A stretch of DNA of 64,000 nt, taken from NCBI GenBank assembly GCA_020721045.1, contig DYNN01000004.1:1-64000 (forward strand), written 5' to 3'. The notes beneath the pieces are model-generated. The model had not been told where the DNA came from. It made no database searches and saw nothing but the letters and a program-made list of their open reading frames with translations. The position numbers and the translations under genes were made by a program. Numbering within the stretch: the stretch's first letter is position 1; every line of letters begins with the position of its first letter. Of the stretch, positions 1-64,000 are shown in pieces. This DNA is from Thiomargarita sp. (GTDB lineage Bacteria; Pseudomonadota; Gammaproteobacteria; Beggiatoales; Beggiatoaceae).

Positions 1-2
1 CA

Positions 3-1160
3 TGGCTTAAAGAACGGGTTGAGCAAATGCACCGTATTTTGAAATCAACTGGCTCGATTTTTCTTCATTGTGATTGGCACGCGACTTCTTACGTCCAAGT
101 ATTTATTTTAGACAAAGTATTTGGAGATAATAATTATTTAAATACTATCGCTTGGAGTTATGATACGGGTGCTACTCCAAAAGGAAAAAAATTGCTAAGA
201 AAATATGATTCCATTTATTGGTATGCAAAGGAATTGTCTAAATTGCTGGTTTATGAACTGAATTACAAACATTTCATTCCACCTGATGACCTAAAGCGAT
301 ATAGAACAGACGAAAATGGCAGGTTATGGCGAGATAACCCCGTTGGAGATTATAGTGAAGAGAACATAAAAAAAATGGAAAGTGAAGGGAAAATTTTTTA
401 TACGAAAAATGGAAAGCCTAGAATTAAGATGTATTTAGAAAATGAGAAAGGTAAGTATTTTAAGTACAAGAAACTTTCCGATTTTTGGACAGATATAGAT
501 GCTTTAAACGCTAATTCTTCTGAACGCATTGGTTATCCAACACAAAAACCCGAAGCATTATTAGAAAGAATTATTTTGTGCGCATCAAATGAAAATGATG
601 TGATTTTAGACCCGTTTGTCGGCGGAGGAACAACCGTTGCAGTTGCCGATAAATTGAAAAGAAATTGGATTGGAATTGATCAATCTGTTCAAGCGATTAA
701 AGTCTCTGAAATGCGTTTGCAAAAACAACAAGATTTATTCTCAAAACCCTTTACTGTTCAATTGCATAAATACGACTATGATACCTTACGTTATGGAAAT
801 GCGTTTGAATTTGAAAGTTTTATTATTCAACAATTTGGTGGCATTGCAAATACTAAACAACGTAGTGATGCAGGTATTGATGGCAAAACGCATGAAGGTA
901 TTCCGATTCAAGTCAAGCGTTCTGACAATGTAGGCAGAAATGTGATTGATAATTTCTTTTCTGCGATTCAACGCTTTGATAAAAAACTGTTTGAGAAAAA
1001 TCAATTTGAAAAGCAATCGATTGGGATTTTAATTGCGTTTAGTTTTGGAAAAGGTGCAATTGAAGAAATTGCGCGTTTGAAAAATCACGATAATCTGATT
1101 ATTGAATTAAACAGAGATTGTGCCGATTGCGAAAAAACCAAAATTAACAGTTATTTTTAA
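3..1160 (+). CDS. DNA methyltransferase fused to a Mrr-like nuclease domain, 5'-truncated by window edge and frameshifted at 3' end
   Basis: The frame is open from base 3, so the start lies outside the window. The visible part begins in the beta-class (type III Mod-like) methylase fold; the segment MHRILKSTGSIFLHCD is typical of it. The SAM-binding motif DPFVGGGTT lies near base 610. In this class the catalytic DPPY motif comes before the SAM motif, so it should lie upstream of the window. A second domain follows at about 790-1010, with FE, then GIDG, then IQVK, which is the PD-(D/E)xK pattern of Mrr-type nucleases. The protein therefore probably combined methylation and cleavage. The frame ends at 1158-1160, but the normal C-terminal domain continues in the next frame (see 1111-1434). 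The two genes downstream complete a restriction-modification island. The exact system type is not certain. Confidence 0.8.
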   Translation, partial: WLKERVEQMHRILKSTGSIFLHCDWHATSYVQVFILDKVFGDNNYLNTIAWSYDTGATPKGKKLLRKYDSIYWYAKELSKLLVYELNYKHFIPPDDLKRYRTDENGRLWRDNPVGDYSEENIKKMESEGKIFYTKNGKPRIKMYLENEKGKYFKYKKLSDFWTDIDALNANSSERIGYPTQKPEALLERIILCASNENDVILDPFVGGGTTVAVADKLKRNWIGIDQSVQAIKVSEMRLQKQQDLFSKPFTVQLHKYDYDTLRYGNAFEFESFIIQQFGGIANTKQRSDAGIDGKTHEGIPIQVKRSDNVGRNVIDNFFSAIQRFDKKLFEKNQFEKQSIGILIAFSFGKGAIEEIARLKNHDNLIIELNRDCADCEKTKINSYF

Positions 1161-1434
1161 CGATTTGGGTTTAGATGCCAAAAAATTGCGTGAAATAGAA
1201 TTTATAGCAACGGGAGAATCTGAAGCAGGTATTGAATTTTACGCGTGGGATTTTGATTTTAATGCAGAACAAGGTTTTAAAGCCACTGTTTTAATTGATA
1301 AAGAAGGCAAACAACGTTACAAATTCAAAAGCGGTTCTTACCAAATTGCGGTTAAAGTCGTGGATAATGAAGGATTGGAAAGTGTTGAAATTATTACTTT
1401 AAAAATCAATGGTAAGATTGAGACTGCTAATTAG
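1111..1434 (+). pseudogene. Frameshifted C-terminal domain of the upstream methyltransferase
   Basis: This frame encodes a segment starting TEIVPIAKKPKLTVIFND and running to a stop at 1432-1434. It resembles the C-terminal PKD-like domain found on several methylase/nuclease fusion proteins (FIATGES, then GIEFYAWDFDF, then AVKVVDNEGLE). It overlaps the end of the upstream frame. Deleting one A in the AAA run near 1108-1111 joins the two frames into one uninterrupted protein. The likely explanation is a one-base insertion or an assembly error. The internal GTG at 1120 could start a short protein but has no convincing ribosome site. Programmed slippage is possible but unsupported. Confidence 0.65.
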
Positions 1435-1444
1435 GAAAATAACA

Positions 1445-2254
1445 ATGGAAACTTCCAAGCAAAATAATACAAACCCGCATTTTATTCATAAAACACATAA
1501 TATTGAAAAATTTTTGAATAGAATCATTTGTGATGACTGTTTAAACATTATGAAAGAAATGCCAGATGAAAGTATTGACTTAATCGTAACTTCACCGCCC
1601 TATAATTTAAAAAATTCAACGGGTAATGGTATGAAAGAAAATACAAAAAGCGGTAAATGGTCTGGTGCAGCATTACAAAAAGGTTATTCTCATCATGATG
1701 ATAATATGCCTCATGAAAAATATGTTGAATGGCAGAAGAACTGTTTAAAAGAAATGTTTCGTTTATTAAAGAAAGAAGGTGCAATTTTTTATAATCATAA
1801 ATGGCGAGTTCAAGGCGGAATTTTACAAGATCGACAAGATATTGTTTCTGACTTTCCCGTGAGGCAAATTATTATCTGGAAACGAAAAGGAGGTATTAAT
1901 TTCAATCCCGGTTATTTTTTGCCGACCTATGAAGTGATTTATTTAATTCCTAAAAAGGATTTTAAACTTGTGCCAAAAGCTAATGGTTATGGCGACGTTT
2001 GGGAGTTTACGCAAGAAATGAAAAATGAACATCCAGCTCCTTTTCCAATGGCTTTAGTTGAGAGAATTATTTCTTCAACAAACGCAAAAATAGTTCTTGA
2101 CCCATTTAGCGGTTCTGGAACAACTGTTGTGGTTGCAAAATCTCTAAAACGAGACTTTATTGGAATAGATATTTCACCAAAATATTGTGAAATGGCTCAA
2201 ATTCGATTGGAACAAAATAAACCAAAGCCTCAATTATTTAATGATCTATTTTAA
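1445..2254 (+). CDS. Site-specific DNA methyltransferase, probably N4-cytosine type
   Basis: This is a beta-class DNA methyltransferase of 269 residues. The catalytic motif IV is TSPPYNL, and SPPY is typical of N4-cytosine enzymes. The SAM-binding motif I, LDPFSGSGTTVVVA, lies near the C-terminus. The start is placed at ATG 1445 rather than further upstream because AGGA lies 8 bases before it and MTase similarity begins soon after. It sits 9 bases before an MvaI/BcnI-type nuclease gene. Enzymes of that nuclease family recognise CCWGG or CCSGG and are paired with N4-cytosine methylases, so this is probably the cognate protective methylase. It is intact while both neighbours are broken. The recognition sequence here is inferred, not visible. 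Confidence 0.9.
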   Translation: METSKQNNTNPHFIHKTHNIEKFLNRIICDDCLNIMKEMPDESIDLIVTSPPYNLKNSTGNGMKENTKSGKWSGAALQKGYSHHDDNMPHEKYVEWQKNCLKEMFRLLKKEGAIFYNHKWRVQGGILQDRQDIVSDFPVRQIIIWKRKGGINFNPGYFLPTYEVIYLIPKKDFKLVPKANGYGDVWEFTQEMKNEHPAPFPMALVERIISSTNAKIVLDPFSGSGTTVVVAKSLKRDFIGIDISPKYCEMAQIRLEQNKPKPQLFNDLF

Positions 2255-2263
2255 AGGAAAATC

Positions 2264-3049
2264 ATGAATCTTTACACTAAAGAACAATTAATTAAAAAAT
2301 TGCAGGAAATTTCCAATTGTGGCTGGATAGAAAATGCTAGAGAAGGCAATCACGGAGGAATTGGAAATACATTAGAAGATTTATTAGGTATTCAAGAAAA
2401 TAATTTACCTATTCCGAATGCGGCTGAGTGGGAATTAAAATCACAAAGAATCAATACAACTTCGCTAACAACGTTATTTCATATTGAACCTTCTCCACGC
2501 GCTATAAAATTTATTCCTCAAATATTATTGCCTTTATATGGATGGGAACATCGAGAAGCTGGAAAGAAATATCCTGATAATGAAATGAGTTTTCGACAAA
2601 CAATTCATGGTAATTTTTATAGTGATTGAGGATTTATTGTAAAAATTAATCGGGATGATAAGAAAGTGCTAATCTCTTTTGATGCTTTAAAAGTTGATAA
2701 TAAGCACTCAGATTGGTTAAAAAATATCGAAAATAAAATTGGTTTAACTGAGTTAGAACCCCAACCCTATTGGGGGTTTGATGATTTAAAACATAAAGCG
2801 GGAACGAAATTATTAAATTGTTTTTATGTTCAAGCAGATTTAAAAAAGCAAAATGGCAAAGAATTTTACCATTATAAAAAAGTTAAAATGCTTCAAAAAT
2901 TCAATTTTGATGGGTTTTTAAATGAACTTGAAAAAGGAAATATTTTGGTCGATTTTGATGCAAGAACTGGACATAATCACGGCACTAAATTTCGAATGCG
3001 TCAAAATTGCTTAGAAAATTTATATGAAATAGCCACTGATGTTATTTAA
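2264..3049 (+). pseudogene. MvaI/BcnI-family restriction endonuclease interrupted by an in-frame TGA
   Basis: Two segments in the same frame, 2264-2626 and 2630-3049, form one MvaI/BcnI-type type II nuclease of about 261 residues, close to the size of those enzymes. The first part carries EWELKSQ (Glu57 and Lys59), which fits the E-x-K of the metal-binding active site. The second part carries DARTGHNHGTKFRMR, also typical of the family. They are separated only by TGA at 2627-2629; the codons on either side read on without another stop. A single change, for example CGA or TGG to TGA, would explain it. An AAGGAAA ribosome site precedes ATG 2264. It is probably inactive unless the TGA is read through or is an assembly error. 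Confidence 0.85.
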
Positions 3050-3083
3050 CTTTTTAAAAATCAATGGAGTAGTAAAATAATTT

Positions 3084-4097
3084 ATGTATTCACTGATTCG
3101 TCCCTTGTTGTTTAAGCTGTCACCTGAAACAGCGCATTCGTTTACGTTAAATGGGTTAAATTTATTGTATCGATTAAAATTAGCTCAACTTTTTTTTGGT
3201 AAATCGATTCAATTTAATCCTTGTAAAGTCATGGGGTTAGATTTTCCTAATCGAATTGGATTAGCCGCAGGTTTAGATAAAAATGGTGAGTATGTTGATT
3301 GTTTGAGTACGTTAGGCTTTGGTTTTATTGAAGTTGGTACGGTTACGCCGCGCCCACAAAAAGGTAATCCTACACCGCGTTTATTTCGTTTGCCAACACA
3401 ACGCGCTTTGATTAATCGTATGGGTTTTAATAATCAAGGTGTAAATAAGTTATTATTGAATTTACAACAAACTAAATTTAAAGGAATTTTAGGGATTAAT
3501 TTAGGAAAAAACTTTAATACGAGTATTGATCATGCAATTGATGATTATTTTTTAGGTTTACAGAAAGTTTATCCTTTTGCAGATTATGTGACTATTAATA
3601 TTTCTTCACCCAATACGCCCGGTTTGCGGCAGTTGCAACAGGGAGAACAGTTAGATTTGATGCTTAACGTGTTAAAGCAAACCCAACAAAATTTAACTAC
3701 TCAATATGATAAATATGTGCCATTGGTGATTAAAATCGCGCCTGATTTGACTGATTTTCAATTAGAAGAAATTTCAAAACAATTATTGAATTATCAAATA
3801 GATGGCGTTATTGCAACCAATACAACTTTATCGCGCGATCAGGTGCAAGGATTAGCACATGCAGATGAAGCCGGTGGATTAAGCGGTGCACCTTTATTCA
3901 AACAATCGACATTAATTGTGAAAAAATTGCATGACTTATTACAAGGAAAAGTGCCAATTATTGCGGCTGGTGGGATTATGAATGCGGCTGATGCTCAAGC
4001 GAAATTAGATGCGGGTGCAAGTTTAGTACAAGTCTATACGGGTTTGATTTATCAAGGACCTTTTTTAGTTAAGGAGATTAATCGCGCGTTAGGATAA
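3084..4097 (+). CDS. pyrD: Dihydroorotate dehydrogenase (quinone), class 2
   Basis: The product oxidises dihydroorotate to orotate in pyrimidine synthesis and passes electrons through FMN to the quinone pool at the inner membrane. The 337 residues match the usual class 2 length. The N-terminal helices MYSLIRPLLFKLSPETAHS are the membrane-associated part characteristic of class 2. They are followed by GLAAGLDKNGE, the FEVGTVTP-type segment (here IEVGTVTPRPQKGNP), NRMGFNNQG and NISSPNTPGLRQLQ. That last motif carries the catalytic serine loop. GGAG about 15 bases before ATG 3084 is a weakly placed ribosome site. It stands alone between the broken restriction island and a strong hairpin terminator. 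Confidence 0.97.
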   Translation: MYSLIRPLLFKLSPETAHSFTLNGLNLLYRLKLAQLFFGKSIQFNPCKVMGLDFPNRIGLAAGLDKNGEYVDCLSTLGFGFIEVGTVTPRPQKGNPTPRLFRLPTQRALINRMGFNNQGVNKLLLNLQQTKFKGILGINLGKNFNTSIDHAIDDYFLGLQKVYPFADYVTINISSPNTPGLRQLQQGEQLDLMLNVLKQTQQNLTTQYDKYVPLVIKIAPDLTDFQLEEISKQLLNYQIDGVIATNTTLSRDQVQGLAHADEAGGLSGAPLFKQSTLIVKKLHDLLQGKVPIIAAGGIMNAADAQAKLDAGASLVQVYTGLIYQGPFLVKEINRALG

Positions 4098-4101
4098 AAA
4101 T

Positions 4102-4131
4102 CCTACAAGATTTGGTGATCTTGTAGGTTTT
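4102..4131 (+). terminator. Rho-independent terminator after pyrD
   Basis: CCTACAAGAT (4102-4111) and ATCTTGTAGG (4118-4127) form a perfect 10-bp stem with a 6-base loop. A short T run follows and the pyrD stop is 4 bases upstream. It may also act on the convergent gene that ends at 4209. Confidence 0.85.
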
Positions 4132-4208
4132 CATGGACTAAATTTGGATTGATGTAAAGATCATGTTCTTTTTGTAAGAATCATGATCTTTTTAGATTAA
4201 ACAGTCAG

Positions 4209-7200
4209 TTACAAAATATCTGCGGTAACTGTTGCGTCATCTGTCGTTTCAGCAGTTGCATCTTCTTCAGTTACGTCATCTGTCGTTTCAGCGGTTACAT
4301 CTTCTTCAGTTACGTCATCTGTCGTTTCAGCGGTTACATCTTCTTCAGTTACATCATCTGTCGTTTCAGCGGTTACATCTTCTTCAGTTACGTCATCTGT
4401 CGTTTCAGTAGTTACATCTTCTTCAGTTACATCATCTGTCGTTTCAGTAGTTGCATCTTCTTCAGTTGCGTCATCTGTTGTTTCAGTAGTTGCATCTTCT
4501 TCAGTTGCGTCATCTGTTGTTTCAGTAGTTACATCTTCTTCAGTTACATCATCTGTCGTTTCAGTAGTTGCATCTTCTTCAGTTGCGTCATCTGTTGTTT
4601 CAGTAGTTGCATCTTCTTCAGTTACGTCATCTGTCGTTTCAGCGGTTGCATCTTCTTCTGAAGGAGTGATTTCATCAGATTCACCTTCAAACTCTTCTGC
4701 TTCACCCACGACTTCTATATCAAAGGTTTGACAATCGCCTTCTGGTGAAACTAAGCGCGCTACTTGACCTGCTTGTACAATATCAATACCCGCTTGACTG
4801 CGACTATCAGTACAACTTTCTTCTACATCAAAACGTGGGGCAAGTTGCATTAAAACATCACGGTATACAAAGCGCACAAAACCATCAACGCGGAATTGAT
4901 ATTTACCATACCATTCTGCATCAGGTAATAAATCACGTGCTTCAATCAAGTCTTCTGAAGATTGGATGCTGGGATACATATATTGCATCATGTTATCTTC
5001 GTACACAACCATGATTGCTTCTCTGCCATTGTGCATTTCGATAGTTACACCCGCTGGCGTGCCAGGTGGTGCTAACGTAATGACAGGATCAAACATACCG
5101 GCAACGATACGATTTAAGTGCTTCAATTCTAAACGAGTTTCACCACGTTTACCCATTTTAATTTTGCCACCCGGAATCAATTTGGTAATAGCAACGGGGT
5201 CTCTAGGTGCTGGTAATAGTTTGAATTTTATCTTGGTTTTAGTCACAAATACGTAACGACCATTGGTATCAATGCTAACGCCTTCTGGTGTATCGTCGGT
5301 GGCTTGTTCAGTTTCTTCTTCATCTGGAATAAACGCAAAATCAATTCCTTTGGATTCGCCAGAACCTTCGACTTGTAAAATACCATTGTCTTGTTTGCAT
5401 GAAAAATCAGGTAATTCTAAATCAACTAATGTGGTATTAATTTGATCCAGTAAACTATTACTTTCACCTTCAACGGTACCACCTACTGCTAAATCAATAT
5501 TTAAATCAGTCAGTTCTGGTAAAATAACTTCTACTGGAAGTTGCAGTTTGGTGATTTTAATCTTGGGTAATTTGATCTTACCGTGTTTGATTTTCAGTTT
5601 ACCTTTAACGTCAATAGCCCAACCGTCTGGTAGGAAAATTTGCAAATCAGGTAATTTAACTTTCTTGATGTCTAAATTGAAGAAAATCCAACTTAAGTCC
5701 CACACGGGCATGGTTTGGACTACTTTAATTTCTACTTTCTTCAGAATGTCATAACCCATAGCAAAAAAGACATCTTGCTCTAAACCACCAATGTTATCGG
5801 CTGTTAAACCAGAAAATGCATCAGCGTCGATTTTTTCAAATTGATCAACAACAAAACCAGATAAAGCATCAGGAGTCATTTTTTCTATTTGCTTTTTATC
5901 AAAGCCAGCAACTGCATCGACTTCTAAATAGGGCGTTTGACGTTTGCCAAAACCTTCTACGGCTTCTGGTTTGATATTTTTGATTTGCTTTTCTTTAAAG
6001 CCCTTGACTGCTTTAGGTGCAATGTGTTTGATGTGATCTTTAGTTAAGCCTTTGATTGCTTTGTCATCGATCCTAGCAATTTGATCTGCAGTTAAACCAA
6101 ACATCGCTTCTGCTGGCAATTTTTCCAATTGTTTTTCGCTAAAGCCTTTCATTGCATCGGGCGATAACAACATGATATTATTAACATTGAGCTGAATGAT
6201 AAATTCAATTGACAATTTAGCTACTAATTTAGCATCCAATCTAGGCAAAATATCTTCAAGATCAGTTTTGTCCACATCAGGATTGCATTCTTTATCCTTG
6301 CTGTCACAAATATCATTGTTATCAACAACTTCACAATCGTCTTCTTCTGAATCACATTCATCATCGTCGATCACAACATCATCGTCAGTCGTTGTAGGAT
6401 TGCCGGTTTCGTCAACAATAATTTCACCGTCATCATCGCTAGTATTTGGCTCACCTTCAGCGTCTTCAGGTGATATATCTTCTTGATTTAAATGTGATTT
6501 TTGTTCTTTGGTAAAAGCGTCAACATCTACTTTATCCAATTGTTCAGGCGTAAAACCTTCAACCGCATCAACAGGAATTTCAACTAATTGTTTTGGCGTA
6601 AAACCACTCACGGCTTCAGGTTTTAATCGACTGATTTGTTCAGCTTTAAATCCATGTAGTGCGTTTTTTGATAATTTGGCGACTTGTCTTGCAGTAAATC
6701 CTGCTACAGCGTCAAATTTAAGTGATAAAATATCTTCTGCTCTTAAGAAAATAACGATAACGATGGGCAATTCTGCAACCGCTTTTGCATCCAAACGCGG
6801 CACATCAATTTCATCAACAGGATTAGTTTTTTCCAATTTTAAATGAGTTTCCATCATAAAATTGGATTCAATAGTGTGTCGTTCTGCAAAGAATAAATCT
6901 AACGGATAAGTTTCACCTTCGGTTAAACCTAGACCATCTAAGTTAATTTCATCAGATTCAATGGTATGCACACCACCCACATCGATAACTAACTCATTGT
7001 TAATAAAGACCCATAAATCGTCATCTCCACTAAAATGAAAAGTTTGACCACGTTGATAGGTAAATGCTGCATGAACTTCATAAGTGAAATGGTAGTTGTG
7101 CTCATTTTTTTCATTCCCTTTTAAATCGCCATCAATTGGGAAGAAATTATGATTGGTATAGTTATAAATCCCATCTTCTTGCAAATGTAAAGTTAAACTC

Positions 7201-7568
7201 AATGCAGCAGGATCGCTGGCATCGGTGTCATGATACCAATCATCAAAGCGTTTGATATCACACTTATTATTGCTAGCAAGCACAGGTTTTCTATCTTCGC
7301 CTAACTCTTTTTTGACACAACCTTTTTGTAAGCCGGTAACGATACTTTCAAAATCAGGATGTTCGCTACTAAAATCACGTACAATCCCCTCAATAGTTAA
7401 AACTTTTGGCAAATCAGTTTTACCGTCATCTGATTTGTTATCATCGTTGCCGTCTTCTATGGCAGGATTTTCGTTTTCATCTATTGGGATGTCTTCATCA
7501 GCAAATGCATTTCCCTGTACTGCAAGAAAAGCTGCAATGCTTAACCCTAGTATAAATCGCTTTTTCAT
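4209..7568 (-). CDS. Secreted fibro-slime domain protein with two helical repeat arrays and an acidic Thr-rich tail
   Basis: This is an exported protein of 1119 residues. Residues 1-23 are a Sec signal peptide (MKKRFILGLSIAAFLAVQGNAFA). Residues about 53-245 form a fibro-slime/PA14-like domain with HFSGDDDLWVFINNELVIDVGG. Two arrays of an approximately 18-residue motif (AVxGFTxxQ followed by a hydrophobic-rich turn) lie at about 280-345 and 440-610. They are separated by a strongly acidic linker with several cysteines. A less recognisable beta-rich part follows at about 620-950. The end is an 11-copy 13-residue tail rich in Thr, Asp and Glu. GGAG precedes the ATG. The fibro-slime domain occurs in surface and adhesion-like proteins; a matrix, sheath or adhesin role is inference. 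The gene runs divergently from galE. Confidence 0.85.
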   Translation of the reverse strand: MKKRFILGLSIAAFLAVQGNAFADEDIPIDENENPAIEDGNDDNKSDDGKTDLPKVLTIEGIVRDFSSEHPDFESIVTGLQKGCVKKELGEDRKPVLASNNKCDIKRFDDWYHDTDASDPAALSLTLHLQEDGIYNYTNHNFFPIDGDLKGNEKNEHNYHFTYEVHAAFTYQRGQTFHFSGDDDLWVFINNELVIDVGGVHTIESDEINLDGLGLTEGETYPLDLFFAERHTIESNFMMETHLKLEKTNPVDEIDVPRLDAKAVAELPIVIVIFLRAEDILSLKFDAVAGFTARQVAKLSKNALHGFKAEQISRLKPEAVSGFTPKQLVEIPVDAVEGFTPEQLDKVDVDAFTKEQKSHLNQEDISPEDAEGEPNTSDDDGEIIVDETGNPTTTDDDVVIDDDECDSEEDDCEVVDNNDICDSKDKECNPDVDKTDLEDILPRLDAKLVAKLSIEFIIQLNVNNIMLLSPDAMKGFSEKQLEKLPAEAMFGLTADQIARIDDKAIKGLTKDHIKHIAPKAVKGFKEKQIKNIKPEAVEGFGKRQTPYLEVDAVAGFDKKQIEKMTPDALSGFVVDQFEKIDADAFSGLTADNIGGLEQDVFFAMGYDILKKVEIKVVQTMPVWDLSWIFFNLDIKKVKLPDLQIFLPDGWAIDVKGKLKIKHGKIKLPKIKITKLQLPVEVILPELTDLNIDLAVGGTVEGESNSLLDQINTTLVDLELPDFSCKQDNGILQVEGSGESKGIDFAFIPDEEETEQATDDTPEGVSIDTNGRYVFVTKTKIKFKLLPAPRDPVAITKLIPGGKIKMGKRGETRLELKHLNRIVAGMFDPVITLAPPGTPAGVTIEMHNGREAIMVVYEDNMMQYMYPSIQSSEDLIEARDLLPDAEWYGKYQFRVDGFVRFVYRDVLMQLAPRFDVEESCTDSRSQAGIDIVQAGQVARLVSPEGDCQTFDIEVVGEAEEFEGESDEITPSEEDATAETTDDVTEEDATTETTDDATEEDATTETTDDVTEEDVTTETTDDATEEDATTETTDDATEEDATTETTDDVTEEDVTTETTDDVTEEDVTAETTDDVTEEDVTAETTDDVTEEDVTAETTDDVTEEDATAETTDDATVTADIL
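4229..4657 (-). repeat. 39-bp tandem repeat, about 11 copies, coding for a TTDDVTEEDVTAE-like unit
   Basis: The last part of the secreted protein gene consists of about eleven in-frame 39-bp units. They differ mainly at a few positions (GTA or GCA codons for Val or Ala, and ACT or GCT for Thr or Ala). Neighbouring copies are nearly identical, so copy number probably changes by slippage or recombination without breaking the reading frame. Confidence 0.92.
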
Positions 7569-7798
7569 ATAAAAACTCCGTTTATTTAGTCCATAAGTCT
7601 AAATTTAGCAAATAGCATGGAAAAATGAAAGCAAAAAGATTTGATAAACCATTAATGAATAAATTAAGTTTTTATAAACAATTGGTTGTAAATTGCGCAT
7701 TTTCAGCACAAAATTCAAATTAGCAGATCACCATGACTTATTTTGATGCACAGTATACAATTCATACCGAATATACTACGTTAATTGGAAATATATCG

Positions 7799-9369
<1,571 letters not shown>

Positions 9370-9412
9370 ATTACACACACTAAAAAATATTCATTAACCA
9401 ATAGATAATTTT

Positions 9413-10930
9413 ATGTTCAAATTACCACAATTTTTTCGTCACAAATCAGCCCCCCAAATGGTTGCCGCCGTTGATTTAGGGTCTAATAGTTTCCATCTTA
9501 TTGTCGCCCGTATTACTAAAGATCAAGTTAATATATTGGATAGACTCAAAGAAATGGTGCGCTTAAGTGAAGGCGTAGATGCAAATAATATTTTATCTGA
9601 TGCTGGACAAGAGCGTGCTTTGGCATGTTTAGCCCGCTTTGGACAACGTTTGCGTGATATGCCTGTAGATAGTGTTAGAATTGTAGGCACTAATACTTTG
9701 CGAGTTGCAGAAAATACGGGTCCCTTTTTAGCACAAGCCGAAGAATTATTAGGGCATCCCATTGAAATTATCTCAGGACGTGAAGAAGCGCGCTTAGTCT
9801 ATCTGGGTGTGGCACATACGTTGGCAACGAATAATCAAGATAAACGTTTAGTGATTGATATTGGAGGCGGCAGTACGGAATTTATTATCGGTAAAACTTT
9901 TGAACCGTTGCAACGAGAAAGTTTAACCATGGGTTGCGTCAATATGACTGAGCGATTTTTTAGCAATGGATCACTACGTCCCAAAATGATGCGACGTGCA
10001 GAAATTGCTGCCTTACTTGAATTGCAACCGATTGAAGCTGCTTTTCGTAAAACGGGTTGGCATTCAGTGATTGGCACATCGGGTACTTTGCGGGCTATTG
10101 AACGGGTGATTGTGGAAATGGGTTGGGGGGATGAAATTAATTCAACTTCTTTGCAACAATTAAAGCGCGCATTACTCGAATTTGACCACCCTGATCAGAT
10201 TAAATTTAAAGGACTGAGTTCAGAACGAGCACCTGTATTCATCGGCGGTGTAGCAATTTTATTGGGTATTTTTGAAGGACTTGATATCCATAGCATGAAA
10301 ATTTCTGACGGTGCATTGCGAGAAGGCGTGATTTACGATTTACTAGGACGGATTAGTCACGAAGATGTACGCGAAAACACAATTGAAAATTTAAGCACGC
10401 GGTTTTTAGTAGATTTGCAGCAAGCAGAACGAGTTGAAAATACAGCACTTTCTTTCTTATCTCAAGTAGTGACTGCGTGGCAATTGGAAGATGAAAAACA
10501 AGCGCAAATGTTGAGTTGGGCTGCGCGTTTACATGAAATTGGATTGAGTATTTCGCATGATCAATATCACAAACATGGTGAATATCTACTCACTTACTTG
10601 GATTTATCTGGCTTTTCTCGTCAAGAACAAACCTTATTAGCCACTTTGGTGCGTTTACATCGGCGTAAATTAAATCAAGACATTTTGAATCGCACTTCGA
10701 TGAAATCGTTACATTTATTACGTTTGTGTATTTTATTAAGATTAGCAATTTTGTTGCACCGCAGCCGTAGCACTATCGAATTACCGCAATTAACTTTACA
10801 AGTCACAGAAAAAGGGTTAAAACTTTGTTTTCCAAGCGGATGGTTAGAACAAAATTCTTTAACTCAAACCGATTTAGAATTAGAAAGTGATTATTTGAAA
10901 GATATAAAAATTTTATTGGAATTTGAATAA
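9413..10930 (+). CDS. ppx: Exopolyphosphatase / pppGpp phosphohydrolase family
   Basis: The product releases phosphate from polyphosphate ends, or hydrolyses pppGpp in the GppA branch. At 505 residues it has the full Ppx length rather than the short 300-residue form. The actin-like ATPase fold is shown by VAAVDLGSNSFHLIVARI near the N-terminus and by VIDIGGGSTEFIIG. The helical C-terminal HD-like part includes SWAARLHEIG and HKHGEYLL. It follows the gmhA-like gene by 43 bases. Polyphosphate storage is common in large sulfur bacteria, but the specific substrate here is inferred from the family. Confidence 0.9.
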   Translation: MFKLPQFFRHKSAPQMVAAVDLGSNSFHLIVARITKDQVNILDRLKEMVRLSEGVDANNILSDAGQERALACLARFGQRLRDMPVDSVRIVGTNTLRVAENTGPFLAQAEELLGHPIEIISGREEARLVYLGVAHTLATNNQDKRLVIDIGGGSTEFIIGKTFEPLQRESLTMGCVNMTERFFSNGSLRPKMMRRAEIAALLELQPIEAAFRKTGWHSVIGTSGTLRAIERVIVEMGWGDEINSTSLQQLKRALLEFDHPDQIKFKGLSSERAPVFIGGVAILLGIFEGLDIHSMKISDGALREGVIYDLLGRISHEDVRENTIENLSTRFLVDLQQAERVENTALSFLSQVVTAWQLEDEKQAQMLSWAARLHEIGLSISHDQYHKHGEYLLTYLDLSGFSRQEQTLLATLVRLHRRKLNQDILNRTSMKSLHLLRLCILLRLAILLHRSRSTIELPQLTLQVTEKGLKLCFPSGWLEQNSLTQTDLELESDYLKDIKILLEFE

Positions 10931-10981
10931 ATTAGTTTGTTTTATAAATAAAAGTTTATGAAAGAAATTAAAACATTTAAT

Positions 10982-11010
10982 TTTTATTTATGAATAACTC
11001 AAACTATAAT
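10982..11010 (+). promoter_or_regulatory. Possible cbbM promoter
   Basis: A TATAAT box lies at 11005-11010, 56 bases before the cbbM start, with only a poor -35 match (TTTTAT) about 17 bases upstream. The region 10930-11000 contains partly repeated TTTATAAATAAA and TTTTATTTATGAATAA stretches with T-N11-A spacings, as seen in LysR-type operators. A CbbR site is possible but not demonstrated. Confidence 0.35.
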
Positions 11011-11066
11011 GCTAAACATTGGGCTTGACCCATGTTACAACAATGCACTAAAGGAGCGAAATTACT

Positions 11067-12458
11067 ATGGCATTAGACCAATCTAGTCGTTATTCAGACT
11101 TAAGCTTAAAAGAAGCTGATCTCATCGCTGGTGGAAAACATATTCTTGTTGCTTATAAAATGAAACCTAAAGCGGGTCATGGCTACTTAGAAGCGGCAGC
11201 ACACTTCTCCGCAGAAAGTTCCACTGGCACTAATGTTGAAGTTTGCACCACCGATGATTTCACCAAAGGCGTAGACGCACTCGTATACTTCATTGACGAA
11301 GCCACCGAAGATATGCGCATTGCCTATCCAATCGACTTATTTGACCGCAATATCACCGATGGTCGCATGATGATGGTATCTTTCTTAACTTTGGTGATTG
11401 GTAATAACCAAGGTATGGGTGATATTGAACATGCGAAAATGATCGACTTCTACATGCCAGAACGTGCTATTCAATTGTTCGACGGTCCAGCCAGAGACAT
11501 CTCTGACATGTGGCGTATTTTAGGTCGTCCAGTTAAAGACGGTGGTTACATCTCAGGTACGATTATTAAACCAAAACTCGGTTTACGTCCTGAACCTTTT
11601 GCTCATGCAGCTTACCAATTCTGGTTAGGTGGCGACTTCATCAAAAATGACGAACCACAAGGTAACCAAGTTTTTTGTCCTGCGAAAAAAGTATATCCAT
11701 TAGTTTATGACGCTCTGAAACGTGCGCAAGACGAAACCGGTCAAGCCAAATTATTCTCTGCCAATATCACCGCAGATGACCATTACGAAATGTGTGCCCG
11801 CGCTGATTTTATTCTCGAAACCTTTGGACCAGATGCAGATAAAGTTGCATTCTTAGTTGACGGTTATGTCGGCGGTCCTGGCATGGTCACCACCGTACGT
11901 CGTCAATACCCCAATCAATATCTACACTATCATCGTGCTGGTCATGGAGCAATCACTTCACCCTCCGCAAAACGCGGTTACACTGCATTTGTACTTGCTA
12001 AAATGTCTCGTTTACAAGGCGCATCAGGTATCCACGTAGGTACAATGGGTTATGGCAAAATGGAAGGTGATACTACAGACAAAGTGATCGCATACATGAT
12101 TGAACGTGATGAATGCCAAGGACCTGTTTATTATCAAAAATGGTACGGTATGAAACCTACTACGCCAATTATTTCTGGTGGTATGAATGCGTTACGTTTA
12201 CCCGGCTTCTTTGAAAACTTAGGTCATGGTAACGTTATTAACACTTCTGGTGGCGGTTCTTACGGTCACATCGACAGCCCAGCTGCGGGTGCAATTTCCT
12301 TACGTCAAGCTTATGAATGTTGGAAAGCCGGCGCTGATCCGATTGAATGGGCAAAAGAGCACAAAGAATTTGCGCGTGCCTTTGAATCCTTCCCAGGTGA
12401 TGCAGATAAAATCTTCCCCGGCTGGCGTGAAAAATTAGGCGTTTCTAGTCATAAATAA
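11067..12458 (+). CDS. cbbM: Ribulose-1,5-bisphosphate carboxylase, form II
   Basis: The product fixes CO2 onto ribulose bisphosphate in the Calvin cycle. The 463 residues have form II length and sequence. Active-site residues are present: Lys168 in TIIKPKLGL, carbamylated Lys193 with Asp195 and Glu196 in GGDFIKNDE, and Lys331 of loop 6 in GYGKMEGD. All are offset by two from the Rhodospirillum rubrum enzyme. AGGAG lies 10 bases before ATG 11067. The gene uses C-ending codons more than its neighbours, which suggests strong expression. No small subunit, cbbR, cbbQ or cbbO lies beside it, and a terminator follows directly, so it appears to be a single-gene transcript. Confidence 0.98.
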
Positions 12459-12474
12459 TCACTGACTAAGCCCG

Positions 12475-12503
12475 AAAAGCCTCCGATTATGGGGGCTTTT
12501 TAT
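12475..12503 (+). terminator. Terminator after cbbM
   Basis: AAAAGCCTCC (12475-12484) pairs with GGGGGCTTTT (12491-12500) across a 6-base loop. There is one T-G pair, and the 3' arm ends in the T tract. It starts 16 bases after the cbbM stop. Confidence 0.9.
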
Positions 12504-12513
12504 TATATGTATC

Positions 12514-12876
12514 AGCCCGTAGGTCTAGGTCCGATTAGCGTAGTGTAATCAGACGTATGTTTCGCTCACTCCACGGTTTTTTTAATATTATCTATCAGTG
12601 CCAAAGCTTCCTGCAATTTCCTTTCTATTTCGTTTAAATCCTCCATTTTTTTCTTGTGATATACATTTCTCTCCTGTAATAACGTAATTTACATCTATTC
12701 CTGCTTTAGCTGCCTTGTTTAAGTAGGTTGCGTCGGGTGTTCGTTTACTCTTTTCGTAGTTGCTTTGGGTCACGTCGTTAATCTCCATTAGTTGAGCGAA
12801 ATCTTTTTGATACTCACAAATTTTAGAAACATGCGTCCGATTACGCTACGCTAATCGGACCTACGGGCTACAAGCT
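12514..12876 (+). repeat. Pair of inverted REP-like sequences enclosing a gene fragment
   Basis: The left copy (12514-12559) begins AGCCCGTAGGTC and contains CCGATTAGCGTAGTGTAATC. The right copy (12830-12869) is its near-perfect reverse complement and ends ACCTACGGGCT. Each also has its own small palindrome (CCGATTA versus TAATCGG). The right edge continues CTACAAGCTATA, the same end found on the element at 31681-31772. This structure fits REP/REPIN-type elements mobilised by RAYT transposases, or a MITE-like element. No transposase lies in the window. Confidence 0.75.
12566..12829 (-). pseudogene. Broken XRE-type helix-turn-helix regulator
   Basis: Read on the minus strand, the frame gives EYQKDFAQLMEINDVTQSNY, then EKSKRTPDATYLNKAAKAG and DVNYVITGEK. 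This is the second half of a Cro/C1-type HTH domain with its usual extension. The beginning (helix 1 and the start codon) is missing and the frame runs into the right REP-like arm. After the A7 run at 12649-12655 the frame is shifted by one base. With one A removed the protein continues KMEDLNEIERKLQEALALID and stops at 12566. So it is both 5'-truncated and frameshifted. A shorter frame from ATG 12788 is open for 66 codons but lacks a ribosome site. Confidence 0.75.
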
Positions 12877-12879
12877 ATA

Positions 12880-13354
12880 AAATTTTGTCTGCGTAAGGTG
12901 AGTGAAAAATACAACCTTGTGTTTGATTGATTTAATGGTCTACAATCATGCTTCTTGTAAAATAATTGTTATGTTAGACGTCAGATTGGATAAAATTATT
13001 CAACTTGTAATTATTATTTATAAAATAGTGCAAACTAATGTTTTATAAATTAAATAATTGTGTATAATTAACGAAGTTATTTTGCAAAGAAGCTCAAGTG
13101 ACTCGAAGATAATTGATTAAAAAAACTGTTATGCTAATTTACTCTCGCTATTACTACATAACATCAACTTAAGATTATTTTAAATCTTATTTTTGATATT
13201 TACTTAGGTCATGTTACATCTGAATTTTAGTTGTTGTGAGTATTAATATTTACGTAAAATTTTAAAATGGAAAGCTCACCGGGACTGAGGTCTAATAATT
13301 GCATAACCTGAAATAAATCACTTTTATTTTATGCCATAGCTGATGGACTAAAAT
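12880..13354. other. AT-rich intergenic region upstream of the YhhQ-like genes
   Basis: About 475 bases without a supported gene. The only small frame (ATG near 12971, 25 codons) has no ribosome site or coding character. The last 90 bases include a weak AGGT/ACCT hairpin at about 13288-13308. I compared it with the preQ1 riboswitch pattern because the genes downstream handle queuosine precursors, but it does not fit. The promoter of the transporter genes should lie here. Confidence 0.6.
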
Positions 13355-14161
13355 ATGCTACCAGAACATATAGTTGATTTTTTTTCAACACGTCAAGATT
13401 TGTTATGGCTGTTGACCGTCATAATGGATTTATCTATAACATTGCTTTTTTATAGGCTTTTTGGCAAAATGGGACTGTATGGCATCGTGGTGCTTAACAT
13501 CATGTTGTCTAATTTGCAAGGTCCTAAGTTGACCGTTATATTCGGAATGCAGACCAGTTTAGGGCTAATCCTCTACTCAGGAATTTATTTTGCCACTGAC
13601 CTGTTGAGCGAAAAATACGGTAGGCGAGAAGCAAATCGTGCAGTGCTATTAGGATTTGCAACCAGTGTTTTTGTAGTGCTCATGATGTCGATTAGTTTAT
13701 TATTTCAACCATCTACAGTGCCAGAACAACGTGTTTTTGCTGAAAAGATTCACTATGCTTTAATGGATTTATTTGATTTTACGCCATTATTTGTATTCGG
13801 TTCCCTATTTGTTTATCTAGTTAGTCAAAGTTGCGATGTTTGGATATATCACTATATCAAAGAAAAAACGCAAGGAAAGCACCTGTGGCTTAGAAATAAC
13901 GTTTCAACAATCACTTCTCAGCTGATTGATACAGTCTTATACGCCGTCATTGTTTGGGCACCCATCGTAGGTTTTGCCACAGCTTTTCAGCTTTCTCTTG
14001 CTAAATATTTTTTCAAAGTATTTGTTGCACTCGTTGATACCCCCTTTATTTATTGGGCAAGAAATTGGGATGTTACTCATAAAGACTGGCACGAACATCA
14101 TATCATGTGTTATAAACGTGTTTTACCCCCAGATAATGCGCGAATTGATGAAAAAACCTGA
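13355..14161 (+). CDS. Queuosine precursor transporter, YhhQ/VUT family (copy 1)
   Basis: This is a membrane protein of 268 residues with about six hydrophobic segments. It belongs to the VUT/YhhQ family, which imports queuosine precursors (preQ0 or preQ1) for tRNA modification. Characteristic features are LNIMLSNLQGPKLT, GIYFATDLLSEKYGRREA and WLRNNVSTITSQLIDTVLYA, followed by DTPFIYWAR near the C-terminus. The next gene is a close paralogue. Weak TGGAC upstream of the ATG is the only ribosome-site candidate. Substrate assignment comes from the family. Confidence 0.85.
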   Translation: MLPEHIVDFFSTRQDLLWLLTVIMDLSITLLFYRLFGKMGLYGIVVLNIMLSNLQGPKLTVIFGMQTSLGLILYSGIYFATDLLSEKYGRREANRAVLLGFATSVFVVLMMSISLLFQPSTVPEQRVFAEKIHYALMDLFDFTPLFVFGSLFVYLVSQSCDVWIYHYIKEKTQGKHLWLRNNVSTITSQLIDTVLYAVIVWAPIVGFATAFQLSLAKYFFKVFVALVDTPFIYWARNWDVTHKDWHEHHIMCYKRVLPPDNARIDEKT

Positions 14162-14255
14162 ATATTATGTTTGGCGACAAAGTGCCACTCATTATAAAAG
14201 TCCACTGACCCTTGTAAAATAATAAGTATTAAATATAATCACTGGTGAATACAAC

Positions 14256-15041
14256 ATGTTACCAGAATCTATTGTTCAATTTTTCGCTAATGCTCAAGAC
14301 ATACTATGGATATGTACCATTAGCCTCGATTTACTGGTTACATTATTACTATATCGCCTATTTGGTAGGGTAGGGTTATATGGCGTTGTAGTGCTCAATA
14401 TCATGTTAAGCAACCTACAAGGTCCCAAGCTGACAATGGTGTTTGGTATGCCAACCAGTTTAGGCGTTATCTTATACTCCGGTATCTATTTCGCTACCGA
14501 CTTGTTGAGCGAAAAGTATGGCAAGCGAGAAGCTTCTTTCGCCGTAATGCTTGGATTTGCCAGTAGTCTTGTCGTTGTCTTGATTATGACGATTAGCTTA
14601 CTATTTACCCCAGCTACAGAATCACACAGTGCTCACAGCGCGCTCATGCTCCTTTTTGGCTTCACTCCACGCTTCGTTTTTGGTTCCCTATTTGCCTACA
14701 TTGTTAGCCAAAGCCTTGATGTTTGGATATTTCATTATTTGAAAGAAAAAACCAAAGGGCGACACCTGTGGCTTAGAAATAACGTTTCTACAATGACTTC
14801 CCAAGCACTAGACACCATTATATATTCTCTAGTTGTATGGTGGGGAATTGTTGATTTGGACATGGCAATACAATTAGGTCTTGTTAAATATTTATTTAAA
14901 TTCATCATTGCCCTTTTAGACACTCCCTTTATTTATTGGGCAAGAAGTTGGGATGTAAAAGACAAAGACTGGTGCGTTTCCCAACAAGAAGAGCAAGAAC
15001 GCTTTAACAACGATATCGACAAAAATAATCCAAAAAATTAG
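14256..15041 (+). CDS. Queuosine precursor transporter, YhhQ/VUT family (copy 2)
   Basis: This 261-residue membrane protein is clearly a tandem duplicate of the preceding gene, sharing NIMLSNLQGPKLT, YSGIYFATDLLSEKYGKREA, RHLWLRNNVSTMTSQ and DTPFIYWARSWDV. It differs from copy 1 in the central loop, which is shorter and contains ESHSAHSA in place of VPEQRVFAEKIHYA, and in the C-terminal tail. The 94-base spacer suggests the pair may share a transcript. Whether both copies transport the same precursor is unknown. Confidence 0.85.
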   Translation: MLPESIVQFFANAQDILWICTISLDLLVTLLLYRLFGRVGLYGVVVLNIMLSNLQGPKLTMVFGMPTSLGVILYSGIYFATDLLSEKYGKREASFAVMLGFASSLVVVLIMTISLLFTPATESHSAHSALMLLFGFTPRFVFGSLFAYIVSQSLDVWIFHYLKEKTKGRHLWLRNNVSTMTSQALDTIIYSLVVWWGIVDLDMAIQLGLVKYLFKFIIALLDTPFIYWARSWDVKDKDWCVSQQEEQERFNNDIDKNNPKN

Positions 15042-15134
15042 CATCTGTGGAGATCGCGGTAATATCCTTTTGATCTACACTTTCATCGCACCTTAATTGG
15101 TATAATTCATTTTAAAATCAACTTAATACACATC

Positions 15135-15503
15135 ATGTCACACGATAGCATTGAACAATTGCGCCAACAATTAGCTGAATTCGCTATTCAACGAGATTGG
15201 GAACAATTTCACTCTCCTAAAAATTTAGCGATGGCACTTATCGGCGAAGCAGCAGAAGTTATCGAACATTTTCAATGGCTTACACCAGAACAAAGTCAAG
15301 ATTTATCACCAGAAAAATGCAAAGCTGTTAGTTATGAATTAGCTGACGTGTTTATCTACCTTATTAGAATGGCAGATAAATTAAACATCGATCTTATCAC
15401 CGCAGCACAAGAAAAAATGCGCATTAACGAACAACGTTATCCAGTAGACAAAGTAAAAGGCGATGCACGACGCGCCAACGAATATGAGGTTAATCCCAAA
15501 TGA
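15135..15503 (+). CDS. MazG-like nucleotide pyrophosphohydrolase
   Basis: This 122-residue single-domain member of the all-alpha NTP pyrophosphatase family resembles RS21-C6/dCTPase and iMazG proteins. The metal-binding residues are Glu38 and Glu41 in IGEAAEVIEHFQW and Glu68 and Asp71 in YELADVFIYL. FHSPKNLAMAL near residue 25 is also typical. It probably removes unwanted or damaged dNTPs. Its TGA stop overlaps the ATG of the AsmA gene (ATGA), so the two are translationally coupled, although no functional link is evident. Confidence 0.88.
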   Translation: MSHDSIEQLRQQLAEFAIQRDWEQFHSPKNLAMALIGEAAEVIEHFQWLTPEQSQDLSPEKCKAVSYELADVFIYLIRMADKLNIDLITAAQEKMRINEQRYPVDKVKGDARRANEYEVNPK

Positions 15504-18424
15504 AACGTTTATTTAAGATTTTGTTATGGTCAACTATCGGATTAATAACATTTTTATCACTTATAATTGTTACAATTGCTTGGTTATTTAATCCCAATGA
15601 CTATAAACTAGAAATTACTCAATTTATCCAAGATAAAACTGGTAGAACACTGACTATTACTGGCGATATTCAACTCAGCTTTTTCCCTTGGTTTGGTATT
15701 GAGTTGGGTCAAACCACCCTCAGTAACGCCGAGGGTTTTGAACAACCGCATTTTGCCAGTATTGAAAATGCAACTTTACGTGTCAAATTACTACCTTTAC
15801 TCAGTCAACAAATTGAAATAGATACCATTATTGTTGATAACATTCAACTGGCTTTAACACGTCATTCTGATGGTAAAACCAATTGGAGCGATCTACTGGC
15901 GTTAGGTGACCAAAGCGATAGCAAAACTTCTCAACAAAAAGATTTTAATATCAATGGAATAGAGTTAAATCATGCTTATGTAAGTTGGGATGATCAAGCA
16001 GCTAATAATCACTACGAATTAGTTGATGCTAATTTGCGTACCGATCATTTAATTTTGAATCAAGCATTTAACGCAGAATTTCATTCTAAAATAAATAGTT
16101 ACGGTAAAAATCCAATTCAAGGCACTATCGCTGCAAAAGGCATTATCACACTAACACCCACGAAACAAAAAATCAGCGCATTACAAACTCAACTCACATT
16201 ACAAGGAAACTCTATCTTATCCGATAAGCAACCCTTGGTTTTACAATCAAAAATCGAAGCAGACATTGATATAACTCAATCTCAATTTATATTAGCGTTT
16301 AATTCACTCAAATTACAAAATTTAGCCGGTCAGGCAACAGTTAATGTTATGCAAAACCAAATAACAGGACAAATCAATCTCACTCATTTTTCTCCTAAAC
16401 TTATTGCAAAAGATTTTAACTTACCTGAAATTAATTTATTTAATAATAAGGATTTTTCGATAGGCAATGGCTCAGCACAATTTTCTGTTAATACTCAACA
16501 AGGTGCTCAGATCAAAAATTTACAAATTTCATTAGGTGAAAATGAATTTATTATTCCTGAAACAACAATAGATTTATTAAATCAAATAGTTGTTATAGAT
16601 AATTTTTATTTAACTGGATTAGGAACAAAAATTAATGGAAGTATTAATATTAAACATTTATTACAACAACCTATATTACAAGCGACCCTCACACTCACCA
16701 ATCAAAATCTTGCCAAATTATCACCCCTACTAAATACCGATTTATCTGCTTTACCCGCCTCTCTTGCTAATCAAAAATTGACTATACAAACTGAATTAAA
16801 TACAGATTTAACTTCGCTAAATATTAATAAGTTACAGTTACAAATCGGTAAAAATCAGCTAATTTCAACTAATATTAAGGCTAATTTGCCAAAACAAACT
16901 TTTATGGCAAACAATATAACAGCGACAATACAATCTGCTTTGATTGAAGAATTGGCGCAAACGCCGATACCACCTGCAATAGCGTTTGATACCTTGCAAT
17001 TAACTACACAATTACGAGGAAATAATAATGAATTCTCTGTTGATCAGTTAAAAATGCAAGCAGGTTTGTCATCATTGATTGCTCAGAAAATAGATTTTAA
17101 TCAAAAAAAACAATCAATTGACATATCTTTATTGGTGATGGATAGTTTAGACTTACAACTCAAACTCCATGATATTAAAGTAAATAATTTATTAAAACAG
17201 ATACAATGGTCTGGTGCTGCGAATTTAACAGCTTTTAACTTGCGAAAATTATTGAAAAAATTGAATCTTACTGCAACAATTCCGGCAACGACTGATCCAC
17301 ATGTTTTAGAAAAAATTGGTTTATCTACTAAAATAGCCGGTAACTCATCAAAAATACAATTAACTAATGCTACACTACAAGTTGATGAAAATCGGTTAAT
17401 GGGTGATTTACAAATAAACAATTTCACTCAACCTGAAATCATATTTGCTTTCGATATAGACAAGTTGGATATTGATCCTTATTTACCCCCCAAAACAACA
17501 GAAGTCAAGGAAAGTAAACCAATTGATTTGCCAATAGAAATGATTAGAAAGTTGAATATTAATGGTCAATTGAATGTGAATTCGCTCACAGCCGCTCATG
17601 TGAAAATGACGCAAGTTAAGCTGAAAATTACAGCAAAAGACGGAATTGTGCAATTTTATCCATTTAATTCCTTATTATACAACGGAGTACATGAAGGTAA
17701 TATTGCATTAGATGTTAAAAATACACCGGCGCGTTTGTATATTTTAGAAACGTTGAAGGGTATTCAAACTGATAAATTATTAGCAGATTGGATGACAACG
17801 TCGCCAATTGTTGGTAAAGCCAATATATCTGCCCAACTATCGGCTGATCCGGTAAATATTGTGCCCACTTTATTCGGTTCAATATCGTTAAATGTAGCAG
17901 ATGGCAATTTGTCAGGTATTAATTTGGGGCGAACCATTCGTGAATTGGAAGCATTACTTAAAAATCAACCACTACCGACTGACAAAGAATCATTACAAAC
18001 CGATTTTTCTAGTTTAAATGGATTATTTTTAGCAAATCACGGCATTATACATAATGAAAATTTGACTTTAAAATCTCCTTTGTTGCGTGTTCAAGGTAAA
18101 GGAAATTTTGTGCTTAAAAATAAATCTGTTAATTATCAATTAGCTATCTCTGTTGTAGAGACGAGTAGTGGACAAGGCGGCAAAGAATTAGAAGAGTTGC
18201 GTGGTGTTACCATTCCACTAAAATTAATTGGGAAATTAGATAGTCTACAATTACAGGTAGATAGCGATTTTTTACAAAACTTACTCATTGAACGTTCCAA
18301 AGCGCAAGCCGCCACAAAATTAAATCAAGCCAAAGAAATCTTACTTGAAAAACATAAGGATAAGTTAGGTGATGCTTTAACAGAACATCTAAAAAATCTC
18401 AGTATTGACGACTTTTTTAAGTAA
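15500..18424 (+). CDS. AsmA family envelope protein
   Basis: This 974-residue protein has one N-terminal membrane anchor (residues about 5-28) and a long periplasmic part rich in beta strands. The N-terminal AsmA domain includes GRTLTITGDIQLSFFPWFGI, with FPW and LG segments typical of the family. The C-terminal half contains SISLNVADGNLSGINLG and DFSSLNGLFLANHGIIHNE, the conserved AsmA-like end. AsmA proteins belong to the bridge-like lipid-transfer group and affect outer-membrane lipid homeostasis. It starts inside the stop of the MazG-like gene. Its size is within the large-AsmA range. Confidence 0.88.
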   Translation: MKRLFKILLWSTIGLITFLSLIIVTIAWLFNPNDYKLEITQFIQDKTGRTLTITGDIQLSFFPWFGIELGQTTLSNAEGFEQPHFASIENATLRVKLLPLLSQQIEIDTIIVDNIQLALTRHSDGKTNWSDLLALGDQSDSKTSQQKDFNINGIELNHAYVSWDDQAANNHYELVDANLRTDHLILNQAFNAEFHSKINSYGKNPIQGTIAAKGIITLTPTKQKISALQTQLTLQGNSILSDKQPLVLQSKIEADIDITQSQFILAFNSLKLQNLAGQATVNVMQNQITGQINLTHFSPKLIAKDFNLPEINLFNNKDFSIGNGSAQFSVNTQQGAQIKNLQISLGENEFIIPETTIDLLNQIVVIDNFYLTGLGTKINGSINIKHLLQQPILQATLTLTNQNLAKLSPLLNTDLSALPASLANQKLTIQTELNTDLTSLNINKLQLQIGKNQLISTNIKANLPKQTFMANNITATIQSALIEELAQTPIPPAIAFDTLQLTTQLRGNNNEFSVDQLKMQAGLSSLIAQKIDFNQKKQSIDISLLVMDSLDLQLKLHDIKVNNLLKQIQWSGAANLTAFNLRKLLKKLNLTATIPATTDPHVLEKIGLSTKIAGNSSKIQLTNATLQVDENRLMGDLQINNFTQPEIIFAFDIDKLDIDPYLPPKTTEVKESKPIDLPIEMIRKLNINGQLNVNSLTAAHVKMTQVKLKITAKDGIVQFYPFNSLLYNGVHEGNIALDVKNTPARLYILETLKGIQTDKLLADWMTTSPIVGKANISAQLSADPVNIVPTLFGSISLNVADGNLSGINLGRTIRELEALLKNQPLPTDKESLQTDFSSLNGLFLANHGIIHNENLTLKSPLLRVQGKGNFVLKNKSVNYQLAISVVETSSGQGGKELEELRGVTIPLKLIGKLDSLQLQVDSDFLQNLLIERSKAQAATKLNQAKEILLEKHKDKLGDALTEHLKNLSIDDFFK

Positions 18425-18564
18425 GTTGCTTCATATGAGTAAAATATTAAGAAATTGTTATAGTTTCCATTAATGGCTTGATGATTGAAATGAATGCGCG
18501 CATCCTTATGCTACAATAGTAATTACCACAATCGATTTTTCGTTTATTTACTCAATATTCAGCT

Positions 18565-21500
18565 ATGACAATCAAAATGAATACGCTACATATACCTAAA
18601 CTCAATCTATATGAATGGATAATATTCATAAGTTTATGTATTATTGGTGTTTTAGGTAATGTCTATAGCATTCCACTATTTTTTGGCGTTGACTTTCTAT
18701 TAGGTAGTATTGCTGCAACGATTGTCTTGCAACGTTATGGTTTGGTTTTAGGCATATTATCTGGATTGATTGCCAGTCTTTACACGGTTGTATTGTGGAA
18801 ACATCCTTATGCGATTGTATTTTTAACTTGTGAAATCATTTGGTTAGGAGTGTGGTTAGCTCGAGCGCGACGTTTGAATTTAGTTTGGTATGATATTTTA
18901 TATTGGTTATTAGTCGGTATCCCGCTCATTTGGTTGTCGTTTACTTTTTTATTGAAAATGCCACAACAAGTTTTGTGGATGATCGCGCTAAAATGGGCAA
19001 TTAACGGTATTTTTAACGCATTATGTGCCACATTCATTATTGCCTATACAGCTAACAAAGGAAAAAACAACCAAGTTAATCAATATACGCTGTCATTTCA
19101 AGAGACTATTTATAATTCAATCACCATTTTTAGCATCTCTTTTGCATTGGTTGTGATGATTATGAATACTCGCTTAGGTGTTAATGGCATTGAATCTGAT
19201 ATTAAGACCCGCCTTAAAGATAATTATCAACAAACTCAAAATATTGTGAAAATGTGGCTGTCTAATGATCTGAAGGCATTAACTGCATTGGCACAACAAG
19301 ATATGGAAAAAACAGAGCAATTACAGATAACAGTTACTTTTCTACATAAATTATACAAAAATTTTATGGGTTTGTATGTTGCCGATGCCAATAACACTAT
19401 TATCGCTTCCGCCCCCTTAGAAGAACGCAGCAAATCAACACCTAATACCTATTTTTTTGATAAAACTTATGAACAACGCCTAAAAAGTAGCACTCAACCT
19501 ATTGTTTCTGATGTGTTTTCTAATATATCTCCTGTATCTATCATTATGATGAGTGTACCTATTTTGAAAGAAGGAAAATTCATTGGATATAGTGAAGGTA
19601 TTATTAATTTAACTCATATTAATGAATGGCTTTTAAAAAGTATTAGTAGCAAAGAATTTCAAATGACGATAGTTGATCGCAATGATCACGTGATTGTCAC
19701 AACGCTTGAGACTGAAACGCCGGCTAAAAAATTTAGTCGTCACCGTTCTGATGAATTAAAATGGGATGAAGATCAGATTATTGCACTATGGACCCCCAAT
19801 AGTAGTCAAAATCAATCGGCTATTGCGCGTTGGAAAAATTCCTTTTTTGTTTATCGCATGGTTGTTGACGAACGTGTAGGTTGGCAATTGATTGTGGAAA
19901 TTCCATTGGCATCCTATCAAACTGAATTATTTGATCTTTATCTCAAAAATTTATTATTTATCTTGGTTATTTCTTTCGCGCTTATTTTGTTAGCTAATCG
20001 TGTGAGTATGCGCATGGTTGTGTCATTACGGCAATTATCAACTGTAACCTCACAAGTCACAGATCATGTATTGAATCATTCACTGGTTGAATTGCCTAAA
20101 AGTTCTATTGATGAAGTGAGTCACTTAATTGATAATTTTCAAAAAATGATGATTTCCTTACAAGAGCAATTTCATCAAGTGGAAGCGGCTAATTCTGCTA
20201 ACATCGCAAAAGATCAATTCTTAGCCAACATGAGTCACGAATTGCGCACACCGCTAAATGGTATTTTAGGTTATGCGCAAATTTTAATCCGTGATAAAAC
20301 ACTGAGCCAAAAACAACATGAAGGTGTTGAAGTCATTCAAAGAAGTGGTGAATATTTGCTGACTTTAATCAATGATATCTTAGATTTAGCTAAAATTACT
20401 GCGCAACGTATTGAATTAGATATAAAAGAATTTCAGTTCGATCAATTTTTACAAACCACCGTTGAATTATTTAATGTACGTGCTGAACAAAAAGGGATTG
20501 CGTTTAATTATAAAGCATTATCTCATCTACCTGCTGTTGTGCGTGCTGATGACAAGCGTGTGCGTCAAATTCTAATTAATTTATTGGGTAATGCGGTGAA
20601 ATTTACCCAACAAGGCGGCGTTACGCTTAAAGTACGTTATGTTGATGAGACGGTACATTTTCTGATTGAAGATACTGGCGTTGGTATTTCTCCTAAAAAT
20701 TTAACTACCATATTTCAACCATTTGAACAAGTTAGAGATAATATAGCTGGCAAGGCAGAAGGCACTGGGTTAGGTTTATCGATTACTAAAAAATTAATCG
20801 AAATGATGCAAGGTGAACTTAAAGTTTCTAGCGAGTTAGGAAAAGGCAGTTTGTTTGAAGTGATTTTGACATTACCAACAGTGACCTCGCCTACAAATAT
20901 ACAACATAAATCACAGCATACTATTATTGGAATTAAAGAACATCAATATAAAATTCTTATTGTTGATGATAAAAGCGAAAATCGCTCCGTTTTGCGCCAC
21001 TTATTGCTTCCTCTCGGTTTTTCCTTGGTAGAAGCTGAAAATGGCAAAAAGGGTTTGGAACGAGTGATTGACGAAAAACCAGACTTGATTCTTACTGATT
21101 TAGTAATGCCAATAATGGATGGTTTTGAATTGATTAGGCGAATCAGGAGATTACCGCTTGCTCATCATATTCCAATTATCGTAGTATCTGCCAGCGTGTT
21201 TGACTTTCATCAACAACAAAGCATACAAGTGGGTGGCGATGATTTTTTGCCTAAACCCATACATATGGATATATTACTCGATCGTTTACAGAAGTTTTTA
21301 AATATTAAATGGTTATATGACGAAGAAGGTGTAAAAAATATCATAACTCCAGAAGATTCATCCGATGGAACAACAATCGCTACAATGACGCAATGTCCAC
21401 TCACAGTAAAACAAGCAGCGCGTTTATATGATCTCGGATTACAAGGTGATATTTCTGGTATTCGTACATTAATAACCGAATTACAGAATACTAACAAAGA

Positions 21501-21591
21501 GTTAAATCCGCTTTTGCAACAAATTGAACAAGCGATTAAAAGCTTTGACTCAGACACTGTCTGTGAACTAGTAACTCCTTATCTAGCCTAA
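18565..21591 (+). CDS. Hybrid sensor histidine kinase with multi-helix N-terminus and extracytoplasmic sensor domain
   Basis: This membrane sensor kinase has 1008 residues. About five to six hydrophobic helices lie at 15-165 and another segment at about 180-200. A PDC/Cache-like extracytoplasmic domain covers about 210-455, and a further membrane helix lies near 460-480. The kinase part has His558 in NMSHELRTPLNGILGYAQ, then NLLGNAVKFT, DTGVGISP and GTGLGLSI. A receiver domain has IVDD near 797 and phosphoacceptor Asp845 in ILTDLVMP. The C-terminal helical tail (CPLTVKQAARLYDLGLQGD) is common in this kinase type. No output regulator lies beside it; the next gene is folP, 27 bases on. The signal is unknown. 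Confidence 0.9.
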   Translation: MTIKMNTLHIPKLNLYEWIIFISLCIIGVLGNVYSIPLFFGVDFLLGSIAATIVLQRYGLVLGILSGLIASLYTVVLWKHPYAIVFLTCEIIWLGVWLARARRLNLVWYDILYWLLVGIPLIWLSFTFLLKMPQQVLWMIALKWAINGIFNALCATFIIAYTANKGKNNQVNQYTLSFQETIYNSITIFSISFALVVMIMNTRLGVNGIESDIKTRLKDNYQQTQNIVKMWLSNDLKALTALAQQDMEKTEQLQITVTFLHKLYKNFMGLYVADANNTIIASAPLEERSKSTPNTYFFDKTYEQRLKSSTQPIVSDVFSNISPVSIIMMSVPILKEGKFIGYSEGIINLTHINEWLLKSISSKEFQMTIVDRNDHVIVTTLETETPAKKFSRHRSDELKWDEDQIIALWTPNSSQNQSAIARWKNSFFVYRMVVDERVGWQLIVEIPLASYQTELFDLYLKNLLFILVISFALILLANRVSMRMVVSLRQLSTVTSQVTDHVLNHSLVELPKSSIDEVSHLIDNFQKMMISLQEQFHQVEAANSANIAKDQFLANMSHELRTPLNGILGYAQILIRDKTLSQKQHEGVEVIQRSGEYLLTLINDILDLAKITAQRIELDIKEFQFDQFLQTTVELFNVRAEQKGIAFNYKALSHLPAVVRADDKRVRQILINLLGNAVKFTQQGGVTLKVRYVDETVHFLIEDTGVGISPKNLTTIFQPFEQVRDNIAGKAEGTGLGLSITKKLIEMMQGELKVSSELGKGSLFEVILTLPTVTSPTNIQHKSQHTIIGIKEHQYKILIVDDKSENRSVLRHLLLPLGFSLVEAENGKKGLERVIDEKPDLILTDLVMPIMDGFELIRRIRRLPLAHHIPIIVVSASVFDFHQQQSIQVGGDDFLPKPIHMDILLDRLQKFLNIKWLYDEEGVKNIITPEDSSDGTTIATMTQCPLTVKQAARLYDLGLQGDISGIRTLITELQNTNKELNPLLQQIEQAIKSFDSDTVCELVTPYLA

Positions 21592-21618
21592 ACTTATCTC
21601 ATTTTTCAACAACCAACA

Positions 21619-22437
21619 ATGCAAAATGATCTCACTTACCCTTGCATTATGGGTATTTTAAATAGAACACCCGATTCATTTTCAGATGGAGGTCGATTTT
21701 TAGCTTTTGATGCTGCATTGCGTCATGTCGAATACATGATAACATCAGGTGCACAACTTATTGATATTGGTGGAGAATCTACTCGTCCGGGTGCAGAACA
21801 AGTTTCAACTCAAGTGGAATTAGATCGTACAATTCCAGTTTTAGAAAGAATTAAAGCTGAATTTCCCGTTTTCATTTCTATCGATACGAGCAAAGCAGTT
21901 GTGATGCAAGCTGCAATTGCCGCAGGTGTTGACATGATTAATGATGTCAAGGCATTACAAAGCGAAAATGCGTTAGCAACAGTATCAAATCACCCAAAAA
22001 TTAAAGTCTGTCTCATGCATTTGCAAGGTGAACCCCGATCCATGCAACAAAATCCACACTATCATCATGTAGTGAAAGAAGTGAAACAATTTTTACAAAA
22101 TCGTATTGAAACTTGTTTAACAGCGGGTATAACGGCTGATCGGATTGTCATTGACCCAGGTTTTGGTTTTGGAAAGACCTTAGCACATAATTTACAGTTA
22201 ATGCGTGAATTATCACAGTTGACTCAGCTAAATTATCCCGTATTAATTGGTGTTTCGCGTAAATCGATATTAGGTGCTTTATTAAATAAAACTACAGATC
22301 AACGTTTATATGGTGGGCTTGCCCTAACAACTTATGCATTGTTACAAGGAGTTGCAATTATTCGGACTCACGATGTGGCAGAAACTCATGATGTAGTGAA
22401 AGTTACACAAGCTTTGTTGCATCATGTCGATTCGTAA
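21619..22437 (+). CDS. folP: Dihydropteroate synthase
   Basis: The product condenses p-aminobenzoate with dihydropterin pyrophosphate in folate synthesis. The 272 residues match the family. Signatures are MGILNRTPDSFSDGGRF for the pterin/PPi loop, LIDIGGESTRPGAE, DMINDVKAL, IDPGFGFGKT and GVSRKSILG. It is not next to ftsH or glmM as in many gammaproteobacteria but lies between two sensor kinase genes. Its 3' end overlaps the following kinase start by 14 bases. Confidence 0.96.
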   Translation: MQNDLTYPCIMGILNRTPDSFSDGGRFLAFDAALRHVEYMITSGAQLIDIGGESTRPGAEQVSTQVELDRTIPVLERIKAEFPVFISIDTSKAVVMQAAIAAGVDMINDVKALQSENALATVSNHPKIKVCLMHLQGEPRSMQQNPHYHHVVKEVKQFLQNRIETCLTAGITADRIVIDPGFGFGKTLAHNLQLMRELSQLTQLNYPVLIGVSRKSILGALLNKTTDQRLYGGLALTTYALLQGVAIIRTHDVAETHDVVKVTQALLHHVDS

Positions 22438-23764
22438 TCGGTTATTATTTTCATTATTAACGATAATTTTCAGTGTGTGGGCAATTTTAACTGGACTCAT
22501 ATATATTGACACACAACATGAAGTAGAAGAATTATTCGACGCCAATTTAGCACAAAATGCCAAAGTATTATTTGGATTATTACAGCACGAATTGGCTGAC
22601 GATGATGATGATGAAGTTGAAATTGAAGATTATCATCTATTTCATAAATATGAGAAAAAAGTTGCTTTCCTTATTCGGACAATCAATGGACATGTAGTGG
22701 CGCATTCTAGCGATGCACCGATTTTTCCAGTTCCCACTGAAACTAAACATGGTTATCACAATTACTCTTTACAGGGTTATACTTGGCGAGTTTTTACACT
22801 TAAAGAAAGTGGCATTATTGTACAAACAGGAGAACGAGATGATGTACGTAGTGAATTGATAATTGACATTATTGCTAATATTTTTTACGTATTATTGATC
22901 TCTTTGTTTTTACTAGCAATCTTAATTTGGATAAGTGTCAGTCGTGGTTTAAATCCGTTGAAACAATTGGCGATAGAAATTGCTAACCGTACTCCAGAAC
23001 AATTGCAACCGATTGATACACAATATATTCCAATAGAAGTTAAAATCCCAATCAATGCACTGAATACTTTATTCAATCGTCTTAATCAAGCTTTTGAAAA
23101 TGAAAGACGATTTACTTCAGATGCCGCCCATGAATTACGCACTCCATTAGCAGGTTTAAAAACGCAAGTGCAAGTGGCACAACGAGCAATTAACTTGCAA
23201 CAGCAACAACATGCATTACAGAATATGTTAGTTGGTTTAGATCGAATTAATCACTTAGTTACTCAACTATTGTTACTGGCACGTATGGATGCCAGCTATA
23301 CGATAGAAATGTACCCTGTTGATTTACAAAAATTAATTAACCAAATTATTGGTGATTTAATGCCTCAAGCATTGGCAAAAAATATCGATTTAGGTGTGGA
23401 AACGCAAATGGTACGTTACACTATTCTAGGTAATGAAGATGGGTTATACTTGCTATTTCGTAATTTAATTGACAATGCGATCCGCTACACTCCTGAGCAT
23501 GGACAAGTAACCGTTGCTTTTTCTCATGAAGTACAGCATAAAATAACTATACGTATTATTGATAATGGTATAGGTATTCCAGTCGAACAAATGGCGCATG
23601 TTTTTAAACGTTTCTACCGTGGACAATCGCAAAAAATGCCCGGTAGTGGTTTGGGTTTATCAATTGCGCAACGGGTGGCAGAATTACACAATAGTATGAT
23701 TTATTTAACTAATATAGAAAATAAAGCAGGTCTTTGTGTAACAATGTCTTTTAACTTGCTGTGA
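22424..23764 (+). CDS. Two-component sensor histidine kinase, QseC/PmrB-like
   Basis: This 446-residue classical membrane kinase has helix 1 at about 6-28, a periplasmic part to about 140 containing an acidic stretch (ADDDDDEVEIEDY, residues about 57-69), helix 2 at about 148-170, and a HAMP-like linker with RGLNPLKQLA. The phosphorylated His236 is in AAHELRTPLAGLK. The ATPase lobe has NLIDNAIRYTPEHG, IDNGIGIP and GSGLGLSIAQRVAEL. QseC and PmrB relatives normally sit beside an OmpR-type regulator, but none is present here. The acidic loop could bind metal ions; that is inference. It starts within folP. Confidence 0.9.
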   Translation: MSIRNRLLFSLLTIIFSVWAILTGLIYIDTQHEVEELFDANLAQNAKVLFGLLQHELADDDDDEVEIEDYHLFHKYEKKVAFLIRTINGHVVAHSSDAPIFPVPTETKHGYHNYSLQGYTWRVFTLKESGIIVQTGERDDVRSELIIDIIANIFYVLLISLFLLAILIWISVSRGLNPLKQLAIEIANRTPEQLQPIDTQYIPIEVKIPINALNTLFNRLNQAFENERRFTSDAAHELRTPLAGLKTQVQVAQRAINLQQQQHALQNMLVGLDRINHLVTQLLLLARMDASYTIEMYPVDLQKLINQIIGDLMPQALAKNIDLGVETQMVRYTILGNEDGLYLLFRNLIDNAIRYTPEHGQVTVAFSHEVQHKITIRIIDNGIGIPVEQMAHVFKRFYRGQSQKMPGSGLGLSIAQRVAELHNSMIYLTNIENKAGLCVTMSFNLL

Positions 23765-23827
23765 TCTTTATAAATTTAGGTAAAAGTCAAAGATTAAAAA
23801 TTGTTTTTATTTGTCAATGCGTAAGTC

Positions 23828-25717
23828 CTATTTATGCGCGATCACTGACGGAAATTCAATCGTAAAAGTGGAGCCTTTACCTAATTTGCTTTCACAACTT
23901 ACATTTCCGTTGATTGCACTGACTAATTTTTTAACAATAAATAAGCCTAAACCGGTTGAATGTTCTTTTCCTGTCGGGCGTGGTGTTAAGCGGGTGAATT
24001 TACTGAATAATTTTTGTTGATCAGCAAAACTCAGCCCCGGACCTTCGTCTTGAATTTTACAACTGATTTTATTTTCAACTTCTACTATTTGAATATAGAT
24101 GTTTTTATCCTTCGGTGAATATTTAACTGCATTAGAAATAACATTATCTAAGGTTTGTCGCACAATATTTGGATCAGTTAAAGAAATATATTGTTCTTGG
24201 GCATGATAAAAATGTAGTGTAATATTTTTTATTTTAGCAATTTCAATATAATGCGCAACTAAAAATTCAATGATAGGTAAAATATCTAATACTTTTAATT
24301 CTAAGTTAATTCTGCCAGATTCAATCGCATTAACATCTAATAAATTAGTAATCAGTTCAAACATTTGACGCGAACTAATTTGAATTTTTTTAGCTAATTC
24401 AATCAATTCTTCCTTATCTATTTCATCAAACGATGCTTCAATATCTTCCGACATGCCCAAAATAGCCGAAAGCGGATTTTTTAAATCATGGGCGACAATT
24501 CCTAAAAGCTCGTTTTTTTCTTGATTTAATTGAGTTAAGCGGGTGTTCTTGTCGTGTAATTCGCGCGTACGTTCAGCAACTGTTTCTTCTAAACTTTTCG
24601 CCATACTGCCAAAAGATTCTGCCCGTTTGCGATCTGCAATATCTTGAATAGCAATTAAAATCGCTTGTTCATTGTGCACAATAATGAGTTGTAACGAAAG
24701 TGTGATATGTAATATGTCGTGATTGAATGCTTTAAATTGAGTTTCGTAACCACTGACTACACCTTGATAAACAAAGCGTTCTAAAATTCTTTCCCATTCA
24801 CTGATATCAACGAAAAAATCGGTTAGTTTGTAAGCAAGTAATTGTTTCATCGTGGTTTTAAATAAAGTGGCTGTAGGAGAATTAGCATATAGAATAAAAC
24901 CTTCACATTCGTCAACGATAACTAAAGGAATATTAATAGTTTCAGTAATAATTCTGAATCGCTCTTCGCTTTGCTGTAAATGGTTTGCATAATCGCGAAT
25001 TTCGGTAACCATCGCATTAAAAGTATCAGCTAAAATCCCAATTTCATGTCTGCTTTTCACTTGAATAACTGTATCAAATTGCTTAATTTTAACTTGTTTA
25101 GCGCCTTCAATTAATATATTCAAATCTCCAGAAAGACGTTCAATGAAAAAATAAGTGATGGCAATGGTAATAATAAATAATAATCCCATCACTACAATTT
25201 GAATAAAAATAGCATGTCGAATCCGTTTTTCTATGGTGTTATGACTCATACCAACATGTATTTGCCCACCAATTTCACTAGTTAAAATGGGATAACTAAT
25301 GTCTGTAATATTACCTAAAGTAACTAAATGTAAAGTACGAATTTTTGCTTGTGTTCCATCAAATTCGGCGAATGCTTCCACCTTTATATCTTCAGTTAAT
25401 ATCTCATCCAACATTTTATTGGTAAATGTGTGCGCAATAATTTGTTGTGCTGCATCATGTACAAAAACATAACTAACCCCTTCTAAGTGAGAAAATTGTT
25501 CGATTAAATTTTGCAAATGAGTGTAAGGGGGATTGAGCGAAAATTGCTCCTTATAATTTGCAATGCTTTTAGTGATAACAACGCCTTTACTAATATATTC
25601 TGCTAATAAATTTTGGCGTAAATTCCAACTAGAGACCAAAGATATAGTGATAGCCACAACAGCGAATAAAACCAATTGAATAATTAGCGTTTTTTGTAAC
25701 AATTTTGATATTTTCAT
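23828..25717 (-). CDS. Sensor histidine kinase with HAMP and PAS domains
   Basis: This 629-residue kinase has membrane helix 1 at about 12-32, a periplasmic sensor part to about 170, helix 2 at about 172-193, HAMP at about 195-245 and PAS at about 255-370. The kinase core has His407 in GIVAHDLKNPLSAILGMSED, then VISNAVKYSPKDKN, DEGPGLS and STGLGLFIVKKLV. It lies 9 bases downstream of the larger hybrid kinase on the same strand, so they are probably cotranscribed. The hybrid kinase with its HPt could form a relay with it. It ends convergently 63 bases from the plus-strand kinase. Confidence 0.9.
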   Translation of the reverse strand: MKISKLLQKTLIIQLVLFAVVAITISLVSSWNLRQNLLAEYISKGVVITKSIANYKEQFSLNPPYTHLQNLIEQFSHLEGVSYVFVHDAAQQIIAHTFTNKMLDEILTEDIKVEAFAEFDGTQAKIRTLHLVTLGNITDISYPILTSEIGGQIHVGMSHNTIEKRIRHAIFIQIVVMGLLFIITIAITYFFIERLSGDLNILIEGAKQVKIKQFDTVIQVKSRHEIGILADTFNAMVTEIRDYANHLQQSEERFRIITETINIPLVIVDECEGFILYANSPTATLFKTTMKQLLAYKLTDFFVDISEWERILERFVYQGVVSGYETQFKAFNHDILHITLSLQLIIVHNEQAILIAIQDIADRKRAESFGSMAKSLEETVAERTRELHDKNTRLTQLNQEKNELLGIVAHDLKNPLSAILGMSEDIEASFDEIDKEELIELAKKIQISSRQMFELITNLLDVNAIESGRINLELKVLDILPIIEFLVAHYIEIAKIKNITLHFYHAQEQYISLTDPNIVRQTLDNVISNAVKYSPKDKNIYIQIVEVENKISCKIQDEGPGLSFADQQKLFSKFTRLTPRPTGKEHSTGLGLFIVKKLVSAINGNVSCESKLGKGSTFTIEFPSVIAHK

Positions 25718-25726
25718 GACACTAGA

Positions 25727-28700
25727 TCAAATTTTCCGGTCTTTTTCTTGTATTAACGCTGTCTGTAATCGTGTTGCAATATCATCCATAAGTTTAAATT
25801 CTTCTTCGGCTTCAGCTAGTTGAGCATCTTTAGCAAATTTTTCTAGTGCCTTACACGAATTAGCAATCTCACGTCCACCTAAATTAACACTGGCACCTTT
25901 TAATTTGTGCGCTGCTGCATAAAGTGCATTATTATCTTTTGATTCAATCGCTTGTTTAATATTAGCAATGTAGTTAGGCAATTCGGTTAAAAATAAATCA
26001 ATGAGTCGGACAAATGCTTTTTGAGGTAAATCTTGTCGCATTTGGTCTAACATTTTTTCGTCTAATGGGGAATCAGTTGTTACGTTAACTTTTTCAATGG
26101 CTTGATCAATCGATGTTTCAATCAAATTCGATGCAGCGGTGCGTAGCCAATGGTGTAAAATTTTCTCCAAATCTTTGGCAAAATACGGCTTTCCTAAATA
26201 ATCATTCATGCCAATGGCTAAACATTGTTCTTTGACACCTAACATGACATTTGCTGTGAGTGCGACAATGGGTACTGGTTTAATTTTTTGTTTTTGCTCA
26301 CGAATTCTGATATTTTTCGTTGCAGTAAAACCGTCCATTTCTGGCATGTGACAGTCCATAAAAATAAGATCGTAGGCTTGCTGTTCAAGTTTTTCTAAGG
26401 CTTCAATCCCATTATTAGCAATCGTCACTTCACAACCCAATTGCTGCAACATATCTTTGCCTAATTCTTGATTAATGATGTTATCTTCAACTAATAGTAT
26501 TTGCCATGTAGTGGGTAATTTATTTAAATTGATTGGTTTTATTGTTGGTGACGATGTGAGTTGTTGAATTTGACCCAAAATATTGAGTAAACAATGTAGT
26601 AATGCGTGTTGGTAAACTGGCTTGACCAAGTAGGTCACAGTATCTTGTGAGGGTTCTTGTGGTAATTTGTTAGATTGTTTTTTGCTCACTAATGCAATAA
26701 TCGGTAAGTGTGTGCAAGCCGGATCGGACTGTATGATTTTTATCAGTGATGACATATCAATATCGGGTAATTCTTCATCAATAATAATAAAGTGATAGGG
26801 ATTATTTTCTGCAATTGCTGCACTTAATGAAGTTAATCCTTGTCTCCCATTAACCGTAATTTTTGTATGTATGTGCCATGCACTCATTTCTGTGGTTAAA
26901 ATGTCTTGTTCTGTATAGTTGTTATTGATAATTAGAATGCGTAAATTGCGTAAATCTGCTTGCGCGGCGGGTGTATGGGTTGCTGGAATAACCTTAGCCT
27001 TTTGTAAGGGTAAATTAAACCAAATCGAAGTACCTTGTTGTGGGCGACTGATTAGTCCAATTTCTCCTTTCATCATGTGAATTAAGTAGCGAGTAATCAC
27101 TAATCCTAAGCCAGTGCCTTCATAACGTCTGGTAATTGAGCTGTCCGCTTGTGAAAAGGGTTTAAATAATCGATCACCAGCCGATTTATCAATGCCAATA
27201 CCTGTATCTTCAATTTCAAAATTTAATTTGACTTGATCTGGTAAATTTTCCAAAAGTGATATGCGAATTTCGACTTTACCTTGATGGGTAAATTTAACTG
27301 CATTACCAATAATATTATTTAAAATTTGTCGCAAACGGCTAGGATCACCGCGTAACATCATGGGCATAGGGGATTGAAAAATATATTTTAATTTCAATTC
27401 TTTACGATGAGCAATCGCAGTAAAAAGATGTATCATTTCTTCAATCAATGTGCGCAAATTGAAATCAATCGAGTCTAAGACTAAGCTACCCGCTTCAATT
27501 TTGGAAAAATCTAAAATATCGTTAATCACCGTGAGTAAGCCTTCACTTGAATAACGTATCATTTCAACATAATGCTGTTGTTGTGAGGATAATGTCGTCA
27601 TTGCCAATAAATCGGTCATTCCAATGACACCATTCATCGGTGTGCGAATTTCATGACTCATGGTTGCCAAAAATTCGCTTTTAGAACGACTGGCACATTC
27701 TGCTAATTCTTTTGCTTGCAATAAGCTGGCTTCTGCTTTTTTACGGTCAGTCAAGTCATGTAAGCAGACAACAAACACTTCTTCATTTTCCCAGAAAGTT
27801 TCTGATAGCTGTAATTCAGTAATACGCGTTTTACCATTACGTTGCTGAATTTCGATTTCAAATTTACCCACACTATAATACGGTAAAGTGAGACTTGTTC
27901 CGATTAATTGTGAAGCGATTATCTGATAAAATTCTTCAGCAGCCGGATTGACGAAACGAATCACGCCAAGTTGATCAATAATGAGCATTGGATTGCGATT
28001 ATTCTGAATAATGTGGCGAAAGTTTTTTTCACTTTGTCGCAATGCTAATTCTGCATGTTGATGCGCAATTGCACCGCGAATACTATCGCCAATCGCCCTT
28101 AAAATCAGCATTTGACTTTCAGACCAAGAACGTTCAGTATGACAATCATTAAATCCAATAAATCCCCAAAACTGTTTATTAAAATGAATTGGCACCACCA
28201 GTAAAGATAAAATGTGATGTTGATTTAAAATGACACGCTCGCTGTGCGGAAAATGACGCACTAATCCAGTAACAATTTGATTTTGAGATAATTTATCATA
28301 CCAACGTGGAAAATTTGTTTCATACACGATATTTGACCACTGACTCAATTTTAACTGTACATATTTCAAGTGATTAGAAATCCACACATATCGACAGCTC
28401 ATTAATAACTGTTTAGTTTCTGGATGCGTATGATTTTCAAACACATAAACATGATCCACATTAACAACATCTCCTAAGATCGCTAGCGCATTATTAATTG
28501 CATCTGAATATTCCGGCGTAGCTAACAGATGATTGGCAATTTGTGCAATACTTTGCAAAAAACGATCATGAAGATGCAATTCCTCTATGACACTTTGCTT
28601 ATATGAGGTAATATCTGTTGCAAACATATAAATAACTTGCTGATTTTTATCAAAACTTGCTTCCCATGCTATCCAATGATAACTGCCATCGGTTTGTTGA

Positions 28701-28942
28701 TAACGATTTTGAAATGTGGTGGGCACCTCATCGCGTAAAAGTTGCATTAAACAGCGCGTTGTTGTGGGTTTGTCATCGCTGTGCACCCGATTTAAATAAT
28801 GCGAATTAAGCAATTGCGATATCTGCAACCCAAAGCGTTGTTCCCAACTGTGTGCGGCATAGCGAATGTAACCATTGATATCTAATCCAACCATCAATAG
28901 CGACGAAAACAAAAATTTCTTATCAATTAACGGATTATCCAT
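25727..28942 (-). CDS. Soluble hybrid sensor kinase: PAS-GAF-PAS-kinase-two receivers-HPt
   Basis: This 1071-residue protein has no clear membrane segment. It shows PAS at about 10-115, GAF at about 130-300, PAS at about 305-395, a kinase core with His about 430 in MSHEIRTPMNGVIGMTD, receiver 1 at about 665-790, receiver 2 at about 812-930 and an HPt domain with His about 1010 in AAHKLKGASVN. In receiver 1 the acidic pair is replaced (ILIINNN instead of a VDD-type start) although an Asp remains in IIIDEELPD, so it is probably not phosphorylated. Receiver 2 is canonical (ILLVEDN and FMDCHMPEMDG). This is a complete phosphorelay in one chain; the final output partner is not in the window. Confidence 0.9.
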   Translation of the reverse strand: MDNPLIDKKFLFSSLLMVGLDINGYIRYAAHSWEQRFGLQISQLLNSHYLNRVHSDDKPTTTRCLMQLLRDEVPTTFQNRYQQTDGSYHWIAWEASFDKNQQVIYMFATDITSYKQSVIEELHLHDRFLQSIAQIANHLLATPEYSDAINNALAILGDVVNVDHVYVFENHTHPETKQLLMSCRYVWISNHLKYVQLKLSQWSNIVYETNFPRWYDKLSQNQIVTGLVRHFPHSERVILNQHHILSLLVVPIHFNKQFWGFIGFNDCHTERSWSESQMLILRAIGDSIRGAIAHQHAELALRQSEKNFRHIIQNNRNPMLIIDQLGVIRFVNPAAEEFYQIIASQLIGTSLTLPYYSVGKFEIEIQQRNGKTRITELQLSETFWENEEVFVVCLHDLTDRKKAEASLLQAKELAECASRSKSEFLATMSHEIRTPMNGVIGMTDLLAMTTLSSQQQHYVEMIRYSSEGLLTVINDILDFSKIEAGSLVLDSIDFNLRTLIEEMIHLFTAIAHRKELKLKYIFQSPMPMMLRGDPSRLRQILNNIIGNAVKFTHQGKVEIRISLLENLPDQVKLNFEIEDTGIGIDKSAGDRLFKPFSQADSSITRRYEGTGLGLVITRYLIHMMKGEIGLISRPQQGTSIWFNLPLQKAKVIPATHTPAAQADLRNLRILIINNNYTEQDILTTEMSAWHIHTKITVNGRQGLTSLSAAIAENNPYHFIIIDEELPDIDMSSLIKIIQSDPACTHLPIIALVSKKQSNKLPQEPSQDTVTYLVKPVYQHALLHCLLNILGQIQQLTSSPTIKPINLNKLPTTWQILLVEDNIINQELGKDMLQQLGCEVTIANNGIEALEKLEQQAYDLIFMDCHMPEMDGFTATKNIRIREQKQKIKPVPIVALTANVMLGVKEQCLAIGMNDYLGKPYFAKDLEKILHHWLRTAASNLIETSIDQAIEKVNVTTDSPLDEKMLDQMRQDLPQKAFVRLIDLFLTELPNYIANIKQAIESKDNNALYAAAHKLKGASVNLGGREIANSCKALEKFAKDAQLAEAEEEFKLMDDIATRLQTALIQEKDRKI

Positions 28943-29050
28943 TCCAACTAACCTTTATAATTATTATCAAGTGTTGCGATTATAAAAAAACAGTCAATCG
29001 CTTTATTTAATTATTATAATGAGAGACAAATTTTTACAATAATCATAAAT

Positions 29051-30775
29051 ATGCAAAAAATTATACAAAGAAGAACTCTTTCGACAACCTGTCATTTGCC
29101 AAATGATCTTCATCCTGTGTTAAAACGTGTTTTAGCGGCGCGTCATGTTGATACATTCGATGAGTTAGATTATAGCTTACCACGCTTACAACCTTATACT
29201 TTACTTAAAGATATCGATAAAGCCGTTTTCTTATTATACAATGCGTTAAAACAACAAATGCGCATTTTAGTCATTGCCGACTATGATGCTGATGGTGCCA
29301 CCAGTTGTGCTGTTGCAGTCAAAACGCTCAAATTAATGGGTGCGCAACATATTAATTATCTAGTACCCAATCGTGAAGTACATGGTTATGGTTTAAGTGA
29401 AGCATTGGTTAAACTTGCTTTACAATCGCGACCTCATTTACTCATTACCGTTGACAATGGCATCTCCAGTTTTAGCGGTGTTGAGTTAGCCAAACAATAT
29501 GGCATCCAAGTACTCATCACTGACCATCATCTTCCTGCAAAACAATTGCCGTTTGCTGATGCAATCGTCAATCCTAATCAAATTGGTGATTTATTTCCTA
29601 GCAAAATGTTGGCAGGCGTTGGGGTTATTTTCTACGTTATGATGGCATTAAGGGCTTATTTACGTGAACAAGGCTGGTTTAGCGCACAACATCTCACAGA
29701 ACCTAATTTAGCTAATTTATTGGATTTAGTAGCATTAGGCACTGTCGCCGATGTTGTTCCATTAGACTATAACAACCGTATTCTAGTTGATCAAGGACTA
29801 CGTCGTATACGAGCGGGACAATGTTGTTATGGCATTCAAGCACTACTTGCAGCGGCAAAACGAGATGCCAGCCAAATGACAGCCACAGATTTAAGTTTCG
29901 GTATTGCACCACGTCTCAATGCCGCTGGGCGAATGGATGATATGCGACATGGCATTGCTTGTTTACTGAGTGAAAATTATGATTTAGCCCACGAACACGC
30001 ACAATTATTAGAAGTTTTTAATCATGAACGCCGTGCGGTTGAATCAGACATGCAACAAGAAGCCAAAAATATGTTAGATATTATGGCATTAGAAAAACAA
30101 ACAGACTTACCCATAGGCTTATGTCTTTATGATGAAAATTGGCACAAAGGCGTTATTGGGTTATTAGCCTCACGGATTAAAGAACGATTAGCGCGTCCGG
30201 TGATTGTGTTTACTAATGCGGGTGATGGACAAATAGTGGGATCAGCACGATCTGTTCCGCATGTACATATCAAAAACGTCTTAGACAGTATTGCCATACA
30301 ATATCCAAAAATACTCATTAAATATGGCGGTCATGCAATGGCAGCAGGTTTAACTTTACATCATCATGATTTTGAACTATTTAAAACTGTTTTTAATCAT
30401 GAAGTGCAACAATATCTTTCCGTCGAAGATTTACAAAATATTATATTGAGCGACGGTTTATTGACTGACAGCGATTTCACGCTAAACTTAGCCTCTCAAC
30501 TACGTACAATTACACCATGGGGACAGGGTTTTGCAGAACCTATTTTCGACGGTGAATTTACCATTTTGGATAAAAAATTATTTAAAAATAAGCACCTGAA
30601 GATGAAAGTAAAACCAATCGAAGGAAATAATACTGTAGAAGTCATGGCATTTAATTTGACTGAAACGAACTGGTTAACTGAAATCGATCAGATAAAATTA
30701 GCTTATAAATTAGATATTAACAATTTTAGAGGATTTCAAAATTTATGTTTAACAGCTGAATATGTAATCTGGTAG
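29051..30775 (+). CDS. recJ: Single-stranded-DNA-specific exonuclease RecJ
   Basis: This 5'-3' single-strand DNA exonuclease acts in recombination and mismatch repair. The 574 residues match the family. DHH-superfamily motifs include VIADYDADGATSCA (residues about 74-87), the TVDNGISS segment, TDHHLPAKQLP and GVGVIFYVM. The DHHA1 domain has KYGGHAMAAGLTL, and the OB-fold C-terminus follows. No clear ribosome site precedes ATG 29051. The spacer to the divergent hybrid kinase is 108 bases. Confidence 0.96.
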   Translation: MQKIIQRRTLSTTCHLPNDLHPVLKRVLAARHVDTFDELDYSLPRLQPYTLLKDIDKAVFLLYNALKQQMRILVIADYDADGATSCAVAVKTLKLMGAQHINYLVPNREVHGYGLSEALVKLALQSRPHLLITVDNGISSFSGVELAKQYGIQVLITDHHLPAKQLPFADAIVNPNQIGDLFPSKMLAGVGVIFYVMMALRAYLREQGWFSAQHLTEPNLANLLDLVALGTVADVVPLDYNNRILVDQGLRRIRAGQCCYGIQALLAAAKRDASQMTATDLSFGIAPRLNAAGRMDDMRHGIACLLSENYDLAHEHAQLLEVFNHERRAVESDMQQEAKNMLDIMALEKQTDLPIGLCLYDENWHKGVIGLLASRIKERLARPVIVFTNAGDGQIVGSARSVPHVHIKNVLDSIAIQYPKILIKYGGHAMAAGLTLHHHDFELFKTVFNHEVQQYLSVEDLQNIILSDGLLTDSDFTLNLASQLRTITPWGQGFAEPIFDGEFTILDKKLFKNKHLKMKVKPIEGNNTVEVMAFNLTETNWLTEIDQIKLAYKLDINNFRGFQNLCLTAEYVIW

Positions 30776-30850
30776 AAATGCTCACCTAAAATACATTTAC
30801 TCGTAACACAATTTAAGAATGAATATTTGCTCCAGTTGAAATAATTTTTT

Positions 30851-31690
30851 ATGTTATCTACACAAAAATCAAGTGCCAAAATTGGCGTTTATGTCGACGT
30901 TGCCAACGTCAATCGTAATGGTGGTTATGGAATGCAATATGACATATTGCGAGAATTTGCTTGTCGTGATTGGGCTGAAGCAATTCGTTTGAATGCCTAT
31001 GTCAGTTTTGATGTTGAAAGATCACGTGAAGACCCCTTGTACCGCAAAGGAATTAATAGTTATTTTTCAGTACTAAGAGAATATGGTTTTAAAGTTATTC
31101 AAAAAAATGTGAAATGGTATGAAGATGAAAAAGGCACACGTTATGGAAAAGCCAATGCAGACCTAGACATGGCAGTGGACGCTTTACTACAATCAAAAAA
31201 TTTAGATCGCGTTGTTTTAGTCACTGGAGATGGCGATTTTGTACAAGTCGTAAGAGCATTGCAAAATAATGGTTGTCGAGTAGAAGTGATTGCTTTTGAA
31301 AATATTTCTTCTGAACTGAAACGTGAAGCAGATATGTTTATTTCAGGCTATTTTATTCCGAATTTACTACCGATTAAACGCCCTGATTGTAGTGGTACAT
31401 GGGGAGAGCTAGGTTCTGTCGTACGCGGTTATTGCTCGCATTACTATGAAGATCGTGGTTTTGGTTTCATGCGTTATATGGATAAAATTTCGCCCGCCTT
31501 ATGGATTACTGATTCACGTAACGATGATTCTCCCTATAGTTCAGCCTTTTTTCACGGCTCTAGTTTGCCAGAAGAAGTAAATACAGTTTCATTACCTAAT
31601 CGTGATTTTATCTTTGAGTTTCGTTTAGAAGAGTCTAAAAGTAGCAATAAAGACCCAATCGCAACCAGTATTCGTTTAGTTAGCTTGTAG
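30851..31690 (+). CDS. NYN (LabA-like) nuclease domain fused to a cold-shock-like domain
   Basis: This 279-residue protein has at residues about 10-175 a NYN/PIN-fold domain of the LabA/DUF88 group. Acidic catalytic-type residues are in VYVDVANVN (Asp16), NADLDMAVDALL and VTGDGDFVQV. Such domains are usually RNases. The remainder (about 185-279) contains RGYCSHYYEDRGFGFMRY, then AFFHGSSLP and FEFRLEES with a final ATSIRLV. The order RGFGF, FxHxS, FEF is the pattern of cold-shock OB-fold RNA-binding domains, with an insertion. An RNA-binding nuclease is inferred. The last two codons and stop lie inside the terminal repeat of a REP doublet, so the end may have been altered by its insertion. Confidence 0.8.
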   Translation: MLSTQKSSAKIGVYVDVANVNRNGGYGMQYDILREFACRDWAEAIRLNAYVSFDVERSREDPLYRKGINSYFSVLREYGFKVIQKNVKWYEDEKGTRYGKANADLDMAVDALLQSKNLDRVVLVTGDGDFVQVVRALQNNGCRVEVIAFENISSELKREADMFISGYFIPNLLPIKRPDCSGTWGELGSVVRGYCSHYYEDRGFGFMRYMDKISPALWITDSRNDDSPYSSAFFHGSSLPEEVNTVSLPNRDFIFEFRLEESKSSNKDPIATSIRLVSL

Positions 31691-31772
31691 GGTGTATGAG
31701 CGAAGCGTCATACACCTTTGTGATGTTGAAATTGCTGGTGCATGACACTACGTTTATGCACCCTACAAGCTA
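31681..31772 (+). repeat. REP doublet (REPIN-like element)
   Basis: TAGCTTGTAGGGTG (31681-31694) and its reverse complement CACCCTACAAGCTA (31759-31772) bound the element. Inside are two palindromes, 31691-31716 (GGTGTATGA...TCATACACC) and 31737-31762 (GGTGCATGA...TTATGCACC), in opposite orientation. The outer end matches the right end of the element at 12514-12876. It includes the stop codon of the NYN gene. The region 31773-31879 holds nothing else recognisable. Confidence 0.85.
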
Positions 31773-31879
31773 TAACAACCGTATTCTATAGGAATTACGC
31801 ATTGACAAAATCAACTACTGAAAAATCAAAAAGTTAAAATCATTTTTTTCAATATAAAATGCGCGTAACTCCGATTACA

Positions 31880-32209
31880 TTATTCTACATCAAAATGATA
31901 GAATTCAGTGTTTAAATAAGTAGTGACAGCATCAAAATCTTCATCAAACCAAGCGGTATCGATAGCACGTGTACCACATAATTGGACTCGACTCGTTAAT
32001 TGACTGTATTCTGTTACCGTGCGATCTTCGCGAGAATATACGGTATTGGGTTCATCCGGATATTTGTTGGTATGACATGACATACAACTGGCATCATGCA
32101 AGGTTTTGCCTTGTTCAGTATTATCAGCGGCTTCATCCATGATAGCTTGTGCTGTATTCAGTGCGCTTAAGCCAATGATTAAGACAGATAGGATCGTTTT
32201 CTTAAACAT
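31880..32209 (-). CDS. Small periplasmic c-type cytochrome
   Basis: This 109-residue exported protein has a signal peptide (MFKKTILSVLIIGLSALNTAQA) and one heme-binding site, Cys42-Met-Ser-Cys45-His46. GGAAC precedes the ATG. No methionine follows the heme motif, so the usual distal axial ligand of class I cytochromes is not visible. A distal His (such as His105 near the end) or a five-coordinate heme is possible. It lies 32 bases after the M48 protease gene on the same strand, so they may share a transcript. Confidence 0.85.
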   Translation of the reverse strand: MFKKTILSVLIIGLSALNTAQAIMDEAADNTEQGKTLHDASCMSCHTNKYPDEPNTVYSREDRTVTEYSQLTSRVQLCGTRAIDTAWFDEDFDAVTTYLNTEFYHFDVE

Positions 32210-32241
32210 GATAGGTTCCTTAAGTTAATAGTTTAGATAAT

Positions 32242-33492
32242 TCAATTAATTACCGATTTAGCCGATAAATGTGCAATACGAACTGGTGCAGGCGGATGCG
32301 AGTCATAAAAAGATGAATGTAGTGGATCAGGCGTTAAAGTGTTCGCGTTTTCTTTATACAATTTTACCAAAGCATGAATTAAATGCTGTGGATTTGCTTG
32401 TTGGGCTGCAAAATCGTCCGCTTCAAATTCATGTTGTCGTGAAGCCCGTGCCATTATCGGTTGTAAAAAGAAGGTAAATACCGGCAAACATAAAGTAAAC
32501 AAAAGTAATGCCATATAAGTGGAGTGTGTACTGACACCTAAACCAGAATAAAACCAACTTTGTTGCATTAACCAACCCAATAAAGCCAAACTGGCAAAAG
32601 TTAATAATGCCATCCATATCATTCTTTTAACAATATGTTTGTGTTTAAAATGTCCCACTTCATGTGCTAATACGGCTTCTACTTCATCAATGGTTAAGCC
32701 TGCTAGTAGTGTATCAAAAAATACGATGCGTTTGTTGTTGCCAAAGCCGGTAAAATAAGCATTTCCATGTCCTGAACGTTTAGAACCATCCATGACGAAA
32801 ATACCTTGGCTGGTAAAGCCATTACGTTGTAATAACGCTTCAATTCTTTGTTTTAACGCCTGATTTTCTAATGGACTGAATTTATTAAATAGAGGTGCAA
32901 TAAAAGCGGGATATGCCCAAATCATCAGTAAACTAAAGCCCATCCACACAGCCCACACATCAATCCACCAATATTGACCCATCGATTCCATTAGCCATAA
33001 TACAATAAAAATCAATGGGATACCAATCAAAAAAGTCAATAAAATAGATTTAAGCAAATCACTGATGAATAAGCCGGGTGTCATTTTATTAAAACCAAAG
33101 CGTTCTTCAAGATAAAATGTGTTATAAATGTTTGAGGGTAAATCTAACAGTGAGGAAATTAACATTACGCTCATAATTACTGCCACGCCAGTCCATAAAT
33201 TTGACCATGCAAATATTTGCCAATATTGATCGACAAAATTCAATCCGCCACCTAATGTCCAAAATAGCAATAATACCATTTCTATCAATAACATAATTTG
33301 CCCAAAACGGACTTTGGCAATGGTATAGTTAGCCGCTTTTTGATGTTCTATTGAAGAAATTTTGTCTATAAAAGCATCAGGCACTGTTTGTTGATGATCT
33401 TGAATATAGCCAATATGTCGTGCTTTTAGCCATAATTGTGTAAATGTACCAATTGATAAAAACAGTATAAAAATCAGAGTGAATGTAGCCAT
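32242..33492 (-). CDS. M48 family membrane metalloprotease (Ste24-like)
   Basis: This zinc protease is embedded in the inner membrane and has 416 residues from the chosen start. The catalytic site HEVGH follows EVEAVLA, with the third ligand region QHEFEADDFAA downstream. Several transmembrane helices surround the site as in Ste24/CAAX-type proteases. An upstream start at 33528 would overlap murJ; ATG 33492 is preferred because AGGA lies 8 bases before it. The bacterial substrate is unknown; quality control of membrane proteins is the general family role. Confidence 0.9.
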   Translation of the reverse strand: MATFTLIFILFLSIGTFTQLWLKARHIGYIQDHQQTVPDAFIDKISSIEHQKAANYTIAKVRFGQIMLLIEMVLLLFWTLGGGLNFVDQYWQIFAWSNLWTGVAVIMSVMLISSLLDLPSNIYNTFYLEERFGFNKMTPGLFISDLLKSILLTFLIGIPLIFIVLWLMESMGQYWWIDVWAVWMGFSLLMIWAYPAFIAPLFNKFSPLENQALKQRIEALLQRNGFTSQGIFVMDGSKRSGHGNAYFTGFGNNKRIVFFDTLLAGLTIDEVEAVLAHEVGHFKHKHIVKRMIWMALLTFASLALLGWLMQQSWFYSGLGVSTHSTYMALLLFTLCLPVFTFFLQPIMARASRQHEFEADDFAAQQANPQHLIHALVKLYKENANTLTPDPLHSSFYDSHPPAPVRIAHLSAKSVIN

Positions 33493-33517
33493 TGTGATTC
33501 CTAAAATAAATATCGCC

Positions 33518-35074
33518 TTAATTATCAACTTTTTCAGTCGTTAAATGCAAATGTGCTGGGCGTAATCCAACAATAAATAGAGTCATGAAATAAACGACCA
33601 TGCCCACCGTGACCCAACTTAATAAACGTAAACCACGTTCAAGTAAGTGTGTATTTAGCCACGTTTCCATCGTACCGCAACCCCACCATAGCACAATTGC
33701 CATGCTGATGGCGGCAATTATAATACGTAATAATAAAGCATACCAACCCGCATTAGGCTGAAAAACCGCTTGTTTTCTTAAATAATAGTAAAGTAATGCG
33801 GCGTTGACTGTTGCGGCTAATGATGTGGCTAATGCTAAGCCAACATGTTGTAATGGCACGATAAATAATAAATTTAATATTATATTAGTTAGCATGGCAA
33901 TCACGGCTATTTTTACTGGAGTGCCTGTATCCATTCGCGAATAGAAGCCGGATACTAAGACTTTCACTAATACAAATCCTAGTAAACCAAATGAGTAAGC
34001 GATTAAACTGGCACTGCTTTTCATTACGTCATGTGCGGTAAATTCGCCATGATGAAATAAAGTCGCTAAGATGGGACCGGCTAAAATCAATAAACCAATC
34101 GTAGCTGGGGTAGCAACGATAAATACCCAACGCAGCGCCCAATCCAAGGTGTTGGAAAAACTTTGCATATCACCTCTAGCCACGGATTTTGATAGATTTG
34201 GTAACATGACTGTTGCGAGTGCTAAACCAAATACGCCAACGGGAAATTCCATTAATCTGTCGGAGTAATATAACCACGATACGCTGCCAGTGATTAAAAA
34301 TGATGCCATCAAGGTATCGATTAATAAATTAATTTGAGAGACAGACACGCCAAATAACGCGGGTAACATCAGTTTATAAATGCGTTTGACGCCGCTATCT
34401 CGTTGAAAATGGGGGCGTGGTAATAAGTTGAGTCGTTTTAAAAAAGGTAATAAAAACAGTAATTGTAACAGTCCAGCAAAAAACACGCCCCATGCTAATG
34501 CCATAACGGGTTGTTCAAAGTAGGGTGTGAGCCATAAGGCAGTACCAATCAATGAGATATTTAATAATATTGGGGTAAATGCAGGAATTGCAAATTTGCC
34601 ATAAGTATTTAAAATGCTGGCTGCAAAAGCGGCTAGTGCGATGAAAAATAAATAGGGAAATGTAATTCTTAACATGCTGACTGTTAAAGAAAATTTCTCT
34701 GGATATTGTGAAAAACCCGGTGCAAAAATGAAAGTCAGTATTGGTGCGCTGATAATACCAATAATAATCACGCCAATTAATAGTCCACCCAAATGCCCGG
34801 CGACGTTGTTGATTAATTGTTTGACGGTAGCTTCATCATTTTGGGTTTTATATTCGCTTAAAACTGGGACAAAGGCTTGTGAAAATGCACCTTCTGCAAA
34901 TAAACGACGCATGAAATTAGGAATTTTAAATGCTATTAAAAAGGCGTCGGCGCTGATGTTGGTACTTGCACCAAATGCGTAGGCGATCACCATGTCTCGT
35001 ATAAAGCCGAAAATACGGGAGAGGAAAGTTAAAATACCGACTAATAAAGTCGAACGAACCATTTGCTTACTCAA
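33518..35074 (-). CDS. murJ: Lipid II flippase MurJ
   Basis: This integral membrane protein of 518 residues with about 14 helices flips the peptidoglycan precursor lipid II. Typical segments are STLLVGILTFLSRIFGFIRD at the N-terminus, AFKIPNFMRRLFAEGAFSQAFVPV, and DRLMEFPVGVFGLALATVMLPNLS. The start is TTG at 35074, supported by AGGA with six to seven bases spacing; ATG 35062 lacks such a site. It is followed at short distance by the M48 protease and preceded by an efflux adaptor gene 24 bases away. It is unusual that the neighbouring rpsT/ribF of many gammaproteobacteria is absent. Confidence 0.96.
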   Translation of the reverse strand: MSKQMVRSTLLVGILTFLSRIFGFIRDMVIAYAFGASTNISADAFLIAFKIPNFMRRLFAEGAFSQAFVPVLSEYKTQNDEATVKQLINNVAGHLGGLLIGVIIIGIISAPILTFIFAPGFSQYPEKFSLTVSMLRITFPYLFFIALAAFAASILNTYGKFAIPAFTPILLNISLIGTALWLTPYFEQPVMALAWGVFFAGLLQLLFLLPFLKRLNLLPRPHFQRDSGVKRIYKLMLPALFGVSVSQINLLIDTLMASFLITGSVSWLYYSDRLMEFPVGVFGLALATVMLPNLSKSVARGDMQSFSNTLDWALRWVFIVATPATIGLLILAGPILATLFHHGEFTAHDVMKSSASLIAYSFGLLGFVLVKVLVSGFYSRMDTGTPVKIAVIAMLTNIILNLLFIVPLQHVGLALATSLAATVNAALLYYYLRKQAVFQPNAGWYALLLRIIIAAISMAIVLWWGCGTMETWLNTHLLERGLRLLSWVTVGMVVYFMTLFIVGLRPAHLHLTTEKVDN

Positions 35075-35097
35075 AAAATTTCCTCGTAGTACGTGGA

Positions 35098-36360
35098 TTA
35101 TTTGGATATGTTTAAGGTGGAAGTGCGTACGTTTAAACCATCCATTGCATTGGGTAATTGGGTAATAATTACTTCGTCATCTAACTTAAGTTGTTCACTG
35201 CGCACTAATATTTGTGATTCTCCCGTTGGCGAAATATAATTACCAATTCTTTCTATGGTTAAACCGCGCATACGTTCATCTACTAAACGATAAATGCGAT
35301 TAGTACCATAAATTGCTTCAAAGGGTAACACAATCACATTTTGTTGCTCTGGCAATTGTAGAGCTAAGCTTAAAAATTGTCCTAAACGCAGCGTTTCTTT
35401 GCCGGTTTTTATTTGAAATAAGCCATCAATACCGCCGCTGTTAGCATTAATCTGACCCGCTACGCGATCGAGTTGTAGTTGAATTGTTTGCCCTAACCAT
35501 TGGATAGTCGCAAATAATATCTGTTTATTTTGCAAAGCAGCAAGCACTTCTTCTTGATAACGATTAGGAATTTGGGCGCGCAATTTCGTGTGTGTGGTGT
35601 CATATAATGTAATCAAGATGCTACCACTGGAAATTCTATCACCAATAGAAACAGCTACTTGAGTAATCATACCATTAAATGGTGCTGTAATGGTTAGACG
35701 TTCTAGCTCTAGTTTGGCTGCATCACGTAAACTGATAGCACGATCTAGCCGAGCTTGATATTGTGCCAAACGCGCTTTGTGATTTTTAATTTCTGAGCGA
35801 CGATTATTAACAGTTAATTCTTGTTTTTCAACAAATTGTTGCGATTCTTCTAAAGCAGCTTCGGAGGCTAATTTTTGCTTTTCTAGTTTTTTAGCCCGTT
35901 CTAGTGATTTTTTGATTAAAGATAATAATTTTTCTTCTTTTTCAATAGAATTCACATCGTTGTTATGACGCTGATTTTCCAAATCGATCGAAGCTTGGAG
36001 ATCGGCAATGTCAGCTTCGCGTTGACGCAAATTTAATTGGCTGTCGGCATTATCCAATTTAATCAATGCTTGACCTTTAGTGACTTTTTCACCTTCTAAT
36101 ATAAGTACTTCTTTGATTGTGAGCAAATTATTCAATGAAATGCTAGGAGCGCGCAAAGTTGCTGACCGTGGAGATTCTACTTTGCCGTATAAAGTCACAG
36201 TGGGAGATAGAGTTGTCGGTTTAATTCGGGTAGTTGTGACAATCCAAGTTTGTTCTTTAATGGTAACCGGTTGACTTACGGGACGAGTAAGGTACAAATA
36301 GGTAAAACCTACTATAGAAATAGCCAGAATGATGACGGAAAGTGAAAATTTTTGTAACAT
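35098..36360 (-). CDS. HlyD-type membrane fusion (efflux adaptor) protein
   Basis: This 420-residue periplasmic adaptor has an N-terminal membrane anchor (residues about 5-25) and split lipoyl/barrel-sandwich halves (KVTKGQALIKLDNAD and LTITAPFNGMITQVAVSIGD). A long coiled coil lies between them at about residues 110-220, and a beta-barrel and membrane-proximal part complete the architecture of RND- or MacA-type adaptors. Such proteins join an inner membrane pump to an outer membrane channel. No pump or channel gene is adjacent, so the partner must be encoded elsewhere. It lies just upstream of murJ. Confidence 0.85.
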   Translation of the reverse strand: MLQKFSLSVIILAISIVGFTYLYLTRPVSQPVTIKEQTWIVTTTRIKPTTLSPTVTLYGKVESPRSATLRAPSISLNNLLTIKEVLILEGEKVTKGQALIKLDNADSQLNLRQREADIADLQASIDLENQRHNNDVNSIEKEEKLLSLIKKSLERAKKLEKQKLASEAALEESQQFVEKQELTVNNRRSEIKNHKARLAQYQARLDRAISLRDAAKLELERLTITAPFNGMITQVAVSIGDRISSGSILITLYDTTHTKLRAQIPNRYQEEVLAALQNKQILFATIQWLGQTIQLQLDRVAGQINANSGGIDGLFQIKTGKETLRLGQFLSLALQLPEQQNVIVLPFEAIYGTNRIYRLVDERMRGLTIERIGNYISPTGESQILVRSEQLKLDDEVIITQLPNAMDGLNVRTSTLNISK

Positions 36361-36451
36361 GACGGGAATTGAGTGAGCATAAAATATAGTAATAATCTCC
36401 CCACCCTATTTTGCAAAAGAGTTGGGGATAAGCTGTGATTGACTCAAATTT

Positions 36452-36904
36452 TCACCAACATTGTGTTGATAAGGCATTTGCGTCGTCATAAGCCGCTTTT
36501 TCACTTAAGGCATTCATAGTAAATCGTTGACAAGCGGTATCATCTTTTTGCGCTTTATTGCCGTCTGCTCTGGCTTCTATTGAAAAACTATTGGCTGTTG
36601 CTGAAACCACGTTCAGTGCATAATAACCTTCTTTGGAATAATAGGAAGTGCCTTCTTTTTTGAATCCTTGTTTTTCTGCCTTCAAACTCTCTAAAGAATC
36701 AGCAAATTTATGATTATCAGCATGATAGATTTCTTGTAATTGAGATAATTCTGCCAAAGCCACTTTAGCATCTGCCCGACGTGCGTGTTTCACTTGTTCT
36801 GTATACATTGGGATAGCAATAGTGAGCAATATACCAATGATCATAATAGCAATGGCTAGTTCTATTAAAGTAAAACCTGATTGGTTATGTGATGATTTTA
36901 TCAT
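36452..36904 (-). CDS. pilE: Type IV pilin-like protein PilE
   Basis: This 150-residue prepilin has a short leader ending in Gly10, then FTLIELAIAIMIIGILLTIA. Cleavage by prepilin peptidase would give Phe at position 1 and the conserved Glu5. The C-terminal part has Cys residues near the end (ACQRF and TQCW) that can form the disulfide-bounded D-region. GAGGAAAA precedes the ATG. It is the last gene of the minor-pilin cluster but is separated from pilY1 by a strong hairpin terminator. Confidence 0.92.
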   Translation of the reverse strand: MIKSSHNQSGFTLIELAIAIMIIGILLTIAIPMYTEQVKHARRADAKVALAELSQLQEIYHADNHKFADSLESLKAEKQGFKKEGTSYYSKEGYYALNVVSATANSFSIEARADGNKAQKDDTACQRFTMNALSEKAAYDDANALSTQCW

Positions 36905-36925
36905 ATTATTTTCCTCTGTTTAACG

Positions 36926-36961
36926 TAAAAAACCTTTAGGACTTTTGACAATCCTAAAGGT
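36926..36961 (-). terminator. Terminator between pilY1 and pilE
   Basis: On the minus strand ACCTTTAGGA (36961-36952) and TCCTAAAGGT (36941-36932) form a perfect 10-bp stem with a 10-base loop followed by a T run. It lies between the pilY1 stop and the pilE ribosome site, so it may reduce readthrough into pilE. Confidence 0.88.
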
Positions 36962-36986
36962 CGGATCATATCACAGCTTGAAAAAA

Positions 36987-39900
36987 TTATTCTTGCATCC
37001 AAAAAGTGGGATCTAATTTCAGCCAGGGGAGACCAAAATCCATACTAGGCAATTCTGGAGCATCACCAAGATTACCAAGCATTCTAATTTGCCCACTTTC
37101 AGTAAACATCGCCACTAAATCTGAAACTAAACCGGACAACTGTAAAAAGCGATCTGATGTGGTTAGATCTGAATCATCGCCTTTTTTATCCAAATTAAGT
37201 GCAGCACCACCGGTTAATAAATCAAGCACATATAAACGGCTTTTACCTTCGTTAATTGAGCAAGTATCTTCATTGACTGTTTGTGCTGGTGGAATAAATG
37301 TAGTAAAAAACACTTTACCATAAAATACTAACGGTGAAGCTAAACCTTTTTCACCTGCTTCTTGCAAATTGAGGTACCAACCTTTGCTATCTTGCAAATT
37401 CTCGATTGCAACCGATTTATCAGTATCAGAACCTTGAATTAAGTTGTCGGTCACATCGGCTAAATCTGCTTGTGTCAATGTTCTAAATTGTGATTCAGCA
37501 CCTTGTGCCGCATTGCCAGCACTGCCTTCAATCAATTTACCCGTTTCTAAATCGCGTAAAGCATAGAATTGGTCTTTGATGTTGGTACCCAATGGGTCTG
37601 GGCGAGTACCGCTGGTAATAACGAGCATGGTATAGTCGCTTTCACCTTCTAACGAATATACGGTGTCACTGATTTTAACCATTTCTGGTGAGTAGAAAAA
37701 GCGTCGTCTGCTGTCACCTGATAAAATAGCTAATCTGCCACCTATACCACGATAGCCCGCTTCTAAGTCAATGCGCCATATTTGTCCATGCACGTCACCA
37801 AAGTAAATCCTATCTACTGCTTTGTCACTATCACTGTCCATGAAAGCTAAATTAGTGGGAATGGGATAATCCATACCAGCCAAATTTAAATCAGCTTCTT
37901 TATTGCTAGCAGACCAAATACGCTCTCCTGTATTAGGATCAACCATATAAACGGCATTACCCATTGTAGCTGCAGAATAACTTTCGTCCTGATTTTCGTC
38001 ATAACCTCCACCAAACATTAAAACAATGCAGTTTGGGTTACGACACACGACATTGGTTTTAACTAAACGGGCTTGTGACCATGTTTGTCCCAATTTTTCA
38101 AAACCGGTAGTTACTCCTCCTTCAATTGTCCACATTAATTGAGGTTTGTCGGGATCAGTCAAGTTAAGTGCGTAGTAATTTCTACCACCTCGACGCATTC
38201 CAATGTACATTTTAACCGAATCACCGTCTGCGGCTGTGATATAACCATCTTTATTGACATCATTGATCCAAAATGTAGGCGTTGCATCAACTCCGTAAAT
38301 ACGCGGTCCTTCTATATTAATTTTCAACTTATCTTGGATACCTAATAATTGTCTAGGTAAAAATGACCAATCTTCTTTACCTGTTTTAGCATCAATCATC
38401 CGAATAAGACCATCGTTAGTACCGACAAATAATTTGGTTTTTTCTTTGCTATAACTGACAACGCCTGGGCTACTGTGTAATGGATCAGCAAATTTCCAAC
38501 GATCTGTGCCACTGATATCTTTACCACGAATCCAATCAAGCATATCTTCCAATTCTCTGTCAGACATTTCCGCATCACCTAATAACTCTTTGATGTTATA
38601 AGTTGCCTCAGGGTCAACTTCACTATAAGCAGATACTAAGTTTTCTTCTGCAGTAATGTCACTTTCATTAGCTAAATTAATGTAAATTTTACGGCTTAAA
38701 TAACTGGGTACATTAGCTCCTGCACCGCCTTTGAGCACATCGCCACCATCTTTTTCTGTACTCCAAAAACTGGTTGATTCTTCACTGATACCACCATTTG
38801 CGGCTACTGAATCACCGTTTGCATCTACAATATCGCCAAGACCGGTACCACAACCAGTGGATGTACCACACACGCGGTATTTTTTAATATTTCCATGCCA
38901 ACGTTGGAATTTGTCTGGTTTAAATAAGGCAAAATACGCTTCCTCATTGTGATATAGCTTGTTTAATGCATTGACTGAAATACTCGGTGCGGCAAATGAT
39001 CCGCTATTGATAATGGCTTGTGCAACTATCGCGGTAAACGCAGATTCTAGTTGTTTAGAGGCTGCTTTTGGATCATCAGCATTCGCTTCGTAAAATTTGC
39101 CGCCACCATTACCGGCTAATTCTTGTAAAAATCGCAGTGCTTTGGCATTTCGCTTAGTACCCGCTTCATTTTCAACATAAACCGGATCAGTCGTAATTAC
39201 ATCAGCGTTATCAGCTTCTTGTTGTGGGTCTTGTTCTTCATAGTCGTAATAATAGGCATTACCCATTTTTGCGACTAGTCTGCCGTCTTTAGTTTTATAA
39301 CGCGCTAACCAATCTTTACCCAATTGAAAACCAACAGTATGTAAAAAGATTTTCTGTTTACCGGTCAGTGTGGCATTATTATCTTCAGATTGCATGAACT
39401 TAGCTAATTCGATGCCACATTCTTCCATGGAGGATATGGGTTCACCGTCTGCATAGCTTTTGGCACAACTTCCACCGACTAACGACTTAACCGCTGCGGC
39501 TGCCGTATTTTTTGTCGCTGCACCATCTGTTAAGAATACGATGTGACTTTCCTGACAAGGAGATTCCATCGGAGAAACGTAGGCTGCTGATCCTGAAATC
39601 TTTTCGTCAACACAACTCTTAGTTCCCGGTCTATCATCAGGACAGGTATAAGGCAGTGAAGGTCCATCAATTTTTACGCCAGAACCCGAATAGGTACTGG
39701 GATGACTTAGAAAGTGTGTGGCTCTCGTATAGCGATCTTTTCCATAATCCACCGGTCCGCCGCGATAATATTGGGTTGCTTCGTAGAGTGCGTCGACGAT
39801 GGGTGTGAAAGAGCCAGAAACTAAATTTTTCACAATTTGCTCTAAACGAGTACGTACAATCATATTGCCGGCATCTCCTAAAGAACCGGATACTTTGATT

Positions 39901-42773
39901 CGTAATACTGCGCCTTGTGTTGGATTGACTTCAAATGAAGCTGCATTTCTTAAACCTGTACCTGTTAAGTAAAAAGCCATTGGATTGTAACTACGCCATT
40001 CATCTTGTTGAATAATTTCTTCAATAATCGGGGCAATATTGACAGAATTGTAACGGCGATTTTGTACCCAAGGTTCTGTGATATTCCAATTTACGGTTGC
40101 TTTGGTACGTGGACGTTTAGTGGTGCTACTGATGCTATATTCAGTGCCATCACCACCTTCAAATTCAGCGGCTTGCAGATTCATTTCACCCCATATTCTT
40201 AAATTAGCGGGCGGTACTTTATCGGTGTCTGTCTTAGTTGCCGTAAATATCAGATTGGCTTCCATAATTTTGGCACCGTGATCCAAAGGTACTGATGGAA
40301 AACGAAAACCAACGGTACGGGTTGCTTGACTATTAGTTGCAAGTTCTAAATTAGGTGAAGTAATATAAATCATACCATCGGCTGAGGTCATTTCTTCTAC
40401 GTCATCGTATTTACTTCTAACTTGTGAATAAAAAGTTTGGTTAATACACCCATTTCCGCTAATTTGATTCATATCGTATTCAACATGTAAAATAGGCGCT
40501 TTACCCGGCTCTTCATCAAAAGCTTTAGCATTACGCAATGATTCATTGTCATCTGCTGAAATAATAAACGACATGGCGTTGTTGCCACCACACCAACCAC
40601 TGCGATTAATTACTTTTTGTACAATTTCAGTCAGATCAGGTGAAGAATAAACTGCATTTTGGGTGGTCCAAGGTCTCACGCTACTCCAATAAACCTTGGA
40701 AGTTAAACTTTTTCTACTAGAAAGATTACCCACATCACCCGTATATTCAGCCGCACTATCAGTATCTTCTGCTTGAATAATTAAATTAGCTGTCTCTGTT
40801 GCTACTTCTCCAGAAACAAAATCAAGTCTGGCACTGAGCACTTTGGCACCTTGAGGCACTCCAACATCGGTAAATCGCAAGCCAACTAATTGTCGATTAA
40901 TTTGACCAACGCTCGCATTTTCATCTTCTCCTGCTGAATACGTAACTTCCAATTGTGGAATTGTTTCATTATCTGCTTTAATGTAAGTTTGTGAGTAAGC
41001 ACCTGTACTTACAGCTTCTTTAGGTACGACAATTCTTCTAAACGCGGCTGTGGTTTTGGTTGAATCAGGGTCTGATTGTAGAATAAATACCATCTTATTG
41101 CCTGATTGCCAACTTTCTTGTGCGTCAATAAAATCTTGCAATAGTTCTTTTAGATTAGGCGTAGAAAAATGCTCAGTTGGCGCATCTGGTTGTGCTAAGG
41201 AATTAGGCGGAGCAGGTACATTTGCCCATTTAACAGGCGGACTGTATTTATCGCGCACTGATAATTTGGTACCTTTCCAAGCAACAGTAGGGTCTGGCGC
41301 ACTCAAGTCACCAAATTTATAAGGGTCTTTAGAATTTTCCGCGTAAATTAATAAATCTAAAGGATTACTACCTGTCGTTAATATATCTTTACTACCTTGA
41401 TAAGTAAAAGTAATCTTTGCATCGGTAATTTTCGCGCCTTTGGGTACAGGCACAGCAAATTTAAGTCCGACCAATGTGTTACCTTTGGTAGTGGTAATCG
41501 TGTCATTACCGAAACGGATCATATTAAATCTGGTTTTACCGTCCGCTGTTGCTTCCAATATAAAACTATCTGTTTCTTCTAATTTGACTGTCGATGTTCC
41601 AGAAATAGACCAATAAATTTTCAATTCAGCCGCTTCCACCGAACTTTCATCAAAGGCAAAAAAACCACGCGTTCCGGTTGTACCAGTATCTGGGTCTTTG
41701 GCAAACATGAACACCATACTATTGCTGAAATTCCATCCCGTTCGATTAACCATTTGTTGAATAATAGTGGTGAGGTCTGGTGTGGCAAAAATTTCATTTG
41801 CAGCCGTTGTTTTTACCGACCATTTGACCATATTAAAAGCTTCGACAATTGGATTACCATCGGCATCCACTTCATCGGTATTTATACCTGTTGGAAAGTT
41901 TATTGGATTACTCAAATAACCATTACTGTCAGCAAAGCTTTCACCTGATTTGTCGATTGTTGGCATACCTGCACCATAAATAACTAAATCCAAAGGGTCT
42001 TCATAGTTATTGTTGCTCAAAAATGAAATTTCTGCTTTACCAATTATCGCACCTTGTGGAATCCCCAAATCGGTAAAACGTAAACCTACCAAGGTATCAC
42101 CTTTGTCTGGTGCAACCCCTAGATAAATTGGTTTTCCTGTTCCCCATGTTTTAGTGATGACTTTATTACCGTCTTGTAAATATTCCATAGCATCATCTGC
42201 TTGAGCAACAGTCCGTCTTTGTACTTTAATGCCTTTTGGTTCTTTTGGTAATTTAACCATTGCTAAATCAGTCGAATCCAAGGTAACTGCTTTAGTCGCT
42301 ATATTTTCAACTGCATCATCGGTATTATTCATAACCTGAGTTGCAGTCGGAATACTGATAACTCCGGTTGTTGTTTCAATTTCATCGACATTGGCATTAA
42401 TAAAACTAACGGGATATAAAATGGGTGCGTTTGTTTTATCTACTTTATAACCACCATAGCCTTTTTTGCTAGGATAATGAGTAAATCGACCTAACCCAAT
42501 GTTTACATTATTAATATTTTTTAATGTTTCGAGTAAAGCTTCTTTTAAAACTTCTATTCGTTTCGTACCGCTGGGAGAACCATCCGCATTTCTAATTTCA
42601 TAGCTCATACTACCGGAACTGTCTAGCATGAATAAAATATTAGGGCGTACAGGCTCTGTAATGGCAATCGCTTGCCCACCGTAGAGGTCTGTGTCATCAG
42701 CATGACTCGGTACGGATAGACCGATTAAAAAGCAGATAGTTAGAGCGGTGAAAAAAGCGCGACTATTATTCAT
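36987..42773 (-). CDS. pilY1: Giant PilY1/PilC-type pilus tip adhesin
   Basis: This 1928-residue exported protein has a signal peptide at about 1-25 and a VWA-like start NILFMLDSSGSMS (the MIDAS motif). About four copies of a 140-170-residue module follow at about 190-1000, each with VGLRF, PQGAKI and a W-containing end such as NRTGWNFSNSMVF. A VWA continuation comes next (HIVFLTDGAAT). The C-terminal PilY1 beta-propeller begins DPLHSSPGVVSYS. A D-x-D-x-D-x-x-x-D loop (DSDSDKAVD) lies near residue 1645, before IYFGDVHGQIWRIDL, where Pseudomonas PilY1 binds calcium. PilY1 controls pilus extension and adhesion. At 1928 residues it is well above the usual roughly 1000-1200; the extra length is the repeated modules. 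GGAG precedes the ATG. Confidence 0.93.
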   Translation of the reverse strand: MNNSRAFFTALTICFLIGLSVPSHADDTDLYGGQAIAITEPVRPNILFMLDSSGSMSYEIRNADGSPSGTKRIEVLKEALLETLKNINNVNIGLGRFTHYPSKKGYGGYKVDKTNAPILYPVSFINANVDEIETTTGVISIPTATQVMNNTDDAVENIATKAVTLDSTDLAMVKLPKEPKGIKVQRRTVAQADDAMEYLQDGNKVITKTWGTGKPIYLGVAPDKGDTLVGLRFTDLGIPQGAIIGKAEISFLSNNNYEDPLDLVIYGAGMPTIDKSGESFADSNGYLSNPINFPTGINTDEVDADGNPIVEAFNMVKWSVKTTAANEIFATPDLTTIIQQMVNRTGWNFSNSMVFMFAKDPDTGTTGTRGFFAFDESSVEAAELKIYWSISGTSTVKLEETDSFILEATADGKTRFNMIRFGNDTITTTKGNTLVGLKFAVPVPKGAKITDAKITFTYQGSKDILTTGSNPLDLLIYAENSKDPYKFGDLSAPDPTVAWKGTKLSVRDKYSPPVKWANVPAPPNSLAQPDAPTEHFSTPNLKELLQDFIDAQESWQSGNKMVFILQSDPDSTKTTAAFRRIVVPKEAVSTGAYSQTYIKADNETIPQLEVTYSAGEDENASVGQINRQLVGLRFTDVGVPQGAKVLSARLDFVSGEVATETANLIIQAEDTDSAAEYTGDVGNLSSRKSLTSKVYWSSVRPWTTQNAVYSSPDLTEIVQKVINRSGWCGGNNAMSFIISADDNESLRNAKAFDEEPGKAPILHVEYDMNQISGNGCINQTFYSQVRSKYDDVEEMTSADGMIYITSPNLELATNSQATRTVGFRFPSVPLDHGAKIMEANLIFTATKTDTDKVPPANLRIWGEMNLQAAEFEGGDGTEYSISSTTKRPRTKATVNWNITEPWVQNRRYNSVNIAPIIEEIIQQDEWRSYNPMAFYLTGTGLRNAASFEVNPTQGAVLRIKVSGSLGDAGNMIVRTRLEQIVKNLVSGSFTPIVDALYEATQYYRGGPVDYGKDRYTRATHFLSHPSTYSGSGVKIDGPSLPYTCPDDRPGTKSCVDEKISGSAAYVSPMESPCQESHIVFLTDGAATKNTAAAAVKSLVGGSCAKSYADGEPISSMEECGIELAKFMQSEDNNATLTGKQKIFLHTVGFQLGKDWLARYKTKDGRLVAKMGNAYYYDYEEQDPQQEADNADVITTDPVYVENEAGTKRNAKALRFLQELAGNGGGKFYEANADDPKAASKQLESAFTAIVAQAIINSGSFAAPSISVNALNKLYHNEEAYFALFKPDKFQRWHGNIKKYRVCGTSTGCGTGLGDIVDANGDSVAANGGISEESTSFWSTEKDGGDVLKGGAGANVPSYLSRKIYINLANESDITAEENLVSAYSEVDPEATYNIKELLGDAEMSDRELEDMLDWIRGKDISGTDRWKFADPLHSSPGVVSYSKEKTKLFVGTNDGLIRMIDAKTGKEDWSFLPRQLLGIQDKLKINIEGPRIYGVDATPTFWINDVNKDGYITAADGDSVKMYIGMRRGGRNYYALNLTDPDKPQLMWTIEGGVTTGFEKLGQTWSQARLVKTNVVCRNPNCIVLMFGGGYDENQDESYSAATMGNAVYMVDPNTGERIWSASNKEADLNLAGMDYPIPTNLAFMDSDSDKAVDRIYFGDVHGQIWRIDLEAGYRGIGGRLAILSGDSRRRFFYSPEMVKISDTVYSLEGESDYTMLVITSGTRPDPLGTNIKDQFYALRDLETGKLIEGSAGNAAQGAESQFRTLTQADLADVTDNLIQGSDTDKSVAIENLQDSKGWYLNLQEAGEKGLASPLVFYGKVFFTTFIPPAQTVNEDTCSINEGKSRLYVLDLLTGGAALNLDKKGDDSDLTTSDRFLQLSGLVSDLVAMFTESGQIRMLGNLGDAPELPSMDFGLPWLKLDPTFWMQE

Positions 42774-42830
42774 TTTACATCTCCATCTTTAATCAAGATT
42801 CGGTTTTAAAAATTATGTTATGGTGAAAAA

Positions 42831-42951
42831 AAATCCCCCTCAATCCCCCTTTGGTAAAGGGGGAAGCAAAATTTACATTCCCCCTTTGGTAAAGGGAGAA
42901 GTTAGAATTTCCCCCTCAATCCCCCTTTGACAAAGGGGGCAGGGGGGATTT
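42831..42951. repeat. Cluster of CCCCCTTTG/CAAAGGGGG palindromes between pilX and pilY1
   Basis: Three related palindromic units lie at 42831-42864, 42877-42900 and 42906-42951, each built around TCCCCCTTTGgtAAAGGGGGA. The whole block starts AAATCCCCC and ends GGGGGGATTT, an inverted terminal pair. It abuts the pilX stop codon. Similar G/C-rich interspersed repeats occur in several filamentous bacteria and cyanobacteria. In the transcript it would form strong hairpins between pilX and pilY1. Confidence 0.88.
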
Positions 42952-43519
42952 AAGTATCCCATAATCCTTTGTTAGTGCTATCACTTTCAGTAGAAGATTC
43001 AGTTAATCTATTAGGGTCTGTCGCACCCAATATACGCATTCCACCTCGTAAACGTACTTTTGGCGCATTAGCGTCTGTTGTGCTGCTGCCATCGCTAATA
43101 GTAATGAAGTTGACAAAATTTCCCGATTTATCCATACCGGCTTTACCTTTACCTGTTGTATCAGCCGTTTCTTCTGCAAATACTGTAATAAAACTGAGCG
43201 AATATTTAATATTTTTATTTTTGTCTCGCTTTAATGCATCAGCACTGGCTTTACCTACTTTGGGTTCATTGTTCATCATTTCTTTAATATCCTCAACTTC
43301 ATAAGATTGCGGTATTGCCAAACCCACTTCTGCAATTTGCAATGCGTGGTTAAACTCTACAGTATTGGATGTCATGCGGGTTTCGTATTTGGTTGATTCT
43401 ATGGTACTAATCCCTAACATGGTCAGTACAATTAGGAACATCATCGCAACGAACAACACTGCACCCTCTTGTTGGGATGAATTTGGCATCTTTTTAATCG
43501 TGAATTGCCGACGTGTCAT
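42950..43519 (-). CDS. pilX: Type IV pilus minor pilin PilX
   Basis: This 189-residue protein has a leader ending QQEGA and then VLFVAMMFLIVLTMLGIST, the PilX N-terminal helix, followed by ESTKYETRM and a FNHALQIAEVGL-type segment. These residues define the PilX_N family. It acts in pilus assembly and aggregation as part of the tip-priming complex. AAGGAG lies 8 bases before the ATG. The stop codon is formed at the edge of the palindrome cluster, so the C-terminus may have been trimmed or altered by that repeat. Confidence 0.88.
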   Translation of the reverse strand: MTRRQFTIKKMPNSSQQEGAVLFVAMMFLIVLTMLGISTIESTKYETRMTSNTVEFNHALQIAEVGLAIPQSYEVEDIKEMMNNEPKVGKASADALKRDKNKNIKYSLSFITVFAEETADTTGKGKAGMDKSGNFVNFITISDGSSTTDANAPKVRLRGGMRILGATDPNRLTESSTESDSTNKGLWDT

Positions 43520-43537
43520 CAGCGATCTCCTTAAATT

Positions 43538-44701
43538 TTAATTACGGACATTAATCGTACTGGAAAAAAGACGATGCCGAAAACCAATCTCATTACTTTC
43601 GTACTTAGCATCAACTGGATTAAACGCTAATAAATCAGGGTCTAATATAAAATCTTTATCTTCAGTATCATTAATATCGTAGCGTTTATTTGGGGTACGC
43701 ATTAACAAGGTGATACGTAAACTGACTGTCTCTCCAAAACTATTTGGATTTGAAGTATAACTTATTGCATTGCCAGCTCCGCTCATTTTGCCGTAACGCA
43801 CTTGAAAATTCTGCACACCCTCTACAAATAATTGATCATCTTTAAATAAAGCAAAACCGTCTTCTGCTCCCGTTGAGTTACCATTGGGAGGACTACTTTT
43901 ATCAATTGCTTTCACTTCATAGGTGACAGAAGAAAAATTATTACTACCCGTGGGAACAATAAAAATATCTAGGGGCCAACCAAATTGTCGCCCAAATTGA
44001 CCACTGATTGTTATTTGTCCACTTCCTATTGATCCAATATCAAAAAACTGTGAACCGCTACAATCACTAAAGACTAAACGATCAGCACCAGATATTGGTA
44101 AAGGACTACTTGATGTAATTGGAATAACATTAAGTGTCGGCGTAAATGTTTTCGCAATAAACGCTTTTTCAGCCTTAATTTGTGCACTGGTAATGGTTGT
44201 TGACATGCTACTGGTTTCAGTGGTTGTCTCGCCGCTTTCACCCGTTTCACCAGTGGCTCCTTCTTCGGTAGTTCCACCTGAACCTGACGTTGGCGGAGTG
44301 ACCACTGCGCCCATATTCAATTCCAATCGATTTTGTCCACCGCCAAAATAGCTTAAAGTGAGTACGTCTGATTTGGGATAATCTTGCAGTTTACTATTGC
44401 TTGCATTTGAAGTTGCATCAACAATTGCTTTATTATCAATTCCTCCGATGGGTGAAGGCATTGAGACACCTTCGGGCAATGAACCTGAACAACCAAAATA
44501 ACCCGCCATACGCGCACCAAATGTCACATCTTCCATAATAAAACGTGCGCCATCTTGTAAATACGCGAATTCACCTTGGATAGCATAAGTGCGTTTACTG
44601 GTTGACATAATTGTTAGTACGCCAGCCATAAGAATAAGACTAATGACCATAGCGATCATTATTTCGATTAAGCTAAAACCCTGCATCGCTCGTTTGTTCA
44701 T
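43538..44701 (-). CDS. pilW: Type IV pilus minor pilin PilW
   Basis: This protein of 387 residues from ATG 44701 has a short leader MNKRAMQG, then FSLIEIMIAMVISLILMAGV with the conserved Glu, followed by the PilW pattern GARFIMEDVTFGARMAGYFGC. A Gly/Glu/Thr-rich low-complexity stretch lies near residues 145-170 (SGSGGTTEEGATGETGESGE). An upstream ATG at 44713 is possible, but 44701 makes an ATGA overlap with the pilV stop, indicating coupling. Confidence 0.9.
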   Translation of the reverse strand: MNKRAMQGFSLIEIMIAMVISLILMAGVLTIMSTSKRTYAIQGEFAYLQDGARFIMEDVTFGARMAGYFGCSGSLPEGVSMPSPIGGIDNKAIVDATSNASNSKLQDYPKSDVLTLSYFGGGQNRLELNMGAVVTPPTSGSGGTTEEGATGETGESGETTTETSSMSTTITSAQIKAEKAFIAKTFTPTLNVIPITSSSPLPISGADRLVFSDCSGSQFFDIGSIGSGQITISGQFGRQFGWPLDIFIVPTGSNNFSSVTYEVKAIDKSSPPNGNSTGAEDGFALFKDDQLFVEGVQNFQVRYGKMSGAGNAISYTSNPNSFGETVSLRITLLMRTPNKRYDINDTEDKDFILDPDLLAFNPVDAKYESNEIGFRHRLFSSTINVRN

Positions 44702-45198
44702 TGGTATACCCATTCTTGTGTCGTTGGCTGCGCGGAAGGATCACGGCTTTCTGCCCATTTTACAATGATTCTGAGACTATCCCCTTCCTTTTTTATTTCA
44801 GCATCTCCGTCTGGTAAATTATCTTGTAATGCTTTGAACCAGCTTGCTAAATCGTATTGTGCCAATTGTTGATAAGAGCAGGGCGAACTATCACAATTTG
44901 GGTCTAAACTACCCACATCTGCAGCTGCGGTTCTAGCAGAAGAAACTTGATTGAGATAAGTAGATTTAATATCTATGTTAGTATCTTTTGAGTGTGCTTT
45001 TTGATTGAGACGCATTCTATCCATAATGTCATACGCAAGAAAAGAAGCTTGAGTACGTACGTAAGCGACATAATTAAATTGCTGCCCTCTGGCTTGTAAA
45101 GCAGCAATACCAATTAATCCCACAGAAAGTACGATAATAGCAATTAACATTTCTATCATACTGAAACCTGCGACAGATTTTTTTTGATAAGTTTTCAT
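44698..45198 (-). CDS. pilV: Type IV pilus minor pilin PilV
   Basis: This 166-residue prepilin has a leader MKTYQKKSVAG and then FSMIEMLIAIIVLSVGLIGI, followed by QARGQQFNYVAYVRTQASFLAYDIMDRMRLN, the PilV pattern. An upstream GTG at 45207 would extend it, but AGGTGA lies 7 bases before ATG 45198, so that start is chosen. It overlaps pilW by ATGA. Minor pilin PilV acts with FimT/PilW/PilX/PilE in the pilus tip complex. Confidence 0.9.
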   Translation of the reverse strand: MKTYQKKSVAGFSMIEMLIAIIVLSVGLIGIAALQARGQQFNYVAYVRTQASFLAYDIMDRMRLNQKAHSKDTNIDIKSTYLNQVSSARTAAADVGSLDPNCDSSPCSYQQLAQYDLASWFKALQDNLPDGDAEIKKEGDSLRIIVKWAESRDPSAQPTTQEWVYQ

Positions 45199-45220
45199 TT
45201 TTATCACCTGTTAAAAGAAA

Positions 45221-45691
45221 CTATCGACATTCAGCATTAGAATTAATCAGGGAAACCCGTCCCATCGGCGAAAGCTGTAATTGTCTTCCTAAAGGTTCAT
45301 TGTCTTTTCTGTCCTTTACACAAATGGTAAAAGTGGACGTGGTGCTTTCTAAACGTCCTTTGCGATTAAATTCTACTTTATCCAGTGCCGGCTCTGTGGT
45401 GATAATGATATTGTCATCAAAAGAAACTCTCTTTAGTATTTCACTACCTATTTCTAGTTGCCACCCAGACCCCCAACCTTGATGATGTCGACGCAGAATG
45501 GTTGGTTGAAAACGTGTAATTGCCTCACTTCTCGCGTAATTTAACACGCCAACTAAATCATTCGTTTTGCTGACAATCGCGTTATTAATCAGCATGAACT
45601 GAACATTAGGCAGTGCAACAGCAAGGGCAATACCCAATATAGCTACGGCTACCATTAATTCGATGATGGAAAATGCAGTTTGTGTTTTCAT
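45221..45691 (-). CDS. fimT: FimT/GspH-type pseudopilin
   Basis: This 156-residue minor pilin has a very short leader MKTQTA, then FSIIELMVAVAILGIALAVALPN with Glu at +5, the LVGVLNYARSEAITR segment typical of FimT/GspH, and a C-terminal GRVSL motif. The residue before the cleavage site is Ala instead of the usual Gly, which may slow processing. ATG 45691 is preferred to 45715 because it gives the normal short leader and has an AAGAG-like site. It is the first gene of the minor pilin cluster. FimT proteins can bind DNA during natural transformation. Confidence 0.85.
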   Translation of the reverse strand: MKTQTAFSIIELMVAVAILGIALAVALPNVQFMLINNAIVSKTNDLVGVLNYARSEAITRFQPTILRRHHQGWGSGWQLEIGSEILKRVSFDDNIIITTEPALDKVEFNRKGRLESTTSTFTICVKDRKDNEPLGRQLQLSPMGRVSLINSNAECR

Positions 45692-45801
45692 AGTAACTCT
45701 TATTATGAGCAACAAAGTCTAACGATGAAGTAAAGGGAGGGATATACGGTACCGTTTTATTGCTTCAAAGGAATTAATATATAAATATGTCAAGGGAATT
45801 A

Positions 45802-47151
45802 TTAAATTAATCTTGATTTCACTAATTTCTTATTAATTCCATAAATGATCAAACCGATACCCACAGTACCCAAACCCGCCAAAGATTCCATTGGTTTATC
45901 TTTAATCACATAAATCAACATCCAAGCAGTTGTTAGTAGAAAAAATAAAGGAGTGATTGGATAGCCCCAAGTTCTATACGGACGATGCAAATTAGGTTGC
46001 TTAATTCTTAAGACAAAAACCCCAAAAACAGTTAAAAAAACAGAAAGTGACAAGGTAAAACCAATATAGTACATAATCGCTTCAAACGAAGAAGAAACAA
46101 TTAAAATCAATACGATTAATAGTTGTGCTAACAGAGCTGTCACTGGCATATTATTACTATTATGACGCGCTAAAAATTGTAATAACTTAACGTCTTCCCC
46201 AATCACTTTTGCGACTCGCGGACCTGCCCAAATCATTGAACTTAAAGTAGAAATAAGTCCTATCGCTATTAATAATCCCATGATAGTTCCCCCCATGTTA
46301 CCAAAAATATGCTCGGCGGCAATATATCCCACTTCTTCTTTCATTGCCATGGCATCGATGGGCGTTGTATATAAAAACACTGAATTGAGCGAAATGTATA
46401 ATAAAATCACAATCGTTGTACCCAAAAATAAGGCAATAGGTAGATATCGTCCCGGTTGTTTAATTTCGTCAACGATGTAAACTGCAGCATTCCAACCAGA
46501 ATACGCATACATAACAAACACTAAGGAAACTGCGAAAGATTGACTAAAAATGACATCAATGTCTTGCCAATGTGGATAAAAATCAATTGATTGTGGGGTA
46601 GCCATAGTGAAACCCGCGATAATAAGCACTAAAATGAGGCTAATTTTTAAACCCGTAAAGAAATTTTGAAAAGAACTCACAATTCTCAAATGTAAAAGAT
46701 GGACTAAAGTTACCAAAATCACAGCTGAAATTGCAATAAAATGTGCAAAAAGTGCTTGTTCTTGTAAAGTGAAATGATTAAAGTGAAAGAGTGTGCGAGA
46801 AACGTATTTTCCCATTGCCATTGCGGCGGCGGCAATCGGTGCTGCAAATCCAACTGTCATGGAAATCCAGCCCGCTAAAAAACCAATGGCAGGCGAATAA
46901 ATTTTTGATAAAAGATGATATTCCCCTCCAGAACGCGGTAATGCAGCACCCAATTCCCCATAAACAAAAGCGCCACAAAGTGCGATTAAACCACCAAGTA
47001 ACCATAAAAATAGAATAACAAAACCTGAATGAATATTAACAACTTGAAAACCTAAACTGGTGAAAACGCCGGTACCAACCATATTTGCTATTACAAGGGT
47101 AATCGCCGTCATAAGACCAATTAATGGCTTTTTAGAATCAGTAAGTTGCAT
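45802..47151 (-). CDS. APC family amino acid permease
   Basis: This integral membrane protein of 449 residues has about 12 hydrophobic segments. The N-terminus LIGLMTAITLVIANMVGTGVF is the consensus of APC-superfamily helix 1, followed by YGELGAALPRSGGEYHLL. It resembles LAT-type or PotE-type amino acid exchangers and permeases; the substrate cannot be read from the sequence. It stands alone, divergent from the PhnD-type sensor kinase with a 112-base spacer. Confidence 0.9.
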   Translation of the reverse strand: MQLTDSKKPLIGLMTAITLVIANMVGTGVFTSLGFQVVNIHSGFVILFLWLLGGLIALCGAFVYGELGAALPRSGGEYHLLSKIYSPAIGFLAGWISMTVGFAAPIAAAAMAMGKYVSRTLFHFNHFTLQEQALFAHFIAISAVILVTLVHLLHLRIVSSFQNFFTGLKISLILVLIIAGFTMATPQSIDFYPHWQDIDVIFSQSFAVSLVFVMYAYSGWNAAVYIVDEIKQPGRYLPIALFLGTTIVILLYISLNSVFLYTTPIDAMAMKEEVGYIAAEHIFGNMGGTIMGLLIAIGLISTLSSMIWAGPRVAKVIGEDVKLLQFLARHNSNNMPVTALLAQLLIVLILIVSSSFEAIMYYIGFTLSLSVFLTVFGVFVLRIKQPNLHRPYRTWGYPITPLFFLLTTAWMLIYVIKDKPMESLAGLGTVGIGLIIYGINKKLVKSRLI

Positions 47152-47263
47152 AAAAAATTATACTTTGGATAAAAAAAGAAATTTTTAGAAAAATATTGCT
47201 TACATTTCAGCATAAAACTTGCTTATATAGTAACATTTTTACCATTCTGATGTGATTTATATT

Positions 47264-49357
47264 ATGAAAAAAATTATTTTTTGCTACTTGTTTATTTACA
47301 CCATGCCACTGTTTGCAACTGAAGAAATTCCATGCAATATCGGTATACTTGCTTATCGTAGTAAAGAGTTGACAGTGCAACAATGGCAGCCGACGGCTGA
47401 TTATTTGAATCAATCTATTTCTATTTGTACTTTCCACATTATTCCGCTGAATTTTACTGAAGTTGAAGCAGCTGTGCAAAATAATACTGTTGATTTTATC
47501 TTAACTAATTCAGGACATTATGTCACCTTAGAGTATATTTACGGCATTACACGCATCACTACTCTAATCCAAACTGAACAAGGTAATCAACTTAAAAAAT
47601 TTGGTGGCGTGATTTTTACTTTGGCAAATCGTAATGATATTAATACATTAGCAGATGTTGTTAATAAACGTTTTGCTGCGGTTAAAGATGATTCATTGGG
47701 TGGATTTATGGTCGCATGGGAACAGTTTTATGAACAACATATTGATCCATATTCAGATTTTTCAGAACTACAGTTTACCGGTATGCCTCACGATAATGTG
47801 GTATCTTTAGTTCAAAATGGGCAAGTTGATGTAGGTACTGTGCGTACAGGTGTGTTGGAACAGTTGGCTCAAGAAGGTAAGATTAAATTGGCAGATTTTA
47901 AAGTGCTTAATGCTCAGTCTGAAAAAGACTTTCCTTTTTTATTCTCTACCCAATTATATCCTGAGTGGCCATTGGCAAAATTATCTAATACTTCAGATGA
48001 GTTAGCTAAACAAGTTGTGATTGCGTTGTTAAAAATGCCTTTTAATCATACTGCATTACAAGCAGGTGATTATAGCGGTTGGTCAGTGCCGCTTGATTAT
48101 CAAACTATTCATGAAATGATGAAAAAATTGCGTATCGGTCCTTATGAAAAAAGCTTTTTTACTTGGAAAGATGTGTTATATCAATATGCGCTGCCTATTA
48201 TCTTACTAACGCTTGGCTTAACAATCTCCCTAGTAGGTATCATTGTAATTATAAAAATCAATCATTCTCTGCAATATCAAATTCGTGAACGTGAACGTAT
48301 TACAACCGTGTTAGAAAAAACCAATGCTAATTTACATCAAGAAATCATTGAGCACAAACGTACATTGACTGAATTGAAAGAAACCCAAACACAACTGGTA
48401 CAATCAGAAAAAATGGCGGCTTTAGGGCATTTGATTGCTGGGATCGCGCATGAAATTAACACTCCGTTAGGCGCGATTCGCTCGGCAGTACACAATATTA
48501 GCGATTATTTTACCCGTCCAACAGGTTTGCAAAGATTACCCACTTTCTTTCATGAACTCAAATTAGAACAGCAAAACCAATTTCTTTCTCTATTAGAAAG
48601 GAGTTTACAACAAGAAGCCATTCTATCTACCAAAGAAAAGCGTCAAGCCAGAAAAGCATTAACCGTTGAATTACAAGCACAATCTATTCTCGAAGCAGAT
48701 ATTGTCGCAGATAGTTTAGTCAGTATGGGCATTTATGATGACATTACTCCCTTCTTGAATTTACTACATTTACAAGAAAATCAGTCCATTTTGGAACAAG
48801 CTTACCAACTTGCCAGTTTACAAAAAAGTGCGCGTACCATTACCAGTGCCGCTGATCGGGCTGCTAAAATTATCTTTGCTTTGAAAAACTTTGCTCACTT
48901 TGATCAATCGGGTGAAAAAATACAAACTGATATCATTGAAGGTATAGAAACAGTAATCATTTTATATAATCATCAGTTGAAACAAGGGATTGAAGTAATT
49001 AAAAATTATACCAAGTTACCAGAAATTTGGTGTTATCCTGATGAACTTAATCAAGTTTGGACTAATTTAATTCACAATGCATTACAAGCAATGAAAAATG
49101 AAGGAATTTTAACCATTACAACACGATTAGAAGAAAATCAAATTGTTGTGAGTATACAGGATACTGGTTCAGGTATTCCAGATCACATCAAAGATAAAAT
49201 TTTTGATCCATTCTTTACGACAAAGCGCGCGGGAGAAGGGAGTGGATTGGGTTTAGATATTGTGCGAAAGATTATTGCTAAACATCGTGGTAAAATTGAT
49301 TTTGTTAGTCAACCGGGAGATACAACTTTCAACGTATTTTTACCGCTCGCGTCTTAA
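47264..49357 (+). CDS. Sensor histidine kinase with a periplasmic PhnD/TtrS-like binding domain
   Basis: This kinase has 697 residues from ATG 47264 (a GTG at 47252 is less likely). It has a signal-type N-terminus (MKKIIFCYLFIYTMPLFA). A PhnD/periplasmic-binding-type domain follows at about 20-290 with NIGILAYRS and DFILTNSGHYVTLE. A membrane helix lies at about 300-325 and a coiled coil to 380. His396 is in IAGIAHEINTPLGAIRSAV. About 115 residues are inserted between the two dimerisation helices before ITSAADRAAKIIFALKNF. The ATPase lobe has IHNALQAMKNEG, DTGSGIPDHIKDKIFDPFFT and GSGLGLDIV. Related TtrS proteins sense tetrathionate, a plausible but unproven ligand for a sulfur oxidiser. Confidence 0.9.
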   Translation: MKKIIFCYLFIYTMPLFATEEIPCNIGILAYRSKELTVQQWQPTADYLNQSISICTFHIIPLNFTEVEAAVQNNTVDFILTNSGHYVTLEYIYGITRITTLIQTEQGNQLKKFGGVIFTLANRNDINTLADVVNKRFAAVKDDSLGGFMVAWEQFYEQHIDPYSDFSELQFTGMPHDNVVSLVQNGQVDVGTVRTGVLEQLAQEGKIKLADFKVLNAQSEKDFPFLFSTQLYPEWPLAKLSNTSDELAKQVVIALLKMPFNHTALQAGDYSGWSVPLDYQTIHEMMKKLRIGPYEKSFFTWKDVLYQYALPIILLTLGLTISLVGIIVIIKINHSLQYQIRERERITTVLEKTNANLHQEIIEHKRTLTELKETQTQLVQSEKMAALGHLIAGIAHEINTPLGAIRSAVHNISDYFTRPTGLQRLPTFFHELKLEQQNQFLSLLERSLQQEAILSTKEKRQARKALTVELQAQSILEADIVADSLVSMGIYDDITPFLNLLHLQENQSILEQAYQLASLQKSARTITSAADRAAKIIFALKNFAHFDQSGEKIQTDIIEGIETVIILYNHQLKQGIEVIKNYTKLPEIWCYPDELNQVWTNLIHNALQAMKNEGILTITTRLEENQIVVSIQDTGSGIPDHIKDKIFDPFFTTKRAGEGSGLGLDIVRKIIAKHRGKIDFVSQPGDTTFNVFLPLAS

Positions 49358-49380
49358 ACTTAAGCAATGAGGGGGTTACC

Positions 49381-49776
49381 ATGTCTAAACCGGTCATTTT
49401 ATGTGTTGATGATGAATCGATGGTATTAGAAAGTCTTGAAATTGAACTGAAAAGAACTTTTGGCAAACAATACCTATATGAATTTGCAGAAAGTGCGGAA
49501 GAAGCATTGGAAATTATTGATGATTTTGAAAATGATGACAGTAGTATTTTGGTACTGATTTCAGATTGGTTAATGCCTGGACTCAAAGGCGATGAATTTT
49601 TAATTAGGGTTCACGAAAAATTTCCTAAAATTATCAAAGTGATGCTAACAGGACAAGCAGATAATGCTGCCATACAACGTGCGATAGATCATGCGGGTTT
49701 ATACCGTTGTTTATATAAACCTTGGCGTAGGGAAGATTTAATTGACGTCGTTAATGCAGGGTTGATGGCTAAATAA
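49381..49776 (+). CDS. Single-domain response regulator
   Basis: This 131-residue receiver domain has no output domain. The acidic pair is in LCVDDESM, the phosphoacceptor Asp62 in LISDWLMPGLKG, the switch Thr in MLTGQAD, and the Lys in LYKPW. GAGGGGG precedes the ATG and it lies 23 bases after the PhnD-type kinase, so the two probably form a pair. The receiver resembles those on HD-GYP and similar proteins (RpfG-like). It could act by protein contact or as a step in a phosphorelay. Confidence 0.92.
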   Translation: MSKPVILCVDDESMVLESLEIELKRTFGKQYLYEFAESAEEALEIIDDFENDDSSILVLISDWLMPGLKGDEFLIRVHEKFPKIIKVMLTGQADNAAIQRAIDHAGLYRCLYKPWRREDLIDVVNAGLMAK

Positions 49777-49801
49777 CGGTTTGATTTAATTATAAATTCC
49801 T

Positions 49802-49826
49802 CGTTCCAATGATCTCTATTGGGACG
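49802..49826. repeat. Intergenic REP-like palindrome
   Basis: CGTTCCAAT (49802-49810) pairs with ATTGGGACG (49818-49826), with one T-G pair. It lies between the convergent response regulator and thioredoxin genes. There is no T run, so it looks more like an interspersed palindrome than a simple terminator, though it may slow transcription from both sides. Confidence 0.6.
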
Positions 49827-49886
49827 ACCGCGAATGATGCGCTTTGCAAAAAGATGCTTAGCACATCCCACACGGATTGTTATATC

Positions 49887-50222
49887 TTATTGATTAGAAA
49901 TCATTTTTCTTAATTTGGAAGCGGGTTGTACCCCATAGGCTTCATCAACAACTTCGCCATGGCGAAATAGTTTTAATGTGGGGAAGCCACGTATTCCGTA
50001 TTGTCCAGTTAACTTTTGTTGTTCATCAGTGTCCACTTTAGCAATGACAAAAGTACCCTTTGCTTCACTTGCTAATTTCTCTAAAATAGGTTCTAGCATG
50101 TGACAAGGTGCACACCAATCTGCGCTAAAGTCAACTAAAACAGGTATTTGTTTAGATTTTTCTATCACTTCTGTAGTGAAATTGTCTATATCGACGGAAA
50201 TAATGAGAGAGGATTTATTCAT
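49887..50222 (-). CDS. Thioredoxin-like protein
   Basis: This 111-residue thioredoxin-fold protein has a WCAPC active site (Cys37 and Cys40) and the cis-proline motif GFPTL. ATG 50222 is preferred; a start at 50249 adds nine residues outside the thioredoxin fold. It resembles TrxA but has Ala instead of Gly in the active site and His after the second Cys, so it may be a secondary thioredoxin with a different redox potential. It is a single gene downstream of aceF. Confidence 0.85.
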   Translation of the reverse strand: MNKSSLIISVDIDNFTTEVIEKSKQIPVLVDFSADWCAPCHMLEPILEKLASEAKGTFVIAKVDTDEQQKLTGQYGIRGFPTLKLFRHGEVVDEAYGVQPASKLRKMISNQ

Positions 50223-50340
50223 AAATATTTTAAGTCCTAATAAATTCAACTAATTACCAATGAGATAGTTACATAATTTACATTTCTCGCTACCAAGCTT
50301 CGGTTTAGTAGCGAGGTATAATGCACAGATTTGCTGATGA

Positions 50341-51642
50341 TTACAACAATAACCTTCTGACATCAGACAAAATAAAGCTCAAATAACTAGTGAATCTTGC
50401 AGCCGCTGCACCATCAATCACACGGTGATCATAGGATAATGACAACGGTAATATTAAACGCGGTACAAACGTGTCATTTTGGTAAACTGGTTGCGTACTT
50501 GAACGAGACACGCCTAAAATTGCGACTTCCGGTGCGTTGACAATCGGCGTAAATGCGGTGCCACCTATTCCGCCTAAACTTGAAATCGTAAAACTCGCAC
50601 CTTGCATTTCTTTTGGTGATAATTTACCTTCACGCGCTTTTTGGCTAATTTTGCCTAATTCTTCAGCTAAATCAAATAATCCTTTAAAATTGACATCACG
50701 AACCACAGGTACAACTAATCCTTGCGGCGTATCCACTGCGACACCGATATGGTAGTATTTTTTCAAAATCAAATTTTCGTGACTTTGATCTAAAGAGGCG
50801 TTAAACTTAGGAAATTGCTTGAGTGCTGCCACACTGGCTTTAAGTAAAAACGCTAACATCGTAACTTTTAAATTGCGTTTTTTACCTTCTTCAGCCAAAT
50901 CTTTGCGAAATTGCTCTAATTCAGTAATATCCGCTTGTTCAAATTGGGTAACATGTGGCACATTCAACCAACTACGATGTAAACTGGCACCTGATAATTT
51001 CTGAATACGACTGAGTGCAACAGTTTCAATCTCACCAAATTGGCTAAAATCAATCACTGGTATTTCAGGAATACCCATGCCGCCGCCAGTCATGGGAATA
51101 GCAAGCCCCGGTGCTGTACCTTCAGTCATCACTTGTTTGACAAAAGCTTGAATGTCTTCTTTTAGAATTCGCCCATTACGTCCACTACCTTTGACTTTAC
51201 GTAAATCAACACCTAATTCCCGTGCAGTATGTCTTACAGCCGGACCCGCATGAGGTTTACCATTGCTCACTTCCATGAGTGGTGCAACAGGTGGTTGATT
51301 AGGTAAATAGGTGGGTTTGCGTGGATCATCATGATTTGCCACACTCGCCGTTGGTGCTGTTTCTACGGGTGTTGTAACAGAAACTTCTGATTTAACAATA
51401 ACTTGACTGGGTTCTAGTAATAAAATTACATCGCCTTCTGAAATTTTATCGCCGATTTTGACCTTGAGTTGTTTGACAATTCCGGCATCACTGCTAGGAA
51501 TATCCATCGTTGCTTTATCGCTTTCTAAGGTCAACAACGACTGTTCAACGCTGACTTGGTCGCCTAGGTTGACTAATATCTCGATAATTGCTACATCTTT
51601 GAAGCCGCCAATATCGGGTACTTTAATCTCTTTCATTGCCAT
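50341..51642 (-). CDS. aceF: Pyruvate dehydrogenase E2, dihydrolipoyl acetyltransferase
   Basis: E2 core of the pyruvate dehydrogenase complex, transferring acetyl to CoA. The 433 residues hold one lipoyl domain (lipoylated Lys43 in ESDKATMD), an E3-binding domain ([16 protein letters not shown] and [13 protein letters not shown]) and the catalytic domain ending with [16 protein letters not shown] (active-site His). GGAG precedes the start. It lies 11 bases after aceE, forming an operon. Many E2 proteins carry two or three lipoyl domains; this one has one. No lpd (E3) gene follows in the window. Confidence 0.96.
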
Positions 51643-51653
51643 GCTGTCTTCTC

Positions 51654-54311
51654 CTAAACCTGTGTGGGATTAACTTTTTCAGGGTCTAATCCATATTTTT
51701 TAATGGCTTCAGTGACTTTAGCTTGTGGGATTTTACCCATATCAGCCAAACCTTTGAGTGCAGCAATTGCAATGTAGTAACGATCCACTTCAAAAAAGCG
51801 TCTGAGTTGCTTACGTGAGTCACTGCGTCCAAATCCATCGGTGCCTAGCACGTAATAATTGGCATGTGGGATAAATGCGCGAATTTGATCAGCGATATTT
51901 TTAACATAATCAGTAGTTGCGATTACGGGACCTACTTTATCCTGTAAGATTGTGGTCACATAACTGGATTTGGGCGTTTCTTCTGGGTGTAATAGATTCC
52001 ACCGTTGTATGGCTAATCCTTCACGACGTAGTTCAGTGAAACTGGTGACACTCCAAATATCGGCGGCTACATCGAAATCTTCAGCTAATAAACCACTGGC
52101 TGCAATGACTTCACGTAAAATTGTACCACTACCGAGTAATTGTACTTTCAACGCTTTACTTGCGCCTTCTTTAAACAAATACATGCCCTTTAAAATGCCT
52201 TCTTGCACACCGTCTGGCATTGCTGGTTGCAAGTAATTTTCATTCATAGCAGTGATATAATAGAACACATTTTCTTGCTCTTTATACATGCGACGTAAGC
52301 CATCATGAATAATCACAGCCATTTCATACGCAAAAGTGGGATCGTAGGAAATACAGTTTGGAATCGTTGAAGACATCAATAAACTATGTCCATCTTGATG
52401 TTGTAAACCTTCACCGGCTAAAGTGGTCCGCCCAGCAACGCCCCCGATGAGAAAGCCGCGCGCTTGTATATCGCCCGCTGCCCAAATTAGATCACCCACA
52501 CGTTGAAAACCAAACATGGAATAGAAAATAAAGAAGGGAATCATATTAGTATTGTGGTTACTATACGCAGTACCTGCGGCAATCCAAGAACACATGGCAC
52601 CGGCTTCGTTAATACCTTCTTCTAAAATCTGCCCCTTTTTATCCTCACGATAATACATCACTTGATCCGCATCTTGTGGCTCGTATAATTGTCCCACAGA
52701 TGAATAAATACCCAATTGTCTAAACATACCTTCCATACCAAAAGTGCGGGCTTCATCGGGTACAATCGGTACAATGTATTCACCAATTTTCTTATCGCGC
52801 GTCAATGCGGTTAATAGGCGGACAAATGCCATCGTGGTTGATATTTCACGATCACCACTCCCTTGTAACACACTGTCAAAAATCGATAAATCTGGGATTT
52901 CTAACGGTGTTGCTGTTCTTTGACGAGCGGGTAGATAGCCACCTAAGAGTTTACGACGTTCATGTAAATATTTGATTTCTGGACTGCCTTCGTTGGGTTT
53001 GAAGAAAGGGGCTTCATCAATTTTGTCATCTGGAATTGGAATATTAAAACGATCTCTAAAGGCTTTTAATGCTTCCTTGCCCATTTTCTTTTGTTGATGA
53101 GTGATATTTTGCCCTTCACCTGCCATGCCCATACCGTAACCTTTGACGGTTTTTGCCAAAATGACAGTAGGTTGCCCTTTGTGTTTACTAGCAGCCGCAT
53201 AAGCCGCATAAACTTTGTGTGGATCATGTCCACCACGATTCAAACGCCAAATATCTTGATCACTCATATTGGCAACCATGGCTTTTAATTCAGGATACTT
53301 GCCAAAAAAATGTTCACGGGTATAAGCACCACCTTTGGCTTTGAAATTTTGATATTCGCCATCAACACACTCTTCCATACGTTGACGCAAAAGACCTTTT
53401 ACATCCATCGTCAACAGCGGGTCCCAATAAGAACCCCAAATGACTTTAATCACATTCCAACCTGCACCACGAAAATCAGCTTCTAACTCTTGGATAATTT
53501 TACCGTTGCCGCGTACAGGTCCGTCAAGCCGTTGTAGATTACAATTGATCACAAAAATCAAATTGTCCAATTTTTCACGACCTGCCAGTGAAATTGCACC
53601 TAAAGATTCTGGTTCATCCATTTCACCATCACCCATAAATGCCCACACTTTGCGAACTTCGGTATTGGCTACGTCGCGATCATGCAAATATTTCATAAAA
53701 CGCGCTTGGTAAATTGCTTGAATCGGACCTAACCCCATGGAAACCGTTGGAAATTGCCAAAAATCAGGCATTAACCAAGGATGTGGATAAGAGGAAAGTC
53801 CACTACCACCGGCTTCTTGACGAAAATTATGCAATTGTTCTTCGCTAATGCGTCCTTCTAAAAAAGCGCGTGCATAAATACCCGGTGCTGAATGTCCTTG
53901 AAAATAAACCAAATCTCCACCATGCTGACTACTACGCGCGTGGAAAAAGTGATTAAAACCCACTTCATATAAAGTAGCGGCTGAGGCAAAACTGGCAATA
54001 TGTCCGCCTAATTCGCTATTTAATACATTAGCTTGTACAACCATTGCCAATGCATTCCAACGCACATAGGAACGAATTCGCCATTCCATTTCGGGGTCGC
54101 CAGATGAGCGTTCTTCTTGATTAAATGGGATGGTATTTAAATAAGCTGTATTTGCTGTATAGGGTAAATAAGCACCTGAACGCCGAGCTTTATCGATAAG
54201 TTTTTCCAGAAGAAAATGGGCGCGATCAGCACCTTCACGGGATAGCACGCTTTCTAATGCGTCTAACCATTCTTGAGTTTCTTCTATATCAATATCGGGG
54301 TATTCCGCCAT
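51654..54311 (-). CDS. aceE: Pyruvate dehydrogenase E1, homodimeric
   Basis: This 885-residue thiamine diphosphate enzyme decarboxylates pyruvate and acetylates the lipoyl group of E2. Its length matches the homodimeric E1 of gammaproteobacteria. Features are [19 protein letters not shown], the ThDP-binding [10 protein letters not shown]...[14 protein letters not shown], and KTVKGYGMG. The C-terminal half has [18 protein letters not shown] and [17 protein letters not shown] lies before ATG 54311. It is followed by aceF. Confidence 0.97.
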
Positions 54312-54706
54312 GATGATTCCTTATAGTTGCAAGAATTTGTAATTCTAATGATATCGAGATTGTGATTCGGCTAAAGGTGGCATTTTACCCGTATATCCAA
54401 TTTTTTTCTATTTTAGCAATTTAACTAGCCAGAGCAATCGCATTAAAATTTTTAGCTGTTCAAAATCAGTTAATTACAAAATTACACGATAAAAAAGTAG
54501 TATTTGTAAATTATTGACTAAAAAACCATTGTGTAATTTAGTGTGATTGTTCTACATTTATTTCACTATATAAGCTTGACATTCTTTTTTATAATGGATC
54601 ATAATATTGGATAGTTAGAAAAATACTGTAATATAAATATTAGTAGTATAAAATAGATTTTCATGTTGTGTACATTTATACCTCCTACCTTAATTAACAC
54701 TATACT
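54312..54706. other. Intergenic region between aceE and the caspase/serpin cluster
   Basis: About 395 bases of AT-rich DNA between divergent genes. The first 100 bases should hold the aceE promoter, though I cannot point to clear boxes. The right part holds a good sigma70-like promoter for the plus-strand cluster. No gene or RNA was recognised in between. Confidence 0.7.
54576..54605 (+). promoter_or_regulatory. Sigma70-like promoter for the caspase/serpin cluster
   Basis: TTGACA at 54576-54581 and CATAAT at 54600-54605 are separated by 18 bases, leaving about a 95-base leader before ATG 54707. A second TATAAT-like stretch within the spacer is too close to the -35 box. Confidence 0.6.
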
Positions 54707-55843
54707 ATGAAAAACATGAATTCTTTTAACCGTTTTAAAATCCTACTAAATCTTCTCAATGCTATTCTATTGTTGTTATTAATGTTTTTAACAGGCTGTC
54801 AATCAAATCCTTCCATAGATACAACAGGATTAGATAATTCTGAACCTGATAATGAGATGACAGAAGAAAGAGCAACGACTAAAGGAACCTCTGAAGATGG
54901 TGTCGAATTTTCAAAAATTGCTTTAGTGATAGGCAATGATGATTATGAATATTCTTCTTTGTCTAATCCGATTAAAGATGCAAAACAAGTTTATAATTCG
55001 TTGAAAAAGGTTGATTTTAAAGCGCAATTAAAAACTAATTTAACTCAACAAGAAATGGATGAGGCATTGGATGAATTTTACGAAGAATTGCGTGATGAAC
55101 CCGGTAGTATGGGATTGCTTTATTATGCAGGTCATGGAGCGCAAGCAGATAATGAGAACTATCTTATTCCCATTGATAATAAAAAGATCAGTAAGCAAAG
55201 TGACTTAGCTTATAATGCAATCCCGTTAAGCAAAATTCAAACTGATATGAATAATGCAAAAACTTACTTTAATGTTTTAATATTAGATGCTTGTCGTGAT
55301 AATCCTTATGATGGAAAAGATCGTAGCTTAAGAAGAGGACTTGCACAACAAACATTAAGTACTCCTCCCAAGACACGCGGACTTAGAAAAAATATCGGTT
55401 CTATACTTGCTTTTTCCACAGCCAGCGGTGAGGTGGCTTCTGATGACATAGGTTATGCCGATCACTTAAGTAAAATGTTGTCTAAAACCAATGAAGAAGC
55501 TACACGCATTGATGACCTATTTAGAGAATTAACCAAGAAAATTCAAGAAAAAAGTAATGGAGAACAAACACCTTGGTATAATACTTCTTTAACGGATGTA
55601 GTTTATTTGGGAGAACGTCAATCTAAAACTCCCCCACAACCACCTCCCAAACCTCCAATATCAAAACCACCAATTGTTATTGATGTTGATTACCAGCCAG
55701 AAAAAAAGAAAGACCAATCTCGCAATGATGATGATTCCAATTCCATAGATTGTAGAGATTTACTTAAGCGGTGGGAACGTGGCTTTGTTCCATTAACCAA
55801 AAAAGAAGAAAAGATTTTATTTAACCAATGTTCATCAAATTAG
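54707..55843 (+). CDS. Caspase-like (C14) protease lipoprotein
   Basis: This 378-residue protein has a lipoprotein signal (lipobox LTGC, lipidated Cys31). After an acidic linker the caspase p20-type fold begins KIALVIGNDDYEYSSLSNPIKD. The catalytic His143 lies in LLYYAGHGAQ and Cys196 in LILDACRDNP, followed by GSILAFSTASGEVASDD and NGEQTPWYNTSL. This is the orthocaspase/metacaspase-like group with a standalone p20 fold. Bacterial members often cut after basic residues. The C-terminus is a Pro-rich linker (TPPQPPPKPPISKPP) and a short charged end. It is the first gene of the cluster, and lipidation places it in the envelope. Confidence 0.92.
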   Translation: MKNMNSFNRFKILLNLLNAILLLLLMFLTGCQSNPSIDTTGLDNSEPDNEMTEERATTKGTSEDGVEFSKIALVIGNDDYEYSSLSNPIKDAKQVYNSLKKVDFKAQLKTNLTQQEMDEALDEFYEELRDEPGSMGLLYYAGHGAQADNENYLIPIDNKKISKQSDLAYNAIPLSKIQTDMNNAKTYFNVLILDACRDNPYDGKDRSLRRGLAQQTLSTPPKTRGLRKNIGSILAFSTASGEVASDDIGYADHLSKMLSKTNEEATRIDDLFRELTKKIQEKSNGEQTPWYNTSLTDVVYLGERQSKTPPQPPPKPPISKPPIVIDVDYQPEKKKDQSRNDDDSNSIDCRDLLKRWERGFVPLTKKEEKILFNQCSSN

Positions 55844-55871
55844 GGCAAATATAACAATAGAGGAAATGTAA

Positions 55872-57062
55872 ATGCAGTTTTTGAAGCTCACTTTTACCGC
55901 TTTTAGCATACTGCTATTAAGTGCTTGTGGTCCTGAAGAAATTAAACCCATTGGCGTGCAACCTATGGGATTTCATACCGCTTTTCCAATTCTTGCTAAC
56001 AATATGTTAAAGCAAGTAAAAAATGGTTTAGGTATGATGGATTCTAAACAGAAACTTTTTCTGATTGAACCGTTCATTGAAGAAAACACAGGTGCGGTTG
56101 TTAAAGCCAGTCGTGTGGGCGAAGATATTTTCAAAAATGAGGCGAAAAAGAATTTTGGTGATTTTTCAATTGATCGTATGAGTAGTGAAAAATTAAATGA
56201 GGCTGATTATATCATCAATGGTGCTTTTTTGTATGAACCTTTGCCAGAACGTAATGCAAAATCAGGAACAAAGTATTACCATTTTATCAGTTCAATCTTT
56301 GATAAAAGTACAGGGATTGTTGTGGCTAACGCAGATATTTGGATATCAGATTCCAATTTAGATGTCGTACCTACTTTAGATAATCCCATGTTAATCAAAG
56401 ATAAACGTACTAGAGGTATTGGAGTAGTTGCCAGACAAGAAATAGGGGCAAAAATCGATAATGCTTATTATAATGCTTTAGAAACCAGTGCCTTACTTTC
56501 TGATGCTAAAACAACTTACGAAAAAGGTGGTAAAAGTAACTATGAAAAAGCATTAGCCATTTACACTAAAGCGGCAGAACGTAAAGATGGTCAAACAATG
56601 GAAACTTATAGTGGTATGTACGACAGTGGTCTAAAATTAGATTTGTTAGATGTGGCAGAAGAAGCATTTGCCAAATTAGTAGAAATCGCTGTAGCAAACA
56701 ATAGTTTATCCAGTCGTTTCCTATTTCAAGTCAATAAAACAGATTTTGTGACAACCAAGCAAAAAGAATACAGCCTTTGGTTGCGTGAAATTGCTCAATA
56801 TTTCAGTGAAAATGATAAATGTCTCAATGTAGTAGGACATAGCAGTAAAACGGGACAACAGGAATACAATGTCAAATTATCGCAACAACGCGCTGAAGCA
56901 ATACGAGAAGCAATGAATCAAGAATTTTCAGAGATTAACGCCAAATCTAAAGCATCCGGTGAAGGATTTGAGCAATGTAGAGTATGTTCCGGCACTGATG
57001 ACGACAAAGATGCAGTTGATAGACGAGTTGAATTTACTGTTGTCGATTGTAATGAGATATGA
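55872..57062 (+). CDS. Lipoprotein with C-terminal OmpA-like domain
   Basis: This 396-residue lipoprotein (lipobox LSAC, Cys19) has an N-terminal half that weakly resembles FlgO/CsgG-type envelope lipoproteins (LFLIEPFIEENTGAVVKASR and ADYIINGAFLYEP). The middle at about 210-270 looks like a pair of TPR helices (YEKALAIYTKAAERKDG). The C-terminus at about 300-396 has LNVVGHSSKTGQQEYNVKLS, QQRAEAIREAMNQ and DRRVEFTV, a diverged OmpA peptidoglycan-binding fold with extra cysteines. AGAGGAAATG precedes the ATG. It may hold the caspase system near the wall; this is inference. Confidence 0.75.
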   Translation: MQFLKLTFTAFSILLLSACGPEEIKPIGVQPMGFHTAFPILANNMLKQVKNGLGMMDSKQKLFLIEPFIEENTGAVVKASRVGEDIFKNEAKKNFGDFSIDRMSSEKLNEADYIINGAFLYEPLPERNAKSGTKYYHFISSIFDKSTGIVVANADIWISDSNLDVVPTLDNPMLIKDKRTRGIGVVARQEIGAKIDNAYYNALETSALLSDAKTTYEKGGKSNYEKALAIYTKAAERKDGQTMETYSGMYDSGLKLDLLDVAEEAFAKLVEIAVANNSLSSRFLFQVNKTDFVTTKQKEYSLWLREIAQYFSENDKCLNVVGHSSKTGQQEYNVKLSQQRAEAIREAMNQEFSEINAKSKASGEGFEQCRVCSGTDDDKDAVDRRVEFTVVDCNEI

Positions 57063-57105
57063 TGACTCAATAGGTTGATTTTTTTACTATACAAAAGGAG
57101 AGAAG

Positions 57106-57807
57106 ATGAAACAATATGCTTTAATTTTATTAGCAGCCTTATGTTTACCTGCGACAACATTGGCTGTAGATGACGACAATTTACCAGTTATTCCAGATAC
57201 TGGTGAAAATTTTGATCCAGCCAATGTACAAAGTGTGCCATCAAGTGGTGCTAAAACTAGAGGATTGGGTTCTTCCAAACGCCTACCGCCTGCGCCTCAA
57301 ACCAAAGCAGAAATTATTAAGTTAATGAAAAAACCGGCAAAGACAAGAAGTGTAGGTGGAAAAACGCGTAATCCCAAAGGACGGGCTTACATCAATTTTG
57401 ATTCTGGCTCAGCAGCAATTAGATCAGATTCCTACGCTTTGTTATATGAATGGGCTAGCGCATTACAAGATGAAGAATTAACCAATGCTACGATTAAAGT
57501 TCTTGGTCACACCGATAGCGTTGGTAGTGAAGATACAAATATGAGTTTGGGAGAACGTCGCGCTGCTGCCGTAAAGGAACGCTTAGTAGAAGATGGTGTT
57601 ATTCCCAGCCGTTTTTTAATTATTTCCTATGGTGAAAGTAAGCCTTATGTATCTAATAATACCGAATCTGGGCGCGCTGTCAATCGTCGGGTCGAATTTG
57701 TATTAGATTACGATAATTATACACCTCCACAACAAGAAGAAAGTATCAGTAATGACGCTCCAGTTGAGGATCAAGTTGAAGAAGAACCCTATTATGATGA
57801 TGAATAA
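57106..57807 (+). CDS. OmpA-family periplasmic protein
   Basis: This 233-residue exported protein has a signal peptide (MKQYALILLAALCLPATTLA) and a basic linker at about 45-88. The canonical OmpA domain at about 90-205 has INFDSGSAAIRSDSYALL, VLGHTDSVGSEDTNMSLGE and RAVNRRVEFVL. These residues bind diaminopimelate in peptidoglycan. The tail is acidic (EEEPYYDDE). AAGGAG precedes the ATG. It has no beta-barrel domain, so it is a soluble or wall-bound protein. Its place between two caspase genes suggests a scaffold or anchor role. Confidence 0.88.
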   Translation: MKQYALILLAALCLPATTLAVDDDNLPVIPDTGENFDPANVQSVPSSGAKTRGLGSSKRLPPAPQTKAEIIKLMKKPAKTRSVGGKTRNPKGRAYINFDSGSAAIRSDSYALLYEWASALQDEELTNATIKVLGHTDSVGSEDTNMSLGERRAAAVKERLVEDGVIPSRFLIISYGESKPYVSNNTESGRAVNRRVEFVLDYDNYTPPQQEESISNDAPVEDQVEEEPYYDDE

Positions 57808-57825
57808 ATATTAACTTAACGTATA

Positions 57826-57882
57826 AAGGTAATTAAAAGAAGTTTGTTATAATTGATGATAAACTTTTAATAATTGCCTCTT
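57826..57882 (+). promoter_or_regulatory. Imperfect hairpin with a TATAAT box before the second caspase gene
   Basis: AGGTAATTAAAAGAAGTTTG and the opposing TTTATCA/CTTTTAATAATTGCCT side form an imperfect long stem within the 100-base spacer. A TATAAT at 57848-57853 lies in its loop but has no -35 partner. It could be an attenuator or weak terminator ahead of the AGGAG ribosome site at 57891. Confidence 0.4.
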
Positions 57883-57907
57883 TTATAAAAAGGAGTGTAA
57901 AATTTTT

Positions 57908-59380
57908 ATGTTAAACAGAATATTATTGATGTTTAGTTTACTTTTATTCAATGCGTTTCTGTCATTTCATGCAATTGCAGAAGATCGCGCATTGATTATC
58001 GGTATTAATGCCTATGAAGGTGATAATGCGCTTGAAGGGTGTAGAACTGACGCAGAAAATATGGAACGGGTAGTTAAGGAAGTGTGGGGATATAAATCTT
58101 CACAAATCAAGACATTATTTGACAAAAAAGCTACACAAAAAGCGATTTTAGATGCTTTTGATGATTGGTTGATTCGTGACACTCGTTCTGGAGATAGAGT
58201 CTTTTTTTATTTTAGTGGACATGGTATACAAATTCCAGATGAAGATGGCGACGAAGAAGATGACATAGACGAAGCGTTTTGCCCAGTAGAAATGAAAGAG
58301 ATGATTACAGACGATGAAATCAACAAGCGGTTAAAAAAATTATCAAGTCGGCAAGTGATATTTGTTGCTGACTCTTGTCATTCTGGTACAACCACTAGAG
58401 CATTAAATTCAAGTAAAAGCAAACTCAAAGCCAAGCGAGTGTTATATGACGGTGAGCTTCGTGCCTCCAAAACACGTGGTATCGGTTTACCTGAAGCACG
58501 GTACAATACCGTTGATCCAACGTTTAAAAATGTAATTGCTTATAGTGCAGTTTCTCCCACACAATTTGCCTTAGATGGTGGACCTAACGGTGGCGTATTT
58601 ACCAACGCCTTTATCAAAGCGGTTAAAGACAAAGCAGCGGATACTAATCGTGATGGCAAGGTAACGCATGGCGAAGTATTGAGCTATGTGCAAAAAGAAT
58701 CCCAAAAATTTTGTGATGAAACAGGACAATGTACTCAAAATGATGGTCATCTCACGCCACAATTAGATGCCAATGCTCAGTGGAATTCTGTTGAAATCAC
58801 CGCACGAGACGCTGCGCCTCCCTCACCTTCTTCTTCTGCAGATGATGTGATGACCACCGCTGAAGGATTTGACAACGAAAACAGTGCGCAATTGCAAGCC
58901 AATATTTTACCTAGTACTGCTTTTAATTTGGGTGATAAAATGCAATTTACCATCAAAAGCCAACGCACAGGCTATCTATTTCTTTTAGATATCAATAGTA
59001 AAGGACAATTGACAGTCATTTTTCCAAACAAATTTTCTAAAGAAATCAATCAAGAAAGCATACTTGAAGCAGGTCAAACCATCACTATTCCAGATAACAG
59101 TTATAATAATTTTGATTTTGAAGCACAAGAACCAACAGGTGATGGCTTGTTACTTGCGTTACTGCTTGAAGAAAATGAAGAAACTCTGAGAAGTGTGGAA
59201 AATAAATTGTTTGGTTTACCTGTAGAAAGAGGATTTGCTGCTATAGAAAGACCAAGCGAAGTCAATAAAGCATTGGAAAAACTATACCAAAGATTACACC
59301 AAACAATTTTAGGACCAGAAGGTGTCGGTCGTCCGATTAAATGGTCAATCGTAACAGTAGAATACGAGATCAATAGATGA
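57908..59380 (+). CDS. Exported metacaspase with C-terminal DUF4384-like domain
   Basis: This 490-residue protein has a signal peptide (cleavage near Ala24) and then a metacaspase domain from EDRALIIGINAYEG. The catalytic His105 is in FYFSGHGIQ. The acidic loop DEDGDEEDDIDEAFCP, followed by ITDDEINKRL, is characteristic of type I metacaspases and fits calcium-dependent activity. The catalytic Cys157 is in FVADSCHSGT. A further stretch to about residue 295 completes the fold. After a Ser-rich linker comes a DUF4384-like beta domain at about 325-430 (GYLFLLDINSKGQLTVIFPN). Metacaspases cut after Arg or Lys. Its stop overlaps the start of a serpin gene (ATGA). Confidence 0.93.
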   Translation: MLNRILLMFSLLLFNAFLSFHAIAEDRALIIGINAYEGDNALEGCRTDAENMERVVKEVWGYKSSQIKTLFDKKATQKAILDAFDDWLIRDTRSGDRVFFYFSGHGIQIPDEDGDEEDDIDEAFCPVEMKEMITDDEINKRLKKLSSRQVIFVADSCHSGTTTRALNSSKSKLKAKRVLYDGELRASKTRGIGLPEARYNTVDPTFKNVIAYSAVSPTQFALDGGPNGGVFTNAFIKAVKDKAADTNRDGKVTHGEVLSYVQKESQKFCDETGQCTQNDGHLTPQLDANAQWNSVEITARDAAPPSPSSSADDVMTTAEGFDNENSAQLQANILPSTAFNLGDKMQFTIKSQRTGYLFLLDINSKGQLTVIFPNKFSKEINQESILEAGQTITIPDNSYNNFDFEAQEPTGDGLLLALLLEENEETLRSVENKLFGLPVERGFAAIERPSEVNKALEKLYQRLHQTILGPEGVGRPIKWSIVTVEYEINR

Positions 59381-60585
59381 AACACACACTATTACAACAG
59401 ATATTAACCAGTGTTTTGCTTTTGTTTATCACTATCACCAGTCATGCAAAAGAAGAAAAACTGGCAAAAAGCATCAATCGATTTGCTATAGATTTATCCC
59501 ACCAATTGATTGAACGAGAACAAGGTAACTTGCTGTTTTCGCCTTATAATATTGCCAATGCACTGATCATTACTTATGCCGGTGCAAAAGCAGACACTCA
59601 AAAACAAATTGCCCATGTTTTACATTTAGAAAATATGGCTGAAAATGATATTCATGCTAAATTTGCTAAGTTGAATCGTTCAATTGAATCAAAATCAGGC
59701 GATGAATTCTATCAACTAAATTCTGCTAACAATCTATGGATACAACAATCTGAATTAACAGAAGATTTCACAAAAATTTTAGCAAATTATGACATTGAAC
59801 CTCAATTAGTCGATTTTCAAGCAAATTTTAATGATATCAGATATGAAATTAATGATTGGGTAGAAGAGAAAACCGTTGGTAAAGTACCCAATATGCTGCA
59901 ATCAAATGCGATTGACCAAAACACTACGTTGGCATTGATCAGCGCATTATATCTTCAAGCCAGTTGGGCTACGCCTTTTGATCCAGATAGAACCCAATTA
60001 CAGCCTTTTACTTTGAATAATGGACAAACTATTGATGTGCCTACTATGGAATTAACGGGTAATTTCAACTATTTAGATGATGATGCAGCACAAATAATTG
60101 AATTACCTTATGTTCACAAAAGCAATTTATCCATGTTAATCGTTTTGCCAAAAACTAAGCAAGGAACAGTGAATGAGTTTGATGCCCTTAATGCGCATTT
60201 GACAAAAACCTCTATTACCTTATTTTTACCAAAATTTAAAGTGGAATCGGCTTTTGAATTGAAAGAGTACCTGCGCATGTTGGACATGAAAGATGCGTTT
60301 ATAGCTGGAAAAGCTGATTTTTCGGGAATCAATGGAAACAAAGAATTAGTCTTATCTTCAGTTGTGCATAAAACCTTTATCAATGTAGATGAAAAAGGCT
60401 CAGAAGCAGCGGCTGCAACAGCAATTATTGTAGGCAAAGGGTTGAAAAAAGAAACAACTCCTTTAACATTGAAAATCGATCATCCCTTTTTATTTGTAAT
60501 TAAAGAGAAAAACTCCGGAGTGATTCTTTTTTGGGGTAAAGTTGTTAAACCAAATTTCGATGACGGTAGGGGAATTAGAGGGTAA
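59377..60585 (+). CDS. Secreted serpin 1
   Basis: This 402-residue serpin has a signal peptide (cleavage near SHA-KEEK, residue 24). Serpin motifs run NLLFSPYNIANALIITYAGA, NSANNLWIQQ, LISALYLQASW and SVVHKTFINVDEKGSEAAAATA. The hinge (residues 341-349, GSEAAAATA) has only small residues, so the protein should be inhibitory. Counting the hinge Gly as P15 puts P1 near residue 355 with Lys354, Lys357 and Lys358 around it. The end is DHPFLFVIKEKNSGVILFWGKV. Basic residues at the bait would suit trypsin-like proteases or metacaspases. It starts inside the stop of the metacaspase gene. Confidence 0.94.
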   Translation: MKHTLLQQILTSVLLLFITITSHAKEEKLAKSINRFAIDLSHQLIEREQGNLLFSPYNIANALIITYAGAKADTQKQIAHVLHLENMAENDIHAKFAKLNRSIESKSGDEFYQLNSANNLWIQQSELTEDFTKILANYDIEPQLVDFQANFNDIRYEINDWVEEKTVGKVPNMLQSNAIDQNTTLALISALYLQASWATPFDPDRTQLQPFTLNNGQTIDVPTMELTGNFNYLDDDAAQIIELPYVHKSNLSMLIVLPKTKQGTVNEFDALNAHLTKTSITLFLPKFKVESAFELKEYLRMLDMKDAFIAGKADFSGINGNKELVLSSVVHKTFINVDEKGSEAAAATAIIVGKGLKKETTPLTLKIDHPFLFVIKEKNSGVILFWGKVVKPNFDDGRGIRG

Positions 60586-60594
60586 TAAATAGAC

Positions 60595-60631
60595 CTTAAA
60601 CTAGAATTTAGACCTTAAGTTCTAGTTTAAG
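60595..60631 (+). terminator. Perfect hairpin after serpin 1
   Basis: CTTAAACTAGAA (60595-60606) and TTCTAGTTTAAG (60620-60631) form a 12-bp perfect stem with a 13-base loop and a short TTTG tail. The phrase AGACCTTAA also occurs twice here. It could end or attenuate the transcript before the next lipoprotein gene. Confidence 0.6.
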
Positions 60632-60660
60632 TTTGTCACAAATACAAAATTGGAAAAAGT

Positions 60661-61134
60661 ATGGCAAATAAAATCAAGATCGTTGTTGTTCTAATTAGTT
60701 ATCTGTTTTTATCCAGTTGTGCTGAAATGAGAACGGCTATTCCGGGACTTGGTGTTTTAGCCTGTTCATTAGGCATTGATGAAGCGATGAGTAATTTTAG
60801 CTATTTAAGCCGCACGTTAGCATCGGCTGCTGGCGGCGTTATGTGTGGTATTGTTGGTAAAAAATTAGGCGAATATCTAGTTGAAGAAGATTACGCAAAC
60901 ATTGCCACCGTAGTTGACGATCCTGAACCACAAACCCAAACTTGGTGTTCTGGTACGCGTGGATTTGGCGTAAAGCCTAGCGAACAAGGTGGATGTGGAG
61001 ATAAGAATCAAGTTTCAGTCACTACAGAACGAGTGTCAACTAGAAATGGTCAAAAGTGTCGTGATTACTTAACGGAAGTAAAAACCCCTAAAGGGAAGAT
61101 AGAAACAGTCACGGCTAATACATGTGAAGCCTAA
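60661..61134 (+). CDS. Small surface-antigen-like lipoprotein
   Basis: This 157-residue lipoprotein (lipobox LSSC, Cys20) has a Gly-rich helix (SAAGGVMCGIVGKKLGEY) followed by a beta region ending GQKCRDYLTEVKTPKGKIETV and NTCEA. This resembles the 17-kDa rickettsial antigen/RT0821-type pattern, where a Cys-Arg motif precedes the final strand. Its function is unknown; it shares direction and export with its caspase neighbours. Confidence 0.75.
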   Translation: MANKIKIVVVLISYLFLSSCAEMRTAIPGLGVLACSLGIDEAMSNFSYLSRTLASAAGGVMCGIVGKKLGEYLVEEDYANIATVVDDPEPQTQTWCSGTRGFGVKPSEQGGCGDKNQVSVTTERVSTRNGQKCRDYLTEVKTPKGKIETVTANTCEA

Positions 61135-61203
61135 AACCCATTTATTTATATGATTACACTGTTAAGAGTGTGATAACAGTATAATTTTAAAGCGAAATAT
61201 ATC

Positions 61204-62286
61204 ATGAAAATATCTCGTCTCATTTATCGAATCACTCCTATTTTACTAACCTTGTTAGTCTCATCTTGCGTTGAAGTAAAAGATTTATTACCTTCAAACA
61301 ATAAAAATAATGATGAAATAAAACAAGAACATAGTATGAAAATATTACAAATAACTTCCAACTCAGTTGAAAAAAGAGTGGCTTTAGTGATTGGTAATGG
61401 TGATTATCATTATGCAGAGAAACTTACAAATCCGACTCACGATGCTCAAAGTTTAGCAGATACTCTAAATCAACTCGGTTTTTTAGTCATTCATAAAGAA
61501 AATCTTGATAAATCAGGTTTTAATGTTGCGCTCCGTGAATTTACTCAAGCTCTTCAAGGTGCCCATTTGGGAGTGTTTTTTTACGCGGGACATGGTGGGC
61601 GCTATCAAAAAGAAAATTATCTTATTTCAGTTAATGCAAACGCCAAGAATAGTGGAAAAACGCTTTTATCTGAATTACTTGCATTAGATTCTGTCTTAGA
61701 ACAAATGGAAAGTGCAAACGTACCCACGAAAATTATTATTTTGGATGCTTGCCGTAATAATCCTTTTAAAGAGAAAGGGTTGGCTGAAGTCAAATCACGC
61801 GCTTCTTATAATGGAGGTACATTTATCGCTTATTCCACCCAACCGGGTAATGTTGCAAAAGACGGTCATGGCTACAACAGTCCTTATACTGAAAGTCTTT
61901 TGGAATTTATTCAACAACCTAATAAACCCATTGAAATATTATTCAGAAACGTGCGTACCACAGTAGAACAAAAAACTGATGGAGAACAAATCCCTTGGGA
62001 TGAAAGCTCTCTTAAAGGTGGAGATTTATGCCTTGCTGGTTGCTTTGCTTCGGCACATAATGACTATGATTATTGCACTACAAAATTAGATCAAGGTTTA
62101 TACCAAGGGCAATGTGAAGATAACTTGCCACATGGACAAGGTGTAATGCGATATAGTAGTGGTGAATACTATGAAGGTAGTTTTATACACGGATTAAGAG
62201 AAGGTTATGGTATTCAATATCTTACCGATGGAACAGAATTGAAAGGTGAGTTTTGTGCTGGTAAAATATGTAAATTATTCAACTAA
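61204..62286 (+). CDS. Caspase-like lipoprotein with C-terminal MORN repeats
   Basis: This 360-residue lipoprotein (lipobox VSSC, Cys22) has a caspase-like fold beginning KRVALVIGNGDYHYAEKLTNP. The catalytic His130 is in FFYAGHGGRY and Cys183 in IILDACRNNPFKEKG, then GTFIAYSTQPGNVAKDG and DGEQIPWDESSL. Residues about 300-350 contain two MORN repeats (YQGQCEDNLPHGQGVMRY and YYEGSFIHGLREGYGIQY). MORN repeats bind lipids or proteins. The fold is closer to the first caspase gene than to the metacaspase in the middle and lacks the acidic loop. It is followed by a second serpin gene after 42 bases. Confidence 0.9.
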   Translation: MKISRLIYRITPILLTLLVSSCVEVKDLLPSNNKNNDEIKQEHSMKILQITSNSVEKRVALVIGNGDYHYAEKLTNPTHDAQSLADTLNQLGFLVIHKENLDKSGFNVALREFTQALQGAHLGVFFYAGHGGRYQKENYLISVNANAKNSGKTLLSELLALDSVLEQMESANVPTKIIILDACRNNPFKEKGLAEVKSRASYNGGTFIAYSTQPGNVAKDGHGYNSPYTESLLEFIQQPNKPIEILFRNVRTTVEQKTDGEQIPWDESSLKGGDLCLAGCFASAHNDYDYCTTKLDQGLYQGQCEDNLPHGQGVMRYSSGEYYEGSFIHGLREGYGIQYLTDGTELKGEFCAGKICKLFN

Positions 62287-62328
62287 AAACACTGGTAAAT
62301 AAACTATTTTTTGCTTTAAAGTGAGTAA

Positions 62329-63699
62329 ATGATGAAAACAAAGAGAATTATACTAAATTTATTGATCATGCAAGTTATTTTATGGACGAATACAGCATGT
62401 TCTACAACGGCGGAAACAGCGGAGCTAGAAACAGAAACAGCAATGCAACTTTCTGATAACAAGGATAATAATAGTTCGCTTCCTGAATCTGCACCTGCGG
62501 CATCCATGAATGAAAATAAAATCGTTGTTGCAGAAAATCATACTGCGCAAGAACCAAAAGTGACAACCGGCGATACTCAAAAAGCGGCTCGCACTATTAA
62601 CGCTTTTACCGCTGATTTATATGGTGTTTTAAAAACAAAGGAAGGAAATTTGTTCTTTTCACCTTACAGCATTTCCACTGCATTAGTTATGGCTTATGCG
62701 GGTTCTAAAGGTAACACAGCACAGCAATTAGCCACTGCTTTACATTTAAGCAATGTCAGCCATAGTGATTTTTCTTCTTTAAAACAATCTCTTGTTAATT
62801 CAAGCAATGAGGAAAGTTACCAATTGTCTATTGCAAATGCGATTTGGATGCAAAAAAATTTCTTAGTCAATCCTGAATACATCTATTTGCTACAAGATCA
62901 ATATCGTTCTAAATTACAATTGGTTGATTTTGAAAAAAATACAGAGGAAGCTAGAAATAAAATTAATGTGTGGACTGAAGACAAAACTAAGCAAAAAATT
63001 AAAGATTTGTTACAACCCGGTATTCTAACGGAACAAACTCGATTAGTGTTGACCAATGCTATTTATTTTAAAGGCAATTGGTTAAATGCGTTTAGTGAAG
63101 AAAAAACAGCTTCTTTACCTTTTAAATTGACATCCAATCAACAAGTAGAAGTTCCTACGATGCTTCAAGAAGGGCAATTCAACTACACAGAAGATGAAAA
63201 CGTCCAATTGATTGAATTACCTTATCAAACTCAAGATGAACAAACAGAGTTGACGATGGTGGTTTTATTACCCAAACAATTGGAAAAATTTGCAGAAGTG
63301 GAACAGCACGTTACACAATGGTTATCTCCCCATTTTAAGAAAGAAAAAGTAAAATTGTACTTACCCAAATTTAACGCCACCTCCGGATTTGATTTAAAAG
63401 AGATACTCGAAATATTGGGCGTTAAAGACGCATTTGATGCTTCACACGCTGATTTTACTAACATTAATGGTAAAGAAAAATTGTCTATTTCCGCTGTGAT
63501 ACATAAAGCATTCATTGATGTCAATGAAAAAGGAACAGAAGCTGCGGCGGCTACAGCAGTAGTGATTGCTACAAGAAGTTTAGTCAGAATCAAAGAGTTT
63601 CGTGCTGATCATCCATTTTTATTTTGGATTCGCGACCAACAATCAGGCACTATTTTATTTATGGGACGTGTTGTTAATCCTACTTTATCTACTCAATGA
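62329..63699 (+). CDS. Serpin 2, probable lipoprotein
   Basis: This 456-residue serpin has an N-terminal lipobox-like TNTAC (Cys24; Asn at -3 is atypical). A Glu/Thr/Ala-rich linker to about residue 80 precedes the serpin fold: NLFFSPYSISTALVMAYAGSKG, LTNAIYFKGNWLNAF, AVIHKAFIDVNEKGTEAAAATA, FRADHPFLFWIRDQQSGTILFMGRVVNPT. The hinge is G402-TEAAAATA-A410. With G402 as P15, P1 is Arg416 and P1' is Ser417, a typical trypsin-like or metacaspase bait. The loop is two residues shorter than in serpin 1. It would be tethered to the envelope if lipidated. Confidence 0.94.
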   Translation: MMKTKRIILNLLIMQVILWTNTACSTTAETAELETETAMQLSDNKDNNSSLPESAPAASMNENKIVVAENHTAQEPKVTTGDTQKAARTINAFTADLYGVLKTKEGNLFFSPYSISTALVMAYAGSKGNTAQQLATALHLSNVSHSDFSSLKQSLVNSSNEESYQLSIANAIWMQKNFLVNPEYIYLLQDQYRSKLQLVDFEKNTEEARNKINVWTEDKTKQKIKDLLQPGILTEQTRLVLTNAIYFKGNWLNAFSEEKTASLPFKLTSNQQVEVPTMLQEGQFNYTEDENVQLIELPYQTQDEQTELTMVVLLPKQLEKFAEVEQHVTQWLSPHFKKEKVKLYLPKFNATSGFDLKEILEILGVKDAFDASHADFTNINGKEKLSISAVIHKAFIDVNEKGTEAAAATAVVIATRSLVRIKEFRADHPFLFWIRDQQSGTILFMGRVVNPTLSTQ

Positions 63700-63705
63700 G
63701 GTTGT

Positions 63706-64000
63706 ATGAAAAAATTATTTAACATCGTTTTATTATCTATGATAATTATTGGTTGTGTGCCCACTGTTCCAACAAGTAGTTATTCATCTCAATTTGCATC
63801 TAGTACACCACTTAGTGAAATAGAGTTTCTTGATATTAGTACTTTTGACGCTGATTTATCTAACTCAATGAAAGCAGCATTATCAACTATCACAGTGACT
63901 ACTTTATCGCCTGTTACTGTAAATGAAATTCCAGAACGTTTGGAAAAATGGTTGGCAGCAGTAAAGGAAAAAGGAGGTTCTATTGACATGGAACCGAAAA
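63706..64000 (+). CDS. Lipoprotein of unknown function, cut by the window end
   Basis: The frame opens at ATG 63706, 6 bases after the serpin 2 stop and preceded by GAGGT. The visible 98 residues start with a lipoprotein signal (lipobox IIGC, Cys17), followed by Ser/Thr-rich sequence, then a helix-like VNEIPERLEKWLAAVKEKGG. I do not recognise a family. The tight spacing indicates cotranscription with serpin 2, so the cluster continues to the right. Confidence 0.8.
   Translation, partial: MKKLFNIVLLSMIIIGCVPTVPTSSYSSQFASSTPLSEIEFLDISTFDADLSNSMKAALSTITVTTLSPVTVNEIPERLEKWLAAVKEKGGSIDMEPK

Follow-up and report, generated by a model that had tools for sequence, protein, structure and literature searches.

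An exported gene cluster of caspase-fold proteases, serpins and OmpA-domain proteins in Thiomargarita: a putative envelope protease module with its own inhibitors

Why should a bacterium export caspase-fold proteases together with serpins, and could the serpins restrain the very proteases beside which they are encoded? The question is raised by a locus at the end of the window analysed here, which is the first 64 kb (64,000 nucleotides) of a 75-kb contig from the 3.4-Mb genome of Thiomargarita sp. Nine genes, all on the plus strand at 54707–64176, encode three C14 proteases, two serpins, two OmpA-domain proteins and two small lipoproteins, as listed in Table 1; the ninth ends past the window. 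The cluster is flanked by aceE (minus strand, start at 54311) and a lapB-like gene (minus strand, L043:8795-9961). The intergenic gaps from the first gene to the ninth are 28, 43, 100, −4, 75, 69, 42 and 6 nt, where the negative value represents 4 nt (ATGA) shared by the reading frames of C14b and serpin 1. Export signals were recognized on all nine proteins, by eye and with simple rules rather than with a trained predictor. The sequence-only reading had described nine exported same-strand genes of these kinds, and this description is borne out by the open reading frames, the Pfam matches and the intact catalytic dyads and inhibitory hinges. Promoter and terminator counts at the cluster were no better than those in shuffled sequences.

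Table 1. Genes, predicted scissile sites and motif sites of the cluster (positions in the window; an arrow marks a predicted scissile bond)
Feature	Position	Strand	Description
C14a	54707..55843	+	Lipoprotein C14 caspase-fold protease (DACRDNP); lipobox LTGC, Q at +2; linker sites LRR↓GL, KTR↓GL
OmpA1	55872..57062	+	Lipoprotein; weak LpoB-like N-domain, TPR-like helices, C-terminal peptidoglycan-binding OmpA domain
OmpA2	57106..57807	+	Sec-exported OmpA-domain protein; linker with KTR↓GL, KTR↓SV, KTR↓NP
C14b	57908..59380	+	Sec-exported metacaspase (DSCHSG, acidic Ca-type loop); C-terminal DUF4384
Serpin 1	59377..60585	+	Sec-exported; reactive loop VGK↓GL
lipo1	60661..61134	+	Small lipoprotein; TRGF site; kept in C14 clusters of two relatives
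C14c	61204..62286	+	Lipoprotein C14; MALT1-like catalytic domain (DACRNNP), MORN repeats; linker EKGL, KSR↓A
Serpin 2	62329..63699	+	Inhibitory-type, probable lipoprotein; P1 Arg, loop ATR↓SL
lipo2	63706..64000, on to contig position 64176	+	Small lipoprotein; KTRSI site
Sigma-70-like promoter, best match (11/12)	54576..54605	+	Upstream of operon; match number not above chance
C14a linker site TRGL	55373..55384	+	Residue 223
OmpA1 site TRGI	56409..56420	+	Residue 180
OmpA2 linker site TRGL	57256..57267	+	Residue 51
OmpA2 linker site TRSV	57343..57354	+	Residue 80, ahead of OmpA domain
C14b site TRAL	58394..58405	+	Just after catalytic Cys; may be structural
C14b site TRGI	58472..58483	+	Residue 189, in the p20–p10 linker; modelled with low confidence, probably flexible
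Serpin 1 predicted scissile site K-G-L	60436..60444	+	One residue short of canonical 17
lipo1 site TRGF	60955..60966	+	Residue 99
Serpin 2 predicted scissile site T-R-S-L	63571..63582	+	P2-P2', residue 415

The three proteases match Pfam Peptidase_C14 (C14a, 1.9e-34; C14b, 7.7e-32, plus DUF4384; C14c, 7.1e-40, plus MORN). Their caspase-fold His/Cys dyads are intact (H143/C196 in C14a, H105/C157 in C14b and H130/C183 in C14c), and each has an acidic residue two positions before the cysteine (D194, D155 and D181 respectively). In metacaspases and paracaspases this D-x-C residue lines the Arg/Lys-specific S1 pocket, and all three proteins are predicted from sequence to be Arg/Lys-specific caspase-fold enzymes. 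C14b can be aligned with metacaspases from yeast and plants; its acidic Ca-type loop aligns with that of yeast metacaspase-1, and the loop residues D111, D115, E116, D118, D121 and E122 are invariant in eight homologues. It is probably a soluble, Ca-dependent enzyme. C14c resembles the MALT1 paracaspase. The structure model of C14b has a mean pLDDT of 68, which is too weak for pocket geometry, and the p20–p10 linker appears in it as a low-confidence, probably flexible stretch. This linker is the place of autoprocessing in metacaspases, which, like orthocaspases, typically cut themselves after Arg or Lys. Arg specificity is described for orthocaspases, and the combination of C14 with DUF4384 is already known (PMC8283722). 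We note that seven of the 10 C14 domain matches in the genome lie outside the cluster, and a C14 neighbour alone is therefore weaker evidence than it appears.

Both serpins contain the complete Pfam Serpin domain (4.6e-104 for serpin 1 and 5.6e-116 for serpin 2) and have intact hinges, EKGSEAAAATA and EKGTEAAAATA (P15 Gly, P14 Thr/Ser, P12–P9 Ala). Judged by hinge and domain, they are inhibitory-type serpins. Serpins are present in 27 of the 96 sampled genomes, all 27 in Beggiatoaceae; in a class-wide sample of 369 genomes, 10 carry them. In the serpin tree the C14-linked members all fall in one clade, mostly with a lipobox, while a solo clade consists of Sec-exported proteins that have no lipobox and are never C14-linked; 22 serpins outside the linked clade show no C14 association. 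A scan of the genome contigs with serpin 1 as a single protein gave no match, and the profile used for the wider search was built from a 5-row alignment, a 12-row alignment being too divergent. Two further genomes contain serpin genes in fragments (L081:7575-8796 in G018 and L082:6943-8404 in G017), which indicates that serpin loss is also under way in the genomes richest in C14. A different kind of reduction is seen at L271:8248-8469 (G028:C384), where a 73-residue lipoprotein encoded directly after C14b consists only of a signal peptide and the reactive loop and C-terminus of a serpin (STEATAVVASR↓AL...HVDHPFLLVIK). It represents an in-frame internal deletion, and could be either a product of decay or a free bait peptide.

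The Pfam OmpA domain is found in both OmpA1 and OmpA2. The structure model of OmpA1 is confident (pLDDT 85), and the protein has an N-domain with a weak LpoB match in one relative, a TPR-like middle and the OmpA domain at its end. Some 40 homologues share the LpoB-like, TPR and OmpA domains (e.g. L232, L263, L248); there are several per genome, mostly away from C14 genes, and their N-domain has no Pfam name. Neither lipo1 nor lipo2 matched a known family in Pfam or NCBIfam. The lipo2 proteins form an undescribed family of small lipoproteins that start with F-x-D-x-x-x-F-D (e.g. L045, L276, L290, L310), occur in 26 of 43 Beggiatoaceae genomes and are often encoded beside C14 genes. Similar exported barrel-like proteins without a Pfam match are also encoded beside C14 genes in two genomes (L068:10160-11053 and L274:8070-8954).

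The association of C14 proteases with serpins recurs in several arrangements. On contig C23 of the same genome (L044:484-5371, G000:C23), a third serpin and three further C14 genes lie on one strand, with a DsbD N-domain protein upstream, and the same arrangement of three C14 genes and a serpin is seen in G007 (L073). Elsewhere the order is C14-C14-OmpA1-serpin (G011, L077), a C14/serpin pair (G028, L068) or, at a second locus of G028 (L271), OmpA2-lipo1-C14-C14-C14b followed by the serpin remnant described above. In G042 (L076) the order is OmpA1-serpin-lipo2, with the contig ending in OmpA1 and with the same 6-nt spacing between serpin and lipo2 as in the window. C14 genes are abundant in the family, with up to 57 matches in a Beggiatoaceae genome, and chance co-location therefore needed testing. 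With each genome's own C14 density taken into account and the window cluster counted once, 5 of the 34 family serpins have a C14 gene at 2.5 kb or less, compared with 0.52 expected (P=1.4e-4). None of the 80 closest serpins from the wider search, a few of which are family members, is C14-linked within the flanks examined, and the linkage is confined to a single clade of serpins, from about three genera. We therefore conclude that the association is real but lineage-specific. The idea that every family serpin stands beside a C14 gene is rejected by the solo clade. By the test set in the sequence-only reading, that C14, serpin and OmpA genes be neighbours in related genomes, the proposal is only partly upheld: the neighbourhood recurs in related genera, in varied arrangements, but most family serpins, being of the solo clade, have no C14 neighbour. 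Genes for OmpA2-type and lipo2 proteins also recur beside C14 genes where there are no serpins, so the protease–anchor module looks older, and the serpin would be a later addition.

Serpins act as baits, and their reactive loops were therefore compared with the C14 proteins. The motif T-R-[GS]-[ILMVF], which was noticed before being tested, occupies the predicted P2-P1-P1'-P2' positions in 18 of the 34 family serpins and in none of 74 distinct loops elsewhere (Fisher 1.6e-11); members of a family share motifs by descent, so that the counts are not independent events and are inflated within the family. A wider form, [KR]-G-hydrophobic at the scissile bond, is found in 22/34 family serpins and 0/74 others. 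In the p20–p10 linkers of C14-DUF4384 proteases the strict motif has a frequency of 13.3 per 1000 aa, compared with 0.00 outside the linker and 0.06 in background proteins, the background being drawn from the proteins of the loci examined. By clade, the strict motif occurs in 16 of 21 solo serpins and 2 of 13 members of the C14-linked clade; it is thus commonest in the unlinked serpins, which would have to act on C14 proteases encoded elsewhere. A P1 Arg or Lys is common in unlinked serpins too, and was for that reason dropped as evidence by itself.

At two loci the likeness between loop and linker is closer. The serpin of L044, on contig C23, has the loop VSR↓GR, and VSRGR stands in the linker of the adjacent C14, a match noticed before it was tested; at the sister locus L073 the loop is GSR↓GR and the adjacent linker GSRGH. 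At each of these loci, none of 49 other C14 linkers matches the serpin loop as well, and over seven linked serpins the combined P is 3.7e-4. In five of the seven the linker of the neighbouring C14 resembles the loop no more than other linkers do, and for serpin 1 (GK↓GL) and serpin 2 (ATR↓SL) of the window the neighbours matched no better than other linkers did. Loop–linker matching at every linked locus is therefore rejected, and holds only at L044 and L073.

The same motif is scattered through the cluster. TRG is its most enriched tripeptide, to an extent reached in 5 of 2000 length-matched random sets and in 0 of 17 real gene blocks. OmpA1, OmpA2, lipo1 and lipo2 together contain five occurrences of the motif, compared with 0.06 expected, that of lipo2 being at residue 99. 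Both OmpA2 sites and the lipo1 site are kept in two relatives as [ST]-R-[GSA]-hydrophobic while nearby residues vary; within the OmpA1 and lipo2 families the site is not kept in general. In C14b, the TRAL site may be structural, given how near it lies to the catalytic cysteine.

What is observed directly is the gene content, the intact catalytic motifs and hinges, the recurring linkage and the shared motif. The most probable reading of these observations, which we hold with moderate confidence on the basis of sequence, is an envelope-located C14 protease module restrained by serpins of the same operon whose loops mimic the sites of its activation. The operon would encode an outer-membrane/periplasmic module in which the lipoproteins C14a and C14c and the soluble C14b are activated by cutting their own p20–p10 linkers. 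The serpins would be dedicated restraints of these proteases: their loops resemble the putative activation site, [K/R]↓[G/S]-hydrophobic and in the strictest form T-R↓[G/S]-[I/L], and an activated enzyme that attacked such a loop would be trapped irreversibly. The OmpA proteins may anchor the module to peptidoglycan, and OmpA2, lipo1 and perhaps OmpA1 and lipo2, which carry the same site, are candidate substrates. Once protease activity exceeded the serpin supply, the anchors would be cut and the envelope remodelled or breached. We infer each of these steps: cleavage at the motif, trapping, anchoring and the consequence for the envelope. A more elaborate version, which we offer tentatively and think somewhat improbable, is a protease cascade with a shared T-R↓[G/S]-hydrophobic site code, comprising several C14 proteases, anchors and lipoproteins, with matching serpin baits setting the threshold.

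An envelope-located regulated-protease system had been proposed already from the sequence, and this part of the proposal is supported by the recurrent neighbourhood, the likeness of loop and linker and the precedent from a plant and a green alga. Its suggested roles in cell death, defence, predation or filament fragmentation found no support: PADLOC gave only generic caspase and MotB-like matches, and the cluster encodes no gasdermin, nuclease or pore-former. We rejected a known anti-phage defence system, since no defined PADLOC system with an effector was matched, and also a bacterial gasdermin/protease system, since Pfam, NCBIfam and PADLOC gave no gasdermin match for any protein of the cluster and none is thus encoded next to a protease.

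The main rival explanation is that the serpins have external targets, the trypsin-like proteases of predators, grazers or mat competitors, while the C14 proteases have a separate surface function and the two share an accessory lipoprotein cassette. A P1 Arg or Lys fits any trypsin-like enzyme, the same P1 Arg is found in solo serpins, which have no C14 gene beside them, and 12 of 20 serpin-bearing genomes from other phyla have no C14 at all. An outward target does not, however, account for serpin genes standing directly beside C14 genes on the same strand in several arrangements, including the 4-nt overlap, nor for the loop–linker matches at L044 and L073 or the family-wide shift of the loop to TR[GS], seen in none of the 74 other serpins; we consider this explanation unlikely. 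The motif sharing could also be explained by a third, Arg-specific envelope protease that cuts T-R↓G/S, with the C14 proteases, OmpA2 and the lipoproteins as its substrates and the serpins as its inhibitors. This would fit a motif common to several unrelated families, the C14 proteases among them, but the cluster encodes no other protease, and autoprocessing after Arg/Lys is typical of metacaspases and orthocaspases (in part from PMC8283722), making a third enzyme quite improbable. Chance co-location in C14-rich genomes might be suspected from the number of C14 genes per genome and from the 22 serpins outside one clade that lack the association. It is nevertheless very improbable, given the excess over expectation at 2.5 kb and the repetition of the pairing in different arrangements with different C14 subfamilies.

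Protease–inhibitor operons exist in bacteria, and serpin control over caspase-type proteases is found in plants, algae and animals. In the staphopain–staphostatin system of Staphylococcus, an exported cysteine protease has a co-transcribed inhibitor; in contrast to the present locus, the protease has a papain fold and the inhibitor is a small cytosolic β-barrel, with no serpin involved. Miropin and the KLIKK proteases of Tannerella do not include a C14 protease, and the serpin is not described as an operon partner. The closest functional precedents are eukaryotic. The inhibition of a metacaspase by a plant serpin, mentioned in the sequence-only reading, is confirmed in the literature: serpins inhibit metacaspases in Arabidopsis and in the green alga Chlamydomonas, and suicide inhibition of AtMC9 by AtSerpin1 is reported (PMC10609998). 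The likeness to AtSerpin1–AtMC9/AtMC1 and CrSERPIN–CrMCA-I lies in a serpin inhibiting a C14B metacaspase (PMC10609998), which here is predicted; the present system differs in being bacterial, exported and operon-encoded, and in combining C14 proteases of several subfamilies with putative OmpA anchors and lipoprotein serpins. A similar abundance of C14 in filamentous or giant bacteria is known from cyanobacterial orthocaspases (PMC8283722) and Thiomargarita metacaspases, with 59 C14 in Ca. T. nelsonii (PMC4853749); no serpin is mentioned in either source and no OmpA in PMC8283722. We found no description of a bacterial C14–serpin operon in the open-licence literature searched.

To our knowledge, neither the physiological targets of most bacterial serpins nor inhibitors of bacterial metacaspases are known. 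The locus pairs C14 proteases with serpins and predicts the scissile bonds, which makes both questions testable with a few purified proteins. For the many C14 proteases of giant and filamentous sulfur bacteria, a puzzling abundance, the locus suggests a place, the envelope, together with candidate substrates (OmpA2 and lipo1) and a candidate brake. If the module works as proposed, relatives of the giant sulfur bacteria would have a bacterial counterpart to the control of caspase-type proteases by serpins; and the cascade, if true, would be an analogue of caspase cascades in the envelope, restrained by endogenous serpins, that evolved in giant and filamentous sulfur bacteria.
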